From an uncultured Gammaproteobacteria bacterium (GTDB taxonomy: Bacteria > Pseudomonadota > Gammaproteobacteria > HK1), in the NCBI GenBank assembly GCA_947258715.1, contig CAMYJH010000002.1:33654-97653 (forward strand): 64,000 nucleotides of DNA. Direction: 5' to 3'. A program made the position numbers and the translations under genes. Numbering within the stretch: the first letter of the stretch is position 1; every line of letters begins with the position of its first letter. Under the pieces are notes generated by a model. It searched no databases. It worked only from the letters and a program-made list of their open reading frames with translations, and was not told the DNA's origin. Below, piece by piece: positions 1 through 64,000 of this stretch.

Positions 1-255
1 GTGCGCGCATTCTGTCGGGACTGCGGTAGTCCGGTCGTATCGTGGCGTAATAGCGAGCGTGATAAGTGGATCATCGCTTGGGCCGGCGCGCTCGACCAAG
101 CAGACAAGTTGAAGCCGCGTCACCACATCTTTGCCAAGGACGAGCTACCGTGGCTTCATCTAGACGACGGTCTGCCGCGTTACGAGGTTTTTCCCGAGGA
201 CGTACTCAAGTCGCTCGGATTAGACAGCACGACGCGCAACGAACAGCTTAAGTAA
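1..255 (+). CDS. GFA-family protein, 5'-truncated by window edge
   Basis: This is the C-terminal part of a GFA (glutathione-dependent formaldehyde-activating/CENP-V type) zinc-fold protein. The visible residues carry the second zinc pair, FCRDCGSPV, followed by an H-rich stretch (KPRHHIFAKDELPWL), which is typical of the family's C-terminal half. The first zinc-binding half (GxCxCG...CHCxxC) is missing because the window starts inside the gene, so the GTG at position 1 is unlikely to be the true start. GFA proteins bind zinc; most have no proven substrate. A complete GFA gene of different sequence lies at 57187-57588. Confidence 0.75.
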   Translation: MRAFCRDCGSPVVSWRNSERDKWIIAWAGALDQADKLKPRHHIFAKDELPWLHLDDGLPRYEVFPEDVLKSLGLDSTTRNEQLK

Positions 256-657
256 GATTGGGAACATCTAAGAGGGTCGCTCCGGATCACACGCAGCAGC
301 CCAATCTATCTGAAGCGTACGGTCTCAGAAATCAAATTCGCGCAACGTGGCGAGTACAAACTGCGCGGTGTTCCCGACTCGTGGCGCCTATACGTAGCCG
401 TGTCATAATCGCCGCAGATCCCGGCAGCCAAGGCCCGTTCCTGGCTATTCCTTGCCGTCCAGATCACGCCCACAGCAGGTCCGGTTCACGCCCAGCTTCA
501 GACATTAGGGCCTGGGAGGTCTGCTTTACCTCTGGCTCCGGACATGCGTGACGGCAGCCGGTGAAGGGGAGTTTTGACCCACATCAGAAGTGAAGGTGAT
601 CGTAACAATTGTTAGACTCGGTCGGCATGAGCAGCTGCCTGACACAGGCGAAAAGCC
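256..657. other. 402-bp gap, no supported gene
   Basis: The open frame here (258-551) has the composition of a chance frame and no recognisable motif. The segment presumably holds the promoter of the amidohydrolase gene at 658. No palindromic repeat copy is visible. Confidence 0.4.
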
Positions 658-1539
658 ATGACAGAGCGCAGGCGAATTGCTGATCCACATCACCACATCT
701 GGGATTTGGAAGCAGTCTACTATCCTTGGCTGGTAGACAAGCCGCCGAGTGACTTCATGGCGGCCAATCCTCAGCTGGCAAAGAACTATCTCGTCCCGGA
801 CTATCTGGCCGACAGCCGGGACTTCGGCCTTGCGAGGTCGGTACACGTAGAAGCGCTTCCCGATCTGGCAGACCCTGTTGCCGAGACACGATGGGTGCAG
901 CAACAAGCTGACGATCCAGCGAATGACGGCTTCCCCCACGGTATCGTGGCTTCTGCCGACCTCATGGCCGACAACTTCGCCGAGGTTGTTGCCGCTCACA
1001 TGTGCTATCCGAATCTTCGCGGCATCCGCCAAGTTCTCAGTTGGGAGACCCAGCCGGATATGCGCGACGGGATATGGCGTGAGAACTTCAAACGCCTAGG
1101 TCAGCTCGGGTTGATATTCGATTTGCAGATCGAACCGTCTCAAATGGAAGACGCGGCGAAGTTGGCCCGTGACTTCCCGGAAGTTCGCATCGCACTGAAC
1201 CATACCGGTCTGCCCGACACGACCAACGACCAGGGTGACGACGTTTGGAAACGGGGTATCCGTGAGCTGGCGCACTGCGACAACATCGTGGTTAAGATTT
1301 CAGGCCCGGGAATAATGGACCCTAACTGGACGGCCCAAAGCATCAGGCCGTTCGTGCTGGAAACAATTGAGCGGTTCGGTGCAGCTCGCTGCATGTTCGC
1401 GAGCGACTTCCCGGTCGATCGCTTGTGGAGAAGCTTCACTGATCTTTGGACAGCGTATATCGAGACTACGCTTGATTTTTCTGAACAGGAGCAGTCACAG
1501 CTGTTTCATGACAATGCGGTCTCGATCTACCGCCTGTGA
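658..1539 (+). CDS. Amidohydrolase family protein (2-pyrone-4,6-dicarboxylate lactonase-like)
   Basis: This is a 293-residue TIM-barrel metal hydrolase of the amidohydrolase-2 group (COG3618 type). The N-terminal metal motif DPHHHIWD (H11 and H13) is clear. A conserved NHTGLPD (H182) sits on a central strand and FASDFPVDR (D250) supplies the late catalytic Asp. Family members hydrolyse lactones or decarboxylate small aromatic acids in the cytoplasm; the substrate here cannot be told. Length is normal for the family and there is no signal peptide. The ATG at 658 directly precedes the conserved N-terminus. The gene stands alone between two gaps. Confidence 0.8.
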   Translation: MTERRRIADPHHHIWDLEAVYYPWLVDKPPSDFMAANPQLAKNYLVPDYLADSRDFGLARSVHVEALPDLADPVAETRWVQQQADDPANDGFPHGIVASADLMADNFAEVVAAHMCYPNLRGIRQVLSWETQPDMRDGIWRENFKRLGQLGLIFDLQIEPSQMEDAAKLARDFPEVRIALNHTGLPDTTNDQGDDVWKRGIRELAHCDNIVVKISGPGIMDPNWTAQSIRPFVLETIERFGAARCMFASDFPVDRLWRSFTDLWTAYIETTLDFSEQEQSQLFHDNAVSIYRL

Positions 1540-1640
1540 TCCCCGCAAAATCGAGCTGCAGAACGAAAGTGATCACCAGATGGGGCACATTGCCCCCATT
1601 CAGCATTGTCGGGGTTTGGCTACTTTTCCCCGTACTCATG

Positions 1641-1840
1641 CCCAGATGTCTTCCTCGTTTCTGTTAAAGTCGATTCAACGGAAGATTGTTTTTACTGGAT
1701 CTCCGCTTTCGCGGGAATGACATTGGGGATGATTTTCTCTCTCGCGGAACAAGCTTCGCGGAGATGGCGGCACCTTCAGTTCGCGAGCAAGCTCGCTCCT
1801 ACGAGGCGCCGTTCAGATTGCGGATGCGCGCGGCGCTGCC
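1641..1840. repeat. Two dispersed repeats in the 1540-2205 gap
   Basis: Positions 1641-1720 hold a repeat ending in a palindrome around CCGCTTTCGCGGGAATGAC. A close relative lies at 5500-5580, sharing the upstream words CCAGATGTC, CTCGTTTCTGT and GGAAGATT. Positions 1779-1840 hold a REP-like unit with the palindrome GCGAGCAAGCTCGC followed by TCCTACGAGGCGCC, repeated at 6246, 9149, 31229 and 34846. The rest of the 1540-2205 gap has no supported gene. Confidence 0.75.
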
Positions 1841-2205
1841 TGCGTGGGGGTGCGGTGTCTGCTTAGGACCCGAAGCGGTCCTTCGCCGTGCTCTGCGATT
1901 CTGTGGCCGGAGCCCGCATAGCGGTCGTTACCTGCCGGGGCAGCGAGGTCAGCAGGTAACCAACGGTCTTCCTCATTGGGAGTGGGGCGGTCTCGCGGCC
2001 TTGACTTCGGTCAGTGCTTCCGGCGCTGACATTGGTCCGATAGCATGGGGTTGGAACGCGTCTTGGCCACCGGAGCAAAGTAGCCAGTAGGGCGAGTGTG
2101 TGTAGGTACTATTCTGCCGACGTTCGTCAACGGTCGGGCGCTCTCACTGTGGGAAGGTGGGATCGAGCTCGGTGCAGGCGACGGTCATGAAACGCTTGAG
2201 ATGAG

Positions 2206-2736
2206 ATGAACATGATCTTATCTGTCCGATCAGTGGTCTTAACCGGAATGATCATCGCCCCGCTGACGGGTCCCTCCGTGTACGCGCAAACCGGCGCAGA
2301 TGAGCCCAGCTCGACCGAAATCTGGCGGATGTATTGCGATGATTATTGGGTCTACGACGGCGAAGTACGGCAGGGCCACGAAGCCACAAGATGCTCGCTC
2401 ATAAGTGCACCTTTCTGCGCAGATGGCTATTGCGCGCATGGTCAAGGCGACCTTGGCACCGACGGTAGTTGGTCCTACGTGGGAGACTTCGCCGACGGTT
2501 ATTTTCACGGTCATGGCAGTCTCGAGAATGACTACTATGAGTACATCGGGGGCTTCAGCCGAGGAAAGTTTCATGGTCGGGGAATACTGACGTGCCTGCA
2601 AGGCAACCGATTCGAAGGTGATTTCGTTGAAGGAAGAATGAGCGGGCAATTCGAGATCACCACTCCGAATCGAACCGTGCAGCGCGTCGAGTACAACGGT
2701 GGAGAGGTTGATTGGGTAGGGCCATGTGAGAGGTGA
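2206..2736 (+). CDS. Secreted MORN-repeat protein
   Basis: This 176-residue protein begins with a Sec-type signal peptide (hydrophobic residues about 8-25, cleavage after VYAQ). At least three MORN-like repeats follow at about residues 90-155: YVGDFADGYFHGHG, YIGGFSRGKFHGRG and FEGDFVEGRMSG. Several cysteines (CDDYW, CSLISAPFCADGYC, CEKR-like end) suggest disulfides in the periplasm. MORN repeats are beta-hairpin scaffolds used for membrane or protein contact and give no catalytic clue. The ATG at 2206 fits the signal peptide. It is monocistronic in appearance. Confidence 0.75.
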   Translation: MNMILSVRSVVLTGMIIAPLTGPSVYAQTGADEPSSTEIWRMYCDDYWVYDGEVRQGHEATRCSLISAPFCADGYCAHGQGDLGTDGSWSYVGDFADGYFHGHGSLENDYYEYIGGFSRGKFHGRGILTCLQGNRFEGDFVEGRMSGQFEITTPNRTVQRVEYNGGEVDWVGPCER

Positions 2737-3100
2737 TGACGCGATCTAGCCGGCTGTCGGAGAATCGGCACGGGCGGCTCCTTCGGGGCGGAGGACAAAT
2801 CCTGCCCATCACACGGGGAACGCAAACGTCCGCTTTCTCCATTTCGCGGAGGTTGTAGGCATGTCAGGCCAATGACGGGGCATGGCCGTTTTCCGCCGTT
2901 AATGCGATGAAACCCATTGGTGACCACCCGGCGGCGGCTTTCGATCCGAAGCGGGCACTCGAGTGGTGCCTTCTCGACTTCGTCGATCGGCCTTTGCCCG
3001 AGTCAGCTTGCCGCACGCCGTTTTCAACCGGGGCGCGGGGTAATCGGACCGGAGCACCGGCAGCGCTTTCGGCTAACCTAGCTCAGGGCTGCGGCTGACG
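2737..3100. other. 364-bp gap upstream of the cyclase gene
   Basis: No gene or repeat family member is supported here. The segment separates the MORN gene from the cyclase and probably carries the cyclase promoter, but no convincing -35/-10 pair was identified. Confidence 0.35.
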
Positions 3101-4756
3101 ATGCTTGAACGACGTTTGCGACTTTGGACCGGACTGATCCTCGCGGGCTGGGTGATTCTGCATTTCACCAATCACGCGCTGGGACTGCTGTCGATCGGCG
3201 CCATGGAGGCGTACCGCGGCTACAACGCCGCGATCTGGCAGAGCCCGCCGGGGACAGTGGCGCTTTACGGCGCATTGGCGCTGCACTTTCTGCTCGCGCT
3301 GCGGGCGCTTTACCGCCGGCGCACGCTGCGGATGCCGGCGTGGGAAAGCACGCGACTGGCATTGGGTTTGCTCATTCCTTTTCTGCTCGCGGGTCACGTG
3401 ATCGGCACGCGCGTTAACCAGGCGCTTATCGGTTTCGATGTAGGCTATCCCATTGTCCTAACCAGCTTGTGGGGCGATTCATGGCTGCGCATCAAGCAGC
3501 CGATCCTCGTCCTCATTGTCTGGATCCACCTGACAATGGGTCTGCACTACTGGCTTCGTCTGCGACCCTGGTACGCCAGGTCTTTGACCTACCTTTATCC
3601 CGTCGCGGTGTTGCTTCCCTTGCTGGCCATTGTGGCCTACGTGCGCGCCGCGCTCGACATGCAGGCACTGACCGCGGACCCGGCAATCAAGGCAAAATTC
3701 TTCGAGCACCTCGAGGCCGCGGCGCCAGAGCTGCGCGAGTTCAAGGACGGACTGGAACCGCAGGTGATCTCGGTTCTCTTGATCATGCTGCTGGCGGTGC
3801 TCGTTGCGCGCTGGATCCGCGATCGGCGGGAGCGGCGACGCGGGGTTTACCGCATTCATCATTCCGAAGGCAAAGTCGTTCTCGCACCCATCGGATTCAG
3901 CGTGCTGGAGGCGCTGCGCAAAGCCCGCGTCCCCCACGCGTCGGTGTGCGGTGGCCGTGCCCGCTGTACCACCTGCCGCATAAGGGTGGGTTCGGGGGCG
4001 GAGCGATTGCCGCCCGTGCCTCGGCTTGAAGCCGTCGCCTTGCAGCGAATAAAGGCCGCGCCGAACGTCCGCCTGGCCTGCCAGCTGCGTCCCGTGCACG
4101 ACCTCGACATCAAACCGCTGCTCCCTGCGGGGGTGAGCGCTGATGCTGCGTTTCGGCCGGGGGGTGTCGGTGGCTATGAGCGGGAGGTGGTCGCTGTATT
4201 CGTCGATCTTCGCGATTCTTCCCGATTTTGTGAACAACGACTCCCCTACGACGCCGTATTCGTGCTTAACGAGTTCTTCGCAGAGATGTCGGCGGCGATT
4301 GCCGCGACCGCCGGACACTACGCGCAGTTCTCCGGCGACGGTTTACTCGCACTTTACGGCTTGAAGACGAACATCGAGTCAGGCTGTCGAGACGCGTTCC
4401 GGGGTGCCGCCGAAATGAGCCGCCGACTGTCGCTGCTGAACGAACGGCTGCGCCCGGAACTCGATGAGCCGCTGCGTATCGGAATCGGGATTCACAGGGG
4501 CGATGCTATCGTCGGCACCATGGGACCGCCGTCCACGCCCATGCTCTCGGCGGTCGGCGACAATATCAATGTTGCAGCGCGCTTAGAGCAGCTAACGAAG
4601 AGCTACGACTGCACGCTGGTCGTCTCTGAAACGACGGCCGAGTGCGCCGGCATTGATCTGTCGACGTTTCTGCGCCACGAGGCTGATATCCGCGGTCGTA
4701 AGAAGCCTGTCGCGGTTTACGCGATCCCGGATCCAGCGAACATCGGCCACGGATAA
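3101..4756 (+). CDS. Membrane adenylate/guanylate cyclase with 2Fe-2S ferredoxin domain
   Basis: This 551-residue protein has three parts. Residues about 1-245 hold several hydrophobic helices with scattered histidines (HFTNHALG, HFLLA, HVIGT), reminiscent of a haem-binding membrane domain. Residues about 255-340 form an adrenodoxin-like 2Fe-2S domain with C283, C289, C292 and C327. Residues about 360-540 are a class III cyclase domain: metal-binding Asp in FVDLRDSS (D369) and SGDGLLALYG, and the transition-state Asn/Arg in GDNINVAARLE. All catalytic residues are present, so it is probably active, making cAMP or cGMP at the inner membrane under redox or electron-transfer control. The redox-sensing role is inference; the architecture is known in proteobacteria. 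Confidence 0.88.
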   Translation: MLERRLRLWTGLILAGWVILHFTNHALGLLSIGAMEAYRGYNAAIWQSPPGTVALYGALALHFLLALRALYRRRTLRMPAWESTRLALGLLIPFLLAGHVIGTRVNQALIGFDVGYPIVLTSLWGDSWLRIKQPILVLIVWIHLTMGLHYWLRLRPWYARSLTYLYPVAVLLPLLAIVAYVRAALDMQALTADPAIKAKFFEHLEAAAPELREFKDGLEPQVISVLLIMLLAVLVARWIRDRRERRRGVYRIHHSEGKVVLAPIGFSVLEALRKARVPHASVCGGRARCTTCRIRVGSGAERLPPVPRLEAVALQRIKAAPNVRLACQLRPVHDLDIKPLLPAGVSADAAFRPGGVGGYEREVVAVFVDLRDSSRFCEQRLPYDAVFVLNEFFAEMSAAIAATAGHYAQFSGDGLLALYGLKTNIESGCRDAFRGAAEMSRRLSLLNERLRPELDEPLRIGIGIHRGDAIVGTMGPPSTPMLSAVGDNINVAARLEQLTKSYDCTLVVSETTAECAGIDLSTFLRHEADIRGRKKPVAVYAIPDPANIGHG

Positions 4757-4851
4757 AGAATCTCAAAACATACAGGCGCAACCCGCGCAGCGGAGATTGT
4801 CTGCCAGAACCGCGGGGTCGCTAAGCAGCTCTTGGTCTGATCGGCATAAGC

Positions 4852-5136
4852 TCAATCGTCGCTTGGCGGGGCAAGCCTTACGCAAGCGACGATTAACTTT
4901 GACACATAGTCAGAGGGATCACGCGGCTCCAGCTTGTCACCCGCTTTTAAAACAGCTGCAATTCTAGCTTGCAGGTTCGCTAGATGGGTTTCTGCGGGAT
5001 ACTCCTCCAAACCTGTCAGCTGGTGAATATCAGGGGAGACATTTGCGTCTGGGGGAAAGTCCAGCTCACTTTCATCCACCTGCTTCAAGAGATCGAGAGC
5101 TCTCTCTAGATCAGCCAATAGGCGAGTATTTGCCAT
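4852..5136 (-). CDS. Hypothetical 94-residue protein
   Basis: No family is recognised. The protein is acidic and largely helical, with a leucine-rich N-terminus (NTRLLADLERALDLLKQVDESELDF) and no signal peptide or membrane segment. A purine-rich AGGGGAAAA precedes the ATG at 5136. Codon use looks protein-coding. It runs convergently towards the cyclase gene (stop at 4756), and a 92-bp palindromic repeat lies 64 bp upstream of its start. Confidence 0.5.
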   Translation of the reverse strand: MANTRLLADLERALDLLKQVDESELDFPPDANVSPDIHQLTGLEEYPAETHLANLQARIAAVLKAGDKLEPRDPSDYVSKLIVACVRLAPPSDD

Positions 5137-5200
5137 TTTTTCCCCTAAAACCCCTGAATATCTAGGGCGTCAGAAATGAAAGAAAGCATGCGGGGCGAAC

Positions 5201-5292
5201 GGGGACATTCAGAGTTCCTATCCTACTGATTTTCCGGGTTTCTGCGGCGATGCACACGTAACTTCAATTACTTACGAACTCTGAATGTCCCC
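5201..5292. repeat. Palindromic element, 92-bp subfamily, copy a
   Basis: The element starts GGGGACATTCAGAGTTC and ends with the exact reverse complement. The inner left arm (CTATCCTACTGATTTT) pairs only partly with the right arm (CTTCAATTACTTACG). The middle contains TGCGGCGATGCACACGTAACTTC. It matches copies b, d and e in length and orientation. Confidence 0.85.
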
Positions 5293-5325
5293 TCTGCATT
5301 CACCATACCGGCGACTTTCCTGTTC

Positions 5326-5490
5326 TTATCGAGTACCAACCCATCTTCGGTAGATGTAGTCATGATGGATCACCCTTTCAACAGCTGCAAAAGTCATGGG
5401 TCTGCAACCCATGTTTTCGAGCACGAGTACCCTATCATGGCTTTTGGCCTTCGTCCGCCTCCGGTCGATAGCGGTAATTCGGATAGTTTT
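5326..5490 (-). pseudogene. Fragment related to the secreted protein at 5808-6170
   Basis: Reading the minus strand gives ITAIDRRRTKAKSHDRVLVLENMG, which lines up with ITAIDRRTSESQAGAGVLVLNRLTG in the intact neighbour 0.4 kb away. The fragment has no start codon of its own and runs upstream into repeat sequence. It is therefore best read as a broken paralogous copy left by duplication and repeat insertion. The match is short, so chance resemblance is possible. Confidence 0.4.
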
Positions 5491-5499
5491 ATGACCAGA

Positions 5500-5580
5500 T
5501 GTCCTGCTCGTTTCTGTCCAACTCGATTTTAGGGAAGATTTTTCTATTGGATCCCCGCTTCCGCGGGGACGACGGTGGGG
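5500..5580. repeat. Dispersed repeat with CCGCTTCCGCGGGGA palindrome
   Basis: This unit resembles 1641-1720 in order and wording: CCAGATGTC, CTCGTTTCTGT, GGAAGATT, then GGATCCCCGCTTCCGCGGGG. Shorter relatives occur at 8890-9130, 11485-11560, 31207 and 34710-34790. It is a REP-like non-coding repeat. Confidence 0.7.
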
Positions 5581-5587
5581 CGCAAAT

Positions 5588-5679
5588 GGGGACATTCAGA
5601 GTTCCCGACCTACTGATCTTTCGAGTTCCCGCAGTGGTGTAAACGTGGCTTCAATCACTTACGAATTCTGAATGTCCCC
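5588..5679. repeat. Palindromic element, 92-bp subfamily, copy b
   Basis: Same ends, length and orientation as copy a. The right arm carries one change (GAATTCTGAATGTCCCC) that breaks one base pair with the left arm. It lies directly next to the dispersed repeat at 5500-5580. Confidence 0.85.
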
Positions 5680-5807
5680 GTTCGTCAAGAACGTCGGCCG
5701 GCGGACTGGCTGTTCCCGACCCCGACCGGACGGTTCTAAGAATGTATGCAGAATCAGGGCAAACACCGCTAAGCTAACCGCTTCAAACTCGAGGGGACCT
5801 GGAATCG

Positions 5808-6170
5808 ATGCGAGCATTTCTTGGCGCCGCACTGCTAGCGGCCACGATCAGTGACTCTGCTATTGGTGCGCAAAGTCGGTTGAACTGTGTTTCAACTGAT
5901 CCGCCCTCAAGTAAACACGTTGCGCTGAAAGTCGATATTGAAAACCGCTGGCTTACGTTTGGCGACTCGTTTTATGACATCGTGCGCATGGACAACCGCT
6001 ACATTACCGCAATCGATCGGCGCACAAGTGAATCTCAGGCAGGTGCTGGGGTCCTTGTTCTGAACAGACTAACGGGGAACCTAAAACTAGCCTCCGTTTA
6101 CGTGCCGTTAGTCTGGCATACGTCCGGAGAATCGGTAGCCGAGACGTTCGTGGCGCAGTGCTCCGAATAG
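5808..6170 (+). CDS. Hypothetical secreted 120-residue protein
   Basis: The N-terminus MRAFLGAALLAATISDSAIGA reads as a signal peptide with cleavage near residue 21, so the mature protein is likely periplasmic. Two cysteines (LNCVS and AQCSE at the C-terminus) could form a disulfide. The mature part looks beta-rich (ALKVDIENRWLTFGDSFYDIV). No named family is recognised. A broken relative appears at 5326-5490 on the other strand. Confidence 0.6.
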   Translation: MRAFLGAALLAATISDSAIGAQSRLNCVSTDPPSSKHVALKVDIENRWLTFGDSFYDIVRMDNRYITAIDRRTSESQAGAGVLVLNRLTGNLKLASVYVPLVWHTSGESVAETFVAQCSE

Positions 6171-6245
6171 TCTAGTGGCTGCGTTGGAGCGTAGGTAATG
6201 ACCGAACGCAGAAGAAGTCGCTGCGGGCGGCGTGCCCTGCATCTA

Positions 6246-6385
6246 TTCGCGAGCAAGCTCGCTGCTACGAATGCCCGTTCAGATTCCGGGTGCGCGCGGC
6301 GTACATTTGAGACTATCCCGTCATTCCCGCGGACGCGGGAATCCAGTGGCAAATCGTAGGGCGCGTGAAACGCGCCGTACGCGTT
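6246..6385. repeat. REP-like unit plus double-hairpin repeat
   Basis: Positions 6246-6303 repeat the GCGAGCAAGCTCGC unit. Positions 6316-6385 hold a composite of two hairpins, ATTCCCGCG/CGCGGGAAT and GTAGGGCGCG/CGCGCCGTAC. The same composite occurs at 11652-11722 and 34917-34983. Confidence 0.75.
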
Positions 6386-6494
6386 GGCCTGCCGCTCATG
6401 CCGAGGCTTGATAGTTGCTAAGCCACGGCTCACCGTTCGGGCTCTCGAACGGGCCCGTCGCCCGTTCAGAAAAAGTCAGAACCAGGAGAGCGAA

Positions 6495-6782
6495 GTGAAA
6501 CGATTCATGTTGCTGCATTTCGGATTCGAAAAGCCCACCCCGGAGATCATGGCGGCCTGGGGCAAATGGTTTGAATCGGTCGCGGACAAGACCGTGGACC
6601 AGGGGGGTTTCAGCGGTGGGCGAGAAATCTCGCACAGCGGAACCAAGGAACTGCTCTGGGGCATGGAATCCATCACCGGCTACTCGATCATCAATGCCGA
6701 GAGCCTCGATGAGGCCGAAAAGATCGCCAAGGAGAATCCATTCATTGCCAGCATCAGGGTCTACGAAATCAGAGAAAAGTAA
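6495..6782 (+). CDS. YCII-related domain protein
   Basis: This 95-residue protein has the length and end pattern of YCII-related (YciI-like) small alpha/beta proteins: MKRFMLLHFGFEKP at the N-terminus and GYSIINAESLDEAEKIAKENP with SIRVYEIRE at the C-terminus. Family members are dimeric ferredoxin-like folds with few proven activities. A GTG start at 6495 is chosen because AGGAG sits 6 nt upstream and the conserved N-terminus begins there. The stop codon ends 3 nt before palindromic element c. Confidence 0.7.
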   Translation: MKRFMLLHFGFEKPTPEIMAAWGKWFESVADKTVDQGGFSGGREISHSGTKELLWGMESITGYSIINAESLDEAEKIAKENPFIASIRVYEIREK

Positions 6783-6785
6783 ATC

Positions 6786-6893
6786 GGGGACATTCAGAGT
6801 TCGTAAGCTATTGATTTTAAGATTTGCCGCAGCAGCATGTATCCGACGTCTGGCGAGAAAAAAATCAATAGCTTACGAACTCTGAATGTCCCC
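6786..6893. repeat. Palindromic element, 108-bp subfamily, copy c
   Basis: A 33-bp perfect stem starts GGGGACATTCAGAGTTCG and continues TAAGCTATTGATTTT, with position 25 an A:T pair. The loop reads in reverse orientation relative to copies h-k. It fills the space between two convergent genes exactly: 3 nt after the YCII stop and 8 nt before the stop of the minus-strand gene at 6902. Confidence 0.9.
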
Positions 6894-6901
6894 CTACTCC
6901 C

Positions 6902-8593
6902 CTACGCCAGCTCTTGAAGGCCGCGGCGGGATAATTTCAATAGCGCTTCGCGCAGTTGGCGATGGCGATCGAACAGATTTACGTAACGGGATTCTTCCGG
7001 CCCGCCTTTGGCCAACAGAACCGCCCGCAGCGCTGCCTTGTTTTCCTCGGACCAACTGGGGACGGATCCTAAGCTCACGATTATTGGACTCCATCTTCGT
7101 AACCACAGGCGTTGAGCGCCGGTCAATTTGCGCTGCTCGATATCCAGCCAAGCGCACACGGTCTTTGCGCATTCGGCTTCGGCTCCTGCACGCCCCGATC
7201 CGTACCGCCGGCTCAGATAATCCGTGACCGCAAGACTACAGGCCTCTAGCTCGATTTGCCCCAGGACGTCTTTTCGACGACGCCCGAGATTGAGAAACAT
7301 CGGCGCCTGGGCGAGTCGTCTCAGCGTCGAGGCTGAAGATCGGTAGTGTTTGCGCGCTCGCCGCTTTTCGTTCTCCGATCTGGCCAGGCGGCTTGTTTCT
7401 GAATCGTAGGGCTTGTAACCCAGCTTGTTGTAGAACCACCAGGCGCCGGACTGGATTGCCTCTTCGTTTTCGTCACCCAATTGATAGGGCTCCGCGACGA
7501 AGGTATCGGCGTTGAAGAGCTGCTGATACACGGCGAAGGTCTTGGCGTAAAGCATCACAGCCTGAGCGCCTCGGAAGGTCGGGAATATGTTGAAGTTCAT
7601 CTGACATGTCCCGTAAAGCGACCAGGCCGATCCATAACCCACCGGAACGCCGTTTTTGAGCAGCAGGTGACCGTATTCGGATTCGAATAAGAAACGGCGC
7701 TCGGGAGCAACGCCAAAGAGCACGATCTGAATACCCGATCCACAGTCGACCACTCTGACGTCATGCGGATCGGCGTAGGCGATTGGATCGAGATCCCGGA
7801 AGCGGGAAACCATGGCCCCGCGCGCAAGCTCGATCAGACGCCGTGCCTGCGTGCCGGTGACCTTATTAAAGATGAGCGGTTGTTTGACCGCCTGCTTGAG
7901 ATCGACCGCGGCGGATCGCGAAGGTTGGTCTTGATATTGGATCTTGCTTCCGCGGAGCTCGCCCTTGGTTCGTGAAGGCGTCTTCGCTCCGGGACGCAAG
8001 ATAAAAGTCAGGGACAAGTTGTCGTAGAAGTGTTCTTTGACCCGCTCGGTCATCGGCAACAGCTCGAGCAGCGAGATGAAAAACGTTCCGTCAGCGTCGT
8101 TATTATCGCCGCGCATCTTTTGAATGCGCTCCATACCCTTGAAGCCATAGCTGTTCAGACCCTGTTGCTCAGCGAAAACCGCCATATGCTTGAGCAATTC
8201 GTCCAGGCGTTCGTGCTCTTCGAAACTGTCCCAATCGACGTCGAGATGTTGCGGCCACTGCTTGGCGAGCCATTTTGCTGTCGGCAGATAAAAACTGTAC
8301 GCAATGTCGGTTCCGGCAATACCCGTCGCTTCGAGTCGGGTGCGGAATCTCCGCAGATCCCGGCGATGATCGAAATTCTTTATTATTTTTCGACTCAGGC
8401 GAAGAACACGCGGGCTATCGGGCCAGGCGCGTGCGAAACACACGAGCTCGTGATACCGCTGGAGCTGTGATGGCGTCCGGAAGGTTCCGGCTTCCATTCT
8501 CTTTAAAAGCTCGAACCGCTGGCGCTCGAATTCGGCGCCGAATTCGAGACGGATCGATTCTGCCTGCTCGAGATCACTTTTCATGCTGGCCAT
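6902..8593 (-). CDS. Unknown 563-residue cytoplasmic protein with possible GNAT-like segment
   Basis: No named family is recognised with confidence. The middle (about residues 300-420) contains a stretch resembling the core of N-acetyltransferase-like folds: NGVPVGYGSAWSLYG, FNIFPTFRGAQAVMLYA, then PYQLGDENEEAIQSG and FYNKLGYKPYD, the last resembling the GNAT C-terminal strand. The N-terminal third is charged and helical, with no signal peptide or membrane segment. The ATG at 8593 is followed by MASMKSDLEQAESIRLEFG. The gene stands alone and is convergent with the YCII gene across element c. The acetyltransferase link is a weak inference. Confidence 0.6.
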   Translation of the reverse strand: MASMKSDLEQAESIRLEFGAEFERQRFELLKRMEAGTFRTPSQLQRYHELVCFARAWPDSPRVLRLSRKIIKNFDHRRDLRRFRTRLEATGIAGTDIAYSFYLPTAKWLAKQWPQHLDVDWDSFEEHERLDELLKHMAVFAEQQGLNSYGFKGMERIQKMRGDNNDADGTFFISLLELLPMTERVKEHFYDNLSLTFILRPGAKTPSRTKGELRGSKIQYQDQPSRSAAVDLKQAVKQPLIFNKVTGTQARRLIELARGAMVSRFRDLDPIAYADPHDVRVVDCGSGIQIVLFGVAPERRFLFESEYGHLLLKNGVPVGYGSAWSLYGTCQMNFNIFPTFRGAQAVMLYAKTFAVYQQLFNADTFVAEPYQLGDENEEAIQSGAWWFYNKLGYKPYDSETSRLARSENEKRRARKHYRSSASTLRRLAQAPMFLNLGRRRKDVLGQIELEACSLAVTDYLSRRYGSGRAGAEAECAKTVCAWLDIEQRKLTGAQRLWLRRWSPIIVSLGSVPSWSEENKAALRAVLLAKGGPEESRYVNLFDRHRQLREALLKLSRRGLQELA

Positions 8594-8889
8594 GATGGGG
8601 TACCGGCTGATTTTGGTTTGTGGATAGGGGGTTTTTTGTCAAAAGCCGCGCCGCCGGGTTACTGCGGATGCCCTTACGCGCGGACGTGCCCTTTTTCTTG
8701 AGTGCTGCGGTGCGGAAATACTAGCGTGGGCGGGTTTGGGTTGCGAGCAAACTGCGGCAGTCCGGAGTGGTTGCGCAGCTTCGGAATTAGCGGGCGGAGC
8801 TGCTCTTGAAGGCCCTTTGCCCTCTTGGGTTGTCGCGACGCCTTTTTTTTGGTTGTTCGCTCTGGCCGAGCGCTTTTCTAAGGGAGACT

Positions 8890-9210
8890 TTGTTACTGGG
8901 TCCCCGCTTTCGCGGGGATGACGGCGGGGGTAGGTTTCCGCTTTCGCGGGAACACGCTTCGCGGGGATGGCGTTGGGGGCCGATTTCCGCTTTCGCGGGG
9001 ATGACGGCGCGGGTAGGTTTCCGCTTTCGCGGGAACACGCTTCGCGGGGATGGCGTTGGGGGCGGGTTTTCGCTTTCGCGGGGATGACGGCGGGGGCGGG
9101 TTTCCGCTTGCCCAGGGACAAGCTTTTCGGGGACGGCGATGTAATCAGTTCGCGAGCAAGCTCGCTCCTACGAGGCGCCGTGCAGATTCTGGATGTGCGC
9201 GGCGCAGCCT
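8890..9210. repeat. 83-bp tandem repeat and REP-like unit
   Basis: The word (T/C)(A/G)GGTTTCCGCTT recurs at 8931, 9014 and 9097, an exact 83-bp period. Each unit contains a CCGCTTTCGCGGGG palindrome, an ACGCTTCGCGGGGATGGCG segment and a second palindrome. The third unit has diverged. A GCGAGCAAGCTCGC unit follows at 9149-9210. Long open frames here on both strands are products of the repeat. Confidence 0.85.
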
Positions 9211-9237
9211 ACGGGGCTATCCCCTCATAGGGCAAAT

Positions 9238-9329
9238 GGGGACATTCAGAGTTCATAAACTACTGATCTTCCGGGTTCCCGCAGTGATGTACACCTAACT
9301 TCAATTACTTACGAACTCTGAATGTCCCT
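9238..9329. repeat. Palindromic element, 92-bp subfamily, copy d
   Basis: Same layout and orientation as copies a, b and e. The final C of the right end is T. The element ends 22 nt beyond the stop codon of the minus-strand hemerythrin gene. Confidence 0.85.
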
Positions 9330-9351
9330 CTGCGCCGCTTCTGCGCCGTCA

Positions 9352-9885
9352 CTACTGGATGCGTTGGTAGAGCTGGCGGAACTGGTTTTGCACTACCGCG
9401 CCGAATACGGGGTCGGCGAGATGCTTTATCCCCTTTGCGATTTCATGCCAGTCTTGATTTGTCAGGGTTCTTTCGGCGAGCGGAAACAGCCGCTCATCCT
9501 CTTTCTCCATGTGAGAGCGAAGAAATGCGGCATAGTCCCGGCCCGTGGCCTCGATTTCCTCGCGGGGCACCATCTCGCCGTCGGTAACCTGTAAAAGCAT
9601 CTCCAGCAATGCGGCGCTCTTTCTAGCCAGGTCCTTATGCTCGCGCAAAATGTCTTCACCCAGCTGCTGCGCCGACGGATCGTGCTCAATCAGCTTCTGG
9701 ATGACGAGATCCTCGAGCGGATGATGCACGCGATCAGGATAGTGCGTCATGTAGTGCATGACGTCACGCATCAAACCAAAATCGGCGGACTCGATCTGCT
9801 GCATGCGGGCGAGCTGGGTCTCGAGAAATTCGAGCAGCTGCGTAACGTTGCGGTGGTCGGTATCGAGCCGCTTCAGGATGTCCAT
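9352..9885 (-). CDS. Hemerythrin-domain protein
   Basis: This 177-residue four-helix-bundle protein carries the spaced His/Glu iron ligands of hemerythrins: H11 in DTDHRN, H54/H55 in VHHPLED, H in REHKDLARK, and the RSHMEKEDERLF motif near residue 130. Such proteins bind a di-iron centre and oxygen or nitric oxide, and are used for oxygen sensing or storage or for iron-sulfur repair in the cytoplasm. An AAGGCGAG stretch lies 4 nt before the ATG at 9885. The adjacent cyclase gene (10125-11363) is on the same strand upstream, about 240 bp apart with element e between them. Confidence 0.88.
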   Translation of the reverse strand: MDILKRLDTDHRNVTQLLEFLETQLARMQQIESADFGLMRDVMHYMTHYPDRVHHPLEDLVIQKLIEHDPSAQQLGEDILREHKDLARKSAALLEMLLQVTDGEMVPREEIEATGRDYAAFLRSHMEKEDERLFPLAERTLTNQDWHEIAKGIKHLADPVFGAVVQNQFRQLYQRIQ

Positions 9886-10053
9886 GTTTTGCTCGCCTTG
9901 AGGCCCCGCGCCGTGGCCAACTTCACTCTAACCCAACATATTGTGCGCCGGAACACGATCCTTTGACTTCGGTCAAGAATCTCCGGATTGCTCCTCGGGC
10001 TCCCCGCGACGGCTCCATTTAGAGCCTGAACCTCATCGTCGCGGGACGCGAAC

Positions 10054-10145
10054 GGGGACATTCATAGTTCCCAACCTGCTGATGCTCCGAGTTCGCGCAG
10101 TGATGCACACCTAACTTCAATTACTTACGAACTCTGAATGTCCCC
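10054..10145. repeat. Palindromic element, 92-bp subfamily, copy e
   Basis: Ends match the family, with one change in the left arm (CATTCATAGTTC). The right 21 nt of the element form the last seven codons, including the stop, of the minus-strand cyclase gene. Confidence 0.85.
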
Positions 10146-11363
10146 ACTGCACCCACTACACAAGGGCGGTGCGAACACCTCCATACCGTCGCCGACGCCC
10201 CTTAGCCGGTGGACTCCCAGGTTTCGCCATGGCAGTTCGAGCGCCTGCTTGAAGGCTCGCGATACCAGCACAGGCTCGTCGACTTCTTTGGTCAGGCTTT
10301 CCAGACGGCTCACCTCATTGGCCGCAGGACCAATGACGGAGAACTCGATCCGGGTAGGTACGCCGATGTTGCCGTAGAGTAGTTCCCCCACGTGTAACCC
10401 GAGGCCGAAGGCCAGCTGCTCTTCGGACTGCGCAGAACGGCGCTCGTTCAGTGCTGCCAGACGTTGCCCGGCCTCGCGGGAGGCAGCCAGGGCCTGATGC
10501 GCTGCCTTTGTGGGTGACTCGTTTGCCGCCACGGGAAACACGGCCAGCACTGCGTCGCCGATGAAACGCAGCACCTCGCCGCCATGTTCCAGCACTGCGC
10601 CCGCGGTGCAGCCAAAGTAGGCGTTGACCGCTTGCAGGAATGTTTCCACCGGCATGCGTTCCGCCATGGCCGTGGAGTCGCGTAGATCGCTGAACCAGAT
10701 GACCGCGGGAATGCGCTCCACGTCGCCGAGGCGGATCTGGCCCTCCAGCACGCGGCGACCCGCGTCCTTGCCGAGATAGGCGGAGAGCACGTTGCGCGCG
10801 GTGTAGTCGTGCTTCGAAAGCTTTGATACCAGCCCTACAAAAGGCTGCAGCTGCCCGATCGCTTCGATGTGATGTTGGCTGAAACCTTCCGCGGCATCGC
10901 TTAGCCACGAGGTCAAGATTCCGTCACGACGTTCAAAGGCGGTCTCGGGATCACCGAAGGGCGTCATGAGTGCCAGATAGTCCGTCGCCCCCAGGTCGCG
11001 GAACTCTGCAAACACCGGGAAATCTCGCACCACGCGTTTGTCGCGCAAATTCCGGCGCAGCTCCCACTGTTGGTTGGACAACATCCAAAACAGGGGGCTG
11101 CGCAGCCACTCGTCCGCCGGCGCCGGCGTGTACACACGAGTATTGACCTCCAGGCCCTGGCCTCGATACCAGGTCAGGTCCACCGACGAAACCAATGGAT
11201 GAAGCGCATGCATGGTGAGATGGGCCCGCAGCAGCGGGACGCCAGCGTTCCCCAGTTCTTCGCAGAACGCCTCGAAGACGCCTACGTAGTGCTCGTCAGC
11301 CAGCGCCTTGGCGACAATCCGCTGGAGGGCAGGTTCGAGGTTTAGCGCTTCGCCATTGCTCAT
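10125..11363 (-). CDS. Class III adenylate/guanylate cyclase, soluble
   Basis: This 412-residue protein lacks membrane segments. The N-terminal about 190 residues are an uncharacterised helical domain found with this cyclase type (HALHPLVSSVDLTWYRGQG). The C-terminal catalytic domain keeps both metal Asp residues (IWFSDLRDST and FIGDAVLAVF) and the Asn/Arg of PAANEVSRLE, so activity is likely, with cAMP the most probable product. The last codons (GDIQSS-stop) come from palindromic element e, so the original C-terminus has been replaced or extended. The stretch CSGCSG just before it is an odd cysteine-rich tail. ATG at 11363. Confidence 0.85.
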   Translation of the reverse strand: MSNGEALNLEPALQRIVAKALADEHYVGVFEAFCEELGNAGVPLLRAHLTMHALHPLVSSVDLTWYRGQGLEVNTRVYTPAPADEWLRSPLFWMLSNQQWELRRNLRDKRVVRDFPVFAEFRDLGATDYLALMTPFGDPETAFERRDGILTSWLSDAAEGFSQHHIEAIGQLQPFVGLVSKLSKHDYTARNVLSAYLGKDAGRRVLEGQIRLGDVERIPAVIWFSDLRDSTAMAERMPVETFLQAVNAYFGCTAGAVLEHGGEVLRFIGDAVLAVFPVAANESPTKAAHQALAASREAGQRLAALNERRSAQSEEQLAFGLGLHVGELLYGNIGVPTRIEFSVIGPAANEVSRLESLTKEVDEPVLVSRAFKQALELPWRNLGVHRLRGVGDGMEVFAPPLCSGCSGDIQSS

Positions 11364-11479
11364 TGCAACTTGAGCCCGGTGGTACCGGCCTGCCTTGCTT
11401 TCGTCAGACTATTATTTCCACGCCGACGAAATCCATTGAATTCGGAGTGACGCATTTTGGCCGTTTACTGCCTGACACG

Positions 11480-11725
11480 GCGCAAAAGGAAGATTGTTTT
11501 TTACTGGATCCCGCTTCCGCGGGGATGACAGCGGGGATGGGTTTCCGCTTTCGCAGGGACAGGCTCGCGGGGATAGCGGTGGGGATGGGTTTCGCTCCGC
11601 GCTGTGGTGGAGACAGGTTTGGCGGGAATGACCGTCGAGCTACAGAACTATCCGTCATTCGCGCGCAAGCGGGAATCCAGTGGCAAATCTTAGGCCGCGT
11701 GAAACGCGCCGTACACATTCGAAAC
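11480..11725. repeat. Cluster of REP-like repeats upstream of IS1182 transposase
   Basis: Positions 11485-11600 hold several GCTTCCGCGGGGATGAC-type palindromes. Positions 11652-11722 hold the double-hairpin composite also seen at 6316 and 34917. The 11364-11762 gap contains no other supported gene. Confidence 0.7.
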
Positions 11726-11762
11726 GGGATAGTGGTAACCGCTTACGGGGAGTGGGTTCGGC

Positions 11763-13145
11763 ATGATGGGACGTCAAGATGACCACCAAGTTCAGTTTCT
11801 CTACGATTTCAATCTCGACGACCTCGTTCCCAAAGACCACTTGCTACGCCACATTGACCAGTTTGTTGACTTCGATGAGTTGCACGAGCATCTGAAGCCG
11901 TTTTACAGCCATACCGGTCGGCCATCGATTGACCCAGAGCTGATGCTGCGGATGCTGGTCATTGGATACTGTTACGGTATTCGCTCGGAACGACGCCTGT
12001 GCGAAGAGGTGCAACTGAATCTCGCGTATCGCTGGTTTTGCCGTTTGAGCATTGAAGATAAGGTCCCAGATCACTCGACGTTGTCGAAGACCCGCCACGG
12101 TCGGTTCCGCGATAGTGAGGCGTTGCGGTTCGTGTTCGAGCAGGTTGTCGAGCGCTGTATTAACGAAGGTCTGGTCGGTGGAGAAGGGTTCGCGATTGAT
12201 GCCAGTGTGGTGAAAGCGGATGCGAGTCGGCAACGGGCGCGCGAGCGTGGCGATGATGATGATTGGCCGAAGCCCGGCGGCACGACTCGGGCGGTGCGGG
12301 AGTATCTGGAGGCCTTGGATGATACGGTCAAGGCCGCGCGGCGCCTCTCGATGACCGACCCGGCCGCTCAGTGGACAGCCGCGCCTGGTGGGCCGGCGTT
12401 CTTTGCGTATTCGACCAACTACCTCGTGGATACGGACGCCGGGATTATTGTCGATGTCGAGGCAACGACGGCGAATCGTAAGGCTGAGGTGGAATCGACC
12501 AAGGTCATGGTCGAGCGGGTCGAAAAGCGCTTCGAGATGAAGCCGAAACGGCTGATTGGAGACACCGCATACGGCACGGCCGAGATTCTGGGATGGATGG
12601 TCGATGAGAAGGCCATCGAGCCGCATGTGCCGCTGTGGGAGAAGGGTGAACGGCATGACGGTACATTCAGCCGCTCGGACTTTGTCTTCGACCCGGCATC
12701 GAACACCTACACCTGTCCGGGTGGCAAGCGGCTCAAGCAGTACCGGCGCAACTTCACGAACGCACGTACGGGAATCACGAAAGCCAACACGATGATCTAT
12801 CGCGCCAGCCAGCTCGACTGCGCGGCATGTGCGCTGAAGGCGCGATGTTGTCCCAACATGCTGTTTCGCAAGATAGCCAGAAGCGTGCATGAGCCGGCCC
12901 GCGATGTGGCCCGACGTCTCAGGGACACTGCTGAGTATCGACAATCGAGGCGCGCGCGCAAGAAGGTCGAGATGCTGTTCGGTCATCTGAAACGCATTCT
13001 GAAGCTGGATCGGCTACGGCTTCGCGGCATGACGGGAGCAAGCGATGAGTTCTTGCTCGCCGCGACCGCACAGAATCTACGAAGACTGGCGCTCTGGCTC
13101 AGTACCGGACCACCGGAAAATAGGGTCATTGCCTCTGTTGCATGA
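11763..13145 (+). CDS. IS1182-family transposase
   Basis: This 460-residue DDE transposase looks intact. The N-terminal DUF772-type domain is clear (HTGRPSIDPELMLRMLVIG, YGIRSERRLCEEVQLN). Catalytic acids are visible in FAIDASVVKADAS (D), LIGDTAYGTAE (D) and RKKVEMLFGHLKRILKLDRLR (E). IS1182 enzymes move a single-gene element by cut-and-paste. Terminal inverted repeats could not be identified with confidence in the flanks; the region 13146-13320 is probably the element's 3' non-coding part. It differs from the IS10-like element at 32.8 kb, and its flanks do not resemble the palindromic repeat family. Confidence 0.9.
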   Translation: MMGRQDDHQVQFLYDFNLDDLVPKDHLLRHIDQFVDFDELHEHLKPFYSHTGRPSIDPELMLRMLVIGYCYGIRSERRLCEEVQLNLAYRWFCRLSIEDKVPDHSTLSKTRHGRFRDSEALRFVFEQVVERCINEGLVGGEGFAIDASVVKADASRQRARERGDDDDWPKPGGTTRAVREYLEALDDTVKAARRLSMTDPAAQWTAAPGGPAFFAYSTNYLVDTDAGIIVDVEATTANRKAEVESTKVMVERVEKRFEMKPKRLIGDTAYGTAEILGWMVDEKAIEPHVPLWEKGERHDGTFSRSDFVFDPASNTYTCPGGKRLKQYRRNFTNARTGITKANTMIYRASQLDCAACALKARCCPNMLFRKIARSVHEPARDVARRLRDTAEYRQSRRARKKVEMLFGHLKRILKLDRLRLRGMTGASDEFLLAATAQNLRRLALWLSTGPPENRVIASVA

Positions 13146-13349
13146 GAAAACCGGAAAAGGCGACGAGAAAACGAACGAACCAGATGCAAACCCAAGCCGA
13201 AAGGCGGAAATCGGACCGCCCTTCAAATCGACGCCACGGCAACAACCCCTCGCAAACCGCGTTTTTCAACAAAATAGACCCGACGCAGTCATCCGTGTGC
13301 AGCTTCGGTTCGTGACGCAGTTCGACTACGCCGGCGCCAGAAAGCGCGA

Positions 13350-13376
13350 GGCATACCCGCAAGACCGGGGTATGCC
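13350..13376. terminator. Hairpin downstream of the LVIVD gene
   Basis: A perfect 9-bp stem (GGCATACCC / GGGTATGCC) with a 9-nt loop lies 22 nt beyond the stop of the minus-strand gene at 13399. No T-run follows, so intrinsic termination is uncertain. Confidence 0.4.
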
Positions 13377-13398
13377 ACCCGTCGCGTGTAGAAAGGGC

Positions 13399-14796
13399 TT
13401 AAGGCTTTCCTTTCCCGGAGATCGTGAACTCCAGCGTCTGTGGATTGAGGCCGTCCAACCGAATCGCACCAGCACGAGCCTTGTCGCTCAACCCGAACAC
13501 TTCGAGGCCCTTCGTGATGTCGCTGTCGTAGATGAAGTTGTTGTACCAGTAGGTCGACCACGATCCGCCGATCTGACAGAAGCCACCGCAGAAAGGACCA
13601 GGGCCCAGCGACTCCGGATCAACCCAGCCGATGGTCGTAGCATCAGCCGGATCTGTGAAGTCCACGACCCACACGCCACCCTGGTAATTACCCATGACGA
13701 CTACGTCGTTGCCGTTGCGCAGCGGGATTACGTTGTAGTTGTGGATAGTGCAGTTCTCGTCCGCCCCCTGAGCCCGGTCGAGCACCCACGTCCCTAGCTT
13801 CTCACCGGTAGTCGCATCATAGAAGAACAGGGACTTGTCTAGGTCCGGGTCGGTGATTTCGCACTCGCCGGCCCCGCCACCACCAGGCTCCCAACCGGCA
13901 ACGATGATCTCGCCGTCATAGGAGAACCCAGCCGAATGCCACCGTCCGTTCGATGCGGAATCGCCCACGCCCGGTTCGGTGATCGTTAACTTCAAACTCG
14001 GGTCTCTCGGATTGGTGATATCCCAAACGTTGATGGTATCGGCGCTGGCACAGACGGCCTTGTTGACATCACCGAGGATGACGCCGGCGTCATGACATCC
14101 AGTGCGAACAGCCGGGTCGTTCGGCCCCTCCAATGGTTCGCGATGGATGAGCGAGACGCCGGCTGGATTGTCCAGTGGTACAGCGATGACTTCCATGAAG
14201 TCGCCGAGGAGATCCTGCCCAGCCCGATCCAGACCGACGCCGCATCCGCCGCTGCTGGAGTTGTTGCTGTAGATGATCAGGTCACCGCCATCGACTCCAG
14301 CCATGGTCGCGGTGTGCGACCCGCAGGGCAATTCCAACGTCCCGACGAGCACCGGATCGGCCGGGTCGCTGATGTCCCAGACATGGACGCCTTCGAACCC
14401 GGCCGGAACGATCTGACCGCCGCAGGCTCGGTCCTCGCTTCGCTTCGTGTTCCACGTTCGGACAAGGATATTCTCCCAAACGACGAGGTCGCCCTGGTCG
14501 CCGTTACATTCCGTCTCGGCGACGAGCTTCGGATTACCGGGTGCCGAGATGTCGATCACTCGGAAGCCGTTGTAATTGCCCTGATAGGCATACTTGCCCT
14601 GGAACGCAATGTCGCTACTGATCTCCCGCTGGCCGTCGGGCACGCTGAACGTCGCCTCCTTCAAGTCATGGCCCATTTCATGGGTGTTCTGCGTGTGCGG
14701 ATCCGCATCCTGGGGTGAGGGCGGATTCGACCAGGCTGCATTGTGAAATCCGGAAAGCAATAGCGTTACAAAAAGTGCGGATGCGACGTGGCGCAT
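13399..14796 (-). CDS. Secreted LVIVD-repeat (beta-propeller-like) protein
   Basis: This 465-residue protein starts with a signal peptide (MRHVASALFVTLLLSGFHNAAWS). Repeats of the type Y(x)GNY...VIDIS.P.NP, VHVWDISDPADPVLVGTLELP, INVWDITNPRDP and VWVVDFTDPADATTIGW are LVIVD blades. Several cysteines and a GCHDAG motif suggest a disulfide-linked extracytoplasmic fold. The role is unknown; such proteins are usually periplasmic or surface scaffolds. GGGAGGA precedes the ATG at 14796. It lies just downstream of the IS1182-type transposase, in convergent orientation. Confidence 0.8.
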   Translation of the reverse strand: MRHVASALFVTLLLSGFHNAAWSNPPSPQDADPHTQNTHEMGHDLKEATFSVPDGQREISSDIAFQGKYAYQGNYNGFRVIDISAPGNPKLVAETECNGDQGDLVVWENILVRTWNTKRSEDRACGGQIVPAGFEGVHVWDISDPADPVLVGTLELPCGSHTATMAGVDGGDLIIYSNNSSSGGCGVGLDRAGQDLLGDFMEVIAVPLDNPAGVSLIHREPLEGPNDPAVRTGCHDAGVILGDVNKAVCASADTINVWDITNPRDPSLKLTITEPGVGDSASNGRWHSAGFSYDGEIIVAGWEPGGGGAGECEITDPDLDKSLFFYDATTGEKLGTWVLDRAQGADENCTIHNYNVIPLRNGNDVVVMGNYQGGVWVVDFTDPADATTIGWVDPESLGPGPFCGGFCQIGGSWSTYWYNNFIYDSDITKGLEVFGLSDKARAGAIRLDGLNPQTLEFTISGKGKP

Positions 14797-14951
14797 TTTG
14801 TTGTCCTCCCTATCTTGGTGCGTATTACTCCTCCGCGCTAGAAGGTATCACAATAACCGAGTCGATGTGAATTCGCTTCTCGACGTTCTCCCCGAGATTC
14901 CGTTCGTTTCGATATCCGATGCCGAGAACTGCACACAGACCGCTCCTCCGG

Positions 14952-15587
14952 TCACAGTGGGTCCGAGTAGGTGGCTATCCTGACATCTCCTTCTGGCCGG
15001 GAAGCGACCATCGCCAATGGTCGCCTCCCAGCAGTTGGGCTCCAGATTTCCGTCTGCTCTGCCGTTTCACGCGTGTCGTCGACCTCGATTCCGAGATACC
15101 GGACTGTACTCTCTAGTTTGGTGTGTTCCAACAGCCGCTGCATTGCCCGCAGATTTTTCGTCCTGCGGTAGACTAACGTGGCTTTTGTACGCAGCAGCGA
15201 GTGCGTCCCATAATCAGCGGGCTCGAGGCCGATTAAGGTGACCCACGCCTTCACGATTCTCGCGTACTGTCGCGTCGACAGATGTGGCGAGCCAGTCATG
15301 CGGCTCGGAAACAGGTACCCGCCCAGGCTCAAGCGTGCTCGTGCGATCCACGCTTCCAGTGCGTCGCGAGTCTGCTCAGGGAGCTCGAACCGGATCGGCT
15401 TCTTGGTTTTGCGTTGCACTACGGTTGCGCGGGCGACGACGCGTCCACCGTGGGCGATGTCGCACACGCGGAGCCGGACGAGATCGCAACCTCTCACTTT
15501 GCTGTCGATCGCCAGATTGAACAGCGCTAAATCCCGAGTGCGCTTGGCCAGCTGGAGACGGACGCGAATCGCCCAGATTTCCTTCAA
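14952..15587 (-). CDS. Tyrosine recombinase (phage integrase family), probably defective
   Basis: This 211-residue protein matches short tyrosine recombinases. The first catalytic Arg lies in DSKVRGCDLVRLRV, the H box in GTHSLLRTKATL, and the nucleophile Tyr in TVRYLGIEVDD. The family's HxxR (for example HTMR or HSLR) is HSLL here, because the codon is CTG where CGG is expected, so a catalytic Arg appears lost. The start given is a TTG. Family-like sequence (WNKRRLVGPKPPLK) continues upstream to about 15630, but that frame has no ATG, GTG or TTG before a stop. Both facts suggest a decaying gene. No attachment site was recognised. Confidence 0.75.
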   Translation of the reverse strand: MKEIWAIRVRLQLAKRTRDLALFNLAIDSKVRGCDLVRLRVCDIAHGGRVVARATVVQRKTKKPIRFELPEQTRDALEAWIARARLSLGGYLFPSRMTGSPHLSTRQYARIVKAWVTLIGLEPADYGTHSLLRTKATLVYRRTKNLRAMQRLLEHTKLESTVRYLGIEVDDTRETAEQTEIWSPTAGRRPLAMVASRPEGDVRIATYSDPL

Positions 15588-15844
15588 TTTAAGCGGGGGT
15601 TTCGGGCCAACGAGCCTCCGCTTGTTCCATGGTACCGTGTTACGTTGAATGTCAATCGAATTTCATATGTCTGACTCCTTACGTTGTTGGAAAAAGCCAG
15701 ACTGGAGAATTTTGGGGGGGCGGCAAAAACCGACCCTTAGCAGACGTGTAACCTGGATCTGACCGGCGCCCCGCTCAGGGGGTGACCAGATGAGCGGAGT
15801 GTTAGCTGTTAGTGCGGACCGCGGGAAAGCAAAAGCTGTTCATT
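15588..15844. other. Gap with remnant 5' end of the recombinase
   Basis: Minus-strand sequence from about 15630 down to 15588 still encodes recombinase-like residues without a start codon. The rest (15660-15844) holds a G-run and no supported gene. Confidence 0.4.
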
Positions 15845-16597
15845 TCATTTCTCGAACAAAATGGCGCATCCTCTTCCCGCCTGCTTGGCGCGATACATGG
15901 CTGCATCAGCCTCGCCGAGTGCAGTTTTCGAATCCAACTCGTCGAATCCGAGAAGGCGTATTCCTATACTGGCTTCAACATGTAACGTTCGGCCATCGGA
16001 AACAATGGGACTGTCGAGCAGCTTGATCAGTTTTTCGGCTGTTCGCACCGCGTCTTCGGCCGCCAATCGTTTGTCGGAATCGATGCGGTTAAGAATCAAA
16101 ACGAATTCATCACCACCCAAGCGGCTCGCAACGTCCTCCGTTCGGGTCACAGATCGTATTCGTTTGGCGGTCTCAACAAGTACTGCATCGCCGATGTCGT
16201 GCCCGTAGATGTCGTTTATCCGCTTGAACCCGTCTAGATCTATTACCAGCACTGCTGCCGGAATTTTGTGCTTTACGCTTCCGGCTATAACCTTTTGAAG
16301 ATGTTCGAATAAGACACGCCTATTCGCCAGCTGCGTCAACGGGTCGGTAGATGCCAACTCATTCAGTTCAGCAAGCGCCGCGTCCCTGGCTTCAACAAAG
16401 GGCTTAATCACCCACAGGTAAAGCGGGGGTGTGGTCATCGCGGCCAACAGCGCGACATCGATGGCAGCTAAGGAATAACTGCTCGCTTGAGTGGGAATGG
16501 CCTGCAAAACGAGCATAATGAAACCTTCCGCCAACGCAACGATTACGGCGACCCTGAGGAGAACCTTTCTGGTCGTCAGAAGCTCCATGGGTTTCAT
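15845..16597 (-). CDS. Membrane diguanylate cyclase (GGDEF)
   Basis: This 250-residue protein has two N-terminal membrane helices (about residues 12-33 and 43-64) with a short periplasmic loop, then a GGDEF domain. The active-site GGDEF is at 161-165, and a product-inhibition I-site RTED at 152-155 is spaced exactly five residues before it. Other signatures are DPLTQLANRR, DLDGFKRINDIYGHDIGD and the C-terminal ADAAMYRAKQAGR. All elements for making c-di-GMP are present. There is no sensory domain beyond the membrane part. ATG at 16597; a second in-frame ATG follows three codons later. Confidence 0.9.
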   Translation of the reverse strand: MKPMELLTTRKVLLRVAVIVALAEGFIMLVLQAIPTQASSYSLAAIDVALLAAMTTPPLYLWVIKPFVEARDAALAELNELASTDPLTQLANRRVLFEHLQKVIAGSVKHKIPAAVLVIDLDGFKRINDIYGHDIGDAVLVETAKRIRSVTRTEDVASRLGGDEFVLILNRIDSDKRLAAEDAVRTAEKLIKLLDSPIVSDGRTLHVEASIGIRLLGFDELDSKTALGEADAAMYRAKQAGRGCAILFEK

Positions 16598-16981
16598 TGG
16601 GCGCTAGCGTAAAGTGACCTTCCTGATTCTCGGCTAATTAAATCACCCCGCCATTGCGGTTGTCATCTCCGCTGGCAATCCCGCGATTATCGCTCTGTGT
16701 GATGAATCATAGACCAGGAGAAGCTGTTACGTACGCCACAATATCGGAATAGGCTGCTATGTATTGAGAAGGCGATCGGAGAGAAGCCGATCGAACGTGC
16801 TCTTCTGACCTAAAAGCGGACATTTTCCACGCCGCAATCGCTGACACACCGGTCTCTAGCCGCACGACAGTGTCTCTCTGCGCGCATGATCCACGTCAAG
16901 AGGCGAGGCGAAACGGCTGGACCGTTCGAGGGGTTTGGCGCACTCTGTATCGGATGACGGCTGCAGCTCTATGGAGCCACC
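16598..16981. other. Divergent intergenic region before the four-gene operon
   Basis: This 384-bp segment lies between divergent genes (GGDEF on minus, VTT protein on plus) and must hold both promoters. A long open frame crossing it (16870-17700) is out of phase with real coding sequence and was rejected. No repeat family member is present. Confidence 0.4.
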
Positions 16982-17713
16982 GTGACCAGAGAGCTATCCA
17001 TTGGATGGGGTATCGCGATCAGTGTCCTGTTCGTCGCCGTCATTCTCGCGTTGCTGGTTTATTTCGACGCGCAGGAGCAGGTGTTGCGGCTGCTGGAGTG
17101 GCTCGATGCACAAGGTGCGTGGGCGCCCCTCCTGTTCGCGCTCACAATGGCGCTGGTGGTCGTGCTCCTGCTGCCGGGAGTTATGTTCACCACCGGCGCA
17201 GGGTTCGTGTTCGGAGTGGTCGAGGGCACGATATGCGTGGTTCTTGGCACGACCATGGGCGCGGTGCTCGCTTTTTTGATCTCGCGTCATCTATTCGGCG
17301 CCAGGGCCGAGCGCTGGGTGCTGGCGCATTCGAAGCTGAAGTTCGTCACCGAGGAACTCGTGCCCCAGGGATGGAAGATCGTGATGCTCACCCGTCTCGT
17401 ACCCTTCTTTCCGTTCAAGCTCTCCAACTATTTTTTCGGGCTCACGCCATTGTCGCTACGCGCATTTACCGCTGGCACGTCTGTCGGAATCGTCCCCTTA
17501 TCGCTGCACAATGTGTATCTCGGCTCAATCGCCGCCGACATCGCTACGCTGGGGGCGCAACAGGCGGAGCGAACCCAACTCGGATGGGCTCTCTATGCTG
17601 CCGGTTTCGTCTCGATCATCGTGTTGGTGATATACCTCAATCGTCTCGCGCGCCGAGCGCTCGCAAAACACACGCAAGCGCGCGACCAGGGAGATGGCCG
17701 ATGCCGTGGATGA
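16982..17713 (+). CDS. TVP38/TMEM64 (VTT, DedA-like) membrane protein
   Basis: This 243-residue polytopic membrane protein of the SNARE-associated/VTT superfamily shows the family core: LPGVMFTTGAGFVFG, then TTMGAVLAFLISRHLFG, and RLVPFFPFKLSNYFFGLTPLSLRAFTAGTSVG. VTT proteins include lipid scramblases and flippases; transport of a lipid intermediate is a reasonable inference here. It starts at a GTG (16982). It is first of a four-gene operon, and its stop overlaps the next gene (ATG at 17701 or 17710). Confidence 0.85.
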   Translation: MTRELSIGWGIAISVLFVAVILALLVYFDAQEQVLRLLEWLDAQGAWAPLLFALTMALVVVLLLPGVMFTTGAGFVFGVVEGTICVVLGTTMGAVLAFLISRHLFGARAERWVLAHSKLKFVTEELVPQGWKIVMLTRLVPFFPFKLSNYFFGLTPLSLRAFTAGTSVGIVPLSLHNVYLGSIAADIATLGAQQAERTQLGWALYAAGFVSIIVLVIYLNRLARRALAKHTQARDQGDGRCRG

Positions 17714-19965
17714 AGTGGTTGCCCTGGCGGTTCGTCGTTCGTCACGTGGCGCGCGCCCACGGTTTCATCGATCCCATCGCGCTGCTGGCTCGCCTGCATC
17801 GTTTTACCCAACCCTCCGAGGTGGGCGAGCCCGTCGAGCTGCTGCGCGCCGGCGTGGTCTTCCACGCGCGCGGACTCATCAACAGCCGGGTAATTCAGCA
17901 CAACCTGGATTGGATCTGGCCTTACTGGATCGAGCGCCAGTTCGATCCACGATCGGACGCGTTCATCCCGCGGGCGTTTTCAATCACGCACGTCAATTTC
18001 ACCCATCGCAACTGGACGGCCATCGGCTGGCCGGACGACTCAGAGCTGCCCATCGTGGATCCTCGAGGATTGCTCACTCCGTTCTTCGACGGCTGGTCGC
18101 TGGACGCCTGGGTGGTGGCGGAAGACGGGCGCCGATTGTTTCCGTCTCGAGTCCCGTCAGCCACCCAGCGCCTCGAGACCGAAGGCGTCCCGGCGGTGAT
18201 CACCGAGACGGCGCACGACGGCTTGTTCCTGCGAAACCGGGCCACGGTACAACTCGAATCGGGTCGGCCGGTGTGTCGCCTGGAGCTTCAGGCGCGCAGC
18301 GACGCCTGCGCAAGCATGGTCGTCGCGCTGTGCCCCTTTAACCCCGAAGGGATCAGCTTCATCCACACCGTGGCCCTTTCCCCAGAGCGAAACGCGTGGA
18401 CCATCGATGGTCTGCGGAGCGTCGAGTTCAGCGCGCCGGCCGAGCACCACCACACGTCGGATTACCGCACCGGCGCCGTATCTCTGCGCTTGCACGACCG
18501 GAAAGACCAGATTCGTGGCGAGTGTGACGTCGGCATGGCGACGGCGGCGGCGCACTTTGACCTCGACACGCAGCGGCTACGCGAGATCGTTGTCCGTATT
18601 CCGCTCGCGGATGCCAGACGCACACGCCAGCGCTCGAGCGCGTCCTGGGAGAACGCCCTGGCGGGCCACTGCAAACTGGCGCTGCCGAACGTACAGCTGC
18701 AGTCGCTCTATGAAGCCGCGTTGCGCGCGCTGGTCCTCCACTCCCCGGATGAAGTCTATCCCGGTCCCTATACCTATAAACGTTTCTGGTTTCGCGATGC
18801 CGCCTTCATCATTCACGGCCTGCTGTGCGCCGGCTTGACGGAACGCGCCGAACGCGCGCTCGATCATTTCCCCGGCCGTCAGACCCGTCGCGGCTATTTC
18901 CACTCTCAGGCGGGCGAATGGGATTCCAACGGCGAAGCCCTGTGGATCATGAACCGGTTCTGCGAGCTGAGCGGGCGTTCGCCGAAGCCCGGCTGGCGCC
19001 AAGCCATCATGCGGGGGGCCCGCTGGATTGCACGCAAGCGCCTCGCCGAGAGTATCGATGCACCGCACGCCGGGTTGTTGCCGGCGGGCTTCAGTGCCGA
19101 GCACCTCGGTCCCAACGATTACTACTATTGGGACGACTTCTGGGGCATCGCCGGCCTCGAGGCGGCGGCATCCCTGTGCGCGAAGCTGGGCGATGGCGCT
19201 TCGGTAGCGGAATTCCAGCGTGAGGCAGATGCGTTTCGACGTGCCGTGGATCTCAGTCTGGCTCAGGCGGCGGAGCGGCTGGGCCGACCCGCCATGCCCG
19301 CTACGCCGTATCGACGACTGGACGCCGGCGCCATCGGCTCGCTAGCGGTGGGCTATCCATTGAGGATGTGCGAGCCCGGCGATCCGCGCCTGCTCGACAC
19401 GGTAGCGTTTCTGCTGGAGAACTGCTTCGTCAACGGCGGGTTCTTCCAGGACATGATCCACTCGGGTATCAATCCCTATCTGACCCTGCACGTGGCCCAG
19501 GTGCTGCTGCGAGCCGGCGACAATCATTGTCTCGAGCTCATGGACACCGTGTCGAGCCTCGCCTCGTCCACCGGGCAGTGGCCCGAGGCCATTCATCCGC
19601 GCACCCGGGGCGGCTGCATGGGCGACGGCCAACATATCTGGGCAGCCGCGGAATGGGTGTTGATGGTCCGAAACTGTCTCTTGCGCGAGGAAGGCGACCG
19701 GTTGATCGTGGGATCGGGCATCGCGCCGCATTGGCTCGGGGACGAAGCGGTGATTTCATTCGGCCCCGCGCCGAGCGCCTTCGGGACGGTTTCGCTGAAA
19801 ATTGCGGCGAAAGCCGGTGCCGCAGGCCGCCGGGCGTGCGTGTCCTGGAGCGGTGACTGGTATGCCCGAGCGCCGAGTGTCGAGGTGCGTTTGCCCGGAT
19901 TGAAACCGATCATGACCGCGCCGGGAGATAGCTCCATCGAGTTGTCATTGCCGGAAGTCACATGA
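17701..19965 (+). CDS. Six-hairpin glycosidase-superfamily protein (glucoamylase/debranching-like)
   Basis: This is a protein of about 754 residues. The N-terminal half is beta-rich, resembling the N-terminal domain of amylo-alpha-1,6-glucosidase-type enzymes. The C-terminal half has repeating helices of an (alpha/alpha)6 barrel: RFWFRDAAFIIHGLL at about residue 361, GYFHSQAGEWDSNGEALWIMNRF, YYYWDDFWGIAGLEAAA and STGQWPEAIHP. E/D residues in GEWDSNGEA and GQWPEA are candidate catalytic acids. There is no signal peptide, so it acts in the cytoplasm. The start at 17701 is chosen because AGGGAG lies 7 nt upstream; the ATG at 17710 would give an ATGA overlap. The 3' end overlaps the GT4 gene by 4 nt. 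Confidence 0.75.
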   Translation: MPWMKWLPWRFVVRHVARAHGFIDPIALLARLHRFTQPSEVGEPVELLRAGVVFHARGLINSRVIQHNLDWIWPYWIERQFDPRSDAFIPRAFSITHVNFTHRNWTAIGWPDDSELPIVDPRGLLTPFFDGWSLDAWVVAEDGRRLFPSRVPSATQRLETEGVPAVITETAHDGLFLRNRATVQLESGRPVCRLELQARSDACASMVVALCPFNPEGISFIHTVALSPERNAWTIDGLRSVEFSAPAEHHHTSDYRTGAVSLRLHDRKDQIRGECDVGMATAAAHFDLDTQRLREIVVRIPLADARRTRQRSSASWENALAGHCKLALPNVQLQSLYEAALRALVLHSPDEVYPGPYTYKRFWFRDAAFIIHGLLCAGLTERAERALDHFPGRQTRRGYFHSQAGEWDSNGEALWIMNRFCELSGRSPKPGWRQAIMRGARWIARKRLAESIDAPHAGLLPAGFSAEHLGPNDYYYWDDFWGIAGLEAAASLCAKLGDGASVAEFQREADAFRRAVDLSLAQAAERLGRPAMPATPYRRLDAGAIGSLAVGYPLRMCEPGDPRLLDTVAFLLENCFVNGGFFQDMIHSGINPYLTLHVAQVLLRAGDNHCLELMDTVSSLASSTGQWPEAIHPRTRGGCMGDGQHIWAAAEWVLMVRNCLLREEGDRLIVGSGIAPHWLGDEAVISFGPAPSAFGTVSLKIAAKAGAAGRRACVSWSGDWYARAPSVEVRLPGLKPIMTAPGDSSIELSLPEVT

Positions 19966-21257
19966 ATATCGTGATGCTGAGCAATACCTTCACACCACAC
20001 GTCGGTGGGGTGGCGCGTTCGTTGGAGGCCTTCACTGCGGAGTACCGGCGCCGGGGCCACCGCGTTATGGTCGTGGCGCCGGAGTTTTCCCACACGCCGA
20101 CGGAGGAGACGGATGTTATCCGAATACCGGCGGTGCAGAATTTCAACGGCAGCGACTTCTCCGTCGTGTTACCGATCTCCGGGCTCCTGAGTAGAACCCT
20201 CGACCAGTTTCAGCCCGAAATCGTGCACGCCCACCATCCTTACCTATTGGGTATGACGGCATTGCGGATCGCCCGTTACCGCGAGCTGCCGCTGGTTTTC
20301 ACACATCACACGCTCTACGAGCAATACACGCATTACGTGCCGGGCGATTCGCCGACGCTGAGGCATTTCGTCGTCGAGCTGGCGACCCAATACGCCAACC
20401 TTTGCGACCAGGTATTCGCCCCCAGCGAGAGCATCGCCTCGCTGCTGCACGAGCGCGGCGTGATTGCTCCCGTCGCCGTCGTGCCCACCGGGGTGAGGAT
20501 GGAGCGCTTCGCGCAGGGAGACGGCGCCGGCTTTCGTGCGGCCATGGGCATCCCCGATGATGCCTTCGTCGTCGGACACTTGGGGCGTCTCGCCCCGGAG
20601 AAAAACCTCGTCTTCCTCGCCGAGGCGGTGGCGGCCTTCCTGGAGTCCGACGCCGCTGCTCATTTTCTAGTTGTGGGCAAGGGACCATCGGAAGCCGACA
20701 TCCGTCGGATATTCGAGCGCCGCGGCCTGAGCAGTCGCCTGTGGCTCTCCGGTGTTCTCAAGCACCCGCGGCTCGCGGATGCCTACCATGCCATGGACGC
20801 ATTCGCTTTCGCCTCCAAGACCGAGACCCAGGGCATGGTCCTCACCGAGGCCATGGCTGCGGGTGTGCCGGTGATAGCCCTGGACGCATCCGGGGTTCGC
20901 GAGATCGTGCAAGACGGGTGCAATGGCCGGCTGCTGGGCGAGGAGACCCGCGATGCATTTCGTGACGCGCTGCGGTGGATCGCGCGCATGGAGTCAGCGC
21001 AACGCGGCGCTCTCACTCGGGCGGCACTGGAGACAGCAGATGCATTCTCCCTGCCGCGCACGGCGGACAAGGCGCTCGCGTGCTACGAGGTGCTGAACTC
21101 CAAGACACTGCTCAGCGCCCGAGCCGATGGGCACGAGCGCTGGGAGAATCTCCTCCACCTCATCAAGGCGGAGTGGGACATCGTCAAAAGTGTGACGGCC
21201 GCTGCCGGCTCAGCATTCGAGACGGCGGAAGCGCCAAGGCGGAGTCGGCCAACGTGA
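19962..21257 (+). CDS. GT4-family glycosyltransferase
   Basis: This 431-residue GT-B glycosyltransferase has its N-terminal acceptor domain at MNIVMLSNTFTPHVGGVAR and VHAHHPYLLG. The C-terminal nucleotide-sugar domain has GHLGRLAPEKNL and the EX7E motif in ETQGMVLTEAMAAGVP. It resembles retaining alpha-glycosyltransferases that act on lipids such as diacylglycerol, phosphatidylinositol or polyprenyl acceptors. The ATG overlaps the upstream stop (ATGA) and its stop overlaps the next GTG (GTGA), so translation is coupled along the operon. The acceptor is unknown. Confidence 0.88.
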   Translation: MNIVMLSNTFTPHVGGVARSLEAFTAEYRRRGHRVMVVAPEFSHTPTEETDVIRIPAVQNFNGSDFSVVLPISGLLSRTLDQFQPEIVHAHHPYLLGMTALRIARYRELPLVFTHHTLYEQYTHYVPGDSPTLRHFVVELATQYANLCDQVFAPSESIASLLHERGVIAPVAVVPTGVRMERFAQGDGAGFRAAMGIPDDAFVVGHLGRLAPEKNLVFLAEAVAAFLESDAAAHFLVVGKGPSEADIRRIFERRGLSSRLWLSGVLKHPRLADAYHAMDAFAFASKTETQGMVLTEAMAAGVPVIALDASGVREIVQDGCNGRLLGEETRDAFRDALRWIARMESAQRGALTRAALETADAFSLPRTADKALACYEVLNSKTLLSARADGHERWENLLHLIKAEWDIVKSVTAAAGSAFETAEAPRRSRPT

Positions 21258-23716
21258 TCGGCCGCATCGAGGTATTCGTGCGCCGCGTGCGCCGCTGGTT
21301 CAGTCGCAGCGAATGGCTGGCACGTCTGCTGGTATTGCCGGTGTCCACCGGGACCGAGACGGCCCCGGGCTTGGTGATGATACAGGTCGACGGGCTTTCC
21401 CAGGTTGAGCTTGAGCGAGCACTCGATACGGGCGAAGTGCCGTTCCTGCGCCGGCTAATTGATCGGGAGCAGTACCGGCTGCACCGACATTACGCCGGTC
21501 TGCCCTCGACGACAGCCGCCTTTCAAGGCGAGCTGTTTTATGGCGTCAAAGCAATCGTCCCCGGGTTTAACTTCATGGAACGTGCCACGGGACGCCTGGT
21601 GCGTATGTTCGAGCCGGCGATTGCCGCCCGGGTCGAACGCAAGCTCGAAGACCAGGGCGGGGAGCCATTGCTTCGGGACGGCAGCTTGTTCGTCGGTCAT
21701 TACACCGGGGGTGCGGCCGAGCCGCACTTTTGCTCATCGTCCCAGGGCTGGGGACCGACCTTGCGGGAGGCTCACCCGGCGGCCGTTGCCGTTCTGATTC
21801 TCAGCAATGCGTTCAGTTTTGTTCGAACGGCCGTGCTCCTGGTGGTGGAACTTCTGCTCGCAGTCGCCGACTGCGTGCGCGGAATGATCGAGGGCCAGAA
21901 CATCGTCGAGGAATTGAAGCTGGTGCCGAGCCGCGTGGTCATCGGCATCCTGCTGCGCGAGCTCGCTACCATCGGGGCAAAGATTGACGTGGCTCGCGGT
22001 GTGCCCGTCATACAGATCAACTTTCTCGGCTACGACGAGCAGGCCCATCGGCGGGGACCATCGTCGCTCTTTGCGCACTGGACGCTGCGAGGTATCGACG
22101 ACGCCATCGCGCGTGTTTGGCGTTCGGCACATCGTTCGGATCGCCGTCACTACGACGTCTGGATCTACTCTGACCACGGACAAATCGAGACGCAACCCTA
22201 CGACAAGATCCAAGGCCGCAGCTTCGCTCGGACCGTGGCCGACGTGTTGACCCATTTCGAAGGCCGTGCCATCGAAGTCCGATCCAGCGGGTCGAGGGGT
22301 GTTCAGCTGCAACGAGTGCGGCTCCTGGGTGGTAAAAGAATTCAGCGCTTGTTGTCGGCGGGCGAATTCGATCATGACGAATCGGATGATTCACGGCTCG
22401 CCGTGGCACCGCTGGGGCCGCTGGCGATGGTTTACTACGACCGAGCGCTCGACAGGACCGAACGCGCGGCTTTCGCCCGGTTACTTCAGGATCGAGCAGG
22501 GATTCCTTTGGTGCTGACAAAGGAGGGCACCGATGGCGCCCGTGCGTGGACCGAGGCGTGCGAGTACGTGCTACCGAAAGACGGCGCCCGGTTGCTGGGT
22601 GCCGACCACCCTTTCCTCGAGGAAGTCACACTCGATTTGATCGCGCTGTGTCACCACCCCGACGCCGGCGAGTTCATCGCCTGCGGTTGGCGCGCAGCCA
22701 CCTCTGCGATGAGCTTCGCCATCGAGAACGGTGCCCACGGCGGCCCGGCACCCGAAGAGACCAACGCCTTCGCGTTGCTGCCGGCGGACGTGCGCTTACC
22801 ATCCAACGATCGCGACTACATCCGGCCCTCCGATCTGCGCCATGCCGCGTTTCATTTTCTCGAGCGCTCCGAGACAAAGTCGTCCAGAGCGCCGAGGAGA
22901 TATGCGGCGAGCCGCGACACGTTACGCATCATGACGTACAACGTGCACAGTTGTGTCGGCATGGACGGCAAGATCCTGCCGGAGCGAATTGCCCGCATCA
23001 TCGACCGCTATGCTCCGGACATTGCCGCCCTGCAGGAGCTCGATGTAGGGCGGGAACGCACGGAGGGTATGGACCAGGCTCACATCATCGCGCGACATCT
23101 GGAGATGGATTTCTACTTCCACCCGGCCATGCACGTGGAGGAAGAACGCTACGGCGACGCGATCCTCACCCACCTGCCCATGCGTCTGGTCAATGCCGGG
23201 GCGCTACCAACCCTGCCGGGCAAGCCGTATCTGGAGCCTCGCGGCGCGCTATGGGTAGCGGTTGATGTATACGGTAGGGAATTTCAGGTGATAAACACCC
23301 ACCTGGGGTTAATGCCCGGAGAACGCAAAGTGCAAATAGAGGCGTTGCTCGGCCCGGAGTGGCTCGCGCATCCGGACTGCCGGGGGCCGGTCATTCTCTG
23401 TGGGGATCTCAACGCGGGACCCGCCTCGCCGGTGTGCCGCCGCCTGCGCCAGCGCCTCAACGACGCCCAGACCGAGCTGCGTCGGCATCGACCCCGAGGC
23501 ACCTTTTTCCCGCGTTTTCTCTCCGCCAGGATCGACTACGTGTTCGTCGAGCCCGGTCTCGAGGTGACTGATGTCGAGGTCCCCGAGACGCAGCTCGCGC
23601 GCACCGCCTCCGATCACCTGCCCCTGGTGGTCGAAGTTCGGACACCGGCATCCATGAGAGCTGCGCCGCCGACCAAAGCGCCAGAGCAGAGAACAGACGC
23701 TACCATCAGCAGCTGA
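21254..23716 (+). CDS. Alkaline-phosphatase-superfamily / EEP phosphodiesterase fusion
   Basis: This is an 820-residue two-enzyme fusion. Residues about 35-540 form an alkaline phosphatase/nucleotide pyrophosphatase-type domain: metal Asp in MIQVDGLSQ, likely nucleophile Thr in LPSTTAAFQGE, and metal ligands in GYDEQAHRRGP and YSDHGQ. A hydrophobic stretch near residues 179-204 may be a membrane segment or buried helix. Residues about 555-815 form an endonuclease/exonuclease/phosphatase domain: MTYNVHSC, LQELDVGRER, INTHLGL, GDLNAGP and the final SDHLPLVVEV. Both domains keep their metal residues. The start is the GTG at 21254 with a GTGA overlap. The family of the EEP half includes lipid-linked phosphatases; the substrate is unknown. 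Confidence 0.85.
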   Translation: MIGRIEVFVRRVRRWFSRSEWLARLLVLPVSTGTETAPGLVMIQVDGLSQVELERALDTGEVPFLRRLIDREQYRLHRHYAGLPSTTAAFQGELFYGVKAIVPGFNFMERATGRLVRMFEPAIAARVERKLEDQGGEPLLRDGSLFVGHYTGGAAEPHFCSSSQGWGPTLREAHPAAVAVLILSNAFSFVRTAVLLVVELLLAVADCVRGMIEGQNIVEELKLVPSRVVIGILLRELATIGAKIDVARGVPVIQINFLGYDEQAHRRGPSSLFAHWTLRGIDDAIARVWRSAHRSDRRHYDVWIYSDHGQIETQPYDKIQGRSFARTVADVLTHFEGRAIEVRSSGSRGVQLQRVRLLGGKRIQRLLSAGEFDHDESDDSRLAVAPLGPLAMVYYDRALDRTERAAFARLLQDRAGIPLVLTKEGTDGARAWTEACEYVLPKDGARLLGADHPFLEEVTLDLIALCHHPDAGEFIACGWRAATSAMSFAIENGAHGGPAPEETNAFALLPADVRLPSNDRDYIRPSDLRHAAFHFLERSETKSSRAPRRYAASRDTLRIMTYNVHSCVGMDGKILPERIARIIDRYAPDIAALQELDVGRERTEGMDQAHIIARHLEMDFYFHPAMHVEEERYGDAILTHLPMRLVNAGALPTLPGKPYLEPRGALWVAVDVYGREFQVINTHLGLMPGERKVQIEALLGPEWLAHPDCRGPVILCGDLNAGPASPVCRRLRQRLNDAQTELRRHRPRGTFFPRFLSARIDYVFVEPGLEVTDVEVPETQLARTASDHLPLVVEVRTPASMRAAPPTKAPEQRTDATISS

Positions 23717-23734
23717 GAGCTCCGTAAGCCAACT

Positions 23735-23757
23735 TGTCCGGAGTCGGCTCCCGGACA
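23735..23757 (+). terminator. Possible operon-end hairpin
   Basis: TGTCCGGAG pairs with CTCCCGGACA with one bulged base and a TCGG loop, 18 nt after the operon's last stop codon. No T-run follows. Confidence 0.4.
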
Positions 23758-24067
23758 TCATTCAATTGCCGGGTCACTTTCTCAATCAGGTTGGCAACAC
23801 CCCTCACCGCGCCGATTTCGGAGCCGGCCATCGTTGCAACAAAATTCCGATTCTGAGGGCTGCGATCGCCGCTAACCGCATGGGTCCTAAGCGCATCGAT
23901 GGATGCTCGGTTACGCGAAAACAGGCGAATATTGTTCCCCTACCCGACAGCCGCAAGCGCGCCTCAGGAACTGAGGTCGCCAGAAGCTGAGCGCGTTGAC
24001 GGGCGAATTCGGAACGCCCTATCATCCGGGGTAGTTTTTGGAAGTACTCGTGAAGAGGGAATCGGCG

Positions 24068-24508
24068 GTGAGCATTAACAGCATGATACGAAGTGTCGGC
24101 GCAGCCGCAATTGTCATCGCCATCAGTGTTGGCTGCGAGTCGCTTATTGTGCGGGAATCTCCCAAGGATCGCGGCGAGCTGCTCAGCGGCAGCGAGATCC
24201 AGGCGATGTTGGTCGGAAACAGCGTCGTGGGCGATGTCAGAATGACACCGTTTACGGTGTATTTTCCCAGCTACGGCGAAATGCGCGGCCAGCGCTCGTT
24301 TCATTATCGGGATGACGGCACTTGGCGTGTGACCGAGGAAGGCTTTTGCGGCAAGTGGAACAACTGGCTGGGCACCATGGCCCAGTGCTGGCGCGCCTAT
24401 CGCTCCGGCGATGCCGTGACTCTTGAAAAAGGTGACGGCTCCCAGCAGGAGAGGTTCAAACTGGTACCCGGAAATCCGGCGAATTTGCAGAATCGAAACG
24501 GCAATTAG
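24068..24508 (+). CDS. Hypothetical lipoprotein
   Basis: The protein has about 146 residues. Reading from the GTG at 24068, the N-terminus SINSMIRSVGAAAIVIAIS ends in a lipobox-like ISVGC, so membrane anchoring at the cysteine is likely. The GTG is preferred over the ATG at 24038 because AGAGGGA lies just upstream and only this start gives a normal-length signal peptide. The mature part contains TVYFPSYGEMRGQRSF, DGTWRVTEEGFCGKW and MAQCWRAYRSGD, a pattern like small periplasmic proteins with a lipocalin or DUF995-like layout. No function can be assigned. Confidence 0.6.
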   Translation: MSINSMIRSVGAAAIVIAISVGCESLIVRESPKDRGELLSGSEIQAMLVGNSVVGDVRMTPFTVYFPSYGEMRGQRSFHYRDDGTWRVTEEGFCGKWNNWLGTMAQCWRAYRSGDAVTLEKGDGSQQERFKLVPGNPANLQNRNGN

Positions 24509-24654
24509 TTAACGCTCGGGGTCGACATAGAGACCTGCCGGCACTGTGGCGGGGCGGTGCCACAGATACTTCGGGAAAACGGCTGGGCTGAGAGCTCGGC
24601 TTTCTGGCGCCAGCGAAAAAGCTGATGCTGGTCGAAGGTGTTGTTCGATCTCGG

Positions 24655-25188
24655 CTAGACCCCGGGTTGTTTTCCCTTTAAGTGCTCAACATGATCGATC
24701 AGCATGTCAACTGTTTCCTTCAATAGATCGAGTTCCTCGAGCGTCAAATCGTTTAACTGCTCGAGGTTGTATTCTATTGTTTCGATTATCTTTTTATGAG
24801 GGCGCAGCATTGGTCGCATAAAATAACTGGTGACAGTCGCTACGATGGTTCCGAAGAACAAGACTGAACCAAGAACTATCCAGATGCCCCCAACCAGCTG
24901 AGCAGCGCCAGATATCGGCGCATCAGCGATTCCCGCTGTAGAAAATGCGGCTATCCCCCAGTACAACGCCCCTCCATAAGAATTGATAGACGTTCCCTCG
25001 ATGCCCTGCTCGGCGAAATAAACGCCGGCGGAAAACACGAGCCATAACGCTGTCAATAGAAGCACCATTTTGGTGAATGGTGTGTGGATAGAGATATCCT
25101 CAATGAATCTCTTAAACCGAGCATGTGGCCGTGCTTTTCTCATTTTGGTCGGACTCGTCTTTCTGCGATGGACATCTATCGAACTCAA
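24655..25188 (-). CDS. Two-TM ion-channel-like protein with altered selectivity filter
   Basis: This 177-residue protein has helix 1 at about residues 41-60 (MVLLLTALWLVFSAGVYFAEQ), a pore-helix region (SYGGALYWGIAAFSTAGIAD), helix 2 at about 98-122 (IWIVLGSVLFFGTIVATVTSYF) and a charged coiled-coil tail (IIETIEYNLEQLNDLTLEELDLL). This is the layout of bacterial two-TM potassium channels (Ion_trans_2). The filter normally reads TVGYGD; here the matching place reads STAGIAD, so potassium selectivity is doubtful. It could be a non-selective or regulatory subunit. The ATG at 25188 is used; an ATG 15 codons later is also possible. Confidence 0.7.
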   Translation of the reverse strand: MSSIDVHRRKTSPTKMRKARPHARFKRFIEDISIHTPFTKMVLLLTALWLVFSAGVYFAEQGIEGTSINSYGGALYWGIAAFSTAGIADAPISGAAQLVGGIWIVLGSVLFFGTIVATVTSYFMRPMLRPHKKIIETIEYNLEQLNDLTLEELDLLKETVDMLIDHVEHLKGKQPGV

Positions 25189-25513
25189 AGGGTGATTCTA
25201 CACCCGCACTGTCCGCCTTCGAGAAGATTCAAGTCAGTCGTGAATGTCCCAGGGTGGCCGTAAACGCATTGGTCCGCTTCCGATCGCCGCGAGGTCTTCG
25301 GTTACACGGCCGCTTTTATGCCAGGGTTAGGCGCGTTGTGTATTACCCGCGGACCGCATGCTAACGACGGCCCTCACCATCAGGCCGGGGATCGGCACAT
25401 CCTAGGCAAAAACCTCGCAGGTGTGGATCAGGCCCAGCTCGACCGGCAAGAGTTCGATGTTCGACACGCCATGGAGGAAGCGAAGGGGACGTTCTTCTTG
25501 GGCAGGATCAAAT
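25189..25513. other. 325-bp gap, no supported gene
   Basis: The open frames here lack motifs or start signals. A short word TGAATGTCCC near 25240 recalls the palindromic element end, but no arm or partner is present. Confidence 0.35.
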
Positions 25514-26446
25514 CTATCCGCAGCTCGAAGAGACTTCGTAGCCTACACGTGGAAAATGCACGACCACGTCACCAACTCGATCGTGACTACGACGAACGGC
25601 AATCTCCTCCGCGCTTACGCTGACGATCTCTCCCGTCACGGGCGGATCACCGCCCATCCCTGATGGCACCACCGCCACCTGTAGACCCGGGGCCAAACCC
25701 TCAGGGTCACCGGGGTCCGCGCGCGTTCTGGTTTCTGAGGTCGCGGCTTTGGCGATGGCCAGCGCCTGTTCGGCGGTCATGTCGCTCGCCTGTCCGTGAC
25801 CAAGTTCCGCGACACGTTTTTCCCATGCCACCAGATTGGGAAACTGACTCAGAAACTCAGAACCGCCGGCATAGCGCCCGCGGATAAACCAAACGAGGTA
25901 GTAACAGAGCGCATCGGGAAGACCGGGTTCGCTGCCGAGAATAAAGGTGCGGCCAGTAGCGAGACGCGCCTCTATCCACCCGAGCTGCGCGCGGAGTTGC
26001 GCCAATATCCGCGGCAGTTGCCGCTTCATGGCCTGCAGGTCGTAATCAGGGCCGAAATAAAGTCGGCCTCTGTCATCGGCGAAGTCTTTAGGCAGTTCAT
26101 CTGCCTGCGCACCGAAGACTAACGAAACCGCCAGCGTAAACAATGGTCCGTCGGTCCAGCGACTCACTCCCCATACCATGCCGGCACCGCCACCCGGATA
26201 CAGCGTCGGCTCAGGGAACCGCCGCTCGATCTCGCGAATAATACACTGGCTGTCGCAATAGACATCCGCGCCGATCTGCATCACCGGCGTGCGACGATAG
26301 CCGCCGGTCAGCGGCATCAGATCGGGCTTGGGCAACAGACGCGGGATCTCGACCGAACGCCAATTCAGTTGTTTGATCCCCAACACCACGCGCACCTTTT
26401 CCGACACGGGCGACTGCGGATAGTGATGTAGGATGATGGACGGCAT
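25514..26446 (-). CDS. Glutathione S-transferase-like protein with C-terminal extension
   Basis: The protein has about 310 residues. The N-terminal thioredoxin-fold domain is clear (IILHHYPQSPVSEKVRVVLG, RRTPVMQIGADVYCDSQCIIREIER). The helical C-terminal domain contains LRAQLGWIEARLATGRTFILG and PGLPDALCYYLVWF. About 70 extra residues follow the usual end, containing LQVAVVPSGMG and TGEIVSVSAEEIAVRR, which look like a small beta domain. Glutathione conjugation or reduction is possible but unproven. The ATG at 26446 is chosen because it starts right before the conserved first strand; an upstream ATG at 26479 adds eleven residues. Confidence 0.78.
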   Translation of the reverse strand: MPSIILHHYPQSPVSEKVRVVLGIKQLNWRSVEIPRLLPKPDLMPLTGGYRRTPVMQIGADVYCDSQCIIREIERRFPEPTLYPGGGAGMVWGVSRWTDGPLFTLAVSLVFGAQADELPKDFADDRGRLYFGPDYDLQAMKRQLPRILAQLRAQLGWIEARLATGRTFILGSEPGLPDALCYYLVWFIRGRYAGGSEFLSQFPNLVAWEKRVAELGHGQASDMTAEQALAIAKAATSETRTRADPGDPEGLAPGLQVAVVPSGMGGDPPVTGEIVSVSAEEIAVRRSHDRVGDVVVHFPRVGYEVSSSCG

Positions 26447-26528
26447 AAGAATAGCTTGACGTGGAAAACGTGCCCGCATCTAACACCGGGAGACCAGCCA
26501 AGTAAAGCAGACGTCTTATGCGGGCGTA

Positions 26529-26637
26529 GGGGACATTCAGAGTTCGTAAGCTGTTGATTTTTCCGTTCGTTGAAGGCCGAAAACGCATCCGCCCCGAGAA
26601 TTCAAAAATCAACAGCTTACGAACTCTGAATGTCCCC
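26529..26637. repeat. Palindromic element, 108-bp subfamily, copy f
   Basis: A near-perfect 34-bp stem has position 25 as a G:C pair (TAAGCTGTTGATTTT against AAAATCAACAGCTTA). The loop is the most diverged of the subfamily. It lies 25 nt beyond the stop of the minus-strand regulator gene. Confidence 0.88.
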
Positions 26638-26662
26638 TCTTACCCCGAGGGAGCCGGCGCCG

Positions 26663-29600
26663 TTATATCGGCGGCCTATGCGCCGACCTCCCCTCCGCCA
26701 GCGCCTTCTCGATGGCGGGGAGCGCCAGGGCAAGGCCGTGCTCCTTGGCCGCCCCGGCCAGGCGGTTGAGCTCGGCAGTCAACGCATTGTTTCGCTCGCC
26801 CTTGCCAAAGGCGATAAGCGCCCGCCCGCGGGCCACGATAAAGTCTGTCAGCGCCAGCGGTTCAGGATCGACGTAGTCTTCGAGTAGACGGGCATAGCGC
26901 TCGGCTTCGTCCCAATCTCTCGATTCGAGGCAGGCTTCAATGGCGTCCTCGTAGAACTCGAGGAAGTTATGGCCGACGGCGCCGCTTTCGAGCATCGACT
27001 CGCCTTCCGAGAGAGCCGCATGTCGTCGCTTCGATTCGTCGGTGGCCCGCGCCAATGTTCCCAGGATGGCGGCCCCGCAGTAGCCCGGGCCGGTGTTCCG
27101 ACTGACCTTCAGGCCCTCTTCCAGGACCTCGCAGGCCTTGCGCCGTTCCCCCTCGGCCAGATTTATCCTTCCCAGATAGCAAAGATACCGCGCTATTGTG
27201 CGCTTTGCGCCCAATCGCTCCGCAAGCCGCTTTGCCTGTTCGGCATACGTTCTTGCCTCGCTGAGCTTGCCAAGAAATATCGCGGCGTTGGTGGCGGAAA
27301 TGTAGCTCTGTAGCTCGCTTCGAAGCGAACCGACCTCGGCCGAGGTTTCGGCTGTCTCGAGGCACAGTGCCAGAGACCTGCGCAGATCCAATGAGTATTG
27401 CAACGTGCCGCCACCGATCATCTGGTTGTGTGCAACTTCAACCCGCCCGAGGCCGTTACGTCTGGCAGCCTCGACACATTGCGCCAGGTAATCATGGGCG
27501 GAACGCATCCGGCCGCCGGCGTAATAGGCGTCACCAAGACCGCCCAGCGCGTGCACCTCGAGCTCGATTGATTTGGCTTTGCGCGCGTAGTCCAACGCGC
27601 GCTGGTTAAAAGGCAAACAGTTTCCGGTTTGCCCCTTCCAGAACGCGAGATTAGCGCGCGTGATATAAATTTTCGCGAGGTCTTCCCACAACTCGTGTGC
27701 CTCGGCGATGGGCTCTGCCTCGTCCAGTATGCCAACCGCCTCATCGTGCTTATCGAGCACACGCAGACCCATGGCGATACCCACCAGGGCGCGGCACCGA
27801 TCAGTTTCCTCCGTCGTCGACCCAAGGGCGGATTGATAGGCCCGCAACGACTCTTCAATCGGACCCACGTGGTGCAGGAATTCGCCTCGCAGGCAGTACA
27901 GGTGAAACCGATCGGTATCCACCGCAATCTCGAGCCCACGCTCGACGAGTTGCAGGGCGCGTTCAACCCGGTACGCGCGGAACTCGGCGCGAGCCGCATC
28001 CGCATAAGCCACAGGCGCAGAGGCGTGCCCCGCGGCTTCCAGGTGATTGGCGCGCAAGACGAGATCGGTTTGCGCGAACCAGTCGGCCGCCCGCATGTGG
28101 AGGGCCTGGCGCGAATCCGAAAGCAAGGAAGCGTGGATGCCGTCTCGAATGAGGGCATGCGCAAACAGGTAATAGCCCCTATGGGGGCGCACCAAGTCGT
28201 GGGCCACCAGCTCCGTACATTCGTAGTGCGGGTCTTGCACGAGATAACGAAGCGCTTCGATATCAAATCGCTGACCGAGGACGGAGGCTGCACGGACAGC
28301 GCTTCGATCCTTCGAATCGAGCCGGTCGCACCTTGAAAGAGTGAGCTCCTGTACGCTGGATGGAATCGCTTCGCCGGTCTCGTCCTCCTCGCCAACCCGA
28401 AGCAGTTGCTCGAGAAACAGAGGGTTCCCCTGGGCCCGTTCGACGCAACGTTTACGGAAGTCGTCGGATCCGGTGCAGATATCTTCCGCCAGGGATACAG
28501 CGTCCGCGTCGCGAAGCGGACGCAAGTCAATAGTCAACAGGGGCACCTCGCGGGTTGCCGTTCGCCATTTAGAGTCTAGCGGGTCGCCTTCGATGCGAGA
28601 CGTCATCAAAACAACGAGCCTTTGAGCACCCAGCGAGTTCGATAAGTCGGCGAGCTGTTCGACCACAAAGGGATCCGCCCAGTGCAGATCCTCGATCATG
28701 AGAAGGACGGGAACCCGCGCGCAGCGGCTGGAGATCAGATCGGTCAGCACTTCAGTCTTGCCCTGGTTGCGGATCCGCTCATCCATGGCGTCGAAACGGG
28801 ACCGAAGCTCCAGAGGCTGCGGAAGGTCGAGGAGGTCATTGAGAAAAACTCTCATCTCGACGCGCGTGCGACCTTCTTTGACCGCTTGCTCAGCCGCTTC
28901 CTGCCGACGCTCTTCTTCCGCACCCGACGAAAGCTGCAGCAGGCCGCGGGCGAGGGCGCGCGGAACCTCCTCACCCTTGCGAGTGCCGAAGTCCAGCACC
29001 AGCACCCGGTAACAGGCAAAGCCTCTCTGCTCCGCGAGCTTGCCGGTCTCTTCCAGCAGGCGGGTCTTCCCGATGCCGGGCTCGCCGCGCACGAATACGA
29101 TATGAGCGTGCCCCGCATCCCGGCAGGAACCGAGGACGCTCTGCATTTGCTCCAGTTCAAACTGACGACCGACGAAGCGCGTCGGGTGCAGCCAGCGCGG
29201 CGTTTCGCGAAGCATGCTTACGCGGTAGACAGGCAACGCCCGGCCGCGGGACCGCACATTGATCTCTGGCGCGGCCTGGAAGTCAAAGAAGCGCTCCGCG
29301 TCGGCCACCACCGCTTGGGTGGCAAGCACCTCTCCCGGCCACGACAGCACTTCCAACTGCCGCGCGACGTCCACGCTGTCGCCGGTTATGTTATAGCTGC
29401 CTTGCCCGGCATCGCCTGCGCTCACCACGACCTGTCCGCTCGCCACGCCCACCTGCGCGGCGACCGGTTGCGCGGCTTCTTCACCGAGCGACGGCGTCAG
29501 CGCGCGAATCTCCACGGCGGCGCGCAGCGCGCGCTCGGCGTCGTTGCCGTGGGCCACCGGGGTTCCATATATCGCCACGACGGTATCGCCGATACGGTTC

Positions 29601-30613
29601 TCGACATGGCCTCCATAACGAATAACGGATTCCTCTGTCGATTCCTGGAATGCCTGCGCGAGCCGATGATGTTGTTCGGCATCGGGTGGATCAACGTCGT
29701 CGACGCCGAGGGTGAAACGGGCAAACAGCACGGTCACCGGGCGTATCTCACCGGGGAACGTGGCCGATTTATAGGTGCTCGATGCTTTGGTTGCCACCTC
29801 CGAAGGAGTGGTCACGTCCGAGTCCGGCGCGTCGGCGGCCGCTGACGATGAAAGCGGATCCTGCTGCGTCTCGGAGACGTGCGCCTGGCGCCGGATGGTG
29901 TCTGCAAGCTTCACGGTGTCGGATTCAGGTTCTACACCGAGCTCGCGCTTCAACAAATCGCGGCAGGTCTCGAACTGACGTAACGCGAGCCCCCTGTGGC
30001 CTTCCCGGGCGTGTATATCCATGAGCCCGCGGTGAACGTCCTCCTGGAGTGGGTCCATCGCCAACAGGCGGGTTCCGCAATCCATTGCCCGCGCGTAGTC
30101 GCCAGCCTCGAGACAGCGAGTGAACAGCCGGCTCAAGGCGCGCCTCGCCAACTCCTGAAAGCGCCGTCGTTCAACTACGAGCCACTGTTCGAACGATGCT
30201 TCCCTAAGGTTCAAGCCCGCCAGGAAATCGCCCGAATAGAGACGGCACATACCCTCCGCGGTATCAGGACCGTCTTGCTCTAATAAAGCTTCGAACTTTG
30301 CCGCATCGATTTCACAGCGTTCGGCGTGCAACCAGACTGACTCGGAGTCGGCTTCGAGAACGCCGTCGGCATTGGCTTCGGCCAGAACCTTGCGCACGCT
30401 TGCCAGGGTCTGGCGCAGGCTCGCGCGGGCCTGCTCCTCGGCGCTTCGCTCCCATAGCATGGCCGAGATGCGTTCGCGGGGCTGCCGGCGGTCGGGGGAG
30501 ATGGCGAGTATGGCAAGCAGAGCCCGGGCCTTTCGTGTCGGCAGGTCATCCAGTGGACGGCCGTCGATATCGGCCTTGAAGCCGCCGAAAAGGGCGAGGT
30601 GCAGAGTACCCAT
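26663..30613 (-). CDS. SARP-type regulator with degenerate cyclase domain, AAA ATPase and TPRs
   Basis: This is a 1316-residue multidomain regulator. Residues 1-95 form an OmpR/SARP winged helix (LALFGGFKADIDGRPLDDLPTRKARALLA), and about 100-245 a bacterial transcriptional activator domain (EQWLVVERRRFQELARRAL, ELGVEPESDTVKL). Residues about 295-460 form a class III cyclase-like domain (VTVLFARFTLG, RIGDTVVAIYG, GDSVDVARQLE). Its first metal Asp is Arg (FAR for FAD), the Asn is Asp and the Arg is shifted or Gln, so catalysis is unlikely. Walker A GEPGIGKT lies near residue 510 and the remainder is TPR-like. It probably senses a ligand and activates transcription in an ATP-dependent way. A divergent 77-residue gene lies upstream. 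Confidence 0.85.
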   Translation of the reverse strand: MGTLHLALFGGFKADIDGRPLDDLPTRKARALLAILAISPDRRQPRERISAMLWERSAEEQARASLRQTLASVRKVLAEANADGVLEADSESVWLHAERCEIDAAKFEALLEQDGPDTAEGMCRLYSGDFLAGLNLREASFEQWLVVERRRFQELARRALSRLFTRCLEAGDYARAMDCGTRLLAMDPLQEDVHRGLMDIHAREGHRGLALRQFETCRDLLKRELGVEPESDTVKLADTIRRQAHVSETQQDPLSSSAAADAPDSDVTTPSEVATKASSTYKSATFPGEIRPVTVLFARFTLGVDDVDPPDAEQHHRLAQAFQESTEESVIRYGGHVENRIGDTVVAIYGTPVAHGNDAERALRAAVEIRALTPSLGEEAAQPVAAQVGVASGQVVVSAGDAGQGSYNITGDSVDVARQLEVLSWPGEVLATQAVVADAERFFDFQAAPEINVRSRGRALPVYRVSMLRETPRWLHPTRFVGRQFELEQMQSVLGSCRDAGHAHIVFVRGEPGIGKTRLLEETGKLAEQRGFACYRVLVLDFGTRKGEEVPRALARGLLQLSSGAEEERRQEAAEQAVKEGRTRVEMRVFLNDLLDLPQPLELRSRFDAMDERIRNQGKTEVLTDLISSRCARVPVLLMIEDLHWADPFVVEQLADLSNSLGAQRLVVLMTSRIEGDPLDSKWRTATREVPLLTIDLRPLRDADAVSLAEDICTGSDDFRKRCVERAQGNPLFLEQLLRVGEEDETGEAIPSSVQELTLSRCDRLDSKDRSAVRAASVLGQRFDIEALRYLVQDPHYECTELVAHDLVRPHRGYYLFAHALIRDGIHASLLSDSRQALHMRAADWFAQTDLVLRANHLEAAGHASAPVAYADAARAEFRAYRVERALQLVERGLEIAVDTDRFHLYCLRGEFLHHVGPIEESLRAYQSALGSTTEETDRCRALVGIAMGLRVLDKHDEAVGILDEAEPIAEAHELWEDLAKIYITRANLAFWKGQTGNCLPFNQRALDYARKAKSIELEVHALGGLGDAYYAGGRMRSAHDYLAQCVEAARRNGLGRVEVAHNQMIGGGTLQYSLDLRRSLALCLETAETSAEVGSLRSELQSYISATNAAIFLGKLSEARTYAEQAKRLAERLGAKRTIARYLCYLGRINLAEGERRKACEVLEEGLKVSRNTGPGYCGAAILGTLARATDESKRRHAALSEGESMLESGAVGHNFLEFYEDAIEACLESRDWDEAERYARLLEDYVDPEPLALTDFIVARGRALIAFGKGERNNALTAELNRLAGAAKEHGLALALPAIEKALAEGRSAHRPPI

Positions 30614-30781
30614 GATGAGTGCCTACGTATTCGCTGGCTATTCAGCTCCCGGCTTTTTTTGCGCATTTTTTGCGCTTATTGCGGGCCCTTACCCGGGAAA
30701 TCTCACGGAGATTTTGCGGCCGGACGCCATGCTTTCTCCCCAAGGCCAGGCCGAATCTGGCCGCAAGCCAGCAAAGGAGAC

Positions 30782-31015
30782 ATGACCATGTGGAATATCG
30801 ACATCGAAACCCGGATCCGTGATTTGAACGCTGAGGCAGAGGATCACCGCGCCAGACTGCTCGACACTATGACGGAGACCGATGGCAGTGCCAAGGGTCG
30901 CCCCTTTGGTGACTCGCCCATCGTGCAGCGAATCAAGCAGGCGCTCGGCGCTCTGCGCCACCGCTCCCGTGCCCTCCTTTCGCGGCCGGTCTCGACGATA
31001 TCCGAGTCGCAGTGA
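30782..31015 (+). CDS. Hypothetical 77-residue protein divergent from the SARP regulator
   Basis: AAAGGAG lies 4 nt before the ATG at 30782, a strong ribosome binding site that decides this start over longer upstream frames. The protein is soluble, helical and charged (MTMWNIDIETRIRDLNAEAED...), with a basic C-terminus (GALRHRSRALLSR). No family is recognised. Its position suggests it may be a target of the divergently encoded regulator. A strong hairpin follows its stop codon. Confidence 0.6.
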   Translation: MTMWNIDIETRIRDLNAEAEDHRARLLDTMTETDGSAKGRPFGDSPIVQRIKQALGALRHRSRALLSRPVSTISESQ

Positions 31016-31024
31016 AATCAAACG

Positions 31025-31084
31025 AAAAGGAGGCGTACTTATTCTTTCGGAACCGCTGACAGAAAGATGAGTGCGCCTCCTTTT
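31025..31084. terminator. Strong hairpin after the 77-residue gene
   Basis: AAAAGGAGGCGTACT (31025-31039) pairs with AGTGCGCCTCCTTTT (31070-31084), 14 of 15 pairs. A short inner stem (TTCTTTC/GAAAG) lies in the 30-nt loop. The 5' A-run and 3' T-run make it terminator-like in both directions. Confidence 0.6.
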
Positions 31085-31206
31085 CCGCGAACCGCTGTAC
31101 GCTACCCGTGGCGCAGCAGCGACCCCAGTCACCATCAGAGGGCGGTGGCGACGTAGCCCCGAATCAGCACGCCCTCGGAGCGCTCCTGGAAACAGCGCAA
31201 TGCCTT

Positions 31207-31262
31207 CGCGGGGATGACGAAGTCTTCAGTTCGCGGGCAAGCTCGCTCCTACGAGGGGCCGT
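31207..31262. repeat. REP-like unit
   Basis: This is a CTTCGCGGGGATGACGAAG segment followed by a variant of the GCGAGCAAGCTCGC unit (one change, GCGGGC). The same order, including AGTCTTCAGTTCGCG, occurs at 34822-34880. Confidence 0.7.
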
Positions 31263-31414
31263 GTCTGCACAGACGTCGGGTCGGCAATGGGGCAGCGGAG
31301 ATTTTTCCTGCCTCTTATTTCCACGACGAACGCATCTATTTAGACTTGCGGGCTGAAATCACGCGAAGCAGCTCATGACGTTTCGCGTCGACACTTTTTA
31401 AGGAACAGAGTACC

Positions 31415-32776
31415 GTGTCCGGGCAACTGAAATATCTCCTCGACGAAGAACACATCCCCACTGCCTGGTACAACATCCAGGCGGATCTGCCCGAACCGTT
31501 GCCGGCGATATTGCACCCGGGCACGGGCCAGCCGATTGCGCCTTCGGATCTGGCGCCGCTTTTTCCCGTAGCCCTGATCGAGCAGGAGGTGAGTCAGGAG
31601 CGCTACATCGACATCCCCGATCCGGTCAGGGACATCTATCGCCAGTGGCGGCCATCGCCGCTTTATCGCGCGCGGCGATTAGAGGGTGCTTTGGAGACCC
31701 CCGCACGCATTTATTACAAGTACGAGGGCGTGAGCCCGGTGGGGAGCCACAAGCCGAACACGGCGGTGGCTCAAGCCTTCTACAACCGCGAAGCAGGCTT
31801 GAAGCGCCTCTCCACCGAGACCGGCGCCGGGCAGTGGGGCTCGGCGCTGGCCTACGCGGGGAACTTGTTCGGGCTCGAGATCGAGGTCTACATGGTCAAG
31901 GTGAGCTTTGAGCAAAAGCCTTACCGCAAAGCCATGATGGAAGCCTTCGGCGCCCGCTGCGTGGCGAGCCCCAGCGAGGAAACCCAGGCCGGGCGCGCGG
32001 TGCTTGAAGAGCATCCCGACAGCACCGGCAGTCTCGGCATCGCCATCGGCGAAGCGGTGGAGCGGGCCGCGCAGCGCGACGACACCAACTACGCGCTCGG
32101 CAGCGTGCTCAACCACGTGCTCATGCACCAGACCGTGATCGGACTGGAAGCGGAGCGGCAGATGGAGATGGCGGACGATTATCCCGACGTGATCGTCGGC
32201 TGCACCGGGGGCGGAAGTAACTTCGCCGGAATTGCCGCGCCGTTTCTCGGCCACCGGCTTCGCGACGGCCGCGGGGTGCGGGTCATCGCGGTGGAGCCGG
32301 CGGCCTGTCCGACGCTGACGCGCGGCGCGTACGCTTATGACTTCGGCGACACGGCGCACCTGACGCCCCTGGTAAAAATGCACACCCTGGGTTCAACATT
32401 TGTGCCGCCGGGATTCCACGCCGGCGGCCTTCGCTACCACGGCATGGGGCCGCTGGTAAGCCACCTGCAGCAACTGCAGCTGATTGAATCGCGCGCTTAC
32501 CACCAGCTTGAGTGCTTCGAGGCCGGCGTCACCTTCGCCCGCGCCGAAGGGATCGTGCCGGCGCCGGAGGCGAATCACGCGGTCCGGGGCGCCATCCACG
32601 AAGCGCTGCGCTGCAAGCAAGAGGGCGAATCCCGCAGCATCCTGTTCAATCTCTGCGGCCACGGCCACCTCGACATGCAGGCGTACATCGACTACTTCGA
32701 CGGCAAGCTCAGCGACCAGGAATACGATGCATCGGAGCTTGCCATGGCGCTGGCGGGTTTGCCTTCGGTGGGCTAA
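31415..32776 (+). CDS. trpB2: Tryptophan synthase beta-like PLP enzyme (TrpB2 type)
   Basis: This 453-residue protein belongs to the TrpB2 branch, longer at the N-terminus than canonical TrpB. The PLP lysine lies in [12 protein letters not shown], the phosphate-binding loop in [10 protein letters not shown], and the catalytic Glu region in [13 protein letters not shown]. TrpB2 condenses indole and serine and often stands alone without TrpA, as here; some members have other beta-replacement roles. The start is a GTG at 31415 with AAGGAA about 10 nt upstream. No trp genes are adjacent. The IS10-like element begins about 50 bp after the stop. Confidence 0.88.
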
Positions 32777-32823
32777 GCGGTGGCATTGTTGAGGGAAGGG
32801 TTGGATTGCGGATTCCGGGGAAA

Positions 32824-34185
32824 AGGCGTCTGACCCTGACGAATCCCCACAAAAAGTTGATCTAATTCAATGGTTTAAGTTTTGAATTGAACGGAACCTG
32901 CATGGCGTTAGGCGATCTGATCGATTGTCGAAGTCGGTTAGCTCGCCAGGGGGACGCCATGCAGGTTGTCAGATTTTTGCACAAGTTGAGTGGGAAGTGT
33001 CTAGGGGGCGTGCATTCGCGCCGCCACGAGGCGGTGTGGGTAGGAGTAAGCGCCCTGTTGCGGGGGAAGCGATTGTGGTTGACGGCGATGGGGCGGCACG
33101 TTGGTGGTGGCGTAGACGAGAAGCACTCGATCAAGCGCATGGACCGTTTGTTGGGGAATCGGCGTTTGAGCGGAGAGCGTTTGGCCTGGTATCGGTGGTT
33201 GGCGCGCCTCGCGGTGGGTGGCTGCCGTCATCCGGTGATATTGGTGGATTGGTCGGATTTGGATGACCAGAAGTGTTTGTTCGTGTTGCGGGCCTCGGTG
33301 GCGGTGGGGGGCCGTGCGCTGCCGATATACGAGGAGGTGCATGAGGGTGTCGGCGACCGGCGGCTGCATGGCCGGTTTTTGAGGCGTTTGGCGCGGGTAT
33401 TGGGTGCTGGGTGTGTGCCGATATTGGTGACGGATGCGGGGTTTCGGGTGTGGTGGTATGAGCTGGTGGAATCTTTAGGCTTTGGGTATGTGGGCCGGGT
33501 GAGGAATCGGGAGATGCTGCGTTGGCCTAAAGGTGGCAAGTGGTTTTCGAACAAGCGGTTACACACTCGGGCGAGTGGTCGGCCGCGGGCCTTGGGCGAG
33601 ATGTGGCTGTCGAAGACGCGGCCGATGTTGACCCGGGTTTATCTCTACAAGGGACAAGCGAGGGGTCGGGTGAAGCGCACACGTTTTGGTGAGAGAAGCC
33701 GGTCGGCGCAAAGCAATAAGCACGCGGTGAGAGAGCGCGAACCGTGGTTGTTGGTGAGCAATGTACCGGACGGTTCTTGTGCAGCGAAGCGGGTGGTGAG
33801 CCTGTTTCGCACGCGGATGCAGATTGAGGAGGGATTCAGGGACTTGAAGTCACCGCGTCACGGGTTTGCTTTGCGGGAGAATCTGGGCCGAGGGCTTGAG
33901 CGGACTGCCAATCTGTTGTTGATTGCCGCTTTGGGTGTACTGGCGACCTGGCTGATGGGATTACATGGCTATCAACGGGATCTGCATCGGGGATTACAGG
34001 CCAACACCGAGAGGCGACGCCGCGTGTTATCGGTATTTTTTGTCGGTCGGCGGCTGTTGGCTCGGATGCTCAAGGTGACAGTTGGCGATTTGCGCGGCGC
34101 TGTACGAATACTCAACCAGGATGTGATCTCACAGGTGCCGGCATGAGGCCATATTTTGTGGGGATCCCTCAGCGTCTGACCCCTT
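32824..34185 (+). mobile_element. IS4-family (IS10-like) insertion sequence
   Basis: Inverted ends can be read. The left end around 32830-32854 (CTGACCCTGACG then AATCCCCACAAAA) matches the reverse complement of 34154-34178 in 21 of 25 positions, and the match continues outward for about six bases. The inner ATCCCCACAAAA is identical. The element carries one intact transposase gene. No target duplication could be identified, so the outer boundaries are approximate. Confidence 0.75.
32959..34146 (+). CDS. IS10-like transposase
   Basis: The protein has about 395 residues and is colinear with IS10 transposase: HSIKRMDRLLGNRRL, ILVDWSDLDDQK (first Asp), VLRASVAVGGR, LVTDAGFR (second Asp) and RTRMQIEEGFRDLK (Glu in the Y-R-E-K box, with Phe in place of Tyr). 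The ATG at 32959 puts the same number of residues (34) before the first conserved helix as in IS10. An ATG at 32902 would add 19. The frame is uninterrupted, so the element may be active. Confidence 0.88.
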   Translation: MQVVRFLHKLSGKCLGGVHSRRHEAVWVGVSALLRGKRLWLTAMGRHVGGGVDEKHSIKRMDRLLGNRRLSGERLAWYRWLARLAVGGCRHPVILVDWSDLDDQKCLFVLRASVAVGGRALPIYEEVHEGVGDRRLHGRFLRRLARVLGAGCVPILVTDAGFRVWWYELVESLGFGYVGRVRNREMLRWPKGGKWFSNKRLHTRASGRPRALGEMWLSKTRPMLTRVYLYKGQARGRVKRTRFGERSRSAQSNKHAVREREPWLLVSNVPDGSCAAKRVVSLFRTRMQIEEGFRDLKSPRHGFALRENLGRGLERTANLLLIAALGVLATWLMGLHGYQRDLHRGLQANTERRRRVLSVFFVGRRLLARMLKVTVGDLRGAVRILNQDVISQVPA

Positions 34186-34201
34186 CGATGCCGGACCCCT
34201 T

Positions 34202-34528
34202 TTATGCCGGGATGTAGTCGTAGGTTCCGACGCCCTGAACGATGACGAAGCTGCATCGCCCGTCTCCCGGGGTGAACACCGTGTGGGGCTGGTTAGGCGG
34301 CACGCTCAAGCGTTCGCCAGGCTGCAATTCGTGCGCTGCGTCCGGACGCCGGGTCTGGACCACCATCGGCCCCCGCAGACAAAAGAAGGTATCTGTGATC
34401 GCCGTGTGATGGTGCCAGGGAACGCATTGCCCGGGGCCGATGGTCAGTACCTGGACGCGGAGCCCATTGCTCTCCGCGATCAGCTCACGGTTTTCGATCT
34501 CGTACTTTTCTCCGGTCTCGGTGACCAT
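34202..34528 (-). CDS. Cupin-domain protein
   Basis: This 108-residue single-domain cupin has metal-binding histidines in the first motif, PWHHHTAITDTFF, and the second motif around PGERLSVPPNQPHTVF. Small cupins of this kind bind a metal and act as isomerases, dioxygenases or sugar/ligand sensors; no substrate is evident. GAGGAGG lies 8 nt upstream of the ATG at 34528. It is separated from TrpB2 by the inserted IS, so any former operon link is unclear. Confidence 0.8.
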   Translation of the reverse strand: MVTETGEKYEIENRELIAESNGLRVQVLTIGPGQCVPWHHHTAITDTFFCLRGPMVVQTRRPDAAHELQPGERLSVPPNQPHTVFTPGDGRCSFVIVQGVGTYDYIPA

Positions 34529-34699
34529 GGTCTATTCCTCCTCAATGATTGCGGGAGAGCGACCCGCGCTCCGTTTCGCTTCGGGGCTGAAAAAAGTGGC
34601 CGACGTCTTTTTGACTCGCCAGTATTTTTTTAATGACTCGAGATATCAAGGGGAAAGTGCTGTGATCGCTCTTTTGGGGTTAGCAGGGACCAAAGACGT

Positions 34700-34985
34700 A
34701 TGTTGGTTTAAGGATAATTTTTTACAGAATACCCGCTTTCGCGGCGATGACCTTGGAGGGGACTTTCGCTTCCGCGGGGATAACGGCTGATTGGCATTGC
34801 CGCTTTTGGCGCGGACAAGCTCCGCGGGGATGACGAAGTCTTCAGTTCGCGAGCAAGCTCCTACGAGGCGCCCTGCAGAACCCTGGTGGGCGCGGCTCAC
34901 CTTGTAACACTGTGCCGTCATTCCCGCGGAAGCGGGAGTCCAGTGACCAATCGTAGGGCGCGTCCAGCGCGCCGTACACATTGCG
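34700..34985. repeat. REP-like repeat cluster in the 34529-35041 gap
   Basis: In order: CCGCTTTCGCGGCGATGAC and CGCTTCCGCGGGGATAAC palindromes (34728-34790), a GACAAGCTCCGCGGGGATGACGAAG segment split over 34815-34840, a shortened GCGAGCAAGCTC unit (34846-34900), and the double-hairpin composite (34917-34983). No gene is supported in the gap. Confidence 0.7.
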
Positions 34986-35041
34986 CGTTTTTTTGATACC
35001 GTCAGCGATCCGGAGCTGGGGCCGGAGTCAGGAGGTGACGC

Positions 35042-35980
35042 ATGAAAGTGGCCACCGGCCGCGCCGTTTTCGAGCACTTTGGCGCGGCGGCGCAGGAGAT
35101 CGTTCCCAATCTGGAGTGGGCGCTCATCGACGAGGACGGAAGCTGGTCGGGCTCTCCGGGGGACTGCGACCTCATCGTGTGGGCGGCGGACGCCTATCAG
35201 GACGCCTTCGTCGACGCGGTGATCGACATCCCGGCGCCCCGCTGGGCGCACACCGAGGACGCGGGAATCGATGGACGCTTCTACGACGCGATGCGCGAAA
35301 AGGGCGCCATCGTCACCCACAGCCCAGGCGCCAACGCGCCCGAGGTTGCCGAGTTCGCCTTGAGCTTCGTCCTCTGGTCGGCCAAGCGTCTGGGCAGTTT
35401 TCGCGACGCTCAGCGCGCGCACCAGTGGAAACGGTCCGAGCTCGAAAGCCTGAGCGACAAGACGCTGCTGGTGCTCGGCCTGGGCGCCATCGGGCGTCGC
35501 ATTGCGCGTTATGCCAAAGGGTTCGAGATGCAGGTGCTGGGCATCCGGCGCTCGACGGATCCGGCGGAGAACGTCGATCGCCAGGGCACGCTCGACGATC
35601 TGGACGAGTTTCTTCCCCAGGCGGACTTCGTCGTCATCGCGCTTCCTTTTGCGTCGCAGCTCAAAGGACTGATCGGCGAAGCGGCGCTGGCGCGGATGAA
35701 GGCAACGGCAACGCTGATCAACGTCGGCCGCGGCGCGATCGTTGACGTGCCGGCGCTGAAACAAGCGCTCTTGGGCGGGGAGATCGAAAGCGCCTGTCTC
35801 GACGTACTGCCCACAGAGCCCTGGCCGGCGGACGACGATCTGTGGGATATCCCGAACCTCTTCATCACCCCGCACAATGCCGCGTCGTCGGGCCTTTACC
35901 TGCAGCGGGTCGGCAAGCTCTGGGTCGAGAACCTGGGGCGCTATATAAAAGGTGAGGCGTTACTCAACCGCGCGTTTTAG
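35042..35980 (+). CDS. D-2-hydroxyacid dehydrogenase, NAD(P)-binding
   Basis: This 312-residue oxidoreductase of the D-isomer 2-hydroxyacid dehydrogenase family has its Rossmann motif in VLGLGAIGRRIA (about residue 141). The catalytic Arg lies in INVGRGAIVDVPAL, the Glu in DVLPTEPWPADDDLW, and the His in ITPHNAAS. It probably interconverts a 2-oxo acid and a D-2-hydroxy acid, glyoxylate/hydroxypyruvate type. AGGAGGTG lies 5 nt upstream of the ATG. It is convergent with the DDAH-like gene. Confidence 0.88.
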   Translation: MKVATGRAVFEHFGAAAQEIVPNLEWALIDEDGSWSGSPGDCDLIVWAADAYQDAFVDAVIDIPAPRWAHTEDAGIDGRFYDAMREKGAIVTHSPGANAPEVAEFALSFVLWSAKRLGSFRDAQRAHQWKRSELESLSDKTLLVLGLGAIGRRIARYAKGFEMQVLGIRRSTDPAENVDRQGTLDDLDEFLPQADFVVIALPFASQLKGLIGEAALARMKATATLINVGRGAIVDVPALKQALLGGEIESACLDVLPTEPWPADDDLWDIPNLFITPHNAASSGLYLQRVGKLWVENLGRYIKGEALLNRAF

Positions 35981-36024
35981 TCACGCGACGTGTCTTGTGC
36001 CGGCGGGGGCTTGCGTTTTCTCTA

Positions 36025-36825
36025 TCAGCTCAAGCTGAATCGAAGCGACATGCAGGACAGGCCGCCGTCGATCAGCGCGGCCTCGTCGGTCGCCAAGGTC
36101 GTAACGGAAAAACCGGCATCCCGCAGCAGCGCCTTGGTGCGGGGAAAGCCTTTGCGCAGCAGCACCGCATCGTTGACGCGGACGAGGTTGGCGGCGGCTT
36201 CCTCGCCTGAAGGCGCTTCGATCACCCGGTAATCGGAAAAACACCCGGTGGCCGCCAGTCTTTGGGTGGCAAAGATCGTGTCCGAATCCAGCAGGCCGCA
36301 ATCTGATTTGAAATGCAGCACTTCCGGCGGCGACTGCACTATTCGGCTGCGATAACCCAGCTCGGCGAGCAGTGACGACAGCGCCTGGCAGCCCTTTTCG
36401 TCGCTGCGCTTGGAAAGTCCGATAAATGCTTCCTCGTCCGTTAACAGCACGTCTCCGCCGTCGACGCTGCCCTCGCCCGGCAGATCGATCACGGTGTCGA
36501 ACAGAGTTTCGAGCTGCGGGCGAATGGCGGCCGCTTCGCCGCGCCGCGTCGCGGCCCCGGGCCGAAGCGTGATCGCCGCGCCCGGCGCGCACAACGCCGC
36601 GTCCTCGACGAACACGGAGTCGGGGAATTGTTCCAGCGCCGGGAGCACGGTCACCTCGACCCCGGCGGCCTCGAGCGCAGCGACATAGCTTTGGTGCTGC
36701 TGCAGGAATATTGCAGGATCCGGGGTTCGCGTCCCCGCCATGCGCAAACCGTCGGCGACGCTACCGCCCGGCGAACGAACCAGCGCGTGGCTGAAGTGCC
36801 AGCATCGTCCGGCGTTGGCGCTCAC
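36025..36825 (-). CDS. Dimethylarginine dimethylaminohydrolase-like amidinotransferase-fold enzyme
   Basis: This 266-residue protein matches DDAH: VRSPGGSVADGL at the N-terminus, SVFVEDAALC, SVDGGDVLL, LHFKSDCGLLD with the catalytic His, and the nucleophile Cys258 in GGLSCMSLRF. DDAH converts methylated arginines to citrulline and methylamines; relatives hydrolyse other guanidino compounds. All catalytic positions appear present. The start is a GTG at 36825 with AGGAA upstream. It is divergent from the DoeB-like deacylase, sharing a 109-bp promoter region. Confidence 0.85.
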   Translation of the reverse strand: MSANAGRCWHFSHALVRSPGGSVADGLRMAGTRTPDPAIFLQQHQSYVAALEAAGVEVTVLPALEQFPDSVFVEDAALCAPGAAITLRPGAATRRGEAAAIRPQLETLFDTVIDLPGEGSVDGGDVLLTDEEAFIGLSKRSDEKGCQALSSLLAELGYRSRIVQSPPEVLHFKSDCGLLDSDTIFATQRLAATGCFSDYRVIEAPSGEEAAANLVRVNDAVLLRKGFPRTKALLRDAGFSVTTLATDEAALIDGGLSCMSLRFSLS

Positions 36826-36934
36826 GCCGGGTTCCTGAAGTTTAAAAAAAATTCGAACATCAGATGATGGATGGCTTAAATTGAGCGCGACCGCGCCGTG
36901 ACATCAATTAGTCATTAAATAGCGAGGCTTTGCA

Positions 36935-37948
36935 ATGTCCACCGCAGCTACCCGTATTCACGCCGAGATCGATTTCGATGCCGAGGGCAAACAGAGCGGA
37001 TACTTACGCATCCCTCACTCGGTGCATCGATCCGCTTACGGCTGGCTGCCCATGCCCGCGGTCTGCGTTCGCAACGGCGAGGGGCCGAAGGTTCTGATCC
37101 TCGCCGGCAATCACGGTGACGAGTACGAGGGGCAGGTGGCGCTTTGCAAGCTGGCGCAAAGTCTCGAACCCGAACAGATCCGCGGCCGCGTGGTCATGCT
37201 GCCGATGGCGAACTACCCGGCGGCGCTGGCCGGGCTTCGGACTTCGCCCATCGACGAGGGCAATCTCAACCGCAGCTTTCCCGGCGACGCCGACGGCAGC
37301 GTGACGCAGATGATTGCGCATTTCATCGAGGAAGTGGCTTTGCCCGGCTGCGATCTGATGCTGGACATCCACTCCGGCGGCTCGTCGCTGGATTACCTGC
37401 CTTCGGTGCAGGCTCAGTTCGAGCCCGACGGAACGCTGGCGCCACGGCTGCGGGAACTGGTGGAGGCTTTTGCCGCGCCCCTCACCCAGGTGTACTCACC
37501 GGGCGGGGAAGACCGCATGTCCGAGTCGGCGGCGCGGCGCAAGGGGGCGCTGTATTTCACCACCGAGCTGGGCGGCGCCGGCACCGTGGCGCCGGCCGCG
37601 CTTCGCGCCGCGGAGCACGGCATCGCGCGAACCCTCCACGCCATCGGCTGCCTGAAAGCGCTGCCGCAAGGCGCGCCGGAAGCGCAACCCACGCGTTACC
37701 TCGAGGTGCGCGACGACGAGCACTTCGTTTTTGCCCGCGAGGACGGCGTCTATGAACCGCTGGTGGAGCTGGGGGACGAGGTCACGCCCGGCCAGCCGGC
37801 CGCCGCGCTGCATTTTCCCGAAACCCCCTGGCGCGAGCCGATGATCGAGCACTTCGGCGGCAGCGGGGTCGTGATCTGCAAGCGCACGATGGCGCGCAGC
37901 CGGCGCGGAGACTGCCTGCTTCACCTGGGCGAGGATTGGCGCGGATGA
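36935..37948 (+). CDS. Succinylglutamate desuccinylase/aspartoacylase family deacylase (DoeB-like)
   Basis: This 337-residue M14-fold zinc deacylase has its zinc motif in AGNHGDEYEGQ (H and E) and the third ligand in LDIHSGGSS; the NLNRSFPG and FTTELGGAG signatures follow. It is closest in layout to DoeB-type N-acetyl-diaminobutyrate deacetylases of ectoine breakdown, but no doeA or other ectoine genes are in the window, so the substrate is open. GCGAGG precedes the ATG at 36935. Palindromic element g starts 8 nt after the stop. Confidence 0.8.
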   Translation: MSTAATRIHAEIDFDAEGKQSGYLRIPHSVHRSAYGWLPMPAVCVRNGEGPKVLILAGNHGDEYEGQVALCKLAQSLEPEQIRGRVVMLPMANYPAALAGLRTSPIDEGNLNRSFPGDADGSVTQMIAHFIEEVALPGCDLMLDIHSGGSSLDYLPSVQAQFEPDGTLAPRLRELVEAFAAPLTQVYSPGGEDRMSESAARRKGALYFTTELGGAGTVAPAALRAAEHGIARTLHAIGCLKALPQGAPEAQPTRYLEVRDDEHFVFAREDGVYEPLVELGDEVTPGQPAAALHFPETPWREPMIEHFGGSGVVICKRTMARSRRGDCLLHLGEDWRG

Positions 37949-37956
37949 CGAATAAG

Positions 37957-38063
37957 GGGGACATTCAGAGTTCGTAAGCTATTGATTTTCATTTTACGGC
38001 TGCGGTTTGTGTCCTACGTCCAGCGAGCGAAAAATCAATAGCTTACGAACTCTGAATGTCCCC
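37957..38063. repeat. Palindromic element, 108-bp subfamily, copy g
   Basis: A 33-bp perfect stem has position 25 as an A:T pair. The loop is inverted relative to copies h-k: its reverse complement reads GCTGGACGTAGGACACAAA. It sits at the left edge of the mannose island. Confidence 0.9.
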
Positions 38064-38108
38064 CTTCTCCGAACCTACCCGGCGCGGTTCATAATGACTT
38101 CGAGGCTC

Positions 38109-39392
38109 ATGCCAAAATCCCGACAACTCCCTGTTGATGCGGCCACGTTCGAGGAATGGGCGCGCGCGCCGTACCCGCTTCGAGTGCGTGGCCGGGTACA
38201 GCATTACCTTTGGGGTAGCACCGATGCGATTCCTGAACTGCTCGGCCAAGCCAATCCCGGGCGCGAGCCGTTCGCCGAGCTTTGGCTGGGGGCGCACCCG
38301 GATCTTCCCTCGCATGCGACTATCGGTAGCGGCGAAATCGCCTTGAATCGGCTGGCGGGGGCAGCGGGTCCTGTGTTGCTCGGCGAAAGAGCGTTCGAGC
38401 AGTTCGATGGAGCCTTTCCTTTCTTGATGAAGATACTCTCTGCGGAAAAGCCACTGTCGATTCAAGCGCATCCGAACACGGAGCAAGCCGAATCCGGATT
38501 CGCGCGCGAGAATCACGCCGGTCTCGATCTAGACGATCCCCGGCGCAGCTACAAGGACGACAAGCACAAGCCAGAGCTGCTTTCGGCGCTCGAAGACTTC
38601 TATGCATTGCGAGGATTCAGGCCGCTCGACGAGCTTGCTCGAACAGTACACGACATGCCGGAGCTGAGTGACCTCGTGCCGGACGGAATATTGACCCACG
38701 ATGGGATGGTCGAGTTGTACGTCGAACTGATGCGGTTACCTCAGCTTGAGGTGAATCGACGGCTAGCCCCGCTTATGCAACGGCTGAGGACTGGCAACGA
38801 GAATCGCAAATTCGGAAAATCGGACCCAGAGTATTGGGCAATCCGGGCAGACGATGAGTTCTCGCGCCGCGAGAACAAGGATCGTGGGTTGTTCAGCGTG
38901 TTCTTGCTGAATCTCGTGCGCTTGCGGCCGGGTCAAGCAACGTACCTGCCCGCAGGCGAGCCGCATTCCTATCTCGAAGGCACGGGCATCGAAATCATGG
39001 CGAACTCGAACAACGTGCTACGCGGGGGTTTGACGCCCAAACGGGTGGACGTCGAGGAATTATTATCGGTGCTGACATTCGAATGCGGCAAACCGACAGT
39101 ACTCGAGCTCGAACCAGACCGATGGTCGGGTACGCGTGCACGGTATGTCACTCCTGCTTTGGAATTCGAGCTGTCTCGAGTCCAGCTTAATTCCGGTGAG
39201 AGCGACGTTGCCGGCAGCACTCACGGTGCCGAGCTTGGGATCGTGCTTGATGGGAAAGTGAAAATTAACTCGCGGGACGGCTCGAATCTCCATCTAGAGC
39301 GCGGACAATCGTTTCTGATTCCATATGGAATACCGTATGTGATGTCCGCTCGGGAGATGACTACGGTATTCGTCGGCAGTGTTCCGATCTAG
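38109..39392 (+). CDS. manA: Mannose-6-phosphate isomerase, class I
   Basis: This enzyme of about 427 residues interconverts fructose-6-phosphate and mannose-6-phosphate. Zinc ligands are visible in LSIQAHPNTEQA (Gln, His), DDKHKPELL (Glu) and PAGEPHSYLEG (His). Other family blocks are HYLWGSTDAIPELLG and NSNNVLRGGLTPK. The ATG at 38109 follows CGAGG; an ATG at 38094 is an alternative. It is the first gene of the mannose island and can feed mannose-phosphate into the neighbouring glycosyltransferases. Its 5' region abuts element g (46 nt upstream), so its promoter must lie in or across the element or be supplied from the deacylase gene. Confidence 0.88.
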   Translation: MPKSRQLPVDAATFEEWARAPYPLRVRGRVQHYLWGSTDAIPELLGQANPGREPFAELWLGAHPDLPSHATIGSGEIALNRLAGAAGPVLLGERAFEQFDGAFPFLMKILSAEKPLSIQAHPNTEQAESGFARENHAGLDLDDPRRSYKDDKHKPELLSALEDFYALRGFRPLDELARTVHDMPELSDLVPDGILTHDGMVELYVELMRLPQLEVNRRLAPLMQRLRTGNENRKFGKSDPEYWAIRADDEFSRRENKDRGLFSVFLLNLVRLRPGQATYLPAGEPHSYLEGTGIEIMANSNNVLRGGLTPKRVDVEELLSVLTFECGKPTVLELEPDRWSGTRARYVTPALEFELSRVQLNSGESDVAGSTHGAELGIVLDGKVKINSRDGSNLHLERGQSFLIPYGIPYVMSAREMTTVFVGSVPI

Positions 39393-39599
39393 AGTAGATG
39401 GTGTACTCGCCCGACTCCTACAGGCGATCAATGCGGCCATTGTGTTGAAACGTTCGCCGGCTCGTTCAGGAGCGGCGATGCCTGCGGGAAACATGGCTTC
39501 TTCATTGGGTGACGGAGGATGGCACGGACAGGTGTTGCGGACGACAGCACCAGCCTGTCTATGCATGTTAAGATTGCGACCACTATTTATAGAAGATAA

Positions 39600-41960
39600 A
39601 TGGACTATCGGAGCCATCCCGGCGTGCTGCCCTCGTTGAAATCAATCGCTCTTATCGGCTCATACCTTCCAAGACAGTGCGGCATCGCTACTTTTACCGC
39701 CGACCTCGCCGCCGCGATTCTTGACAACGACCCGAATATCGACTGTTCGATCGTGGCCATGAATGACCGTCCCGAGGGCTATGAGTATCCATCCACGGTG
39801 CGATTCCAGATCCGCCAAGATAGATTGAGCGAGTATGGTCACGCTGCCGGTTTTCTCAATCTAAGGCAGCCGGATGTAGTCTGCCTGCAGCACGAATACG
39901 GCATATTTGGTGGTCAACGGGGTGGTTTCATCGTTGAGCTCGTACAAAACCTCAAGATTCCGTTGATTACGACCTTGCACACTGTGCTTAGAGATCCCTC
40001 GCCGCAGGAACGGAAAGTTCTATTGCGGCTGTCAGAGCTGTCCCAAAAATTAGTAGTGATGAGTGAGCGCGGCGCTGACTTTCTTCGAGATGTGTATCAC
40101 GTACCGGAATCCAAAATCGCTTTGATTCATCATGGAACCCTAGATGTCCCATTTCTGGATTCGGACCGGTACAAGAGCAAGATTGTCGCAGATGACAAGC
40201 TCATAATCCTCACATTCGGACTGCTCTCGCCGGGCAAGGGTATCGAGTATATGCTCGATGCCTTGCCGGAAATCATCAGATCACATCCGGAAGTAATCTA
40301 TTTCGTTGTTGGGGCAACGCATCCACACATGGGGGCCGAGAGCGGGGAGGACTATCGCCTCAGCTTGCACCTTCGGGCAAAGGAGCTGGGCGTCGCCGAC
40401 AATATCGTGTTCCATGGCCGTTTCTTGGAGCGTGATGAATTGCTTGAATTTATTCGGGCCGCGGAGATCTATGTCACCCCGTATCTAAACGAGGCCCAGA
40501 TTGTCTCTGGCACGCTGGCCTACGCTATGGGAGCGGGCAAGGCAGTCGTATCGACTCCCTATTGGTATGCGCAGGAAATGTTGGCCAATAATCGAGGAAA
40601 GTTGGTTCCTTTCAGGGATCCCAGGGCTTTGGCGCAGGAGATCAACTATCTTCTGGACCACCCGGAGGAACGTCTCGCGATGCGGCGAGCGGCCTATCAG
40701 TACTGTCGGCCGATGGTGATGAAGGAGATGGGGTGTCGCTATCTGGAACTGTTCTCAGAGGCTAAATCCCAACGCTCGCCTGCAACCGAGCTCGCGGTGC
40801 TGGACACGCTAAGTCAGCGCGAACAACGATTGCCGCAGATCAATCTGAAACATCTCTTCTCGATGACAGATGACACCGGCATACTCCAACACGCGAAGTT
40901 CACGGTTCCCGACCGCAGTCATGGATACTGTGTCGATGACAACGCGCGGGCGCTGATTGTGGCGATTAGGGCGCACAATTTAAATAGAACGGATACTTCT
41001 CTGGCAGACTTGTCTGCTGTCTACCTCAGTTTCCTGGACGACGCATTCAATCCAGATACCGGCAGATTTCGTAATTTCATGAGTTACGGGCGTAAATGGC
41101 TTGAGGAGGTTGGTTCGGAGGACTCCCACGGGCGCGCGCTGTGGGCGCTGGGCGTAACGGCAGGTTGGGGCCTCAGTCGTGGTCAGGTTGCTGTCGCGAC
41201 TAAGCTATTCAACAACGCTCTGCCAGCGCTAGAGGCCTTTGGTGACTCCCGCGCCATCGCATTCCCTATTCTTGGGATTCAAGCATACCTTCGGCGCAAC
41301 GACGACGATCAGCGCGCTCGGGAGCTCCTGCGAACGCTTGGCGACAGACTTAGCAGCCGGTTCATTCAATACGCCACCAAAGACTGGAAGTGGCACGAAG
41401 ATCATTTGAACTACGACAACGCCCGTTTGCCGCAGGCACTCATGGCCTGTGGTCGGGCCATCCAGAATGATGACATGGTGGCCCTCGGCATCGATGTCCT
41501 CGAATGGCTGAGAGACGTTCAGCTCAACCCCTCGGTCGGATGGTTCGCGCCGGTCGGTAACCAGGGTTGGTTCGCAAAGGCAGGCTCCAAAGCCCAATAT
41601 GACCAACAGCCCTTAGAGACTGCTGCCATGATCGGTGCCTGCATTGAAGCCTATGAATGCACCCACGGCGAGGAATGGATTCGATTGGCAACCACGTGCT
41701 TCGACTGGTACCTGGGCAAAAACGATCGACAGTTAAAGCTCTACGACCACGCCAGCGGTGGATGCCGTGATGGGCTCCAGCCGGACGGTGTCAATGAGAA
41801 TCAGGGGGCGGAATCGACGCTCTCTTACATTCTCTCACTACTCGCGCTATACAATCTCCGAGGATTGACCGCGGTCCGTAACGATGGAGAGAAGCCAGAG
41901 ATCGAACCCAATACGGTTGATGGTGCTGGTATGCGAAGCACGTCTGTTAATCCGTCCTGA
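39600..41960 (+). CDS. GT4 glycosyltransferase fused to a six-hairpin domain
   Basis: This is a 786-residue fusion. Residues about 15-390 form a GT-B fold glycosyltransferase (YLPRQCGIATFTADLA, LQHEYGIFGG, LLSPGKGIEYMLDALP). The usual EX7E is altered to E-x7-L (EAQIVSGTLAYAMGAG), as in some members of this subgroup. Residues about 400-770 form an (alpha/alpha)6-type domain (GYCVDDNARALIVAIRAH, DSHGRALWALGVTAGW, GGCRDGLQPDGVNENQGAEST). Its last 14 bp overlap the 3' end of the convergent GH130 gene. Context points to making or remodelling a mannose-containing glycan, but the sugar is not shown by sequence. Confidence 0.82.
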   Translation: MDYRSHPGVLPSLKSIALIGSYLPRQCGIATFTADLAAAILDNDPNIDCSIVAMNDRPEGYEYPSTVRFQIRQDRLSEYGHAAGFLNLRQPDVVCLQHEYGIFGGQRGGFIVELVQNLKIPLITTLHTVLRDPSPQERKVLLRLSELSQKLVVMSERGADFLRDVYHVPESKIALIHHGTLDVPFLDSDRYKSKIVADDKLIILTFGLLSPGKGIEYMLDALPEIIRSHPEVIYFVVGATHPHMGAESGEDYRLSLHLRAKELGVADNIVFHGRFLERDELLEFIRAAEIYVTPYLNEAQIVSGTLAYAMGAGKAVVSTPYWYAQEMLANNRGKLVPFRDPRALAQEINYLLDHPEERLAMRRAAYQYCRPMVMKEMGCRYLELFSEAKSQRSPATELAVLDTLSQREQRLPQINLKHLFSMTDDTGILQHAKFTVPDRSHGYCVDDNARALIVAIRAHNLNRTDTSLADLSAVYLSFLDDAFNPDTGRFRNFMSYGRKWLEEVGSEDSHGRALWALGVTAGWGLSRGQVAVATKLFNNALPALEAFGDSRAIAFPILGIQAYLRRNDDDQRARELLRTLGDRLSSRFIQYATKDWKWHEDHLNYDNARLPQALMACGRAIQNDDMVALGIDVLEWLRDVQLNPSVGWFAPVGNQGWFAKAGSKAQYDQQPLETAAMIGACIEAYECTHGEEWIRLATTCFDWYLGKNDRQLKLYDHASGGCRDGLQPDGVNENQGAESTLSYILSLLALYNLRGLTAVRNDGEKPEIEPNTVDGAGMRSTSVNPS

Positions 41961-43419
41961 TCCGGGACAAGAGTTCTGAAATCGAGAGCGTGGCGATTCT
42001 GCACCTTTGGTCCGCGATGCCATAGGGAATAATCAGCGTGTCCTTGTGGACCATGTTTCCGCAGCTATAGACCACGTTGGGTACGTATCCGTCCCGTTCA
42101 TGTTCATCGGGCGTCAGTATCGGTTCGTCGAGTCGGCCGATAACTTTTGACGGGTCGTCGATATCCAAAAGCTCGGCCCAGATGCTGTACCTTCGCATGG
42201 GTCCCACTCCATGAAAAAGCGCAATCCATCCCTCGGATGTTTCCACCGGTGAACCGCAATTGCCGACTTGAACGTACTCCTGAGGATGAACGGGCTCCTG
42301 GAGGAGATCCGGATCGTTCCAAAATCGCAGGCTATCCGAGAACATGATGTAGTTGTTCACGCCGTCCTGGCGTGACAGCATCGCAAATCGCCCATTGATC
42401 TTCCGCGGAAACAGCGCCATACCCTTATTCTGCACAGCGTTGCCGCTTAATGTATGAATCCTGAACGTCAAAAAATCATCAGTTTGAAGAAGCTGAGGCA
42501 GTATCACAAACCCGTTGTAGGCTGTATAAGTTGCGTAGTAGGTGACTGATCCGTCGTCATCGAGGAAACGCACAAACCGCGCATCCTCGATGCCTGCCGA
42601 TTCGTTCTCAGACACTGGGAAAAGCACTCTCTCGGATATTGGCTGGTCAGGACGGAAAATCACTTCGTAGTTTGATCGGGCCAACCACAACGCGGTATCA
42701 ATCGCGCGCTGTTTGTCTATTAGTCGATATTTGGCCGACCGAAGTTTGCTTATCTGGAGTTCCAGCTCATTGACAGTGAATGTTTCTCCTAGACCATCCA
42801 AAAGATGATTTATGACTCGGTCGCGCGCTCCAAGTTCTTCGAGCTTGCGCCGAAAGTGAAGCCGTTGATAGACGGGGGTCGTATGCATCTCGGGCGTAGC
42901 CACGTAGTGACTTACGGGATCGAAGTAAATATCGTTGTTCTCGTCAACGATCCCGCTGCGGAACTCAATGGAGGATACGTGACCCTCACCTATTCCTCTA
43001 AAGCTCATCACGAATCTCAGTGATCCCTTTTTCACGCCTGTCTGGTCAGGCTGGGGCACTATGGAGGGGTTAAAGAGTGCCGCTGCCTCAACCGAGTACT
43101 CAGATGTAAAGTAAGCGCCAAGCAGGAGACGTTGCTCGGTGGTCAAAGTGGCGTGTTTTGGGACGTGCTCCGAGATACGTTCAAAGTTCCTCTGCAGAGC
43201 CTCCCTGAAGTTTCGGTGGCGCGCTGAAAACTCGTGGATCACATCCTCCAGAAGGTGGTGTACATCATCGTCTCTAAGCTTCAAGATTCGTGTGACTAAT
43301 TTCTTGGTCCGCGCCCGATCGCCGGGAATATGCGGCCGCGTGATAACGCGTGAACTCTCGGCGTTCAGGAGGGTAGGACGCCGTTTGATCAGGGATCTGG
43401 GTTGTTCCTTGGCTTTCAC
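41947..43419 (-). CDS. GH130-family mannoside phosphorylase/hydrolase, long form
   Basis: This 490-residue protein has an unusual N-terminal region of about 170 helical residues (LVTRILKLRDDDVHHLLEDVIHEF) before a five-bladed propeller of GH130 type. The catalytic Asp lies in SAGIEDARFVRF, with SRQDGVNNYIMFS, GNCGSPVETSEGWIALFHGVG and PNVVYSCGN around it. GH130 enzymes cleave beta-mannosides by phosphorolysis or hydrolysis; whether the phosphate-binding residues are kept cannot be settled here. It is convergent with the GT4 fusion and divergent from the second GT4 gene. ATG at 43419. Confidence 0.83.
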   Translation of the reverse strand: MKAKEQPRSLIKRRPTLLNAESSRVITRPHIPGDRARTKKLVTRILKLRDDDVHHLLEDVIHEFSARHRNFREALQRNFERISEHVPKHATLTTEQRLLLGAYFTSEYSVEAAALFNPSIVPQPDQTGVKKGSLRFVMSFRGIGEGHVSSIEFRSGIVDENNDIYFDPVSHYVATPEMHTTPVYQRLHFRRKLEELGARDRVINHLLDGLGETFTVNELELQISKLRSAKYRLIDKQRAIDTALWLARSNYEVIFRPDQPISERVLFPVSENESAGIEDARFVRFLDDDGSVTYYATYTAYNGFVILPQLLQTDDFLTFRIHTLSGNAVQNKGMALFPRKINGRFAMLSRQDGVNNYIMFSDSLRFWNDPDLLQEPVHPQEYVQVGNCGSPVETSEGWIALFHGVGPMRRYSIWAELLDIDDPSKVIGRLDEPILTPDEHERDGYVPNVVYSCGNMVHKDTLIIPYGIADQRCRIATLSISELLSRIRTD

Positions 43420-43559
43420 GACCGATTGCGCATCAACGTAATCTGACTAACAATGAGCTTAGCTGATTTATATGAGCCAAAACGGCGCCAATTCTAGCAG
43501 AGCATTTTTAAACAGGCTTGCTTTATGAATCGCAGATTCGGAAATACTCGGATCTGAGC

Positions 43560-44594
43560 ATGTCCATTCGAGTCGCTGTTCTCAGCCCCATTTCGTGGCG
43601 TACGCCCCCTCGTCATTATGGGCCATGGGAATCCGTGGTTAGCCTTCTCTCAGAGGGGTTGGTGAAAAGGGGCTTGGATGTGACCTTGTTCGCCACCGGG
43701 GATTCTCAAACCAGCGGCAAGTTGGTCGCCGTGTGTCCGCATCCTTACTCAGAGGATCCTTCAGTCAACCCAAAGGTCGCGGAGTGCTTGCACATTTCCG
43801 AGGTTTTCGAACGTTCCGTGGAGTTTGATCTTATTCATAATCATTTTGACTTTCTGCCGCTGACTTATTCGCGACTGATTGATACTCCGGTGTTGACAAC
43901 CATCCACGGCTTCTCATCTCCATCGATTATACCTGTGTATAAGAAATACAATGCCCATGGCTATTACGTTGCGATAAGCGAGGCGGATAAATCGCCAGAG
44001 CTCGACTACGTAGCCACCATCCACCACGGCATCGATATTTCAAGATTTCACTTTTCCGAAGCCGGGGGAGAGTATCTCCTATTCTTTGGTCGAATCCATC
44101 CCGAGAAAGGCGTGCAGGAAGCTATTCAAGTGGCGCGGCGAGCAGGAAAAAAGCTCACCATCGCAGGCATCGTACAAGATCGAGAATACTTTGAAACAAA
44201 GGTCGAGCCCTACCTTGACGGCGACAAGGTAGAGTATCTTGGGGCTATAGGGCCGGCTCGAAGGTCGGATGTACTGGGTGGGGCGTTAGCACTGTTACAT
44301 TTGATCAGCTTCGATGAGCCATTCGGGCTGAGCCTGGTGGAAGCCATGGCGTGCGGAACGCCCGTCGTTGCCTTCGGGCGCGGTTCGATTCCAGAAATCA
44401 TCATGGACGGCGAAACGGGTTATATCGTCGAAGACATTGAGCAAGCGGTGCAGGCGGTAGCTGCTGTACGAACGCTTGACAGATCCGCCTGTCGGGAGCA
44501 CGTTGAGCAGCGCTTTTCTCGTACACGCATGGTTAACGACTATGTGCGCGTGTACCACGAGATCTTGGGAATAGAAGCAAGTCATGAGCAATAG
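43560..44594 (+). CDS. GT4-family glycosyltransferase
   Basis: The enzyme has about 344 residues. The N-terminal domain has PRHYGPWESVVSLLSEGL, FDLIHNHFDF and TIHGFSSP. The donor domain has FFGRIHPEKGVQEAI and an intact EX7E in EPFGLSLVEAMACGTP, so retaining transfer from a nucleotide sugar such as GDP-mannose is likely. The ATG at 43560 starts the conserved first strand (MSIRVAVLSP). Its end overlaps the downstream GH130 gene by 11 bp, indicating co-translation. Confidence 0.87.
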   Translation: MSIRVAVLSPISWRTPPRHYGPWESVVSLLSEGLVKRGLDVTLFATGDSQTSGKLVAVCPHPYSEDPSVNPKVAECLHISEVFERSVEFDLIHNHFDFLPLTYSRLIDTPVLTTIHGFSSPSIIPVYKKYNAHGYYVAISEADKSPELDYVATIHHGIDISRFHFSEAGGEYLLFFGRIHPEKGVQEAIQVARRAGKKLTIAGIVQDREYFETKVEPYLDGDKVEYLGAIGPARRSDVLGGALALLHLISFDEPFGLSLVEAMACGTPVVAFGRGSIPEIIMDGETGYIVEDIEQAVQAVAAVRTLDRSACREHVEQRFSRTRMVNDYVRVYHEILGIEASHEQ

Positions 44595-45522
44595 ACCGTT
44601 GGTGACCCGGTATAAGGGTAATCCCATTCTCACCAAACACGACGTGCCGTATCCTGTGGAGACCGTTCACAATGCGGGTGCAACCAAGTTCGAGGGTCGC
44701 TACATTCTTCTATTTCGTTCCCACCTACAAAACGGACGATCAATTATAGGTATTGCGCGTAGCGACGATGGTTATAACTTCCAGGTGGATTCCAAGCCGT
44801 TCATGGTGCCGTCCACAAAAGGCGTCTTCTCACGATTCGAAGAATATGGCGTCGAGGATCCGAGGATCTGCTTTATAGATGGCGTCTATTACATTACCTA
44901 TAGCGCTTACTCCAGATTCGGTGTGCGCATCGCTCTTGCGAGAACCGACAATTTCAAGAGCGTTGAGAGATTATCGCTAATCAGTGAACCGGACATGCGC
45001 AATGTGGTGATATTCCCAGACATTTTCAACGGCCGTTACGCGCGACTGGACCGGCCGCACTCGGAGATTAACCCTTGGTCGATCTGGTTATCTTGGTCCC
45101 TGGATCTGGTGCACTGGGGTGAATCAGAACCGATCATTAACCCTGTGACTTATCATTGGGATCAAATGAAGGTAGGTCCCGGCGCGACACCTGTAAGAAC
45201 ATCGGACGGATGGCTCAATATCTTTCACGGGGTCTTCCCCACAATGGACGGTTCTGTTTATCGGCTCGGTGTGGCGCTTCACGATATCGCTAGCCCAGCG
45301 ACCGTGTTAGGTGTCGCCGACGATTGGATAGTGGCGCCAGAAGATTCGTTTGAGGTGACAGGCTACGTGCACAACGTTGTCTTCAGCTGTGGGGCCATTG
45401 CAGAGGACGACGGTACTCTCAAGATTTATTGGGGCGGCGCAGACACCGTCATGTGTGTCGGCACAGCAAGGACTGCAGACTTGATTCAGCTATGCCTTGA
45501 CAAGCCGAGAACGGCATTGTGA
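44584..45522 (+). CDS. GH130-family mannoside phosphorylase/hydrolase, short form
   Basis: This 312-residue enzyme is close to the core length of GH130. Catalytic Asp lies in YGVEDPRICF. Propeller signatures include NPILTKHDVPYPVETVHNAG, RSHLQNGRSIIGIARSDDG, GPGATPVRTSDGWLNIFHGV and VFSCGAIAEDDGTLKIYWGG. It probably acts on beta-mannosyl oligosaccharides in the cytoplasm, since no signal peptide is present. It overlaps the upstream GT4 gene and so pairs a synthetic with a degradative enzyme in one transcript. The long-form GH130 nearby is not a recent duplicate. Confidence 0.87.
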   Translation: MSNRPLVTRYKGNPILTKHDVPYPVETVHNAGATKFEGRYILLFRSHLQNGRSIIGIARSDDGYNFQVDSKPFMVPSTKGVFSRFEEYGVEDPRICFIDGVYYITYSAYSRFGVRIALARTDNFKSVERLSLISEPDMRNVVIFPDIFNGRYARLDRPHSEINPWSIWLSWSLDLVHWGESEPIINPVTYHWDQMKVGPGATPVRTSDGWLNIFHGVFPTMDGSVYRLGVALHDIASPATVLGVADDWIVAPEDSFEVTGYVHNVVFSCGAIAEDDGTLKIYWGGADTVMCVGTARTADLIQLCLDKPRTAL

Positions 45523-45874
45523 AGATTGCAGCGGCTGCCAGATCGGGTGATCACTTCGGGGGAGCACCTAGCCGGTTAGCCTCGGATATAGAGATGCTGT
45601 CTCGTTGAGAAGTGTGAGTCTACGTGAATTCTGCTGGCAGGATTCTGGAAGGCTCCCATCGCCACATTTTCTACGGATCTATCGATTCCTCAGGGCAGGG
45701 GGGAACTCATGTCAGATTTTCGGTTACATAGAGCAAAGCCGCGAAATCGAGAACCATGCCGGACTAGAGTATAAGCAGGATAAACGCCCTTTCCCGAATC
45801 CCTCGAGTATCCCCAGGCCATCAGGCAGCAGTCAACTTGCCCTTCGACGCGGTGTCGACCAGGCAAAGGGAAAA
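45523..45874. other. 352-bp gap at right edge of the mannose island
   Basis: No supported gene. The open frame here ends GDIQSS inside element h but lacks coding character. The segment probably marks the right boundary of the lower-GC island. Confidence 0.4.
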
Positions 45875-45982
45875 GGGGACATTCAGAGTTCGTAAGCTAT
45901 TGATTTTTTACTTGCTGGACGTAGGATACAAATCGCAACCGCATAATTGAAAATCAATAGCTTACGAACTCTGAATGTCCCT
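45875..45982. repeat. Palindromic element, 108-bp subfamily, copy h
   Basis: A 33-bp stem has position 25 as an A:T pair; the outermost base of the right arm is T. Forward orientation, loop GCTGGACGTAGGATACAAA. The right arm contains the ATG that starts the downstream hydrolase frame. Confidence 0.88.
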
Positions 45983-47330
45983 CTTCTCCACACCAGCGGA
46001 GCCCGCTCTAGCAGTTGCCTCTTCGGCGCCAGGTGCGCCGGCTGGCGTTGTCCCTGCGGTGCTGGTCGTCGCCGTGCTATTGCTCGGCGGCTGCGCGACG
46101 CAGCGCTCACTGATGCCGACGCCGACCCTTTACGCGGCCGGCATCGAGGAGCCCTGGGCCGCGACGCTGCCGGAGGATCTGCGCACGGCGCGGGTGGAGG
46201 TGCTTTACGCAACGGACCGGGTACCGGAGCCGCGTCCGGATGGGCGCTTGGATTACGGTATCGGGCGCTCAAGGGCGCTTGCGGTGGGCGAGGCCACGGT
46301 CGACATCGGGGGCGGGGCGAGCTGGGAGCAGCTCCTAGAGGACGCGCGCACCGGCATCCGCAACCCGACCCTGTACCTCGACGTCCCGTTGGTCACGGAG
46401 GTTGCAAGGACACCGGATTACCCGGTGCCGTACACGGTCGTCGACGGCATGCCTGTGGTCGATGAGAGCGTGAAGCAGGAGTTCGGGCGAGTGGCCGAAG
46501 CTGTCGAGCACAGACTGAATATGCGTTTGGCGCAGTCGCCACGCAAGGAGATACTGCTCTACGTCCACGGGGTGGCGAACACCTTCGACGATGCGCTGTT
46601 TACCACCGCCGAGCTTTGGCACTACCTGGGCCGCGAGTTCGTGCCCGTGGCCTACACGTGGCCGGCAGGCCAGGGTGGAGTCCGTGGCTATACCTACGAC
46701 CGTGAGTCCAGCGAGTTCACGGTCTTTCACTTCAAGCGTTTCCTCGACTGGCTGAGCCGGCTGCCGGAAGTGGAGGGCATCCACGTCATCGCCCACAGCC
46801 GCGGGACCGACGTGGTCACTACCGGCATCCGTGAACTCTTGATCGAGGTCCTTGCCCGCGGCGAAGTGCCACGCGAGCGCTTGAAGCTACGCAACGTGGT
46901 CCTGGCCGCGCCCGACATCAATCTAGAGGTCGCGACTATGCGCACGGCAACCGAGTTCTTCTCTGTCGGCGTGGAACGCGTGACGATGTACACCTCGCCG
47001 CACGACAAGGCCATCGGGCTTGCCGAGTTCTTGTTCGGCGGTGGGCTGCGTCTCGGACAGTTCATCTTTCGCACCGCCCAAGACGACATCAAGGAACGTG
47101 CAGCGAGAGTTCAGGACGACCAGCAGGCAATCATCGAGTACGTGGGTGAACAAGGTGGCTCCTTTGGCCACAACTATTTCCGCACCAACCCGGCCGTGTC
47201 CTCGGACCTCGTTTTGACCGTGCGCTACGGCCGCAAGCCCGGTGCAGAGAACGGCCGCCCCCTGGAGCACCAGAACGGGATCTTCTGGACGATCCACGAT
47301 GATTACCCGCTCGCCAAACCGCCGCAGTGA
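45975..47330 (+). CDS. Alpha/beta-hydrolase lipoprotein (DUF900 type)
   Basis: This protein of about 451 residues has an alpha/beta hydrolase domain typical of DUF900: VEVLYATDRVPEPR, LLYVHGVANTFDDAL, VAYTWPAGQGGVRGY, HVIAHSRGTDV (nucleophile Ser in HSRG) and LAAPDINLEV. A lipobox LLLGGC near residue 40 predicts an outer- or inner-membrane lipoprotein. The first in-frame ATG lies inside palindromic element h (right arm, GAATGTCC). The resulting N-terminus has no positive charge before the hydrophobic core, so the original start may have been displaced; an internal GTG near 46060 gives only a stub. Substrate unknown. Confidence 0.8.
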   Translation: MSLFSTPAEPALAVASSAPGAPAGVVPAVLVVAVLLLGGCATQRSLMPTPTLYAAGIEEPWAATLPEDLRTARVEVLYATDRVPEPRPDGRLDYGIGRSRALAVGEATVDIGGGASWEQLLEDARTGIRNPTLYLDVPLVTEVARTPDYPVPYTVVDGMPVVDESVKQEFGRVAEAVEHRLNMRLAQSPRKEILLYVHGVANTFDDALFTTAELWHYLGREFVPVAYTWPAGQGGVRGYTYDRESSEFTVFHFKRFLDWLSRLPEVEGIHVIAHSRGTDVVTTGIRELLIEVLARGEVPRERLKLRNVVLAAPDINLEVATMRTATEFFSVGVERVTMYTSPHDKAIGLAEFLFGGGLRLGQFIFRTAQDDIKERAARVQDDQQAIIEYVGEQGGSFGHNYFRTNPAVSSDLVLTVRYGRKPGAENGRPLEHQNGIFWTIHDDYPLAKPPQ

Positions 47331-47566
47331 CGTGACTTGCCCCTCGCCACCCGCGCTGCCGCGCCGGGCCCGACAGGGTGGCAAACGCGGGCCGGAGGCT
47401 TAAGCGTCTTTCTCGTCGCGGTGGGTGAAGCTTTTCTGAATCACCACCGAGTATTCAATGCCGGCGATGATCCTGACGGCGCCAGCGCATGCCCGTCGGA
47501 TCTCAGCGTCGATTTGGAGTCCGCGGTTACTCACGAGTTACCGCATTATCAAATAAGGAGAAAAGT

Positions 47567-48961
47567 ATGAGGTTGATTAGGAGAGTGGCCTTCGGACTGC
47601 TGGCAACGACAGCGTTTTGCTTGCCGTTGCTTGCCGCAGCACAAGACGCGGCGCCCGCACAGACGCTATTCACCAACGTCCACGTCTTCGATGGCGTGAG
47701 CGAGAAGCGGATCGAGAATGCCAACGTGCTGGTCGAAGGCAACCTGATCAAGACCGTCTCGACCACCCCCATCGCGGCTGAGGACACAACGGTGATCGAC
47801 GGCGGTGGAAGAACACTGTTGCCGGGTTTCATCGACAATCACGTTCACTTCTCGCTGACCGGCGCCACGCTGTCAGAAATCGAGAATAACATGACTTGGG
47901 AGGACATCGCCTACAACGCCGTGCCCACTGCCGAGATGTACTTGATGGAAGGATTCACCACCGTGCGCGATGCGGGCGGTACCAACGCGGGGCTGCGTCG
48001 CGCGATCGACGGCGGCCTGTTTGATGGACCGCGTGTATATACCTCCGGCGCTTTTTTGGGCGGGAGGGGCGGCCACGCCGACTTCGCGCCATTCACCGCA
48101 CCGACCGGCACCGAAACCAACATGTCGCGCCTGAACATCGCACAGGACGCGAACGGTGTTGATGCGACCATACTGCACGCCCGCAACAATTTCCGCATGG
48201 GCAACACCCAGTTGAAAGTAATGCAGAGCGGCGGAGTCGTCTCGCTCTTCGATCCCTGGCAGATGGAAGGCAGAACCGTCGAGGAAATCGAGGCGGCGGT
48301 TGAGATCGCTGAGCAATACGGTAGTTACGTGATGGCCCATTCATACAAGAAAGAGTCGATCTTGAGGGCGCTGAATGCCGGTGTTAAATCCATTGAGCAC
48401 GGATTCATGTTCGACGGCGAGATCGCCAAGATGATGGAAGAGAAAGGCGCGTACATTACTACGAACCTGACGGCCTTTGATCCCGGGCTGCTCGACATTC
48501 CGGCGGTCAAGAACGACCCGCGAACCCTATCTAAGGCGGTATCGGCCTCAGAGGCGTTCGTCAACTACATCGATAATGTGCGGAAGTACAAACCCAAACG
48601 CGGTTTCCACACCGACTGTGTGGGCCGGTTTGACGCCTGCCGAAAACAGGTCGCCTACGAAAAATTCCTGAATGGTGAGTATTTCGGGAACTATCGCGCG
48701 CTTGTGGCCTTGACTTCCATTGGCGGTGAGATCGCCGCGCTGTCGGGCGACATTGTGAGCCCTTACACTGAAGGCAAACTAGGTGTGATCGAGGAAGGTG
48801 CCTACGCCGACCTGTTGATTGTCGACGGAAACCCACTGCAAGACCTTTCGGTCATCGGCACACAGGACAAATGGTTCGACGGACCGGACCGGCCGGAGGG
48901 TGTCGAGACGATTCGCATCATCATGAAGGATGGCAAAATATACAAGAACACGCTGAACTGA
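47567..48961 (+). CDS. Secreted amidohydrolase (imidazolonepropionase-like/prolidase-like)
   Basis: The enzyme has about 464 residues, with signal peptide MRLIRRVAFGLLATTAFC then LLAAAQ. Metal motifs of the family are HVHF in FIDNHVHFS, the lysine in QLKVMQSGG, His in VMAHSYK and SIEHGFMF, and a candidate Asp in GFHTDCVG. The C-terminal GVIEEGAYADLLIVDGNP is the standard amidohydrolase tail. Periplasmic members act on dipeptides or cyclic amides; the substrate is unknown. AAGGAG lies 6 nt before the ATG at 47567. Element i begins 17 nt after the stop. Confidence 0.87.
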   Translation: MRLIRRVAFGLLATTAFCLPLLAAAQDAAPAQTLFTNVHVFDGVSEKRIENANVLVEGNLIKTVSTTPIAAEDTTVIDGGGRTLLPGFIDNHVHFSLTGATLSEIENNMTWEDIAYNAVPTAEMYLMEGFTTVRDAGGTNAGLRRAIDGGLFDGPRVYTSGAFLGGRGGHADFAPFTAPTGTETNMSRLNIAQDANGVDATILHARNNFRMGNTQLKVMQSGGVVSLFDPWQMEGRTVEEIEAAVEIAEQYGSYVMAHSYKKESILRALNAGVKSIEHGFMFDGEIAKMMEEKGAYITTNLTAFDPGLLDIPAVKNDPRTLSKAVSASEAFVNYIDNVRKYKPKRGFHTDCVGRFDACRKQVAYEKFLNGEYFGNYRALVALTSIGGEIAALSGDIVSPYTEGKLGVIEEGAYADLLIVDGNPLQDLSVIGTQDKWFDGPDRPEGVETIRIIMKDGKIYKNTLN

Positions 48962-48978
48962 CCTATATGGGGGTGAAC

Positions 48979-49086
48979 GGGGACATTCAGAGTTCGTAAG
49001 CTGTTGATTTTCTGCTCGCTGGACATACGAAAGGAATCGCAACCGCAAAATTGAAAATCAATAGCTTACGAACTCTGAATGTCCCC
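48979..49086. repeat. Palindromic element, 108-bp subfamily, copy i
   Basis: A 34-bp stem in which position 25 is a G opposite T, a wobble state between the G:C and A:T copies. Forward orientation. It lies between two convergent gene ends, 17 nt from one stop codon and 11 nt from the other. Confidence 0.9.
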
Positions 49087-49097
49087 GTTCACCCCTC

Positions 49098-51515
49098 TTA
49101 CATGGAATCGGCGCCCGGGTCGTCGTCTTGCGACCCACCCCCGCCGCCGGCCACAGCACTCGCGGCTACCGCCGCCGCGGCGGCGGCCGCCCCGGCAGCG
49201 GCACCCGATCCGTCCGATGTATCGACAATGACGCGCCTCGGCGCGAAGCGGATGCCGTTGGCGGCAAACGCTTCCTGGATGGCGCGGAAGACGACGCGCC
49301 TGAGTACGAACTGCTCGCCGGGTCTGGCCATGAACTTGACGCGGATGATGAGCGCCGAGTCGTCCATCCGGTGCACGCCCTGAGACTTGACCGGCTGAAG
49401 GAAATTAGGCCCGTGCTCGGGATCTTTCAGCAGGTCCTGGCCCACCTTCTTGATGATCTTGCGCACTTTCTCGGTGTCGGCGTCGAAGGGCACGCGGATC
49501 TCGAGTTTCATAATCGCCCAGTCGCGGCTGTAATTCGTCAGATGGCCGATCTCGCCGAAGGGAATGGTGTGCAGCAGCCCCCGATGGTGGCGCAGCCGGA
49601 ACGAGCGAATGGAAATATGCTCGACCGTACCCCGCACTTCGCCCACGTCAATGTACTCGCCGACGCGGAACGCGTCGTCGATGAGGAAGAAAAAACCGCT
49701 GATGATATCTTTCACCAGGGTTTGCGCCCCAAAGCCGACGGCGAGGCCGATGACCCCCGCGCCGGCGATGAGCGGCCCGATATTGACGCCCAGCTCCGAT
49801 AGCACGATCAGGGTGACGATGACGGCGACGGCGATGAGCGCAAAATTGCCCAGCAGAGGAATGAGCGTCTCGAGCCGCGTTTTGCCCTGGCCGCCCATTT
49901 CGCCCTCACCGGGCGCGCCTTCCGCCTCTTCGGGAACGGCATGACGTATCGCGGTCTTGATGATTCCCCATACCGCGGACGCCAGAACCAGAGTAACGAC
50001 GATATCAAAGAGGCCACCTGCAAGGTCCTGCCCCATTCCTTTGGCCGCCATGTCTTGAATGCTGATTTCCCAGACCCTGGCAACGACCACCACGCAAAAA
50101 ACGGCGAGGATGAGGCGGATGTTGCGAACCAGAACGTCCCGGTATTCCAGGCGCTTGTCGAATTCCCGCGTTTCCTTTTCGAATGCCCTGTGCGCTTCTT
50201 CTTCTGATTCGACGGTTGCGTCCGGTTTCGCCGGCGCCTCGGCCGGCGCCGCTTCAAAGACAGGCGCTTTCGAGACGCGCAACAGGTGCGTCAACGTTGT
50301 CGCCAAAATCCAGTCGATTACCGGCAGAATACCGATCACGGCAAGGCTGGTGATGATGGGCACGGCCGCGCCCTCGCCGGTAAGCAGTCGCCGTCCGACG
50401 CTCATCAGCCACATTACGGCGATAAAAGAGATCAGCAGAATATGCGCGTTCGACGCCATCAGCTCGCGGACGCGACTGGGTGGCTGGCCGCCGCTTCCGC
50501 CCCCTTCCCGGATGAGCCGGCCCAGGGTCTCCCGGCCTTGCCAGACGAGAAAAACAATCAGGGAAAGGAACACGAAGCTTGCCGCGACGCCGTACAGCAT
50601 CAGAAGGCCCTGGCTCATGCCAAAGGCATCGTAGACACGGTACAAATTGACCAAAGCGGCGAAGAAACCGATGACGAGAACGAATCGACTGCAAACTCCG
50701 GCGGCCGTGGAGTCATCCAGCGGCGGAATCCGCAGCCACGGCTGTTTCGGCGCCAGCGCGAAGCGCATGATCGCAGCGGTGAGTCGAACGACGATGACGG
50801 TCCAGAAAATTGCGGAGATCGCTTTACGCGTGGGATCGTGGTCCATGTAAAACGCAAAGAACAGCGCCACCGTAACGAGACCGAACACGGCGATGGCTAA
50901 CACGTCGATAAGCAGACGCAGGAACAGGATACAGAGCTTGTCGATCACCGACTGGGGAGCGCCTTCCGTCGGAGGTTCCGCCACTCGCGTGAACAGCCGG
51001 CGAAACGCCCATTCGCCGGCTGCGCCGCCCGCAAAGATCACGATCGTTAAAAAGACGATGGTCCAAAGGTGGCCAGCGTCTCTGTGTTCGGTCAAACCAT
51101 CGAACAGGATCGTAGCCAGAACGGACAAATTCGATACCGCGTCGCGCATACTGAAATAGTGCCTGGAGACCGCCTCGAATTTTTCGTCCATGCTTTCGAC
51201 GAAGCCGGCCGCTTCGTCGGCGGTAGCGGTTTCGTCTATAGCGACCTTGTCCAGCTGGCCGATAAGCAGCTCGCGTACCTCACGGTCGGAAAGACGCGAC
51301 ACCAGTTCGCGCACCTCGCCGCGGGTGAACTCGCCGGGCAGCGTGGTCTTTGCGGCCCCTCCAGGCTCGGCGCCCGCGACCTCGGCCGCCTGGAGTTGCG
51401 CTCCGGAAAACAAGCCGCATGCAGCCAGCAGGAGCCCGAATATCCGCCCCCGCCCAACGCGCGGTGCAGCTCGCCTAAACTTCGGCGTCCGCATTGAATT
51501 TCTATCTAAGTTCAC
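49098..51515 (-). CDS. MscS-family mechanosensitive channel, large form
   Basis: This protein of about 805 residues has a signal peptide, a periplasmic helical region, and then about ten membrane helices before a canonical MscS core: GAGVIGLAVGFGAQTLVKDIISGFFFLIDD (split here as pore helix and linker), then VGEYIDVGEVRGTVEHISIRS and TIPFGEIGHLTNYSRD. It opens under membrane tension to release solutes. The C-terminus is an odd Ala/Gly-rich run with a short acidic end (DDDPGADSM). The start may be the GTG at 51515 or the ATG at 51494, which better fits a signal peptide (MRTPKFRRAAPRVGRGR). Confidence 0.87.
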   Translation of the reverse strand: MNLDRNSMRTPKFRRAAPRVGRGRIFGLLLAACGLFSGAQLQAAEVAGAEPGGAAKTTLPGEFTRGEVRELVSRLSDREVRELLIGQLDKVAIDETATADEAAGFVESMDEKFEAVSRHYFSMRDAVSNLSVLATILFDGLTEHRDAGHLWTIVFLTIVIFAGGAAGEWAFRRLFTRVAEPPTEGAPQSVIDKLCILFLRLLIDVLAIAVFGLVTVALFFAFYMDHDPTRKAISAIFWTVIVVRLTAAIMRFALAPKQPWLRIPPLDDSTAAGVCSRFVLVIGFFAALVNLYRVYDAFGMSQGLLMLYGVAASFVFLSLIVFLVWQGRETLGRLIREGGGSGGQPPSRVRELMASNAHILLISFIAVMWLMSVGRRLLTGEGAAVPIITSLAVIGILPVIDWILATTLTHLLRVSKAPVFEAAPAEAPAKPDATVESEEEAHRAFEKETREFDKRLEYRDVLVRNIRLILAVFCVVVVARVWEISIQDMAAKGMGQDLAGGLFDIVVTLVLASAVWGIIKTAIRHAVPEEAEGAPGEGEMGGQGKTRLETLIPLLGNFALIAVAVIVTLIVLSELGVNIGPLIAGAGVIGLAVGFGAQTLVKDIISGFFFLIDDAFRVGEYIDVGEVRGTVEHISIRSFRLRHHRGLLHTIPFGEIGHLTNYSRDWAIMKLEIRVPFDADTEKVRKIIKKVGQDLLKDPEHGPNFLQPVKSQGVHRMDDSALIIRVKFMARPGEQFVLRRVVFRAIQEAFAANGIRFAPRRVIVDTSDGSGAAAGAAAAAAAVAASAVAGGGGGSQDDDPGADSM

Positions 51516-51819
51516 GGTACTTCACCGTCTCCAGGTTATTGGGCCCATCAAACCGTACGGCTCCAGGAAATCGGATGGTATCTTGGAGTCTCCCCGGGCC
51601 ACCGGGCAACCGTTAATCTCCCCTTCGACGCGGTGTCTGCCGGAATCCCACCGCCCGAGCCGAGGGATCGGCCGCCCGCAGGGCGATTTTCCGACTGCTT
51701 CCGACCTATAAGCCCGGCCGCTCTACCCTGCCGCGCCCGTTGATGCCGCAGCCAGGCGTGCATAGGGGGACGAAAATTTCGAAGATCGGAATGCCCTAAG
51801 CAGAGAAGGAGACGTAAGC

Positions 51820-51866
51820 GGGCGCACTTGTTTCTCTGCTGCGCGGCTCGAGAAACAAATGCGCCC
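51820..51866. terminator. Strong hairpin beyond the solute-binding protein gene
   Basis: GGGCGCACTTGTTTCTC (51820-51836) pairs with 51850-51866 at 16 of 17 positions with a 13-nt loop. It lies 21 nt after the stop of the minus-strand gene. There is no long T-run, so it may be an mRNA-stabilising end rather than an intrinsic terminator. The remaining 51516-51887 gap shows no gene. Confidence 0.55.
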
Positions 51867-51887
51867 GTTCGCGTCGGGTTGTGAGTC

Positions 51888-52748
51888 TTATTCCGGTGTG
51901 GAATTGATCACGTACATGGCCTTAATCGCGCTCGGGATTTCTTTCGAGAACCGTCCGAACCATCGACCATAGATATCCATGACCTGGCCGCTTCGGTAGA
52001 GCTGCGATAAGACCTGATCGGCCACCAGCCGGAAGTCCGCATCGTTGCGCCTCACCGCCAAGGCAAACGGCTCAAAGGAGAACAGATCGCGTCCAACAAC
52101 GAATCGCTTTGGATCGCCGCTCGTCAATACCAGGCCGATGAGCACCACTTGGTCGGACGAATAGGCGTCCACGTTGCCATCTTGCAGTGCTTTCAGGCCA
52201 TCCGCTGCCGAACTCACCGGCACCACCTCCGCATCGGTCAGGGCCTCTTTGAGGGCGGCCCTCAACACCTCGATGGTCGTCGTATCTTTCACTACCGCCA
52301 CCTTTTTCCCCTGCAAGGCCGAGATGTTGCCGACCGGGTTCGACTGGAGGCTCAAAAGCGAGGCACCGGTCACGAAGGTGAGCTGAGTGAAGTCGACGAG
52401 CTTTGCCCGGGACAGGGTCTTGGTGGTGGAACCACAAAGAATATCTATCTTGTTATCCGCCAGCGCGCTGAAGCGGGTCGAGGAGCTGACCGGCACATAC
52501 TCCACTGCGATGTCGGTCTTGCCCAGCTTTGCCTTCACGCCGGTAACGATGCGGGCGCATAAATCAATCGAGTAGCCCGCCGGGTTTCCATTCTCGTCCA
52601 CAAAGGACATGGGGGGCTCGGATTCCCGATACCCCAGCCGGATTTTGCCGGTCTTCTCGATTTGCTTCAGCGTCGACGATTTTTCAGCCGCCAAGACCGA
52701 TGGCGAAAACACGATCAACGAGACTATGAATGCGGTTAGGATTTTCAT
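51888..52748 (-). CDS. Amino-acid-type ABC transporter substrate-binding protein (family 3)
   Basis: This 286-residue periplasmic protein has a signal peptide (MKILTAFIVSLIVFSPSVLAA) and a family-3 fold: IRLGYRESEPPMSFVDENG, GYSIDLCARI, DILCGSTTKTLSRAKLVDFT, GKKVAVVKDTTT and DAYSSDQVVLIGL. It would bind a polar amino acid. No permease or ATPase gene is adjacent, so it is an orphan component or a receptor. ATG at 52748. Downstream end marked by the hairpin at 51820. Confidence 0.87.
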   Translation of the reverse strand: MKILTAFIVSLIVFSPSVLAAEKSSTLKQIEKTGKIRLGYRESEPPMSFVDENGNPAGYSIDLCARIVTGVKAKLGKTDIAVEYVPVSSSTRFSALADNKIDILCGSTTKTLSRAKLVDFTQLTFVTGASLLSLQSNPVGNISALQGKKVAVVKDTTTIEVLRAALKEALTDAEVVPVSSAADGLKALQDGNVDAYSSDQVVLIGLVLTSGDPKRFVVGRDLFSFEPFALAVRRNDADFRLVADQVLSQLYRSGQVMDIYGRWFGRFSKEIPSAIKAMYVINSTPE

Positions 52749-52805
52749 ATGCGTCCGTCGCGGTTGTTATTGGTCGCGGGAATATATCAGATCAGGTAGG
52801 TCTGA

Positions 52806-52913
52806 GGGGACATTCAGAGTTCGTAAGCTCTTGATTTTCTGATCGCTGGACGTGGGCCGTTCAGCACAAGCGCAATATTGAAAATCAAGAGCTTACGAAC
52901 TCTGAATGTCCCC
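52806..52913. repeat. Palindromic element, 108-bp subfamily, copy j
   Basis: A 34-bp perfect stem with position 25 as a C:G pair (TAAGCTCTTGATTTT against AAAATCAAGAGCTTA), unlike every other copy. Forward orientation. Its right 21 nt encode the last six residues and stop of the PgsA-like protein. Confidence 0.9.
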
Positions 52914-53537
52914 CTTCTCCCCCTTTCCGCGGTGAGCAGCTGCCTTGGCGCTCCAGCGGATAACGTAGTCGACTCCACTGACGAGGCTGGTAAACAAAAC
53001 CGCGGCTCCGATCAACAGCATGCCGGTCTCGGGCGGCCAACCGCTCGCCTGACGCAAGATCACGAAAATGATGTAAAGCAACACGCATACCGTATTGATC
53101 TTACTGATGGCAGATGGGTCCGGCGGAACGGGTCCGATCAGATAGTGGTAGAAAATCGCCCCGGTTACGATGACCAGGTCACGGCCGATCACGACGCATG
53201 CCAGCCAAATAGGTGTTAAGTTCATGAACGTCAAAGTCAGAATGACTGTAACCACTAAGAGCTTGTCGGCCAATGGATCCAACAGGCCGCCGAGTCGAGT
53301 TCGCCAGTCAAACCGTCTTGCCAGATAGCCATCAAGTGCGTCCGACAGTCCGGCAACGATAATGAGGACCAGCGCCAGCAGGAATTCCTCGGATCGAAGG
53401 CTAATGGCTATCGGGATAACCAATAAAATCCGCATTACGCAAATGCTGTTGGGAATGTGTGAAGCTCGGAACATTAGAAAACTATACTCGCAGCTCAGCA
53501 TCCTCGCTTGACCGACTGGATTGGTTTTTCTATTCAA
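52893..53537 (-). CDS. CDP-alcohol phosphatidyltransferase (PgsA-like)
   Basis: This membrane enzyme of about 214 residues has the complete CDP-alcohol phosphotransferase motif: D66, D69-G70, A73-R74, G83, D87 and D91. It transfers a phosphatidyl group from a CDP-lipid to an alcohol, usually glycerol-3-phosphate. The family's usual N-terminus corresponds to SHIPNSICVMRIL, so a start at 53474 is possible; the TTG at 53537 has GAGGG upstream. The last six residues GDIQSS and the stop codon come from element j. It is divergent from the CarS-like gene. Confidence 0.85.
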   Translation of the reverse strand: MNRKTNPVGQARMLSCEYSFLMFRASHIPNSICVMRILLVIPIAISLRSEEFLLALVLIIVAGLSDALDGYLARRFDWRTRLGGLLDPLADKLLVVTVILTLTFMNLTPIWLACVVIGRDLVIVTGAIFYHYLIGPVPPDPSAISKINTVCVLLYIIFVILRQASGWPPETGMLLIGAAVLFTSLVSGVDYVIRWSAKAAAHRGKGEKGDIQSS

Positions 53538-53696
53538 CTACCCTCACCCACGCGCGAAGCATCGTGGATAAGCGTTTGCGTTGAACCATAGGCAAAGCGT
53601 TGCGACTAAGCATTATTCCGGGCTGCGTGTAGATCTCCGCGGCCAGAAGATTCGTTTTTTTCGATCGTTACGGAAATCCTTGGGTGAAATAAGCTT

Positions 53697-54188
53697 TTGC
53701 CATTGCCCGTAATCGAATTGAAGCTACTGGTCCTGCTGATCATTGCCAACGGAGTTCCGATCCTGGCCCGCGGCCTCCTGGGTGAAAAGTGGAGTTTCCC
53801 GCTGGACGCAGGCCTGCTATTCGTGGATGGGCAACCGTTGTTGGGCCACTCCAAGACGGTGCGCGGAGTCCTGTGTGCGATCGTAGTGACCGGAACGGCA
53901 GCTCCGTTGTTGGGCCTTGCCGTCGGTCTGGGTTGCCTCCTGGCCGCGCTGTCGACGCTAGGCGATCTGCTTTCCAGTTTCATCAAGCGCAGGCTGAAGC
54001 TGCGACCCAGCAGCATGGCGCTGGGGTTGGATCAGGTGCCCGAGTCCCTGCTGCCGTTGCTGTTGATGAAGGAGCCGCTGGATCTGACCTGGCCTGGAAT
54101 CCTGCGAATCATTGTGCTGTTTTTCGTCCTCGATCTGGCTCTGTCACGATTGCTATTTTGGCTCAGGATCCGTAAGACGCCGTACTGA
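53697..54188 (+). CDS. CDP-archaeol synthase-like (CarS/DUF46) membrane protein
   Basis: This 163-residue membrane protein has the CarS signatures in order: GHSKTVRG (50-57), GDLLSSFIKRR (89-99) and GLDQVPES (110-117). Archaeal CarS makes CDP-archaeol from CTP and an archaetidic acid; bacterial members are poorly studied and may activate another phospholipid or polyprenyl phosphate. Four or five membrane helices fit the family. The start is a TTG at 53697 directly before the first helix. It is divergent from the PgsA-like gene, which would use a CDP-lipid, and is followed 8 nt later by the convergent metallophosphoesterase. Confidence 0.8.
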   Translation: MPLPVIELKLLVLLIIANGVPILARGLLGEKWSFPLDAGLLFVDGQPLLGHSKTVRGVLCAIVVTGTAAPLLGLAVGLGCLLAALSTLGDLLSSFIKRRLKLRPSSMALGLDQVPESLLPLLLMKEPLDLTWPGILRIIVLFFVLDLALSRLLFWLRIRKTPY

Positions 54189-54196
54189 AGTGCTGC

Positions 54197-55144
54197 TCAG
54201 GGGGTTCTGCCCGGGCGCAGTCGGTGCAGCGTCACCTCGGGCAGGCAGTTCAGGCGAACGTTGACGATGGACGTGCCGGCGCCGACCGAGGTATAGCCGA
54301 GCATGTCATGGTAGCGCCATTGCCCGGAGCCGAGGCGGCGCGGACAGCGGGAGTCGAGCGTCACCGGAATCCCGCCCGGCAGACAGATCTGCCCGCCATG
54401 GGTGTGGCCGCTCAACATGACATTGAACCGAGTGGAGTGGGCGCGGAGGTAGATCTCGGGCGTGTGCGACAAGAGGATTGAAACCGTGTCATCCGGAATT
54501 GCGCCCGCAGTTTTCTCGAGGTCGTTCGCCCGGAAGTAATGCGCATCGTCAACCCCGGCCAGGGCGATTCTGTCGTCGCCGCGTTCAATCAGCACAGACT
54601 CGTTCACCAGCATGTTGATGCCCTGGCTTTCCAGCCCTGGCACCATGCGGATGCTGTCGTGGTTGCCAAGCACACCGTAGGTCGGTGCGCGCAGCTGTTC
54701 GGTAATGAGGCGCATTGCCTCCAGCGTCTTGTCATAGGGACCAAAGGTCCTTGCCCGGTAGTCACCAGTCAGCACGCAGAGATCGTAGTCGAGGTCGCGG
54801 ATCGCGGCAGCCATTGCCCGGGTCGCATCCAGGTCCATATCGACATGTAGATCCGATAAATGCAGCAGCCTGAAGTCTTCGAACGACGCCGGCAGCTTTG
54901 GTACGAAGAACTCATTGTGCTTCAGTTGGATGTTGCGCGCATTGCTCACGCCGCGCTTATAGAACCCGCTCAACTTCAGACAGTATCTGATCAGCGCATG
55001 GGTCGAGTACCAGTTTTCCGGGTGAAAGAAGTTGATGCCGCCGCCGAACACGTGGTGACCGCTTTTGGCTTCGATTTCCAGCCGCAGCCGCGCGTGAACG
55101 CGCCCCAGGCGCTGTTCCAGTTGCTGTTCGACATCGTCTGACAT
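54197..55144 (-). CDS. Metallophosphoesterase (YkuE/YaeI-like)
   Basis: This protein of about 315 residues has the metallophosphoesterase motifs: LLHLSDLHVD, VLTGDYRA, VLGNHDS and LSGHTHGGQ. YkuE/YaeI-like enzymes are membrane-associated and some hydrolyse phospholipid-type substrates such as UDP-diacylglucosamine. The ATG at 55144 (MSDDVEQQLEQRLG) is chosen over a longer frame reaching 55273, because the extra N-terminus crosses repeat-like sequence and lacks family character. It sits tail-to-tail with the CarS-like gene. Confidence 0.85.
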   Translation of the reverse strand: MSDDVEQQLEQRLGRVHARLRLEIEAKSGHHVFGGGINFFHPENWYSTHALIRYCLKLSGFYKRGVSNARNIQLKHNEFFVPKLPASFEDFRLLHLSDLHVDMDLDATRAMAAAIRDLDYDLCVLTGDYRARTFGPYDKTLEAMRLITEQLRAPTYGVLGNHDSIRMVPGLESQGINMLVNESVLIERGDDRIALAGVDDAHYFRANDLEKTAGAIPDDTVSILLSHTPEIYLRAHSTRFNVMLSGHTHGGQICLPGGIPVTLDSRCPRRLGSGQWRYHDMLGYTSVGAGTSIVNVRLNCLPEVTLHRLRPGRTP

Positions 55145-55325
55145 CTTTCGTACGGTCCAAGAAAAGGAGAAAAGGGGTCGGAGTCCGGCACTTTTACTCG
55201 CCAGGTGTGACCGTTTTTCCACTGGCGGGATGCTCCGCCCGCGAATCCAGTGGGTCACGCGTGACCTGCTCACCGGGGCGAGTTCTGGCGATCACAATCG
55301 CGATCACGATAGCTGAAGGGGCATA

Positions 55326-55433
55326 GGGGACATTCAGAGTTCGTAAGCTGTTGATTTTCTGGTCGCTGGACCCGGGACACAAATCGTAACCGCAAAATTG
55401 AAAATCAACAGCTTACGAACTCTGAATGTCCCC
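55326..55433. repeat. Palindromic element, 108-bp subfamily, copy k
   Basis: A 34-bp perfect stem with position 25 as a G:C pair. Forward orientation; right end followed by CTTCTCC as in copies g and j. Its right part forms the 3' end of the gene at 55405. Confidence 0.9.
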
Positions 55434-55851
55434 CTTCTCCGGAACGCGTGGTCAGCTGCGTTTGCCGAGGATGTAATGATTCATCAGACCCCGGTGCCAC
55501 TTCCATTTTCGCCCCGATCGCGTCGGGAAGCGCCAATCGAACTTTCACGACCCCGGTTCCGTTATCGTGACCGATATCGAGCTTCACTTTGTGCTTGCCG
55601 TGAAATTCGCACCTGTACCATCGAGGCGGGTTGACGTCTGAGTTTGACGCTTGGACCCCAGAACGCATCGCGTCCCATTCGCCGTTAGAGATCTCGTAGC
55701 GACAGAGCCAGGCGAGAGCCTCTAGCAATGGTCGTAGGTTCTCCAGCAAGATCCGATTTTCAATTTTCGCCGTGGGCAGGGAACTTGTTGATGGCACGCC
55801 CGAAGGGTAAAAAGCGGCCAGCGTGAATAGCATCGTCAGCCGCCTTCGCAT
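55405..55851 (-). CDS. Hypothetical 148-residue protein with element-derived C-terminus
   Basis: No family is recognised. The N-terminus MRRRLTMLFTLAAFYPSGVPS may be a weak signal peptide. The middle has a conserved-looking WDAMRSGVQ, PRWYRCEFHGKHKVKLDIGHD and GVVKVRLALPD pattern suggesting a beta fold. The last residues, GGHSEFVSC, are read from palindromic element k, so the native C-terminus has been changed. The frame used differs from that giving GDIQSS. Confidence 0.5.
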   Translation of the reverse strand: MRRRLTMLFTLAAFYPSGVPSTSSLPTAKIENRILLENLRPLLEALAWLCRYEISNGEWDAMRSGVQASNSDVNPPRWYRCEFHGKHKVKLDIGHDNGTGVVKVRLALPDAIGAKMEVAPGSDESLHPRQTQLTTRSGEGGHSEFVSC

Positions 55852-55973
55852 TCAGCGCAACGCGCGAGAAATACTGACTTCGGACCCTATTTCTTCTGCT
55901 TTTCCTTTTCACCCGGCAGTCCCCTCGTTATGATCCGCGCTCCGTTTATTCCGAGATCCTGAGGGGTTATCCA

Positions 55974-57041
55974 TTGACCAAGGGCAAACGCCGCCGCGGC
56001 GGCGGATCGCGATCAAAGCACGTCCACGGGCAGCCGCGGTCTGCCGGCGCCGGCGAGTGTCAATCGTGCGGCGCCGCGCTGGCGCCGAAGGCGAGATTCT
56101 GTCACCGCTGCGGCACGCCGCTGGAGTCCGCGCCCGCGAGCGCGCGCAGTCGCCCGAGGCGCACCTCGATCATGGTCTACTCCGTGGCCGTGGTGAGCGT
56201 GGTCGGCGCGACGCTGGCCGCGGCGCTCTTCGCCACCCGCTATCAAAGCAAGCCGCCACCGCCCGCGTTGGACGAGCCCGCAGCGAGGGTGCCGTCCACG
56301 GTGGATCTGTCGGCGATGACGCCGCGCGAGGCGGCGGACCGGTTGTTCAACCGGGTGATGAGCGCGAGCGAGAGCGGCAACGCGGAAGAGGCGGTGCGCT
56401 TCGCGCCGATGGCGGTTGAGGCCTACGCCGAAGTGGCGAACCTGGATGCGGATGCGCGCTATCACCTGGGACGGCTTCACCTGCTGCAAAACAATCTTGA
56501 CCAGGCACTCGAGCAGATCGAAATCTTGAAGCAGAGCGTGCCGCGGCATCTGCTCGCGCTGGTGCTCGAGCACGAGGTGGCTTCGCGGATGGGCGATGCG
56601 GAGACGGCGGCCCGGGCGGCGACCGAATTCGCCGCCGCCTATGAGTCCGAAACGGCGACCGCGCGCCCGGAGTACGAGGCGCATAAATTTTCCATCGACC
56701 AATTCCGCGACGGGGCCGGCGCGCCTGAATCCGGGTCCGAGTCCATCGCCGGGACTCAGCCGGCGGCGGCGGACGGCGGGGCGGCGGTGTTCGAGCGTAA
56801 ATGCGCCGGGTGCCACGGCCGGGAGGCGAAGGGCACCGATAAGGGCCCTCCGCTGGTGCACAAAATCTACGAGCCGAGCCACCACGCCGACGTGGCCTTC
56901 TATCTCGCCGTGCGCCAGGGCGTTCGGGCACATCACTGGCCGTTCGGGGACATGCCGGCGGTGGAAGGCGTCAACGAGGAGCAGGTCGCCGGCATCGTCG
57001 CCTACGTGCGCGGGCTGCAGAAGGCGGCCGGCATCGAGTGA
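55974..57041 (+). CDS. Zinc-ribbon/TPR/cytochrome c fusion protein
   Basis: This is a 355-residue mosaic. A basic N-terminus is followed by a zinc ribbon (C29-x2-C32 and C43-x2-C46). One membrane helix lies at about 66-88, then helical TPR-like repeats (about 110-240), and a C-terminal mono-haem cytochrome c domain with CAGCH at C277-H281 and a likely axial Met in GDMPAVEG. The zinc ribbon would be cytoplasmic and the haem periplasmic, so the protein could link electron transfer to a cytoplasmic partner. The TTG start at 55974 follows GAGGGG. No neighbouring oxidase genes are seen. Confidence 0.8.
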   Translation: MTKGKRRRGGGSRSKHVHGQPRSAGAGECQSCGAALAPKARFCHRCGTPLESAPASARSRPRRTSIMVYSVAVVSVVGATLAAALFATRYQSKPPPPALDEPAARVPSTVDLSAMTPREAADRLFNRVMSASESGNAEEAVRFAPMAVEAYAEVANLDADARYHLGRLHLLQNNLDQALEQIEILKQSVPRHLLALVLEHEVASRMGDAETAARAATEFAAAYESETATARPEYEAHKFSIDQFRDGAGAPESGSESIAGTQPAAADGGAAVFERKCAGCHGREAKGTDKGPPLVHKIYEPSHHADVAFYLAVRQGVRAHHWPFGDMPAVEGVNEEQVAGIVAYVRGLQKAAGIE

Positions 57042-57186
57042 GCGGATGGGGGCTCCCCGGAGCATCGGCGTACCGGCGCCGATACGTCCGACGGAAACAT
57101 TCTCCCCTTCCTAAGCATCCACTAAAACCGAACCACCGCAAACTCGATCCTACCCTTCGACCCCCGCAGACCAAAGAGGTGTGCGC

Positions 57187-57588
57187 ATGAAGATTGACGG
57201 CGGCTGTCATTGTGGCCACATCACCTACGAGGCGGAGCTCGATCCTCGGAAAGTCGGGATATGTCACTGCACCGACTGCCAGACGTTGTCGGGTTCCGCG
57301 TTTCGCACCATCGCGCTGGTTTCCGGAGAGAGCTTCAAGATTTCGGGAGAACCCAAGATATACGTCAAAACCGGAGACAGTGGAAACAAGCGCGCCCAGG
57401 CGTTCTGCCCGGAATGCGGATCGCCAATTTATGCGAGCTCAGTCGACGAGCTGCCAAAAATAGTTAACATCCGGCTGGGGACATTCCGACAGCGCGGCGA
57501 ACTTCGGCCAAAGTTTCAGCTTTGGTGTCGCTCGGCACTGGACTGGCTAAGTGAGCTGGATGCCGTACCGAAAACGGAGAAGCAGTGA
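57187..57588 (+). CDS. GFA-family zinc protein
   Basis: This is a complete 133-residue GFA protein: first zinc motif GGCHCGHITY, second pair in ICHCTDCQTLSGSAFR, third pair in FCPECGSPIY. Members bind two zinc ions; a few act in glutathione-formaldehyde adduct formation, but most have no known role. The ATG at 57187 is preferred over the GTG two codons earlier, because it starts the conserved MKIDGGCHCG and AGAGG is correctly spaced. No operon partner. Confidence 0.85.
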   Translation: MKIDGGCHCGHITYEAELDPRKVGICHCTDCQTLSGSAFRTIALVSGESFKISGEPKIYVKTGDSGNKRAQAFCPECGSPIYASSVDELPKIVNIRLGTFRQRGELRPKFQLWCRSALDWLSELDAVPKTEKQ

Positions 57589-57779
57589 GCTGACGTAATC
57601 GGTGGCTAGCGTGATCGAATCGCAGCTTGATTAGCGACTGCCGTCACTGCGTTCCGGCTCATTGCGGGGCGTTGATTTCAGCTTTGCTGTTTAGGAGCTT
57701 GTCTCAGATCAAGGTACGCGACCCGCTCGGCGTCTAGGCTGGAAATGAACCTCTAGCCGTCCCATCGGAGGGCGAAACC

Positions 57780-58169
57780 ATGACCGTCAACGCGCGGACT
57801 GTCCGACTTGTCCGCCAGGGCGCCGGGCTGTTGACGATACTGTGTTTGCTGGCCCCCACCGCAGCCGCCGACTGTGCCAGGGACGCCTATGGTGAGGTCT
57901 ATTGCGGCGCGGGACGCTGCATGCACGACCGCAACGGCACCGTCTGGTGTTCTCGCTACTACGAAGGCGGAGTCGAGAGAACGCGGGATGGGGCCGCTGT
58001 GTGTGGTAAGGGTCAGTGCGCCAAAAACTCCCGCGGCCAGATTTTCTGTTCCTCGGTAGTCGGTGGCGCGGTGGCTATAGACAGCAAGGGACGCGTGCGC
58101 TGCTACGGACGCTGCGAGCGACCCATCGTGGCCCAGTGCGAGAATTCCCGTGCGGGCGCTGGGGGCTGA
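57780..58169 (+). CDS. Secreted cysteine-rich protein, possibly frameshifted
   Basis: This 129-residue protein has a signal peptide (about residues 1-30, ending TAAADC). A repeating pattern G.V.CG.G.C..D..G.V.C occurs about three times (DAYGEVYCGAGRC, NGTVWCSR, DGAAVCGKGQCAKNSRGQIFCSS), so it is probably a disulfide-stabilised periplasmic protein. The frame stops just after a run of five G (58161-58165). The next frame continues with similar character (GRAVFCDDKIHCREG), suggesting the true protein is longer. No family is recognised. Confidence 0.55.
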   Translation: MTVNARTVRLVRQGAGLLTILCLLAPTAAADCARDAYGEVYCGAGRCMHDRNGTVWCSRYYEGGVERTRDGAAVCGKGQCAKNSRGQIFCSSVVGGAVAIDSKGRVRCYGRCERPIVAQCENSRAGAGG

Positions 58170-58398
58170 GAGTACCGGGCGCGCGGTTTTTTGCGACGAC
58201 AAGATACATTGCCGCGAAGGCTACGCCAACGGCGATGGGGCTCTAGCCCACATCAACAACATAGGCGCGCTGCTACACGAGGTGCTGCAATCAGGGATAA
58301 TGGAGCTCACGGATCTGCAGATCCATGGGCCGGAAGAAGAGCTGGCGAAGCTGCGCCAACCGCTGGCGGATTTGAACCCGAATTACTGGGTGCTGTAG
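58150..58398 (+). pseudogene. Possible continuation of the cysteine-rich gene in the +1 frame
   Basis: This frame encodes GRAVFCDDKIHCREGYANGDG and then a helical tail ending NPNYWVL. It overlaps the end of the cysteine-rich gene and could be either its out-of-frame continuation (loss or gain of one G in the G5 run) or a small separate gene starting at the GTG at 58150. No ribosome binding site supports the latter. Confidence 0.35.
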
Positions 58399-58478
58399 TA
58401 CGGCTTCCGCAACTGAATCCCCGCCCGTGTCTTGGCCGGTGGGCGATGGAACGAAGAGGCGGAGCGTGGTCCGGCTAA

Positions 58479-58931
58479 TCATGCCGCGGGTTTGATATCG
58501 CACACATAGGCCGCGGCCGGCTGGCTGCCGCGATTGAAGAACCAGTGAACGGTATCCTTGTCCTCGACAAAGGTATCGCCCGCCGAGTGCTCGGTCTCGC
58601 CGCTGTCGCGCCCTTCGGTCCAGGTGCCGCTTTCCACGTAGACCACGCCGGGCGTCTTCGCGGCGCTGTGCTTTGCGATCTGGCCGCCGGGATTGATCGT
58701 GATTCTGCGCAGAAGCAGTATGTGGCCCTTAAGCCCCACCTGCGCGGCCATCGACTCTTCCGGGACATAACCCAGTTTCTCCACCTTGAGACCCTTGTGC
58801 TCGGTGGGCGCCACCATCGCCGCCCAGCCGTAGCTGATCAGAAAACCGCATACCAGTCCTGTGCTGACGAGCGCCGCTGATTTTATTTTTGCGTCGCGAC
58901 GGGATTGAGCAAGCTTGAGTAATTTAGCCAT
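58479..58931 (-). CDS. Membrane-anchored cupin protein
   Basis: The protein has about 150 residues, with one N-terminal membrane helix (STGLVCGFLISYGWAAMV) and a cupin domain (RITINPGGQIAKHSAAKTPG, VYVESGTWTEG, SAGDTFVEDKDTVHWFFNRG). The fold faces the periplasm. Such proteins bind metals or small ligands; no substrate is apparent. The ATG at 58931 is chosen for GGAGGAG directly upstream. The C-terminus KPAA is normal. Confidence 0.72.
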   Translation of the reverse strand: MAKLLKLAQSRRDAKIKSAALVSTGLVCGFLISYGWAAMVAPTEHKGLKVEKLGYVPEESMAAQVGLKGHILLLRRITINPGGQIAKHSAAKTPGVVYVESGTWTEGRDSGETEHSAGDTFVEDKDTVHWFFNRGSQPAAAYVCDIKPAA

Positions 58932-59036
58932 GATTCTCCTCCATAAGCGTGAACGCTTTTGGCAACCAGGATCGATCCCCACTTGATGTCCGGACTTCGA
59001 GTTCGATCGAATGATGCCATGTCACGCCGTGGTCGA

Positions 59037-59144
59037 CTACATTTCCGTCGCTTTCGCCACCGCGATTGTGCCGTGCTCGAGGTGCCGGCGCCCCTCGGCC
59101 ATCTCGATGGCATCATCCATGCTATCGGCTTTGACGATACAAAA
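59037..59144 (-). pseudogene. C-terminal remnant of a YCII-related protein
   Basis: The minus strand reads FCIVKADSMDDAIEMAEG then RRHLEHGTIAVAKATEM and a stop, which matches the C-terminal end of YCII-domain proteins. The upstream part of the gene is absent or unrecognisable. The fragment is short, so a chance match cannot be excluded. Confidence 0.4.
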
Positions 59145-59311
59145 ACTCGACGCGGATTCGGCCGCGCTGGATCTGCTTAAAATCTTCGGCCAAAGCCAGA
59201 TCCTCTCTTGATTGTGACAACCGTCACGTTTCAGGCTAGGCGTGCGAGCTCAGCCGACATCCCTTCGGCAGCAGGTGTCCCAAGAGCAAACGAAGCGATG
59301 ATCATCTCTGC

Positions 59312-59698
59312 ATGAAGAGCACGGCCGACCCTGTACGGATGCACCGGCGCTCATCCGTATCGCATTTCGACGGAAACGAAAGTTCGATTCTCCTAGACGT
59401 TCTTTTGCTTTCGATCGGGGCGTTCGTCGTCTTCATCTCTTACGCGGCGAGCTCGTGGAGCGGCGAGCCCACTTGGTTCTCCCGATCCGGATCCCTTCTG
59501 GTTCTATGCGCAGCAATTGTGCAGTATCGGTATGCGATCCACCGGCTCGGAATATCTGCAGCATTGCCAACGACCCAGTGCGCGGGAACCACCGGATCGA
59601 CACGAATGCGGAACTTGTGCGGACGCTTGTCGTTCTGGGCGGTGGTGGCGGGAACGCTGGTTTGGGGCTACGGGGACCTCGTCTTCGCATCAGGCTGA
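59312..59698 (+). CDS. Hypothetical small membrane protein
   Basis: This 128-residue protein has three predicted membrane helices: LLDVLLLSIGAFVVFISYA, SGSLLVLCAAIVQYRYAI and LSFWAVVAGTLVWGYGDLV. The order EPTWFSRSGSLLVLCAA and GTLVWGYGD looks conserved, as in small inner-membrane proteins of unknown role. ATG at 59312; no clear ribosome binding site. Codon use is coding-like. Confidence 0.5.
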   Translation: MKSTADPVRMHRRSSVSHFDGNESSILLDVLLLSIGAFVVFISYAASSWSGEPTWFSRSGSLLVLCAAIVQYRYAIHRLGISAALPTTQCAGTTGSTRMRNLCGRLSFWAVVAGTLVWGYGDLVFASG

Positions 59699-61308
59699 TT
59701 CCTGCTGGCTCAATTCCATCGGCTCGAATTGGCTATCGACCGAAAGCCGGAAAGCGCGCGCGTTTTGCGAATCGCCCGGTCTCCTCCGAAAGAGTGTAAT
59801 TACGACCACTTCCAAACGCGCCTGCTTGGTTGCGGAAAGGTTGATTTTGCCTGCGACGGTCTCGGTGGCGCTCGCACCGCATCGATGAATTGCCCCGCCG
59901 GGAAGGGAATTTTCTACCTAGACGACCTCGAACCGTCCCCATCGGCGAGGTTTCACGGCTAAATTCGAGTCCGGGACTCGGTCCTCGATCCGTCAAGCCG
60001 GCCTCAAGGCTAGCCCATTGTGGTGATGATGGGCGTTGTTCTCCCTATACCTCAAACCCGCCAATGGATCCCGGGAAGCCTTTCAGCTGTCTTGCGTGGT
60101 CTGAGCGTTGCGTCAGGCTCGGAAGAAAGCATGCGTCGACCGGTACGCATGATGCATGCCTGCAGATCATGGCTCACGCGATTAAGTAATCAGATTCATG
60201 TGCTGAAATTCCGATAGGTGGAAATTGAAAAACACACGGATTCGTTTCCTTCGTCTCAAATTGTTTTACTTTCCCAGAAAACGTTTCAAGTACGGCGTTT
60301 TTTTGGAATCTGGGTCTGTTTTAAGCTGTTTTTGTTGAATTCTGCATACTGTTCCTAAAGTATCGAGTTCCTATTTCGGCCCGATTATTTTCCGCGTTTT
60401 CAATCGTTTCATTTCCGGGTTGCCAACCAGCCTCTGTTTGCAGGCCGGCGGCACCGCAATCGGGGTACGGGATTCTCCGATCAACAGCTGGATTTTTCGG
60501 GCTGCGGAAAATTCACGCTGCTTCTAGGATCATCCGCACCTCAGCGGCAAAATTTTCGGGGGCCTTTACTTTCGACCAATCGAGGCGGTGTTTCAGGCCT
60601 TGCGCGCGCTTCGACAACGGGGTCAAAGCGGTGTAAATGCCCTGCTCCTCCCTTGGAGCGCTCAATTTACGTCGTTGCGATGAGAAAAGGGTCGGAGTCG
60701 ACTTCCGTCTGGCGCGCCCGGCTGTTGTTTTTCTCCTGGGCTTCGAAAATCGACTCCGACCAATTCGCTTTTGGCCTCGAGACAGGCGGCTGATGCGGCT
60801 CCCGATCCCCTCTCTGTGCCGCTGGGTGTGAACTTGGGCCACTGGTGGTGATTGCCGTGGCACAGGGTCCGGCTTTGATCTTTTGGTCGGATCCCCCGCT
60901 CGGCTGGCCGGGTAGGAGCCGCCGACGAAAGTTAGATTCAACGCTCCATCCGAAGCAATTACAAGCCGGTTCTAAAAATCGAAATGGAGCCTATCGACCA
61001 TCCGCCGCGGCCGGGTGAAGACTGCTTGCACGCTGGTCCGTGGCGGGGGCCGCGGCGTGGGCCAATAAACAGCGCCCGGCGAAGTTCTTTCAGCGCTTTT
61101 CAGCCGCGCGACCGTTTTCGTTTAATTCCTGATGGCGCCGGGAATTCCGGCACCAACGGTGTTGCCCAGCCGCGCGCGTCCATTGGCCTGGCAAAAAACA
61201 TCGCCGATGCACAGAGCAAAGGTTTTCGAATTGGTATGCTCCGCGTTTAGAGTATGGCGATGAGCGCCATCAAGAGCGCAAGAATCCAGTTGCCCGGATC
61301 GGCCCTGC
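59699..61308. other. 1.6-kb region without a supported gene
   Basis: No frame here has convincing family or signal. The minus frame 60513-60941 is crossed by a palindromic repeat (60690-60761), though its last third (LSAPREEQGIYTALTPL...) could be part of an old gene. Positions 60200-60420 are clearly AT-rich with many T-runs, unlike the surroundings. A short frame ending at 61250 (GLAKNIADAQSKGFRIGMLRV) is too short to call. Confidence 0.4.
60690..60761. repeat. Second palindromic repeat type (GGTCGGAGTCG ends)
   Basis: GGTCGGAGTCGACTTCCG pairs with the reverse complement of the segment ending CGACTCCGACC at 16 of 18 positions, enclosing about 36 nt. A single arm with the same word occurs at 55173-55187 (AAAAGGGGTCGGAGTC). 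Its ends differ from the 17-nt family. Confidence 0.55.
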
Positions 61309-62094
61309 ATGTATAAAACCTGCCCCAAATGCGGCTACAAACGTAAGGAGAGCGATACCGCGCCCGAGGACCAGTGTCCCGAGTGCGGGATTGTATTTTC
61401 CAAGTGGCTGAAAATGCAGCTTAAACCGCTGCCGCCGGTGGATTCCGCACCGAGCAACACGGCGCGCTTCAACGTGGTGCGCAAAGGCGCCTGGGCCTGG
61501 CTCAAAGGCAAGCTGTTCCACGCCGACCCGGATATCGACGCCATCACGGTGTACGGGCGGCTGCTGGTGCTGTGCGCTGCGGTGGTCTGGGGATTGAAAT
61601 TCATCCTCGCCGATTACGCCACCCTCTCCAACGGCGTGCCCGAAAGCTCGGACATCATCATGAGCCGGGTGAACCTGGTGTTTCACGAGGCCGGGCACCT
61701 GATCTTCTCCCTCTTCGGAGAATTCATGGGGGTGCTGGGCGGCTCCATCGGCCAGCTGCTGATGCCGCTGATTGTGTGTCTCGCCTTTTTGCTTCGCTTC
61801 AACAATCCCTTCGGCGCCTCTATCGGCCTGTGGTGGCTGGGACAAAGCGCCATCGATCTGGCCCCCTATATCGCCGACGCCAGAGCCAAGCAGCTGATGC
61901 TGCTCGGCGGGATCACCGGGCGGGACTCGCCGACCTTCCACGACTGGGCCAACATTCTCGGGCGGGAAGGCTGGTTGCGCTACGACCAGCAGATCGCCAG
62001 CGCGGTGGAATTTGCCGGCGAGGCGCTGATGGTGCTTTCGTTCGTGTGGGGGGCCCATCTCGTGTGGACGCAGCTCAAAAGGGTCCGCGGCTGA
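61309..62094 (+). CDS. Zinc-ribbon membrane protein with HEAGH motif
   Basis: This 261-residue protein has an N-terminal zinc ribbon (CPKCGY ... CPECGIVFSKWLK) and a membrane domain of several helices. FHEAGH at residues 125-130 is an HExxH-type metal site, as in membrane M50-like peptidases (VNLVFHEAGHLIF). A further candidate ligand is in WWLGQSAIDLAPY. Intramembrane proteolysis is a plausible inference, unproven. It ends next to a bidirectional terminator. ATG at 61309. Confidence 0.75.
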   Translation: MYKTCPKCGYKRKESDTAPEDQCPECGIVFSKWLKMQLKPLPPVDSAPSNTARFNVVRKGAWAWLKGKLFHADPDIDAITVYGRLLVLCAAVVWGLKFILADYATLSNGVPESSDIIMSRVNLVFHEAGHLIFSLFGEFMGVLGGSIGQLLMPLIVCLAFLLRFNNPFGASIGLWWLGQSAIDLAPYIADARAKQLMLLGGITGRDSPTFHDWANILGREGWLRYDQQIASAVEFAGEALMVLSFVWGAHLVWTQLKRVRG

Positions 62095-62148
62095 CGCAAA
62101 GCGCGTGCTGCGGGAGAAGTGACCGCATACTCGGTGCCGGAGAAACAA

Positions 62149-62174
62149 AAAACGCCCGGCTCGAGCGGGCGTTT
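62149..62174. terminator. Bidirectional intrinsic terminator
   Basis: AAAACGCCCG and CGGGCGTTTT form a GC-rich stem with A- and T-runs on either side. It lies between the convergent ends of the HEAGH gene and the small gene at 62204. Confidence 0.8.
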
Positions 62175-62203
62175 TCTTATGCCTTCCGCGACTTCGGTCT
62201 GAT

Positions 62204-62338
62204 TCAGGCCATCGCCGTGACCAGCAGCGCGCCCAAGATGATCACGAGGTAGACGTAGATATCTTTTGATGAGGGGGCGTCTTCGTCGCTTCCGGAAGGG
62301 AGTTCCGGTCGCGCCTGCTGTCCTTGCTTTGGTTTCAT
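62204..62338 (-). CDS. Hypothetical 44-residue single-TM protein
   Basis: The protein begins MKPKQGQQARPELPSGSDED and ends in one membrane helix (IYVYLVIILGALLVTAMA), a tail-anchored layout. It is too short to assign a family. The shared terminator just beyond its stop supports a real gene. The start is the ATG at 62338; the ribosome site is weak. Confidence 0.5.
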   Translation of the reverse strand: MKPKQGQQARPELPSGSDEDAPSSKDIYVYLVIILGALLVTAMA

Positions 62339-63159
62339 CTTTTGTCCGCTTCCAGGCGTCGTTGTATTTGGTTGAACAAAACATAGACGTTGCAACCAAA
62401 CTTTGCTGTGCCCACAGTCACAAATTCGCTTGTGTATCCAATCGAAAGCGTCCTCTGCCGGAGGTCGATGGGATCTTTGAAGCGCACTTGGGTGAGAAGC
62501 GAATCGATTGGCTTCGTCTTTGGACTCTTCCACCCGCGTCTGCGCCATGCGCCGTCGCCCGCGGCAATTGCGACCCGGCAATCGTTTGCACCCGTCGCTG
62601 AGCGCAGCCGCTTTAGGAACCTCCGGTTGGAGCGCGGGCCAGGCTCGGGCGCGAAGTTTAAACCGCTTAAGAGGCTTCCCCAGAAAGCGGGCTGTTGCTG
62701 CGGAAGACGACGCGTCTTGACTTTATGCTCCACGTGCCGTGGCCACAGAACCCATAACCTACGGGACACGTCGGGCGCGCCCCGAGCACCGGATGCCGGG
62801 CGAAAAAAGACGCCCGGCGGGGGGAGAACGCCGGGCGAACGAGGTTTAGGGGAGTAGTTACTCTTATTACGTGCGGTCCTGCACGACCACACGCGGCCCA
62901 GGTTGCCCCATGGGCCATCGGGCCGCCGTGATGAAAGTCACAGATATGTGTTTAGTTCTGGGACTTTTTCACGCATCGAGGAATTCTCTTCCCCCACAAA
63001 TACTCCGAAAACCCATATAAGGATCTGATTTTGAGAGATAAAATTGATTTGCCGCGACACCGGCGGGGAAAAATACCGACCGGTGTCTCGGCGCGGACGC
63101 CTTCTGCATAAGAATCAGAAGGTTTAACCGAAAAACCTGGATCTCCGCCGGCCGCCGGA
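62339..63159. other. 820-bp region without a supported gene
   Basis: Several open frames overlap here on both strands without motif or start support. A perfect 8-bp hairpin GCCGGGCG/CGCCCGGC with an A-rich loop lies at 62795-62818, close to a further GCCGGGCG word, perhaps an old terminator. Confidence 0.4.
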
Positions 63160-63816
63160 TCAAGCCCGGGCGATGTCGTCGAGCACCCGGTAGCGGTCCC
63201 GGTGGTCGCGATCGAAATTGGGCATGCCTTTTTTGGTGATCAACCGGTCTTCGCCCATGTTCGGGCCCGCGTCTTCGTAGATGGCCTGCTCGGCATCCCC
63301 TTCGTACCAGCGAATGTTGAATACGCACTGCCAGGGAAAAAAGGTGACTTCCGCGTAGTCGGGCAGGTGGTCGCGGAACCACCAGGCCAGCGGTTCGCAG
63401 TCGCCGGATTTCTGGTAAAGCTCCAGGTAGGCCGGAATCAGCACCGAGGCGGTGGCGCCCATGAGGCCCTTATCGTCTCGCCGGTCCCAGATGTGGCGCG
63501 CCGCCGAGTAGACGTTGTCGGAGCAGTAACAGGCGCTCTCCCCCGCCACGAACTTGCGGTGGCAGAAGTCGTTCAGCGTGGGCGAGCGATAGGCGCTTCG
63601 CACCACGATGCCGCCGAAGGACTGGTACAGAGGCTCGAGCAGCATTTCGCACAGCATTGATCCGGCCTTGACCGCAAGTGCCGAATCTTCGGGCACGTTG
63701 GGCACGCCATAATGATTGCCCACCTCGCTGTAGAGCATCTCGCGCATGAAGAAGTGCTTCGACAGGCGCACCCGCCCGAGCTCGGTGAGGGCGGCGACGG
63801 AGGTGGGGCTTTTCAT
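63160..63816 (-). CDS. Peptidase M15-like (D-Ala-D-Ala carboxypeptidase fold) protein
   Basis: The N-terminal region of this 218-residue protein (LSKHFFMREMLYSEVGNHYGVPN and LCEMLLEPLYQSFGGIVVRSAYRSPTLN) resembles the start of M15/VanY-type folds, where the RSAYRS segment precedes the zinc site. The zinc-binding H(x)6D and late HxH are only partly recognisable (SAARHIWDRR), so activity is uncertain. No signal peptide. ATG at 63816. The last 184 bp of the window (63817-64000) hold no supported gene. Confidence 0.6.
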   Translation of the reverse strand: MKSPTSVAALTELGRVRLSKHFFMREMLYSEVGNHYGVPNVPEDSALAVKAGSMLCEMLLEPLYQSFGGIVVRSAYRSPTLNDFCHRKFVAGESACYCSDNVYSAARHIWDRRDDKGLMGATASVLIPAYLELYQKSGDCEPLAWWFRDHLPDYAEVTFFPWQCVFNIRWYEGDAEQAIYEDAGPNMGEDRLITKKGMPNFDRDHRDRYRVLDDIARA

Positions 63817-64000
63817 GGCTGGGGCTTCGGAACGATGAGGGGCTGATTTGAAGGGCTGATAGAGGGCGAAGCTTCACCGCTAGTGACAAGAACCATGTAA
63901 AAGGTGACATGTAAGATGTGACTGGTGATTAGTGAATAGTGATTAGAAGCGAATACGCCGCATCAGGTGACTCAATGACTCTCACGCTACGAATCACGAA

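Follow-up and report, generated by a model that had tools for sequence, protein, structure and literature searches.

Four genes lie on the forward strand of the window, by which we mean the whole 64,000-nt stretch of uncultured Gammaproteobacteria DNA that was analysed, and we refer to their products as VTT, SH6, GT4 and PEEP (Table 1). An earlier note on this DNA had described the four as joined by a 13-nt overlap (or an ATGA), an ATGA and a GTGA, and both the open reading frames and the junction sequences confirmed that arrangement. The choice at the first junction arises from a second candidate start of SH6, ATG 17710, which would reduce the overlap with VTT to 4 nt (ATGA). We preferred the start at 17701, since a ribosome-site-like GGGAG stretch lies just 5' of it and since homologue alignments open there with MPWMKWLPWRF-like residues; the alignments of GT4 and PEEP homologues open in the same way at the starts at 19962 and 21254. 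G+C-rich, over-long reading frames beginning at 16870 and 20975 merely extend SH6 and PEEP, respectively, in the 5' direction and were set aside as unlikely starts. Because overlaps recur in homologous loci, those of the window are not due to chance: VTT and SH6 overlap in 40 of 49 pairs of relatives (with -13 or -4 nt recurring), SH6 and GT4 in 40 of 54 (-4 nt in 36 of the 54), and GT4 and PEEP in 17 of 38, by 4 nt in all 17. Genes upstream include a transposase and a member of the integrase family. No RNA families were found between 13000 and 26000 of the window, and scans for terminators and promoters gave weak matches, none of them decisive.

Table 1. Genes, domains and gene junctions of the four-gene operon (positions in the window)
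Feature	Position	Strand	Remarks
VTT/DedA-type membrane protein (VTT)	16982..17713	+	243 aa, GTG start, stop TGA 17711-17713
Six-hairpin-fold glycosidase-like protein (SH6; fold predicted)	17701..19965	+	754 aa, ATG start
Retaining-type glycosyltransferase (GT4)	19962..21257	+	431 aa, ATG start
Phosphodiesterase-EEP fusion (PEEP)	21254..23716	+	820 aa, GTG start
Phosphodiesterase domain of PEEP (about aa 1-540)	21254..22873	+	alkaline-phosphatase superfamily
EEP (endonuclease/exonuclease/phosphatase) domain of PEEP (about aa 555-800)	22916..23653	+	Exo_endo_phos
VTT/SH6 overlap	17701..17713	+	13 nt, contains ATGA at 17710-17713
SH6/GT4 overlap	19962..19965	+	ATGA, read from sequence
GT4/PEEP overlap	21254..21257	+	GTGA, read from sequence

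The domain calls that the earlier note had made for three of these proteins (VTT, GT4 and a phosphatase-EEP protein) agreed with Pfam, which matched VTT to VTT_dom (80.9 bits, cutoff 33.9), GT4 to Glyco_transf_4 and Glycos_transf_1, and a single protein, PEEP, to both Phosphodiest (34.2 bits, cutoff 23) and Exo_endo_phos (82.4 bits, cutoff 24.5). In a 25-member family alignment VTT had invariant W40, F52, P65, F143-P144, G153, P172 and G181. Its score against the model of the undecaprenyl-phosphate transporter UptA was 18.7 bits, below the cutoff of 250, and 16 of the 25 members matched UptA weakly (best E-value 7e-8). The best NCBIfam match of GT4 was alpha-monoglucosyldiacylglycerol (MGlcDAG) synthase (NF049988), at 128.1 bits far below its cutoff of 400, with Stp3 and MshA close behind. 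This model and that of GlcNAc-phosphatidylglycerol synthase led the family scores and matched all 32 GT4 members, far below the cutoffs; GT4 also resembled two enzymes with soluble acceptors, MshA and BshA, and its other matches included EPS and O-antigen enzymes. Judged by these scores, the nearest curated families of GT4 are glycerolipid glycosyltransferases.

Across 33 PEEP sequences the candidate metal ligands and nucleophile of the phosphodiesterase domain (D46, T87, D261, H265, D307, H308 and H495) were invariant, as were N563, E595, H683, D718, N720, D787 and H788 of the EEP domain, and by alignment the catalytic residues of both domains appear intact. PEEP has conserved hydrophobic segments (aa 172-214 and 223-247) and no evident signal sequence. 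A fold search with PEEP gave EEP structures only among the matches listed, the best including Tdp2 and nocturnin, and it is from sequence that the phosphodiesterase is assigned. D46, D261/H265 and D307/H308 align with a Xanthomonas-type nucleotide pyrophosphatase/phosphodiesterase (2gso, 7mw8), but the similarity amounts to only about 20 bits, and PEEP differs in its conserved hydrophobic insertion (aa 172-247) and its fusion to EEP. Against the C-terminal domain of PGAP2IP, the EEP domain of the window protein gave a weak match, and the relatives at loci L124 and L173 exceeded the cutoff.

SH6, which is cytosolic by sequence, had been called a six-hairpin protein in the earlier note; here the predicted fold agreed, but a Pfam family match was absent, with no family over its cutoff for the window protein and no relevant one in 44 members (GH15 was matched below the cutoff in one of the 44, with an E-value of 0.076). 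The AlphaFold (AF2) model had a mean pLDDT of 80.6, with residues 28-80 poorly modelled, and predicts a beta-sandwich followed by an (alpha/alpha)6 six-hairpin barrel. Foldseek matched the model to proteins of GH94 (cellobiose and chitobiose phosphorylases), GH15 (a bacterial glucoamylase) and GH65 (2-O-alpha-glucosylglycerol phosphorylase) with E-values of 1e-15 to 1e-11 and a TM-score of about 0.5; the predicted fold of SH6 is that of the glucoamylase and dextran dextrinase family and of the disaccharide phosphorylases, but with about 10% identity in the structural alignments. A profile comparison of SH6 with GH94 (hhalign) was not significant. The best PDB sequence match was dextran dextrinase (E-value 0.0084), which we take to be a GH15 enzyme, and the alignment placed W477-D478 of SH6 on its W-E motif, the Glu of which is presumably the GH15 general acid. 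Weak GH15-like motifs (W-x-R-D and W-D/E) are present in SH6, its invariant carboxylates include E406, D408, D478 and E629, and D478 and E629 are kept invariant in discoidin-type relatives of 23-26% identity. Going by these alignments, D478 and E629 would suit an inverting hydrolase and are a candidate catalytic pair; alternatively, SH6 may act by phosphorolysis. A search of plasmids with SH6 found only distant proteins, mostly with discoidin domains (22-27% identity).

The earlier note had proposed looking for the same families in the same order in other genomes, taking an order unique to this genome, or homologues scattered in unrelated contexts, as evidence against a linked set; we found that the order recurs. 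Among 299 genomes of the phylum, full-length PEEP was present in two further genomes (G173 and G318), which represent two additional families of the window's class and carry VTT-SH6-GT4-PEEP in order with 46-58% identity, the VTT of G318 being frameshifted. With the SH6 alignment as the query, genomes of about 85,000 species yielded at least 464 relatives, and 34 of the best 80 of these loci had the four genes in order (at one of the 34, L090, VTT is about 9.4 kb away). Another 24 of the best 80, nearly all from Marinobacter, had VTT-SH6 only, and in the remainder one gene was absent or the contig end cut the locus. The titles of the loci span Gammaproteobacteria, Desulfobacterota-type bacteria, Nitrospinota, Rhodospirillales and a Riflebacteria MAG; since many are MAGs, single taxon labels are uncertain. 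Clustering of all neighbouring ORFs found no fifth gene in the flanks that was conserved across genera.

Pairwise distances of the four proteins were strongly correlated (r 0.78-0.90, with none of 2000 permutations as high), which is partly owed to species phylogeny. A search with the phosphodiesterase domain of PEEP provided a linkage test that does not start from SH6. Among 399 genomes of the window's phylum, strong matches occurred only in the window genome, G173 and G318, and all three adjoin SH6. Among 247 genomes of the phylum of locus L060, there were four close matches, all in SH6-positive genomes (three next to SH6 on its contig and one at a contig edge), and two distant homologues (about 27% identity) in genomes without SH6. 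Within the phylum sets searched, the phosphodiesterase domain is therefore almost confined to SH6-carrying genomes. SH6 is the wider-spread gene of the two: SH6-GT4 stand alone at L167, L169 and L170, and SH6 alone at L168, so the full four-gene set is not always needed. Because the four genes are conserved and inherited together as a unit, the shared pathway that the earlier note had supposed is very likely; the fixed ratio that it also read from the overlaps is conjectural.

Variant loci show how the parts can be rearranged. At L116 and L124, PEEP is split, with the phosphodiesterase after GT4 and a separate EEP gene before VTT, and at L173, an SH6-GT4-phosphodiesterase operon runs divergently to a PLD-VTT fusion with EEP behind it; a PLD-VTT fusion also overlaps an EEP gene at L043, and free-standing relatives of EEP adjoin phospholipase-D-family proteins in other genomes. 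EEP is thus a detachable module. We take ybhP of Salmonella to be an EEP protein as well. It lies within the clsB (cardiolipin synthase) operon (PMC9241728), and together with the EEP/PLD/VTT loci this shows that VTT and EEP repeatedly accompany phospholipid enzymes. Marinobacter has no GT4 or PEEP beside SH6. The phosphodiesterase domain had no match in the Marinobacter genomes tested, and the closest GT4 homologue lies about 12 kb from SH6 (L156) and carries a fused, phosphoesterase-like N-terminal region, which resembles calcineurin-type proteins in the L157 copy (E-value 6e-4). This fused GT4 scored 205 bits as MGlcDAG synthase and adjoins an LPG_synthase_TM gene; it may replace the GT4 of the operon.

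We found no named pathway or description of the four-gene set in the openly licensed PMC papers searched, in keeping with the earlier note, which knew of none, but parts of the set have known counterparts. A GT4-family diacylglycerol glycosyltransferase paired with a phospholipase C is the known lipid-renovation logic of plcP-agt (PMC8231724, PMC8528852), and the operon resembles it in placing a phosphoester-cleaving enzyme beside a GT4 whose closest families act on glycerolipids. However, it has a fusion of Phosphodiest and Exo_endo_phos in place of a calcineurin-type PlcP and adds SH6 and VTT. A Pho box upstream of VTT showed no clear enrichment over shuffles across 51 loci, so control by phosphate starvation is not indicated; the missing PlcP and the lack of Pho-box enrichment rule out the operon as a member of plcP-agt. 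The ybhP-clsB-ybhN genes (PMC9241728) and the sets of PLD-VTT with EEP (L042, L043 and L173, which share VTT with the window operon) likewise tie an EEP protein to membrane lipid genes, whereas the window operon has glycosyl enzymes instead of a phospholipase-D or cardiolipin synthase gene; neither the operon nor the directly adjacent genes tested included one of the phospholipase D family, while such a gene lies beside the homologous operon at L173. Although NF049988 is the best-scoring family, the window GT4 is a relative and not a member of it, and VTT, which has a domain in common with the UptA/DedA undecaprenyl-phosphate flippases, scores far below the UptA cutoff.

We conclude that the four-gene finding holds and reaches further than the earlier note could have known, and that the class of pathway is plausible. 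That note had suggested synthesis and turnover of a phosphorylated glycolipid or a polyprenyl-linked glycan. The lipid or glycolipid part fits, because of the families nearest to GT4, the hydrophobic segment of PEEP, the PLD and VTT company of EEP and the fused GT4 of Marinobacter; the polyprenyl version is weaker given the score of VTT against UptA. Our tentative first choice, held at somewhat less than even confidence, is that the unit is a module for exchanging glycerolipid head groups at the cytosolic face of the inner membrane. The conservation and co-inheritance of the operon, its domains, the conserved catalytic residues and the predicted fold are observed, whereas the substrates, the directions of the steps and the role of VTT are inferred. 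PEEP, through its membrane-associated phosphodiesterase and EEP domains, would split phosphate-bearing head groups off a phospholipid or a phosphoglycolipid. The acceptor left behind, of the diacylglycerol type, would then receive an alpha-linked sugar from GT4; this would probably be glucose, with UDP-glucose as the donor. SH6, as a GH15-like inverting alpha-glycosidase (D478 the likely acid, E629 the likely base), could remove or trim the sugar and so make the exchange reversible, and VTT might equilibrate the lipid between leaflets. Counted against this model are the GT4 score, well short of its cutoff with Stp3 and MshA close by, the lack of Pho-box enrichment, the partial sets at L167-L170, the share of species history in the distance correlations, the Foldseek TM-scores of about 0.5, which would suit more than one reaction of SH6, and the chance that the PEEP phosphodiesterase could be a transferase. 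Rather more doubtful is the broader claim that a reversible swap of phosphate head group and alpha-linked sugar on membrane glycerolipids is an undescribed but widespread process, with SH6 a new glycoside-hydrolase-like family whose substrates are the head groups of lipids on the cytosolic side. If true, Gram-negative bacteria of several phyla would have a second, non-PlcP route of phospholipid/glycolipid exchange, and attention would be drawn to a glycosidase-like family that Pfam does not yet model. VTT and EEP represent two large families about which little is understood, and their repeated occurrence with lipid genes offers a context in which both can be tested.

An unlikely alternative to head-group exchange is that GT4 builds on an undecaprenyl-phosphate-linked sugar, with PEEP cleaving undecaprenyl phospho- or diphospho-sugars, SH6 trimming the glycan and VTT recycling undecaprenyl phosphate. 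Undecaprenyl phosphate flippases do occur among VTT/DedA proteins (PMC12893004, PMC11474028), and both the weak UptA matches of the VTT family and the EPS and O-antigen enzymes among the GT4 matches are consistent with such a role. However, beyond the low UptA score of the window VTT, the flanks hold no conserved polymerase, flippase, initiating transferase or sugar-nucleotide gene, and the top two GT4 families are glycerolipid enzymes. We consider it quite unlikely that the operon synthesizes a phosphoglycolipid, with the phosphodiesterase domain acting as a phosphotransferase that adds a phospho-alcohol to the GT4 glycolipid and EEP removing it. The alkaline phosphatase superfamily, to which the domain belongs, contains phosphotransferases as well as phosphodiesterases, lipoteichoic acid synthase and the GPI ethanolamine-phosphate transferases being precedents, and the PGAP2IP domain matched by EEP is linked to GPI remodelling. 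The transferases known to work in this way do so outside the cytosol, though, while PEEP lacks an evident signal sequence and EEP, GT4 and SH6 look cytosolic; moreover, when the fold of PEEP was compared with solved structures, the EEP domain dominated the result.

The sugar phosphorylases and glucoamylase near SH6 in fold, and the likeness of GT4 to MshA and BshA, would also suit a soluble metabolism of alpha-glucosides or oligosaccharide phosphates (as osmolyte or store) in which VTT and the membrane segment are incidental. This we regard as improbable, since Marinobacter keeps VTT with SH6 though GT4 and PEEP are gone, the hydrophobic segment of PEEP is conserved, and EEP relatives adjoin phospholipase-D-family proteins. 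Very improbable, despite Tdp2 and nocturnin among the best EEP fold matches and the transposase and integrase-family gene upstream, is a stress or defence island acting on DNA or RNA with EEP as its nuclease: none of the four proteins had a PADLOC match, the partners of EEP are a glycosyltransferase, a glycosidase-like protein and a membrane protein, and the unit is co-inherited over long distances.

In Marinobacter-type genomes we saw a GT4 glycosyltransferase, closely similar to alpha-monoglucosyldiacylglycerol synthase, that carries a fused N-terminal calcineurin-like phosphoesterase region (loci L156:1693-3912 and L157:16704-18947). The L156 fusion protein scored 205 bits against that synthase, and these phosphoesterase-GT4 fusions are possibly a single-protein counterpart of plcP-agt, the lipid-renovation pair of a phospholipase C and a GT4 diacylglycerol glycosyltransferase. 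An LPG_synthase_TM gene adjoins the fusion gene in L156.

At L173:4568-13256, a PLD-VTT fusion and an EEP gene lie divergent from an SH6-GT4-phosphodiesterase operon; this locus is two gene modules brought together at one site. In L171:1628-4727 and L172:1949-4685, a TrkA-type ion channel gene immediately adjoins a distant homologue of PEEP's phosphodiesterase domain; the channel gene was assigned by Pfam in L171 and by a matching N-terminal reading in L172. The short minus-strand ORF in the window had no Pfam match.

Window genes around the operon
Feature	Position	Location or strand
Transposase	11763-13145	upstream of operon
Integrase-family gene	14952-15587	upstream of operon
Short ORF, ion-channel-pore-protein-like by reading	24655-25188	minus strand
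Large regulator containing BTAD, cyclase-like, AAA and TPR regions	26663-30613	minus strand

Loci L005:70-3237 and L131:1-2823 encode distant relatives of the six-hairpin protein SH6 that are large (about 930-1,080 aa) and share its YWD.FW and W.E motifs; the sole annotation among their plasmid homologues was as discoidin-domain proteins. In G318, from another gammaproteobacterial family, VTT is frameshifted (L037:3842-4620) and the remaining three operon genes are intact.
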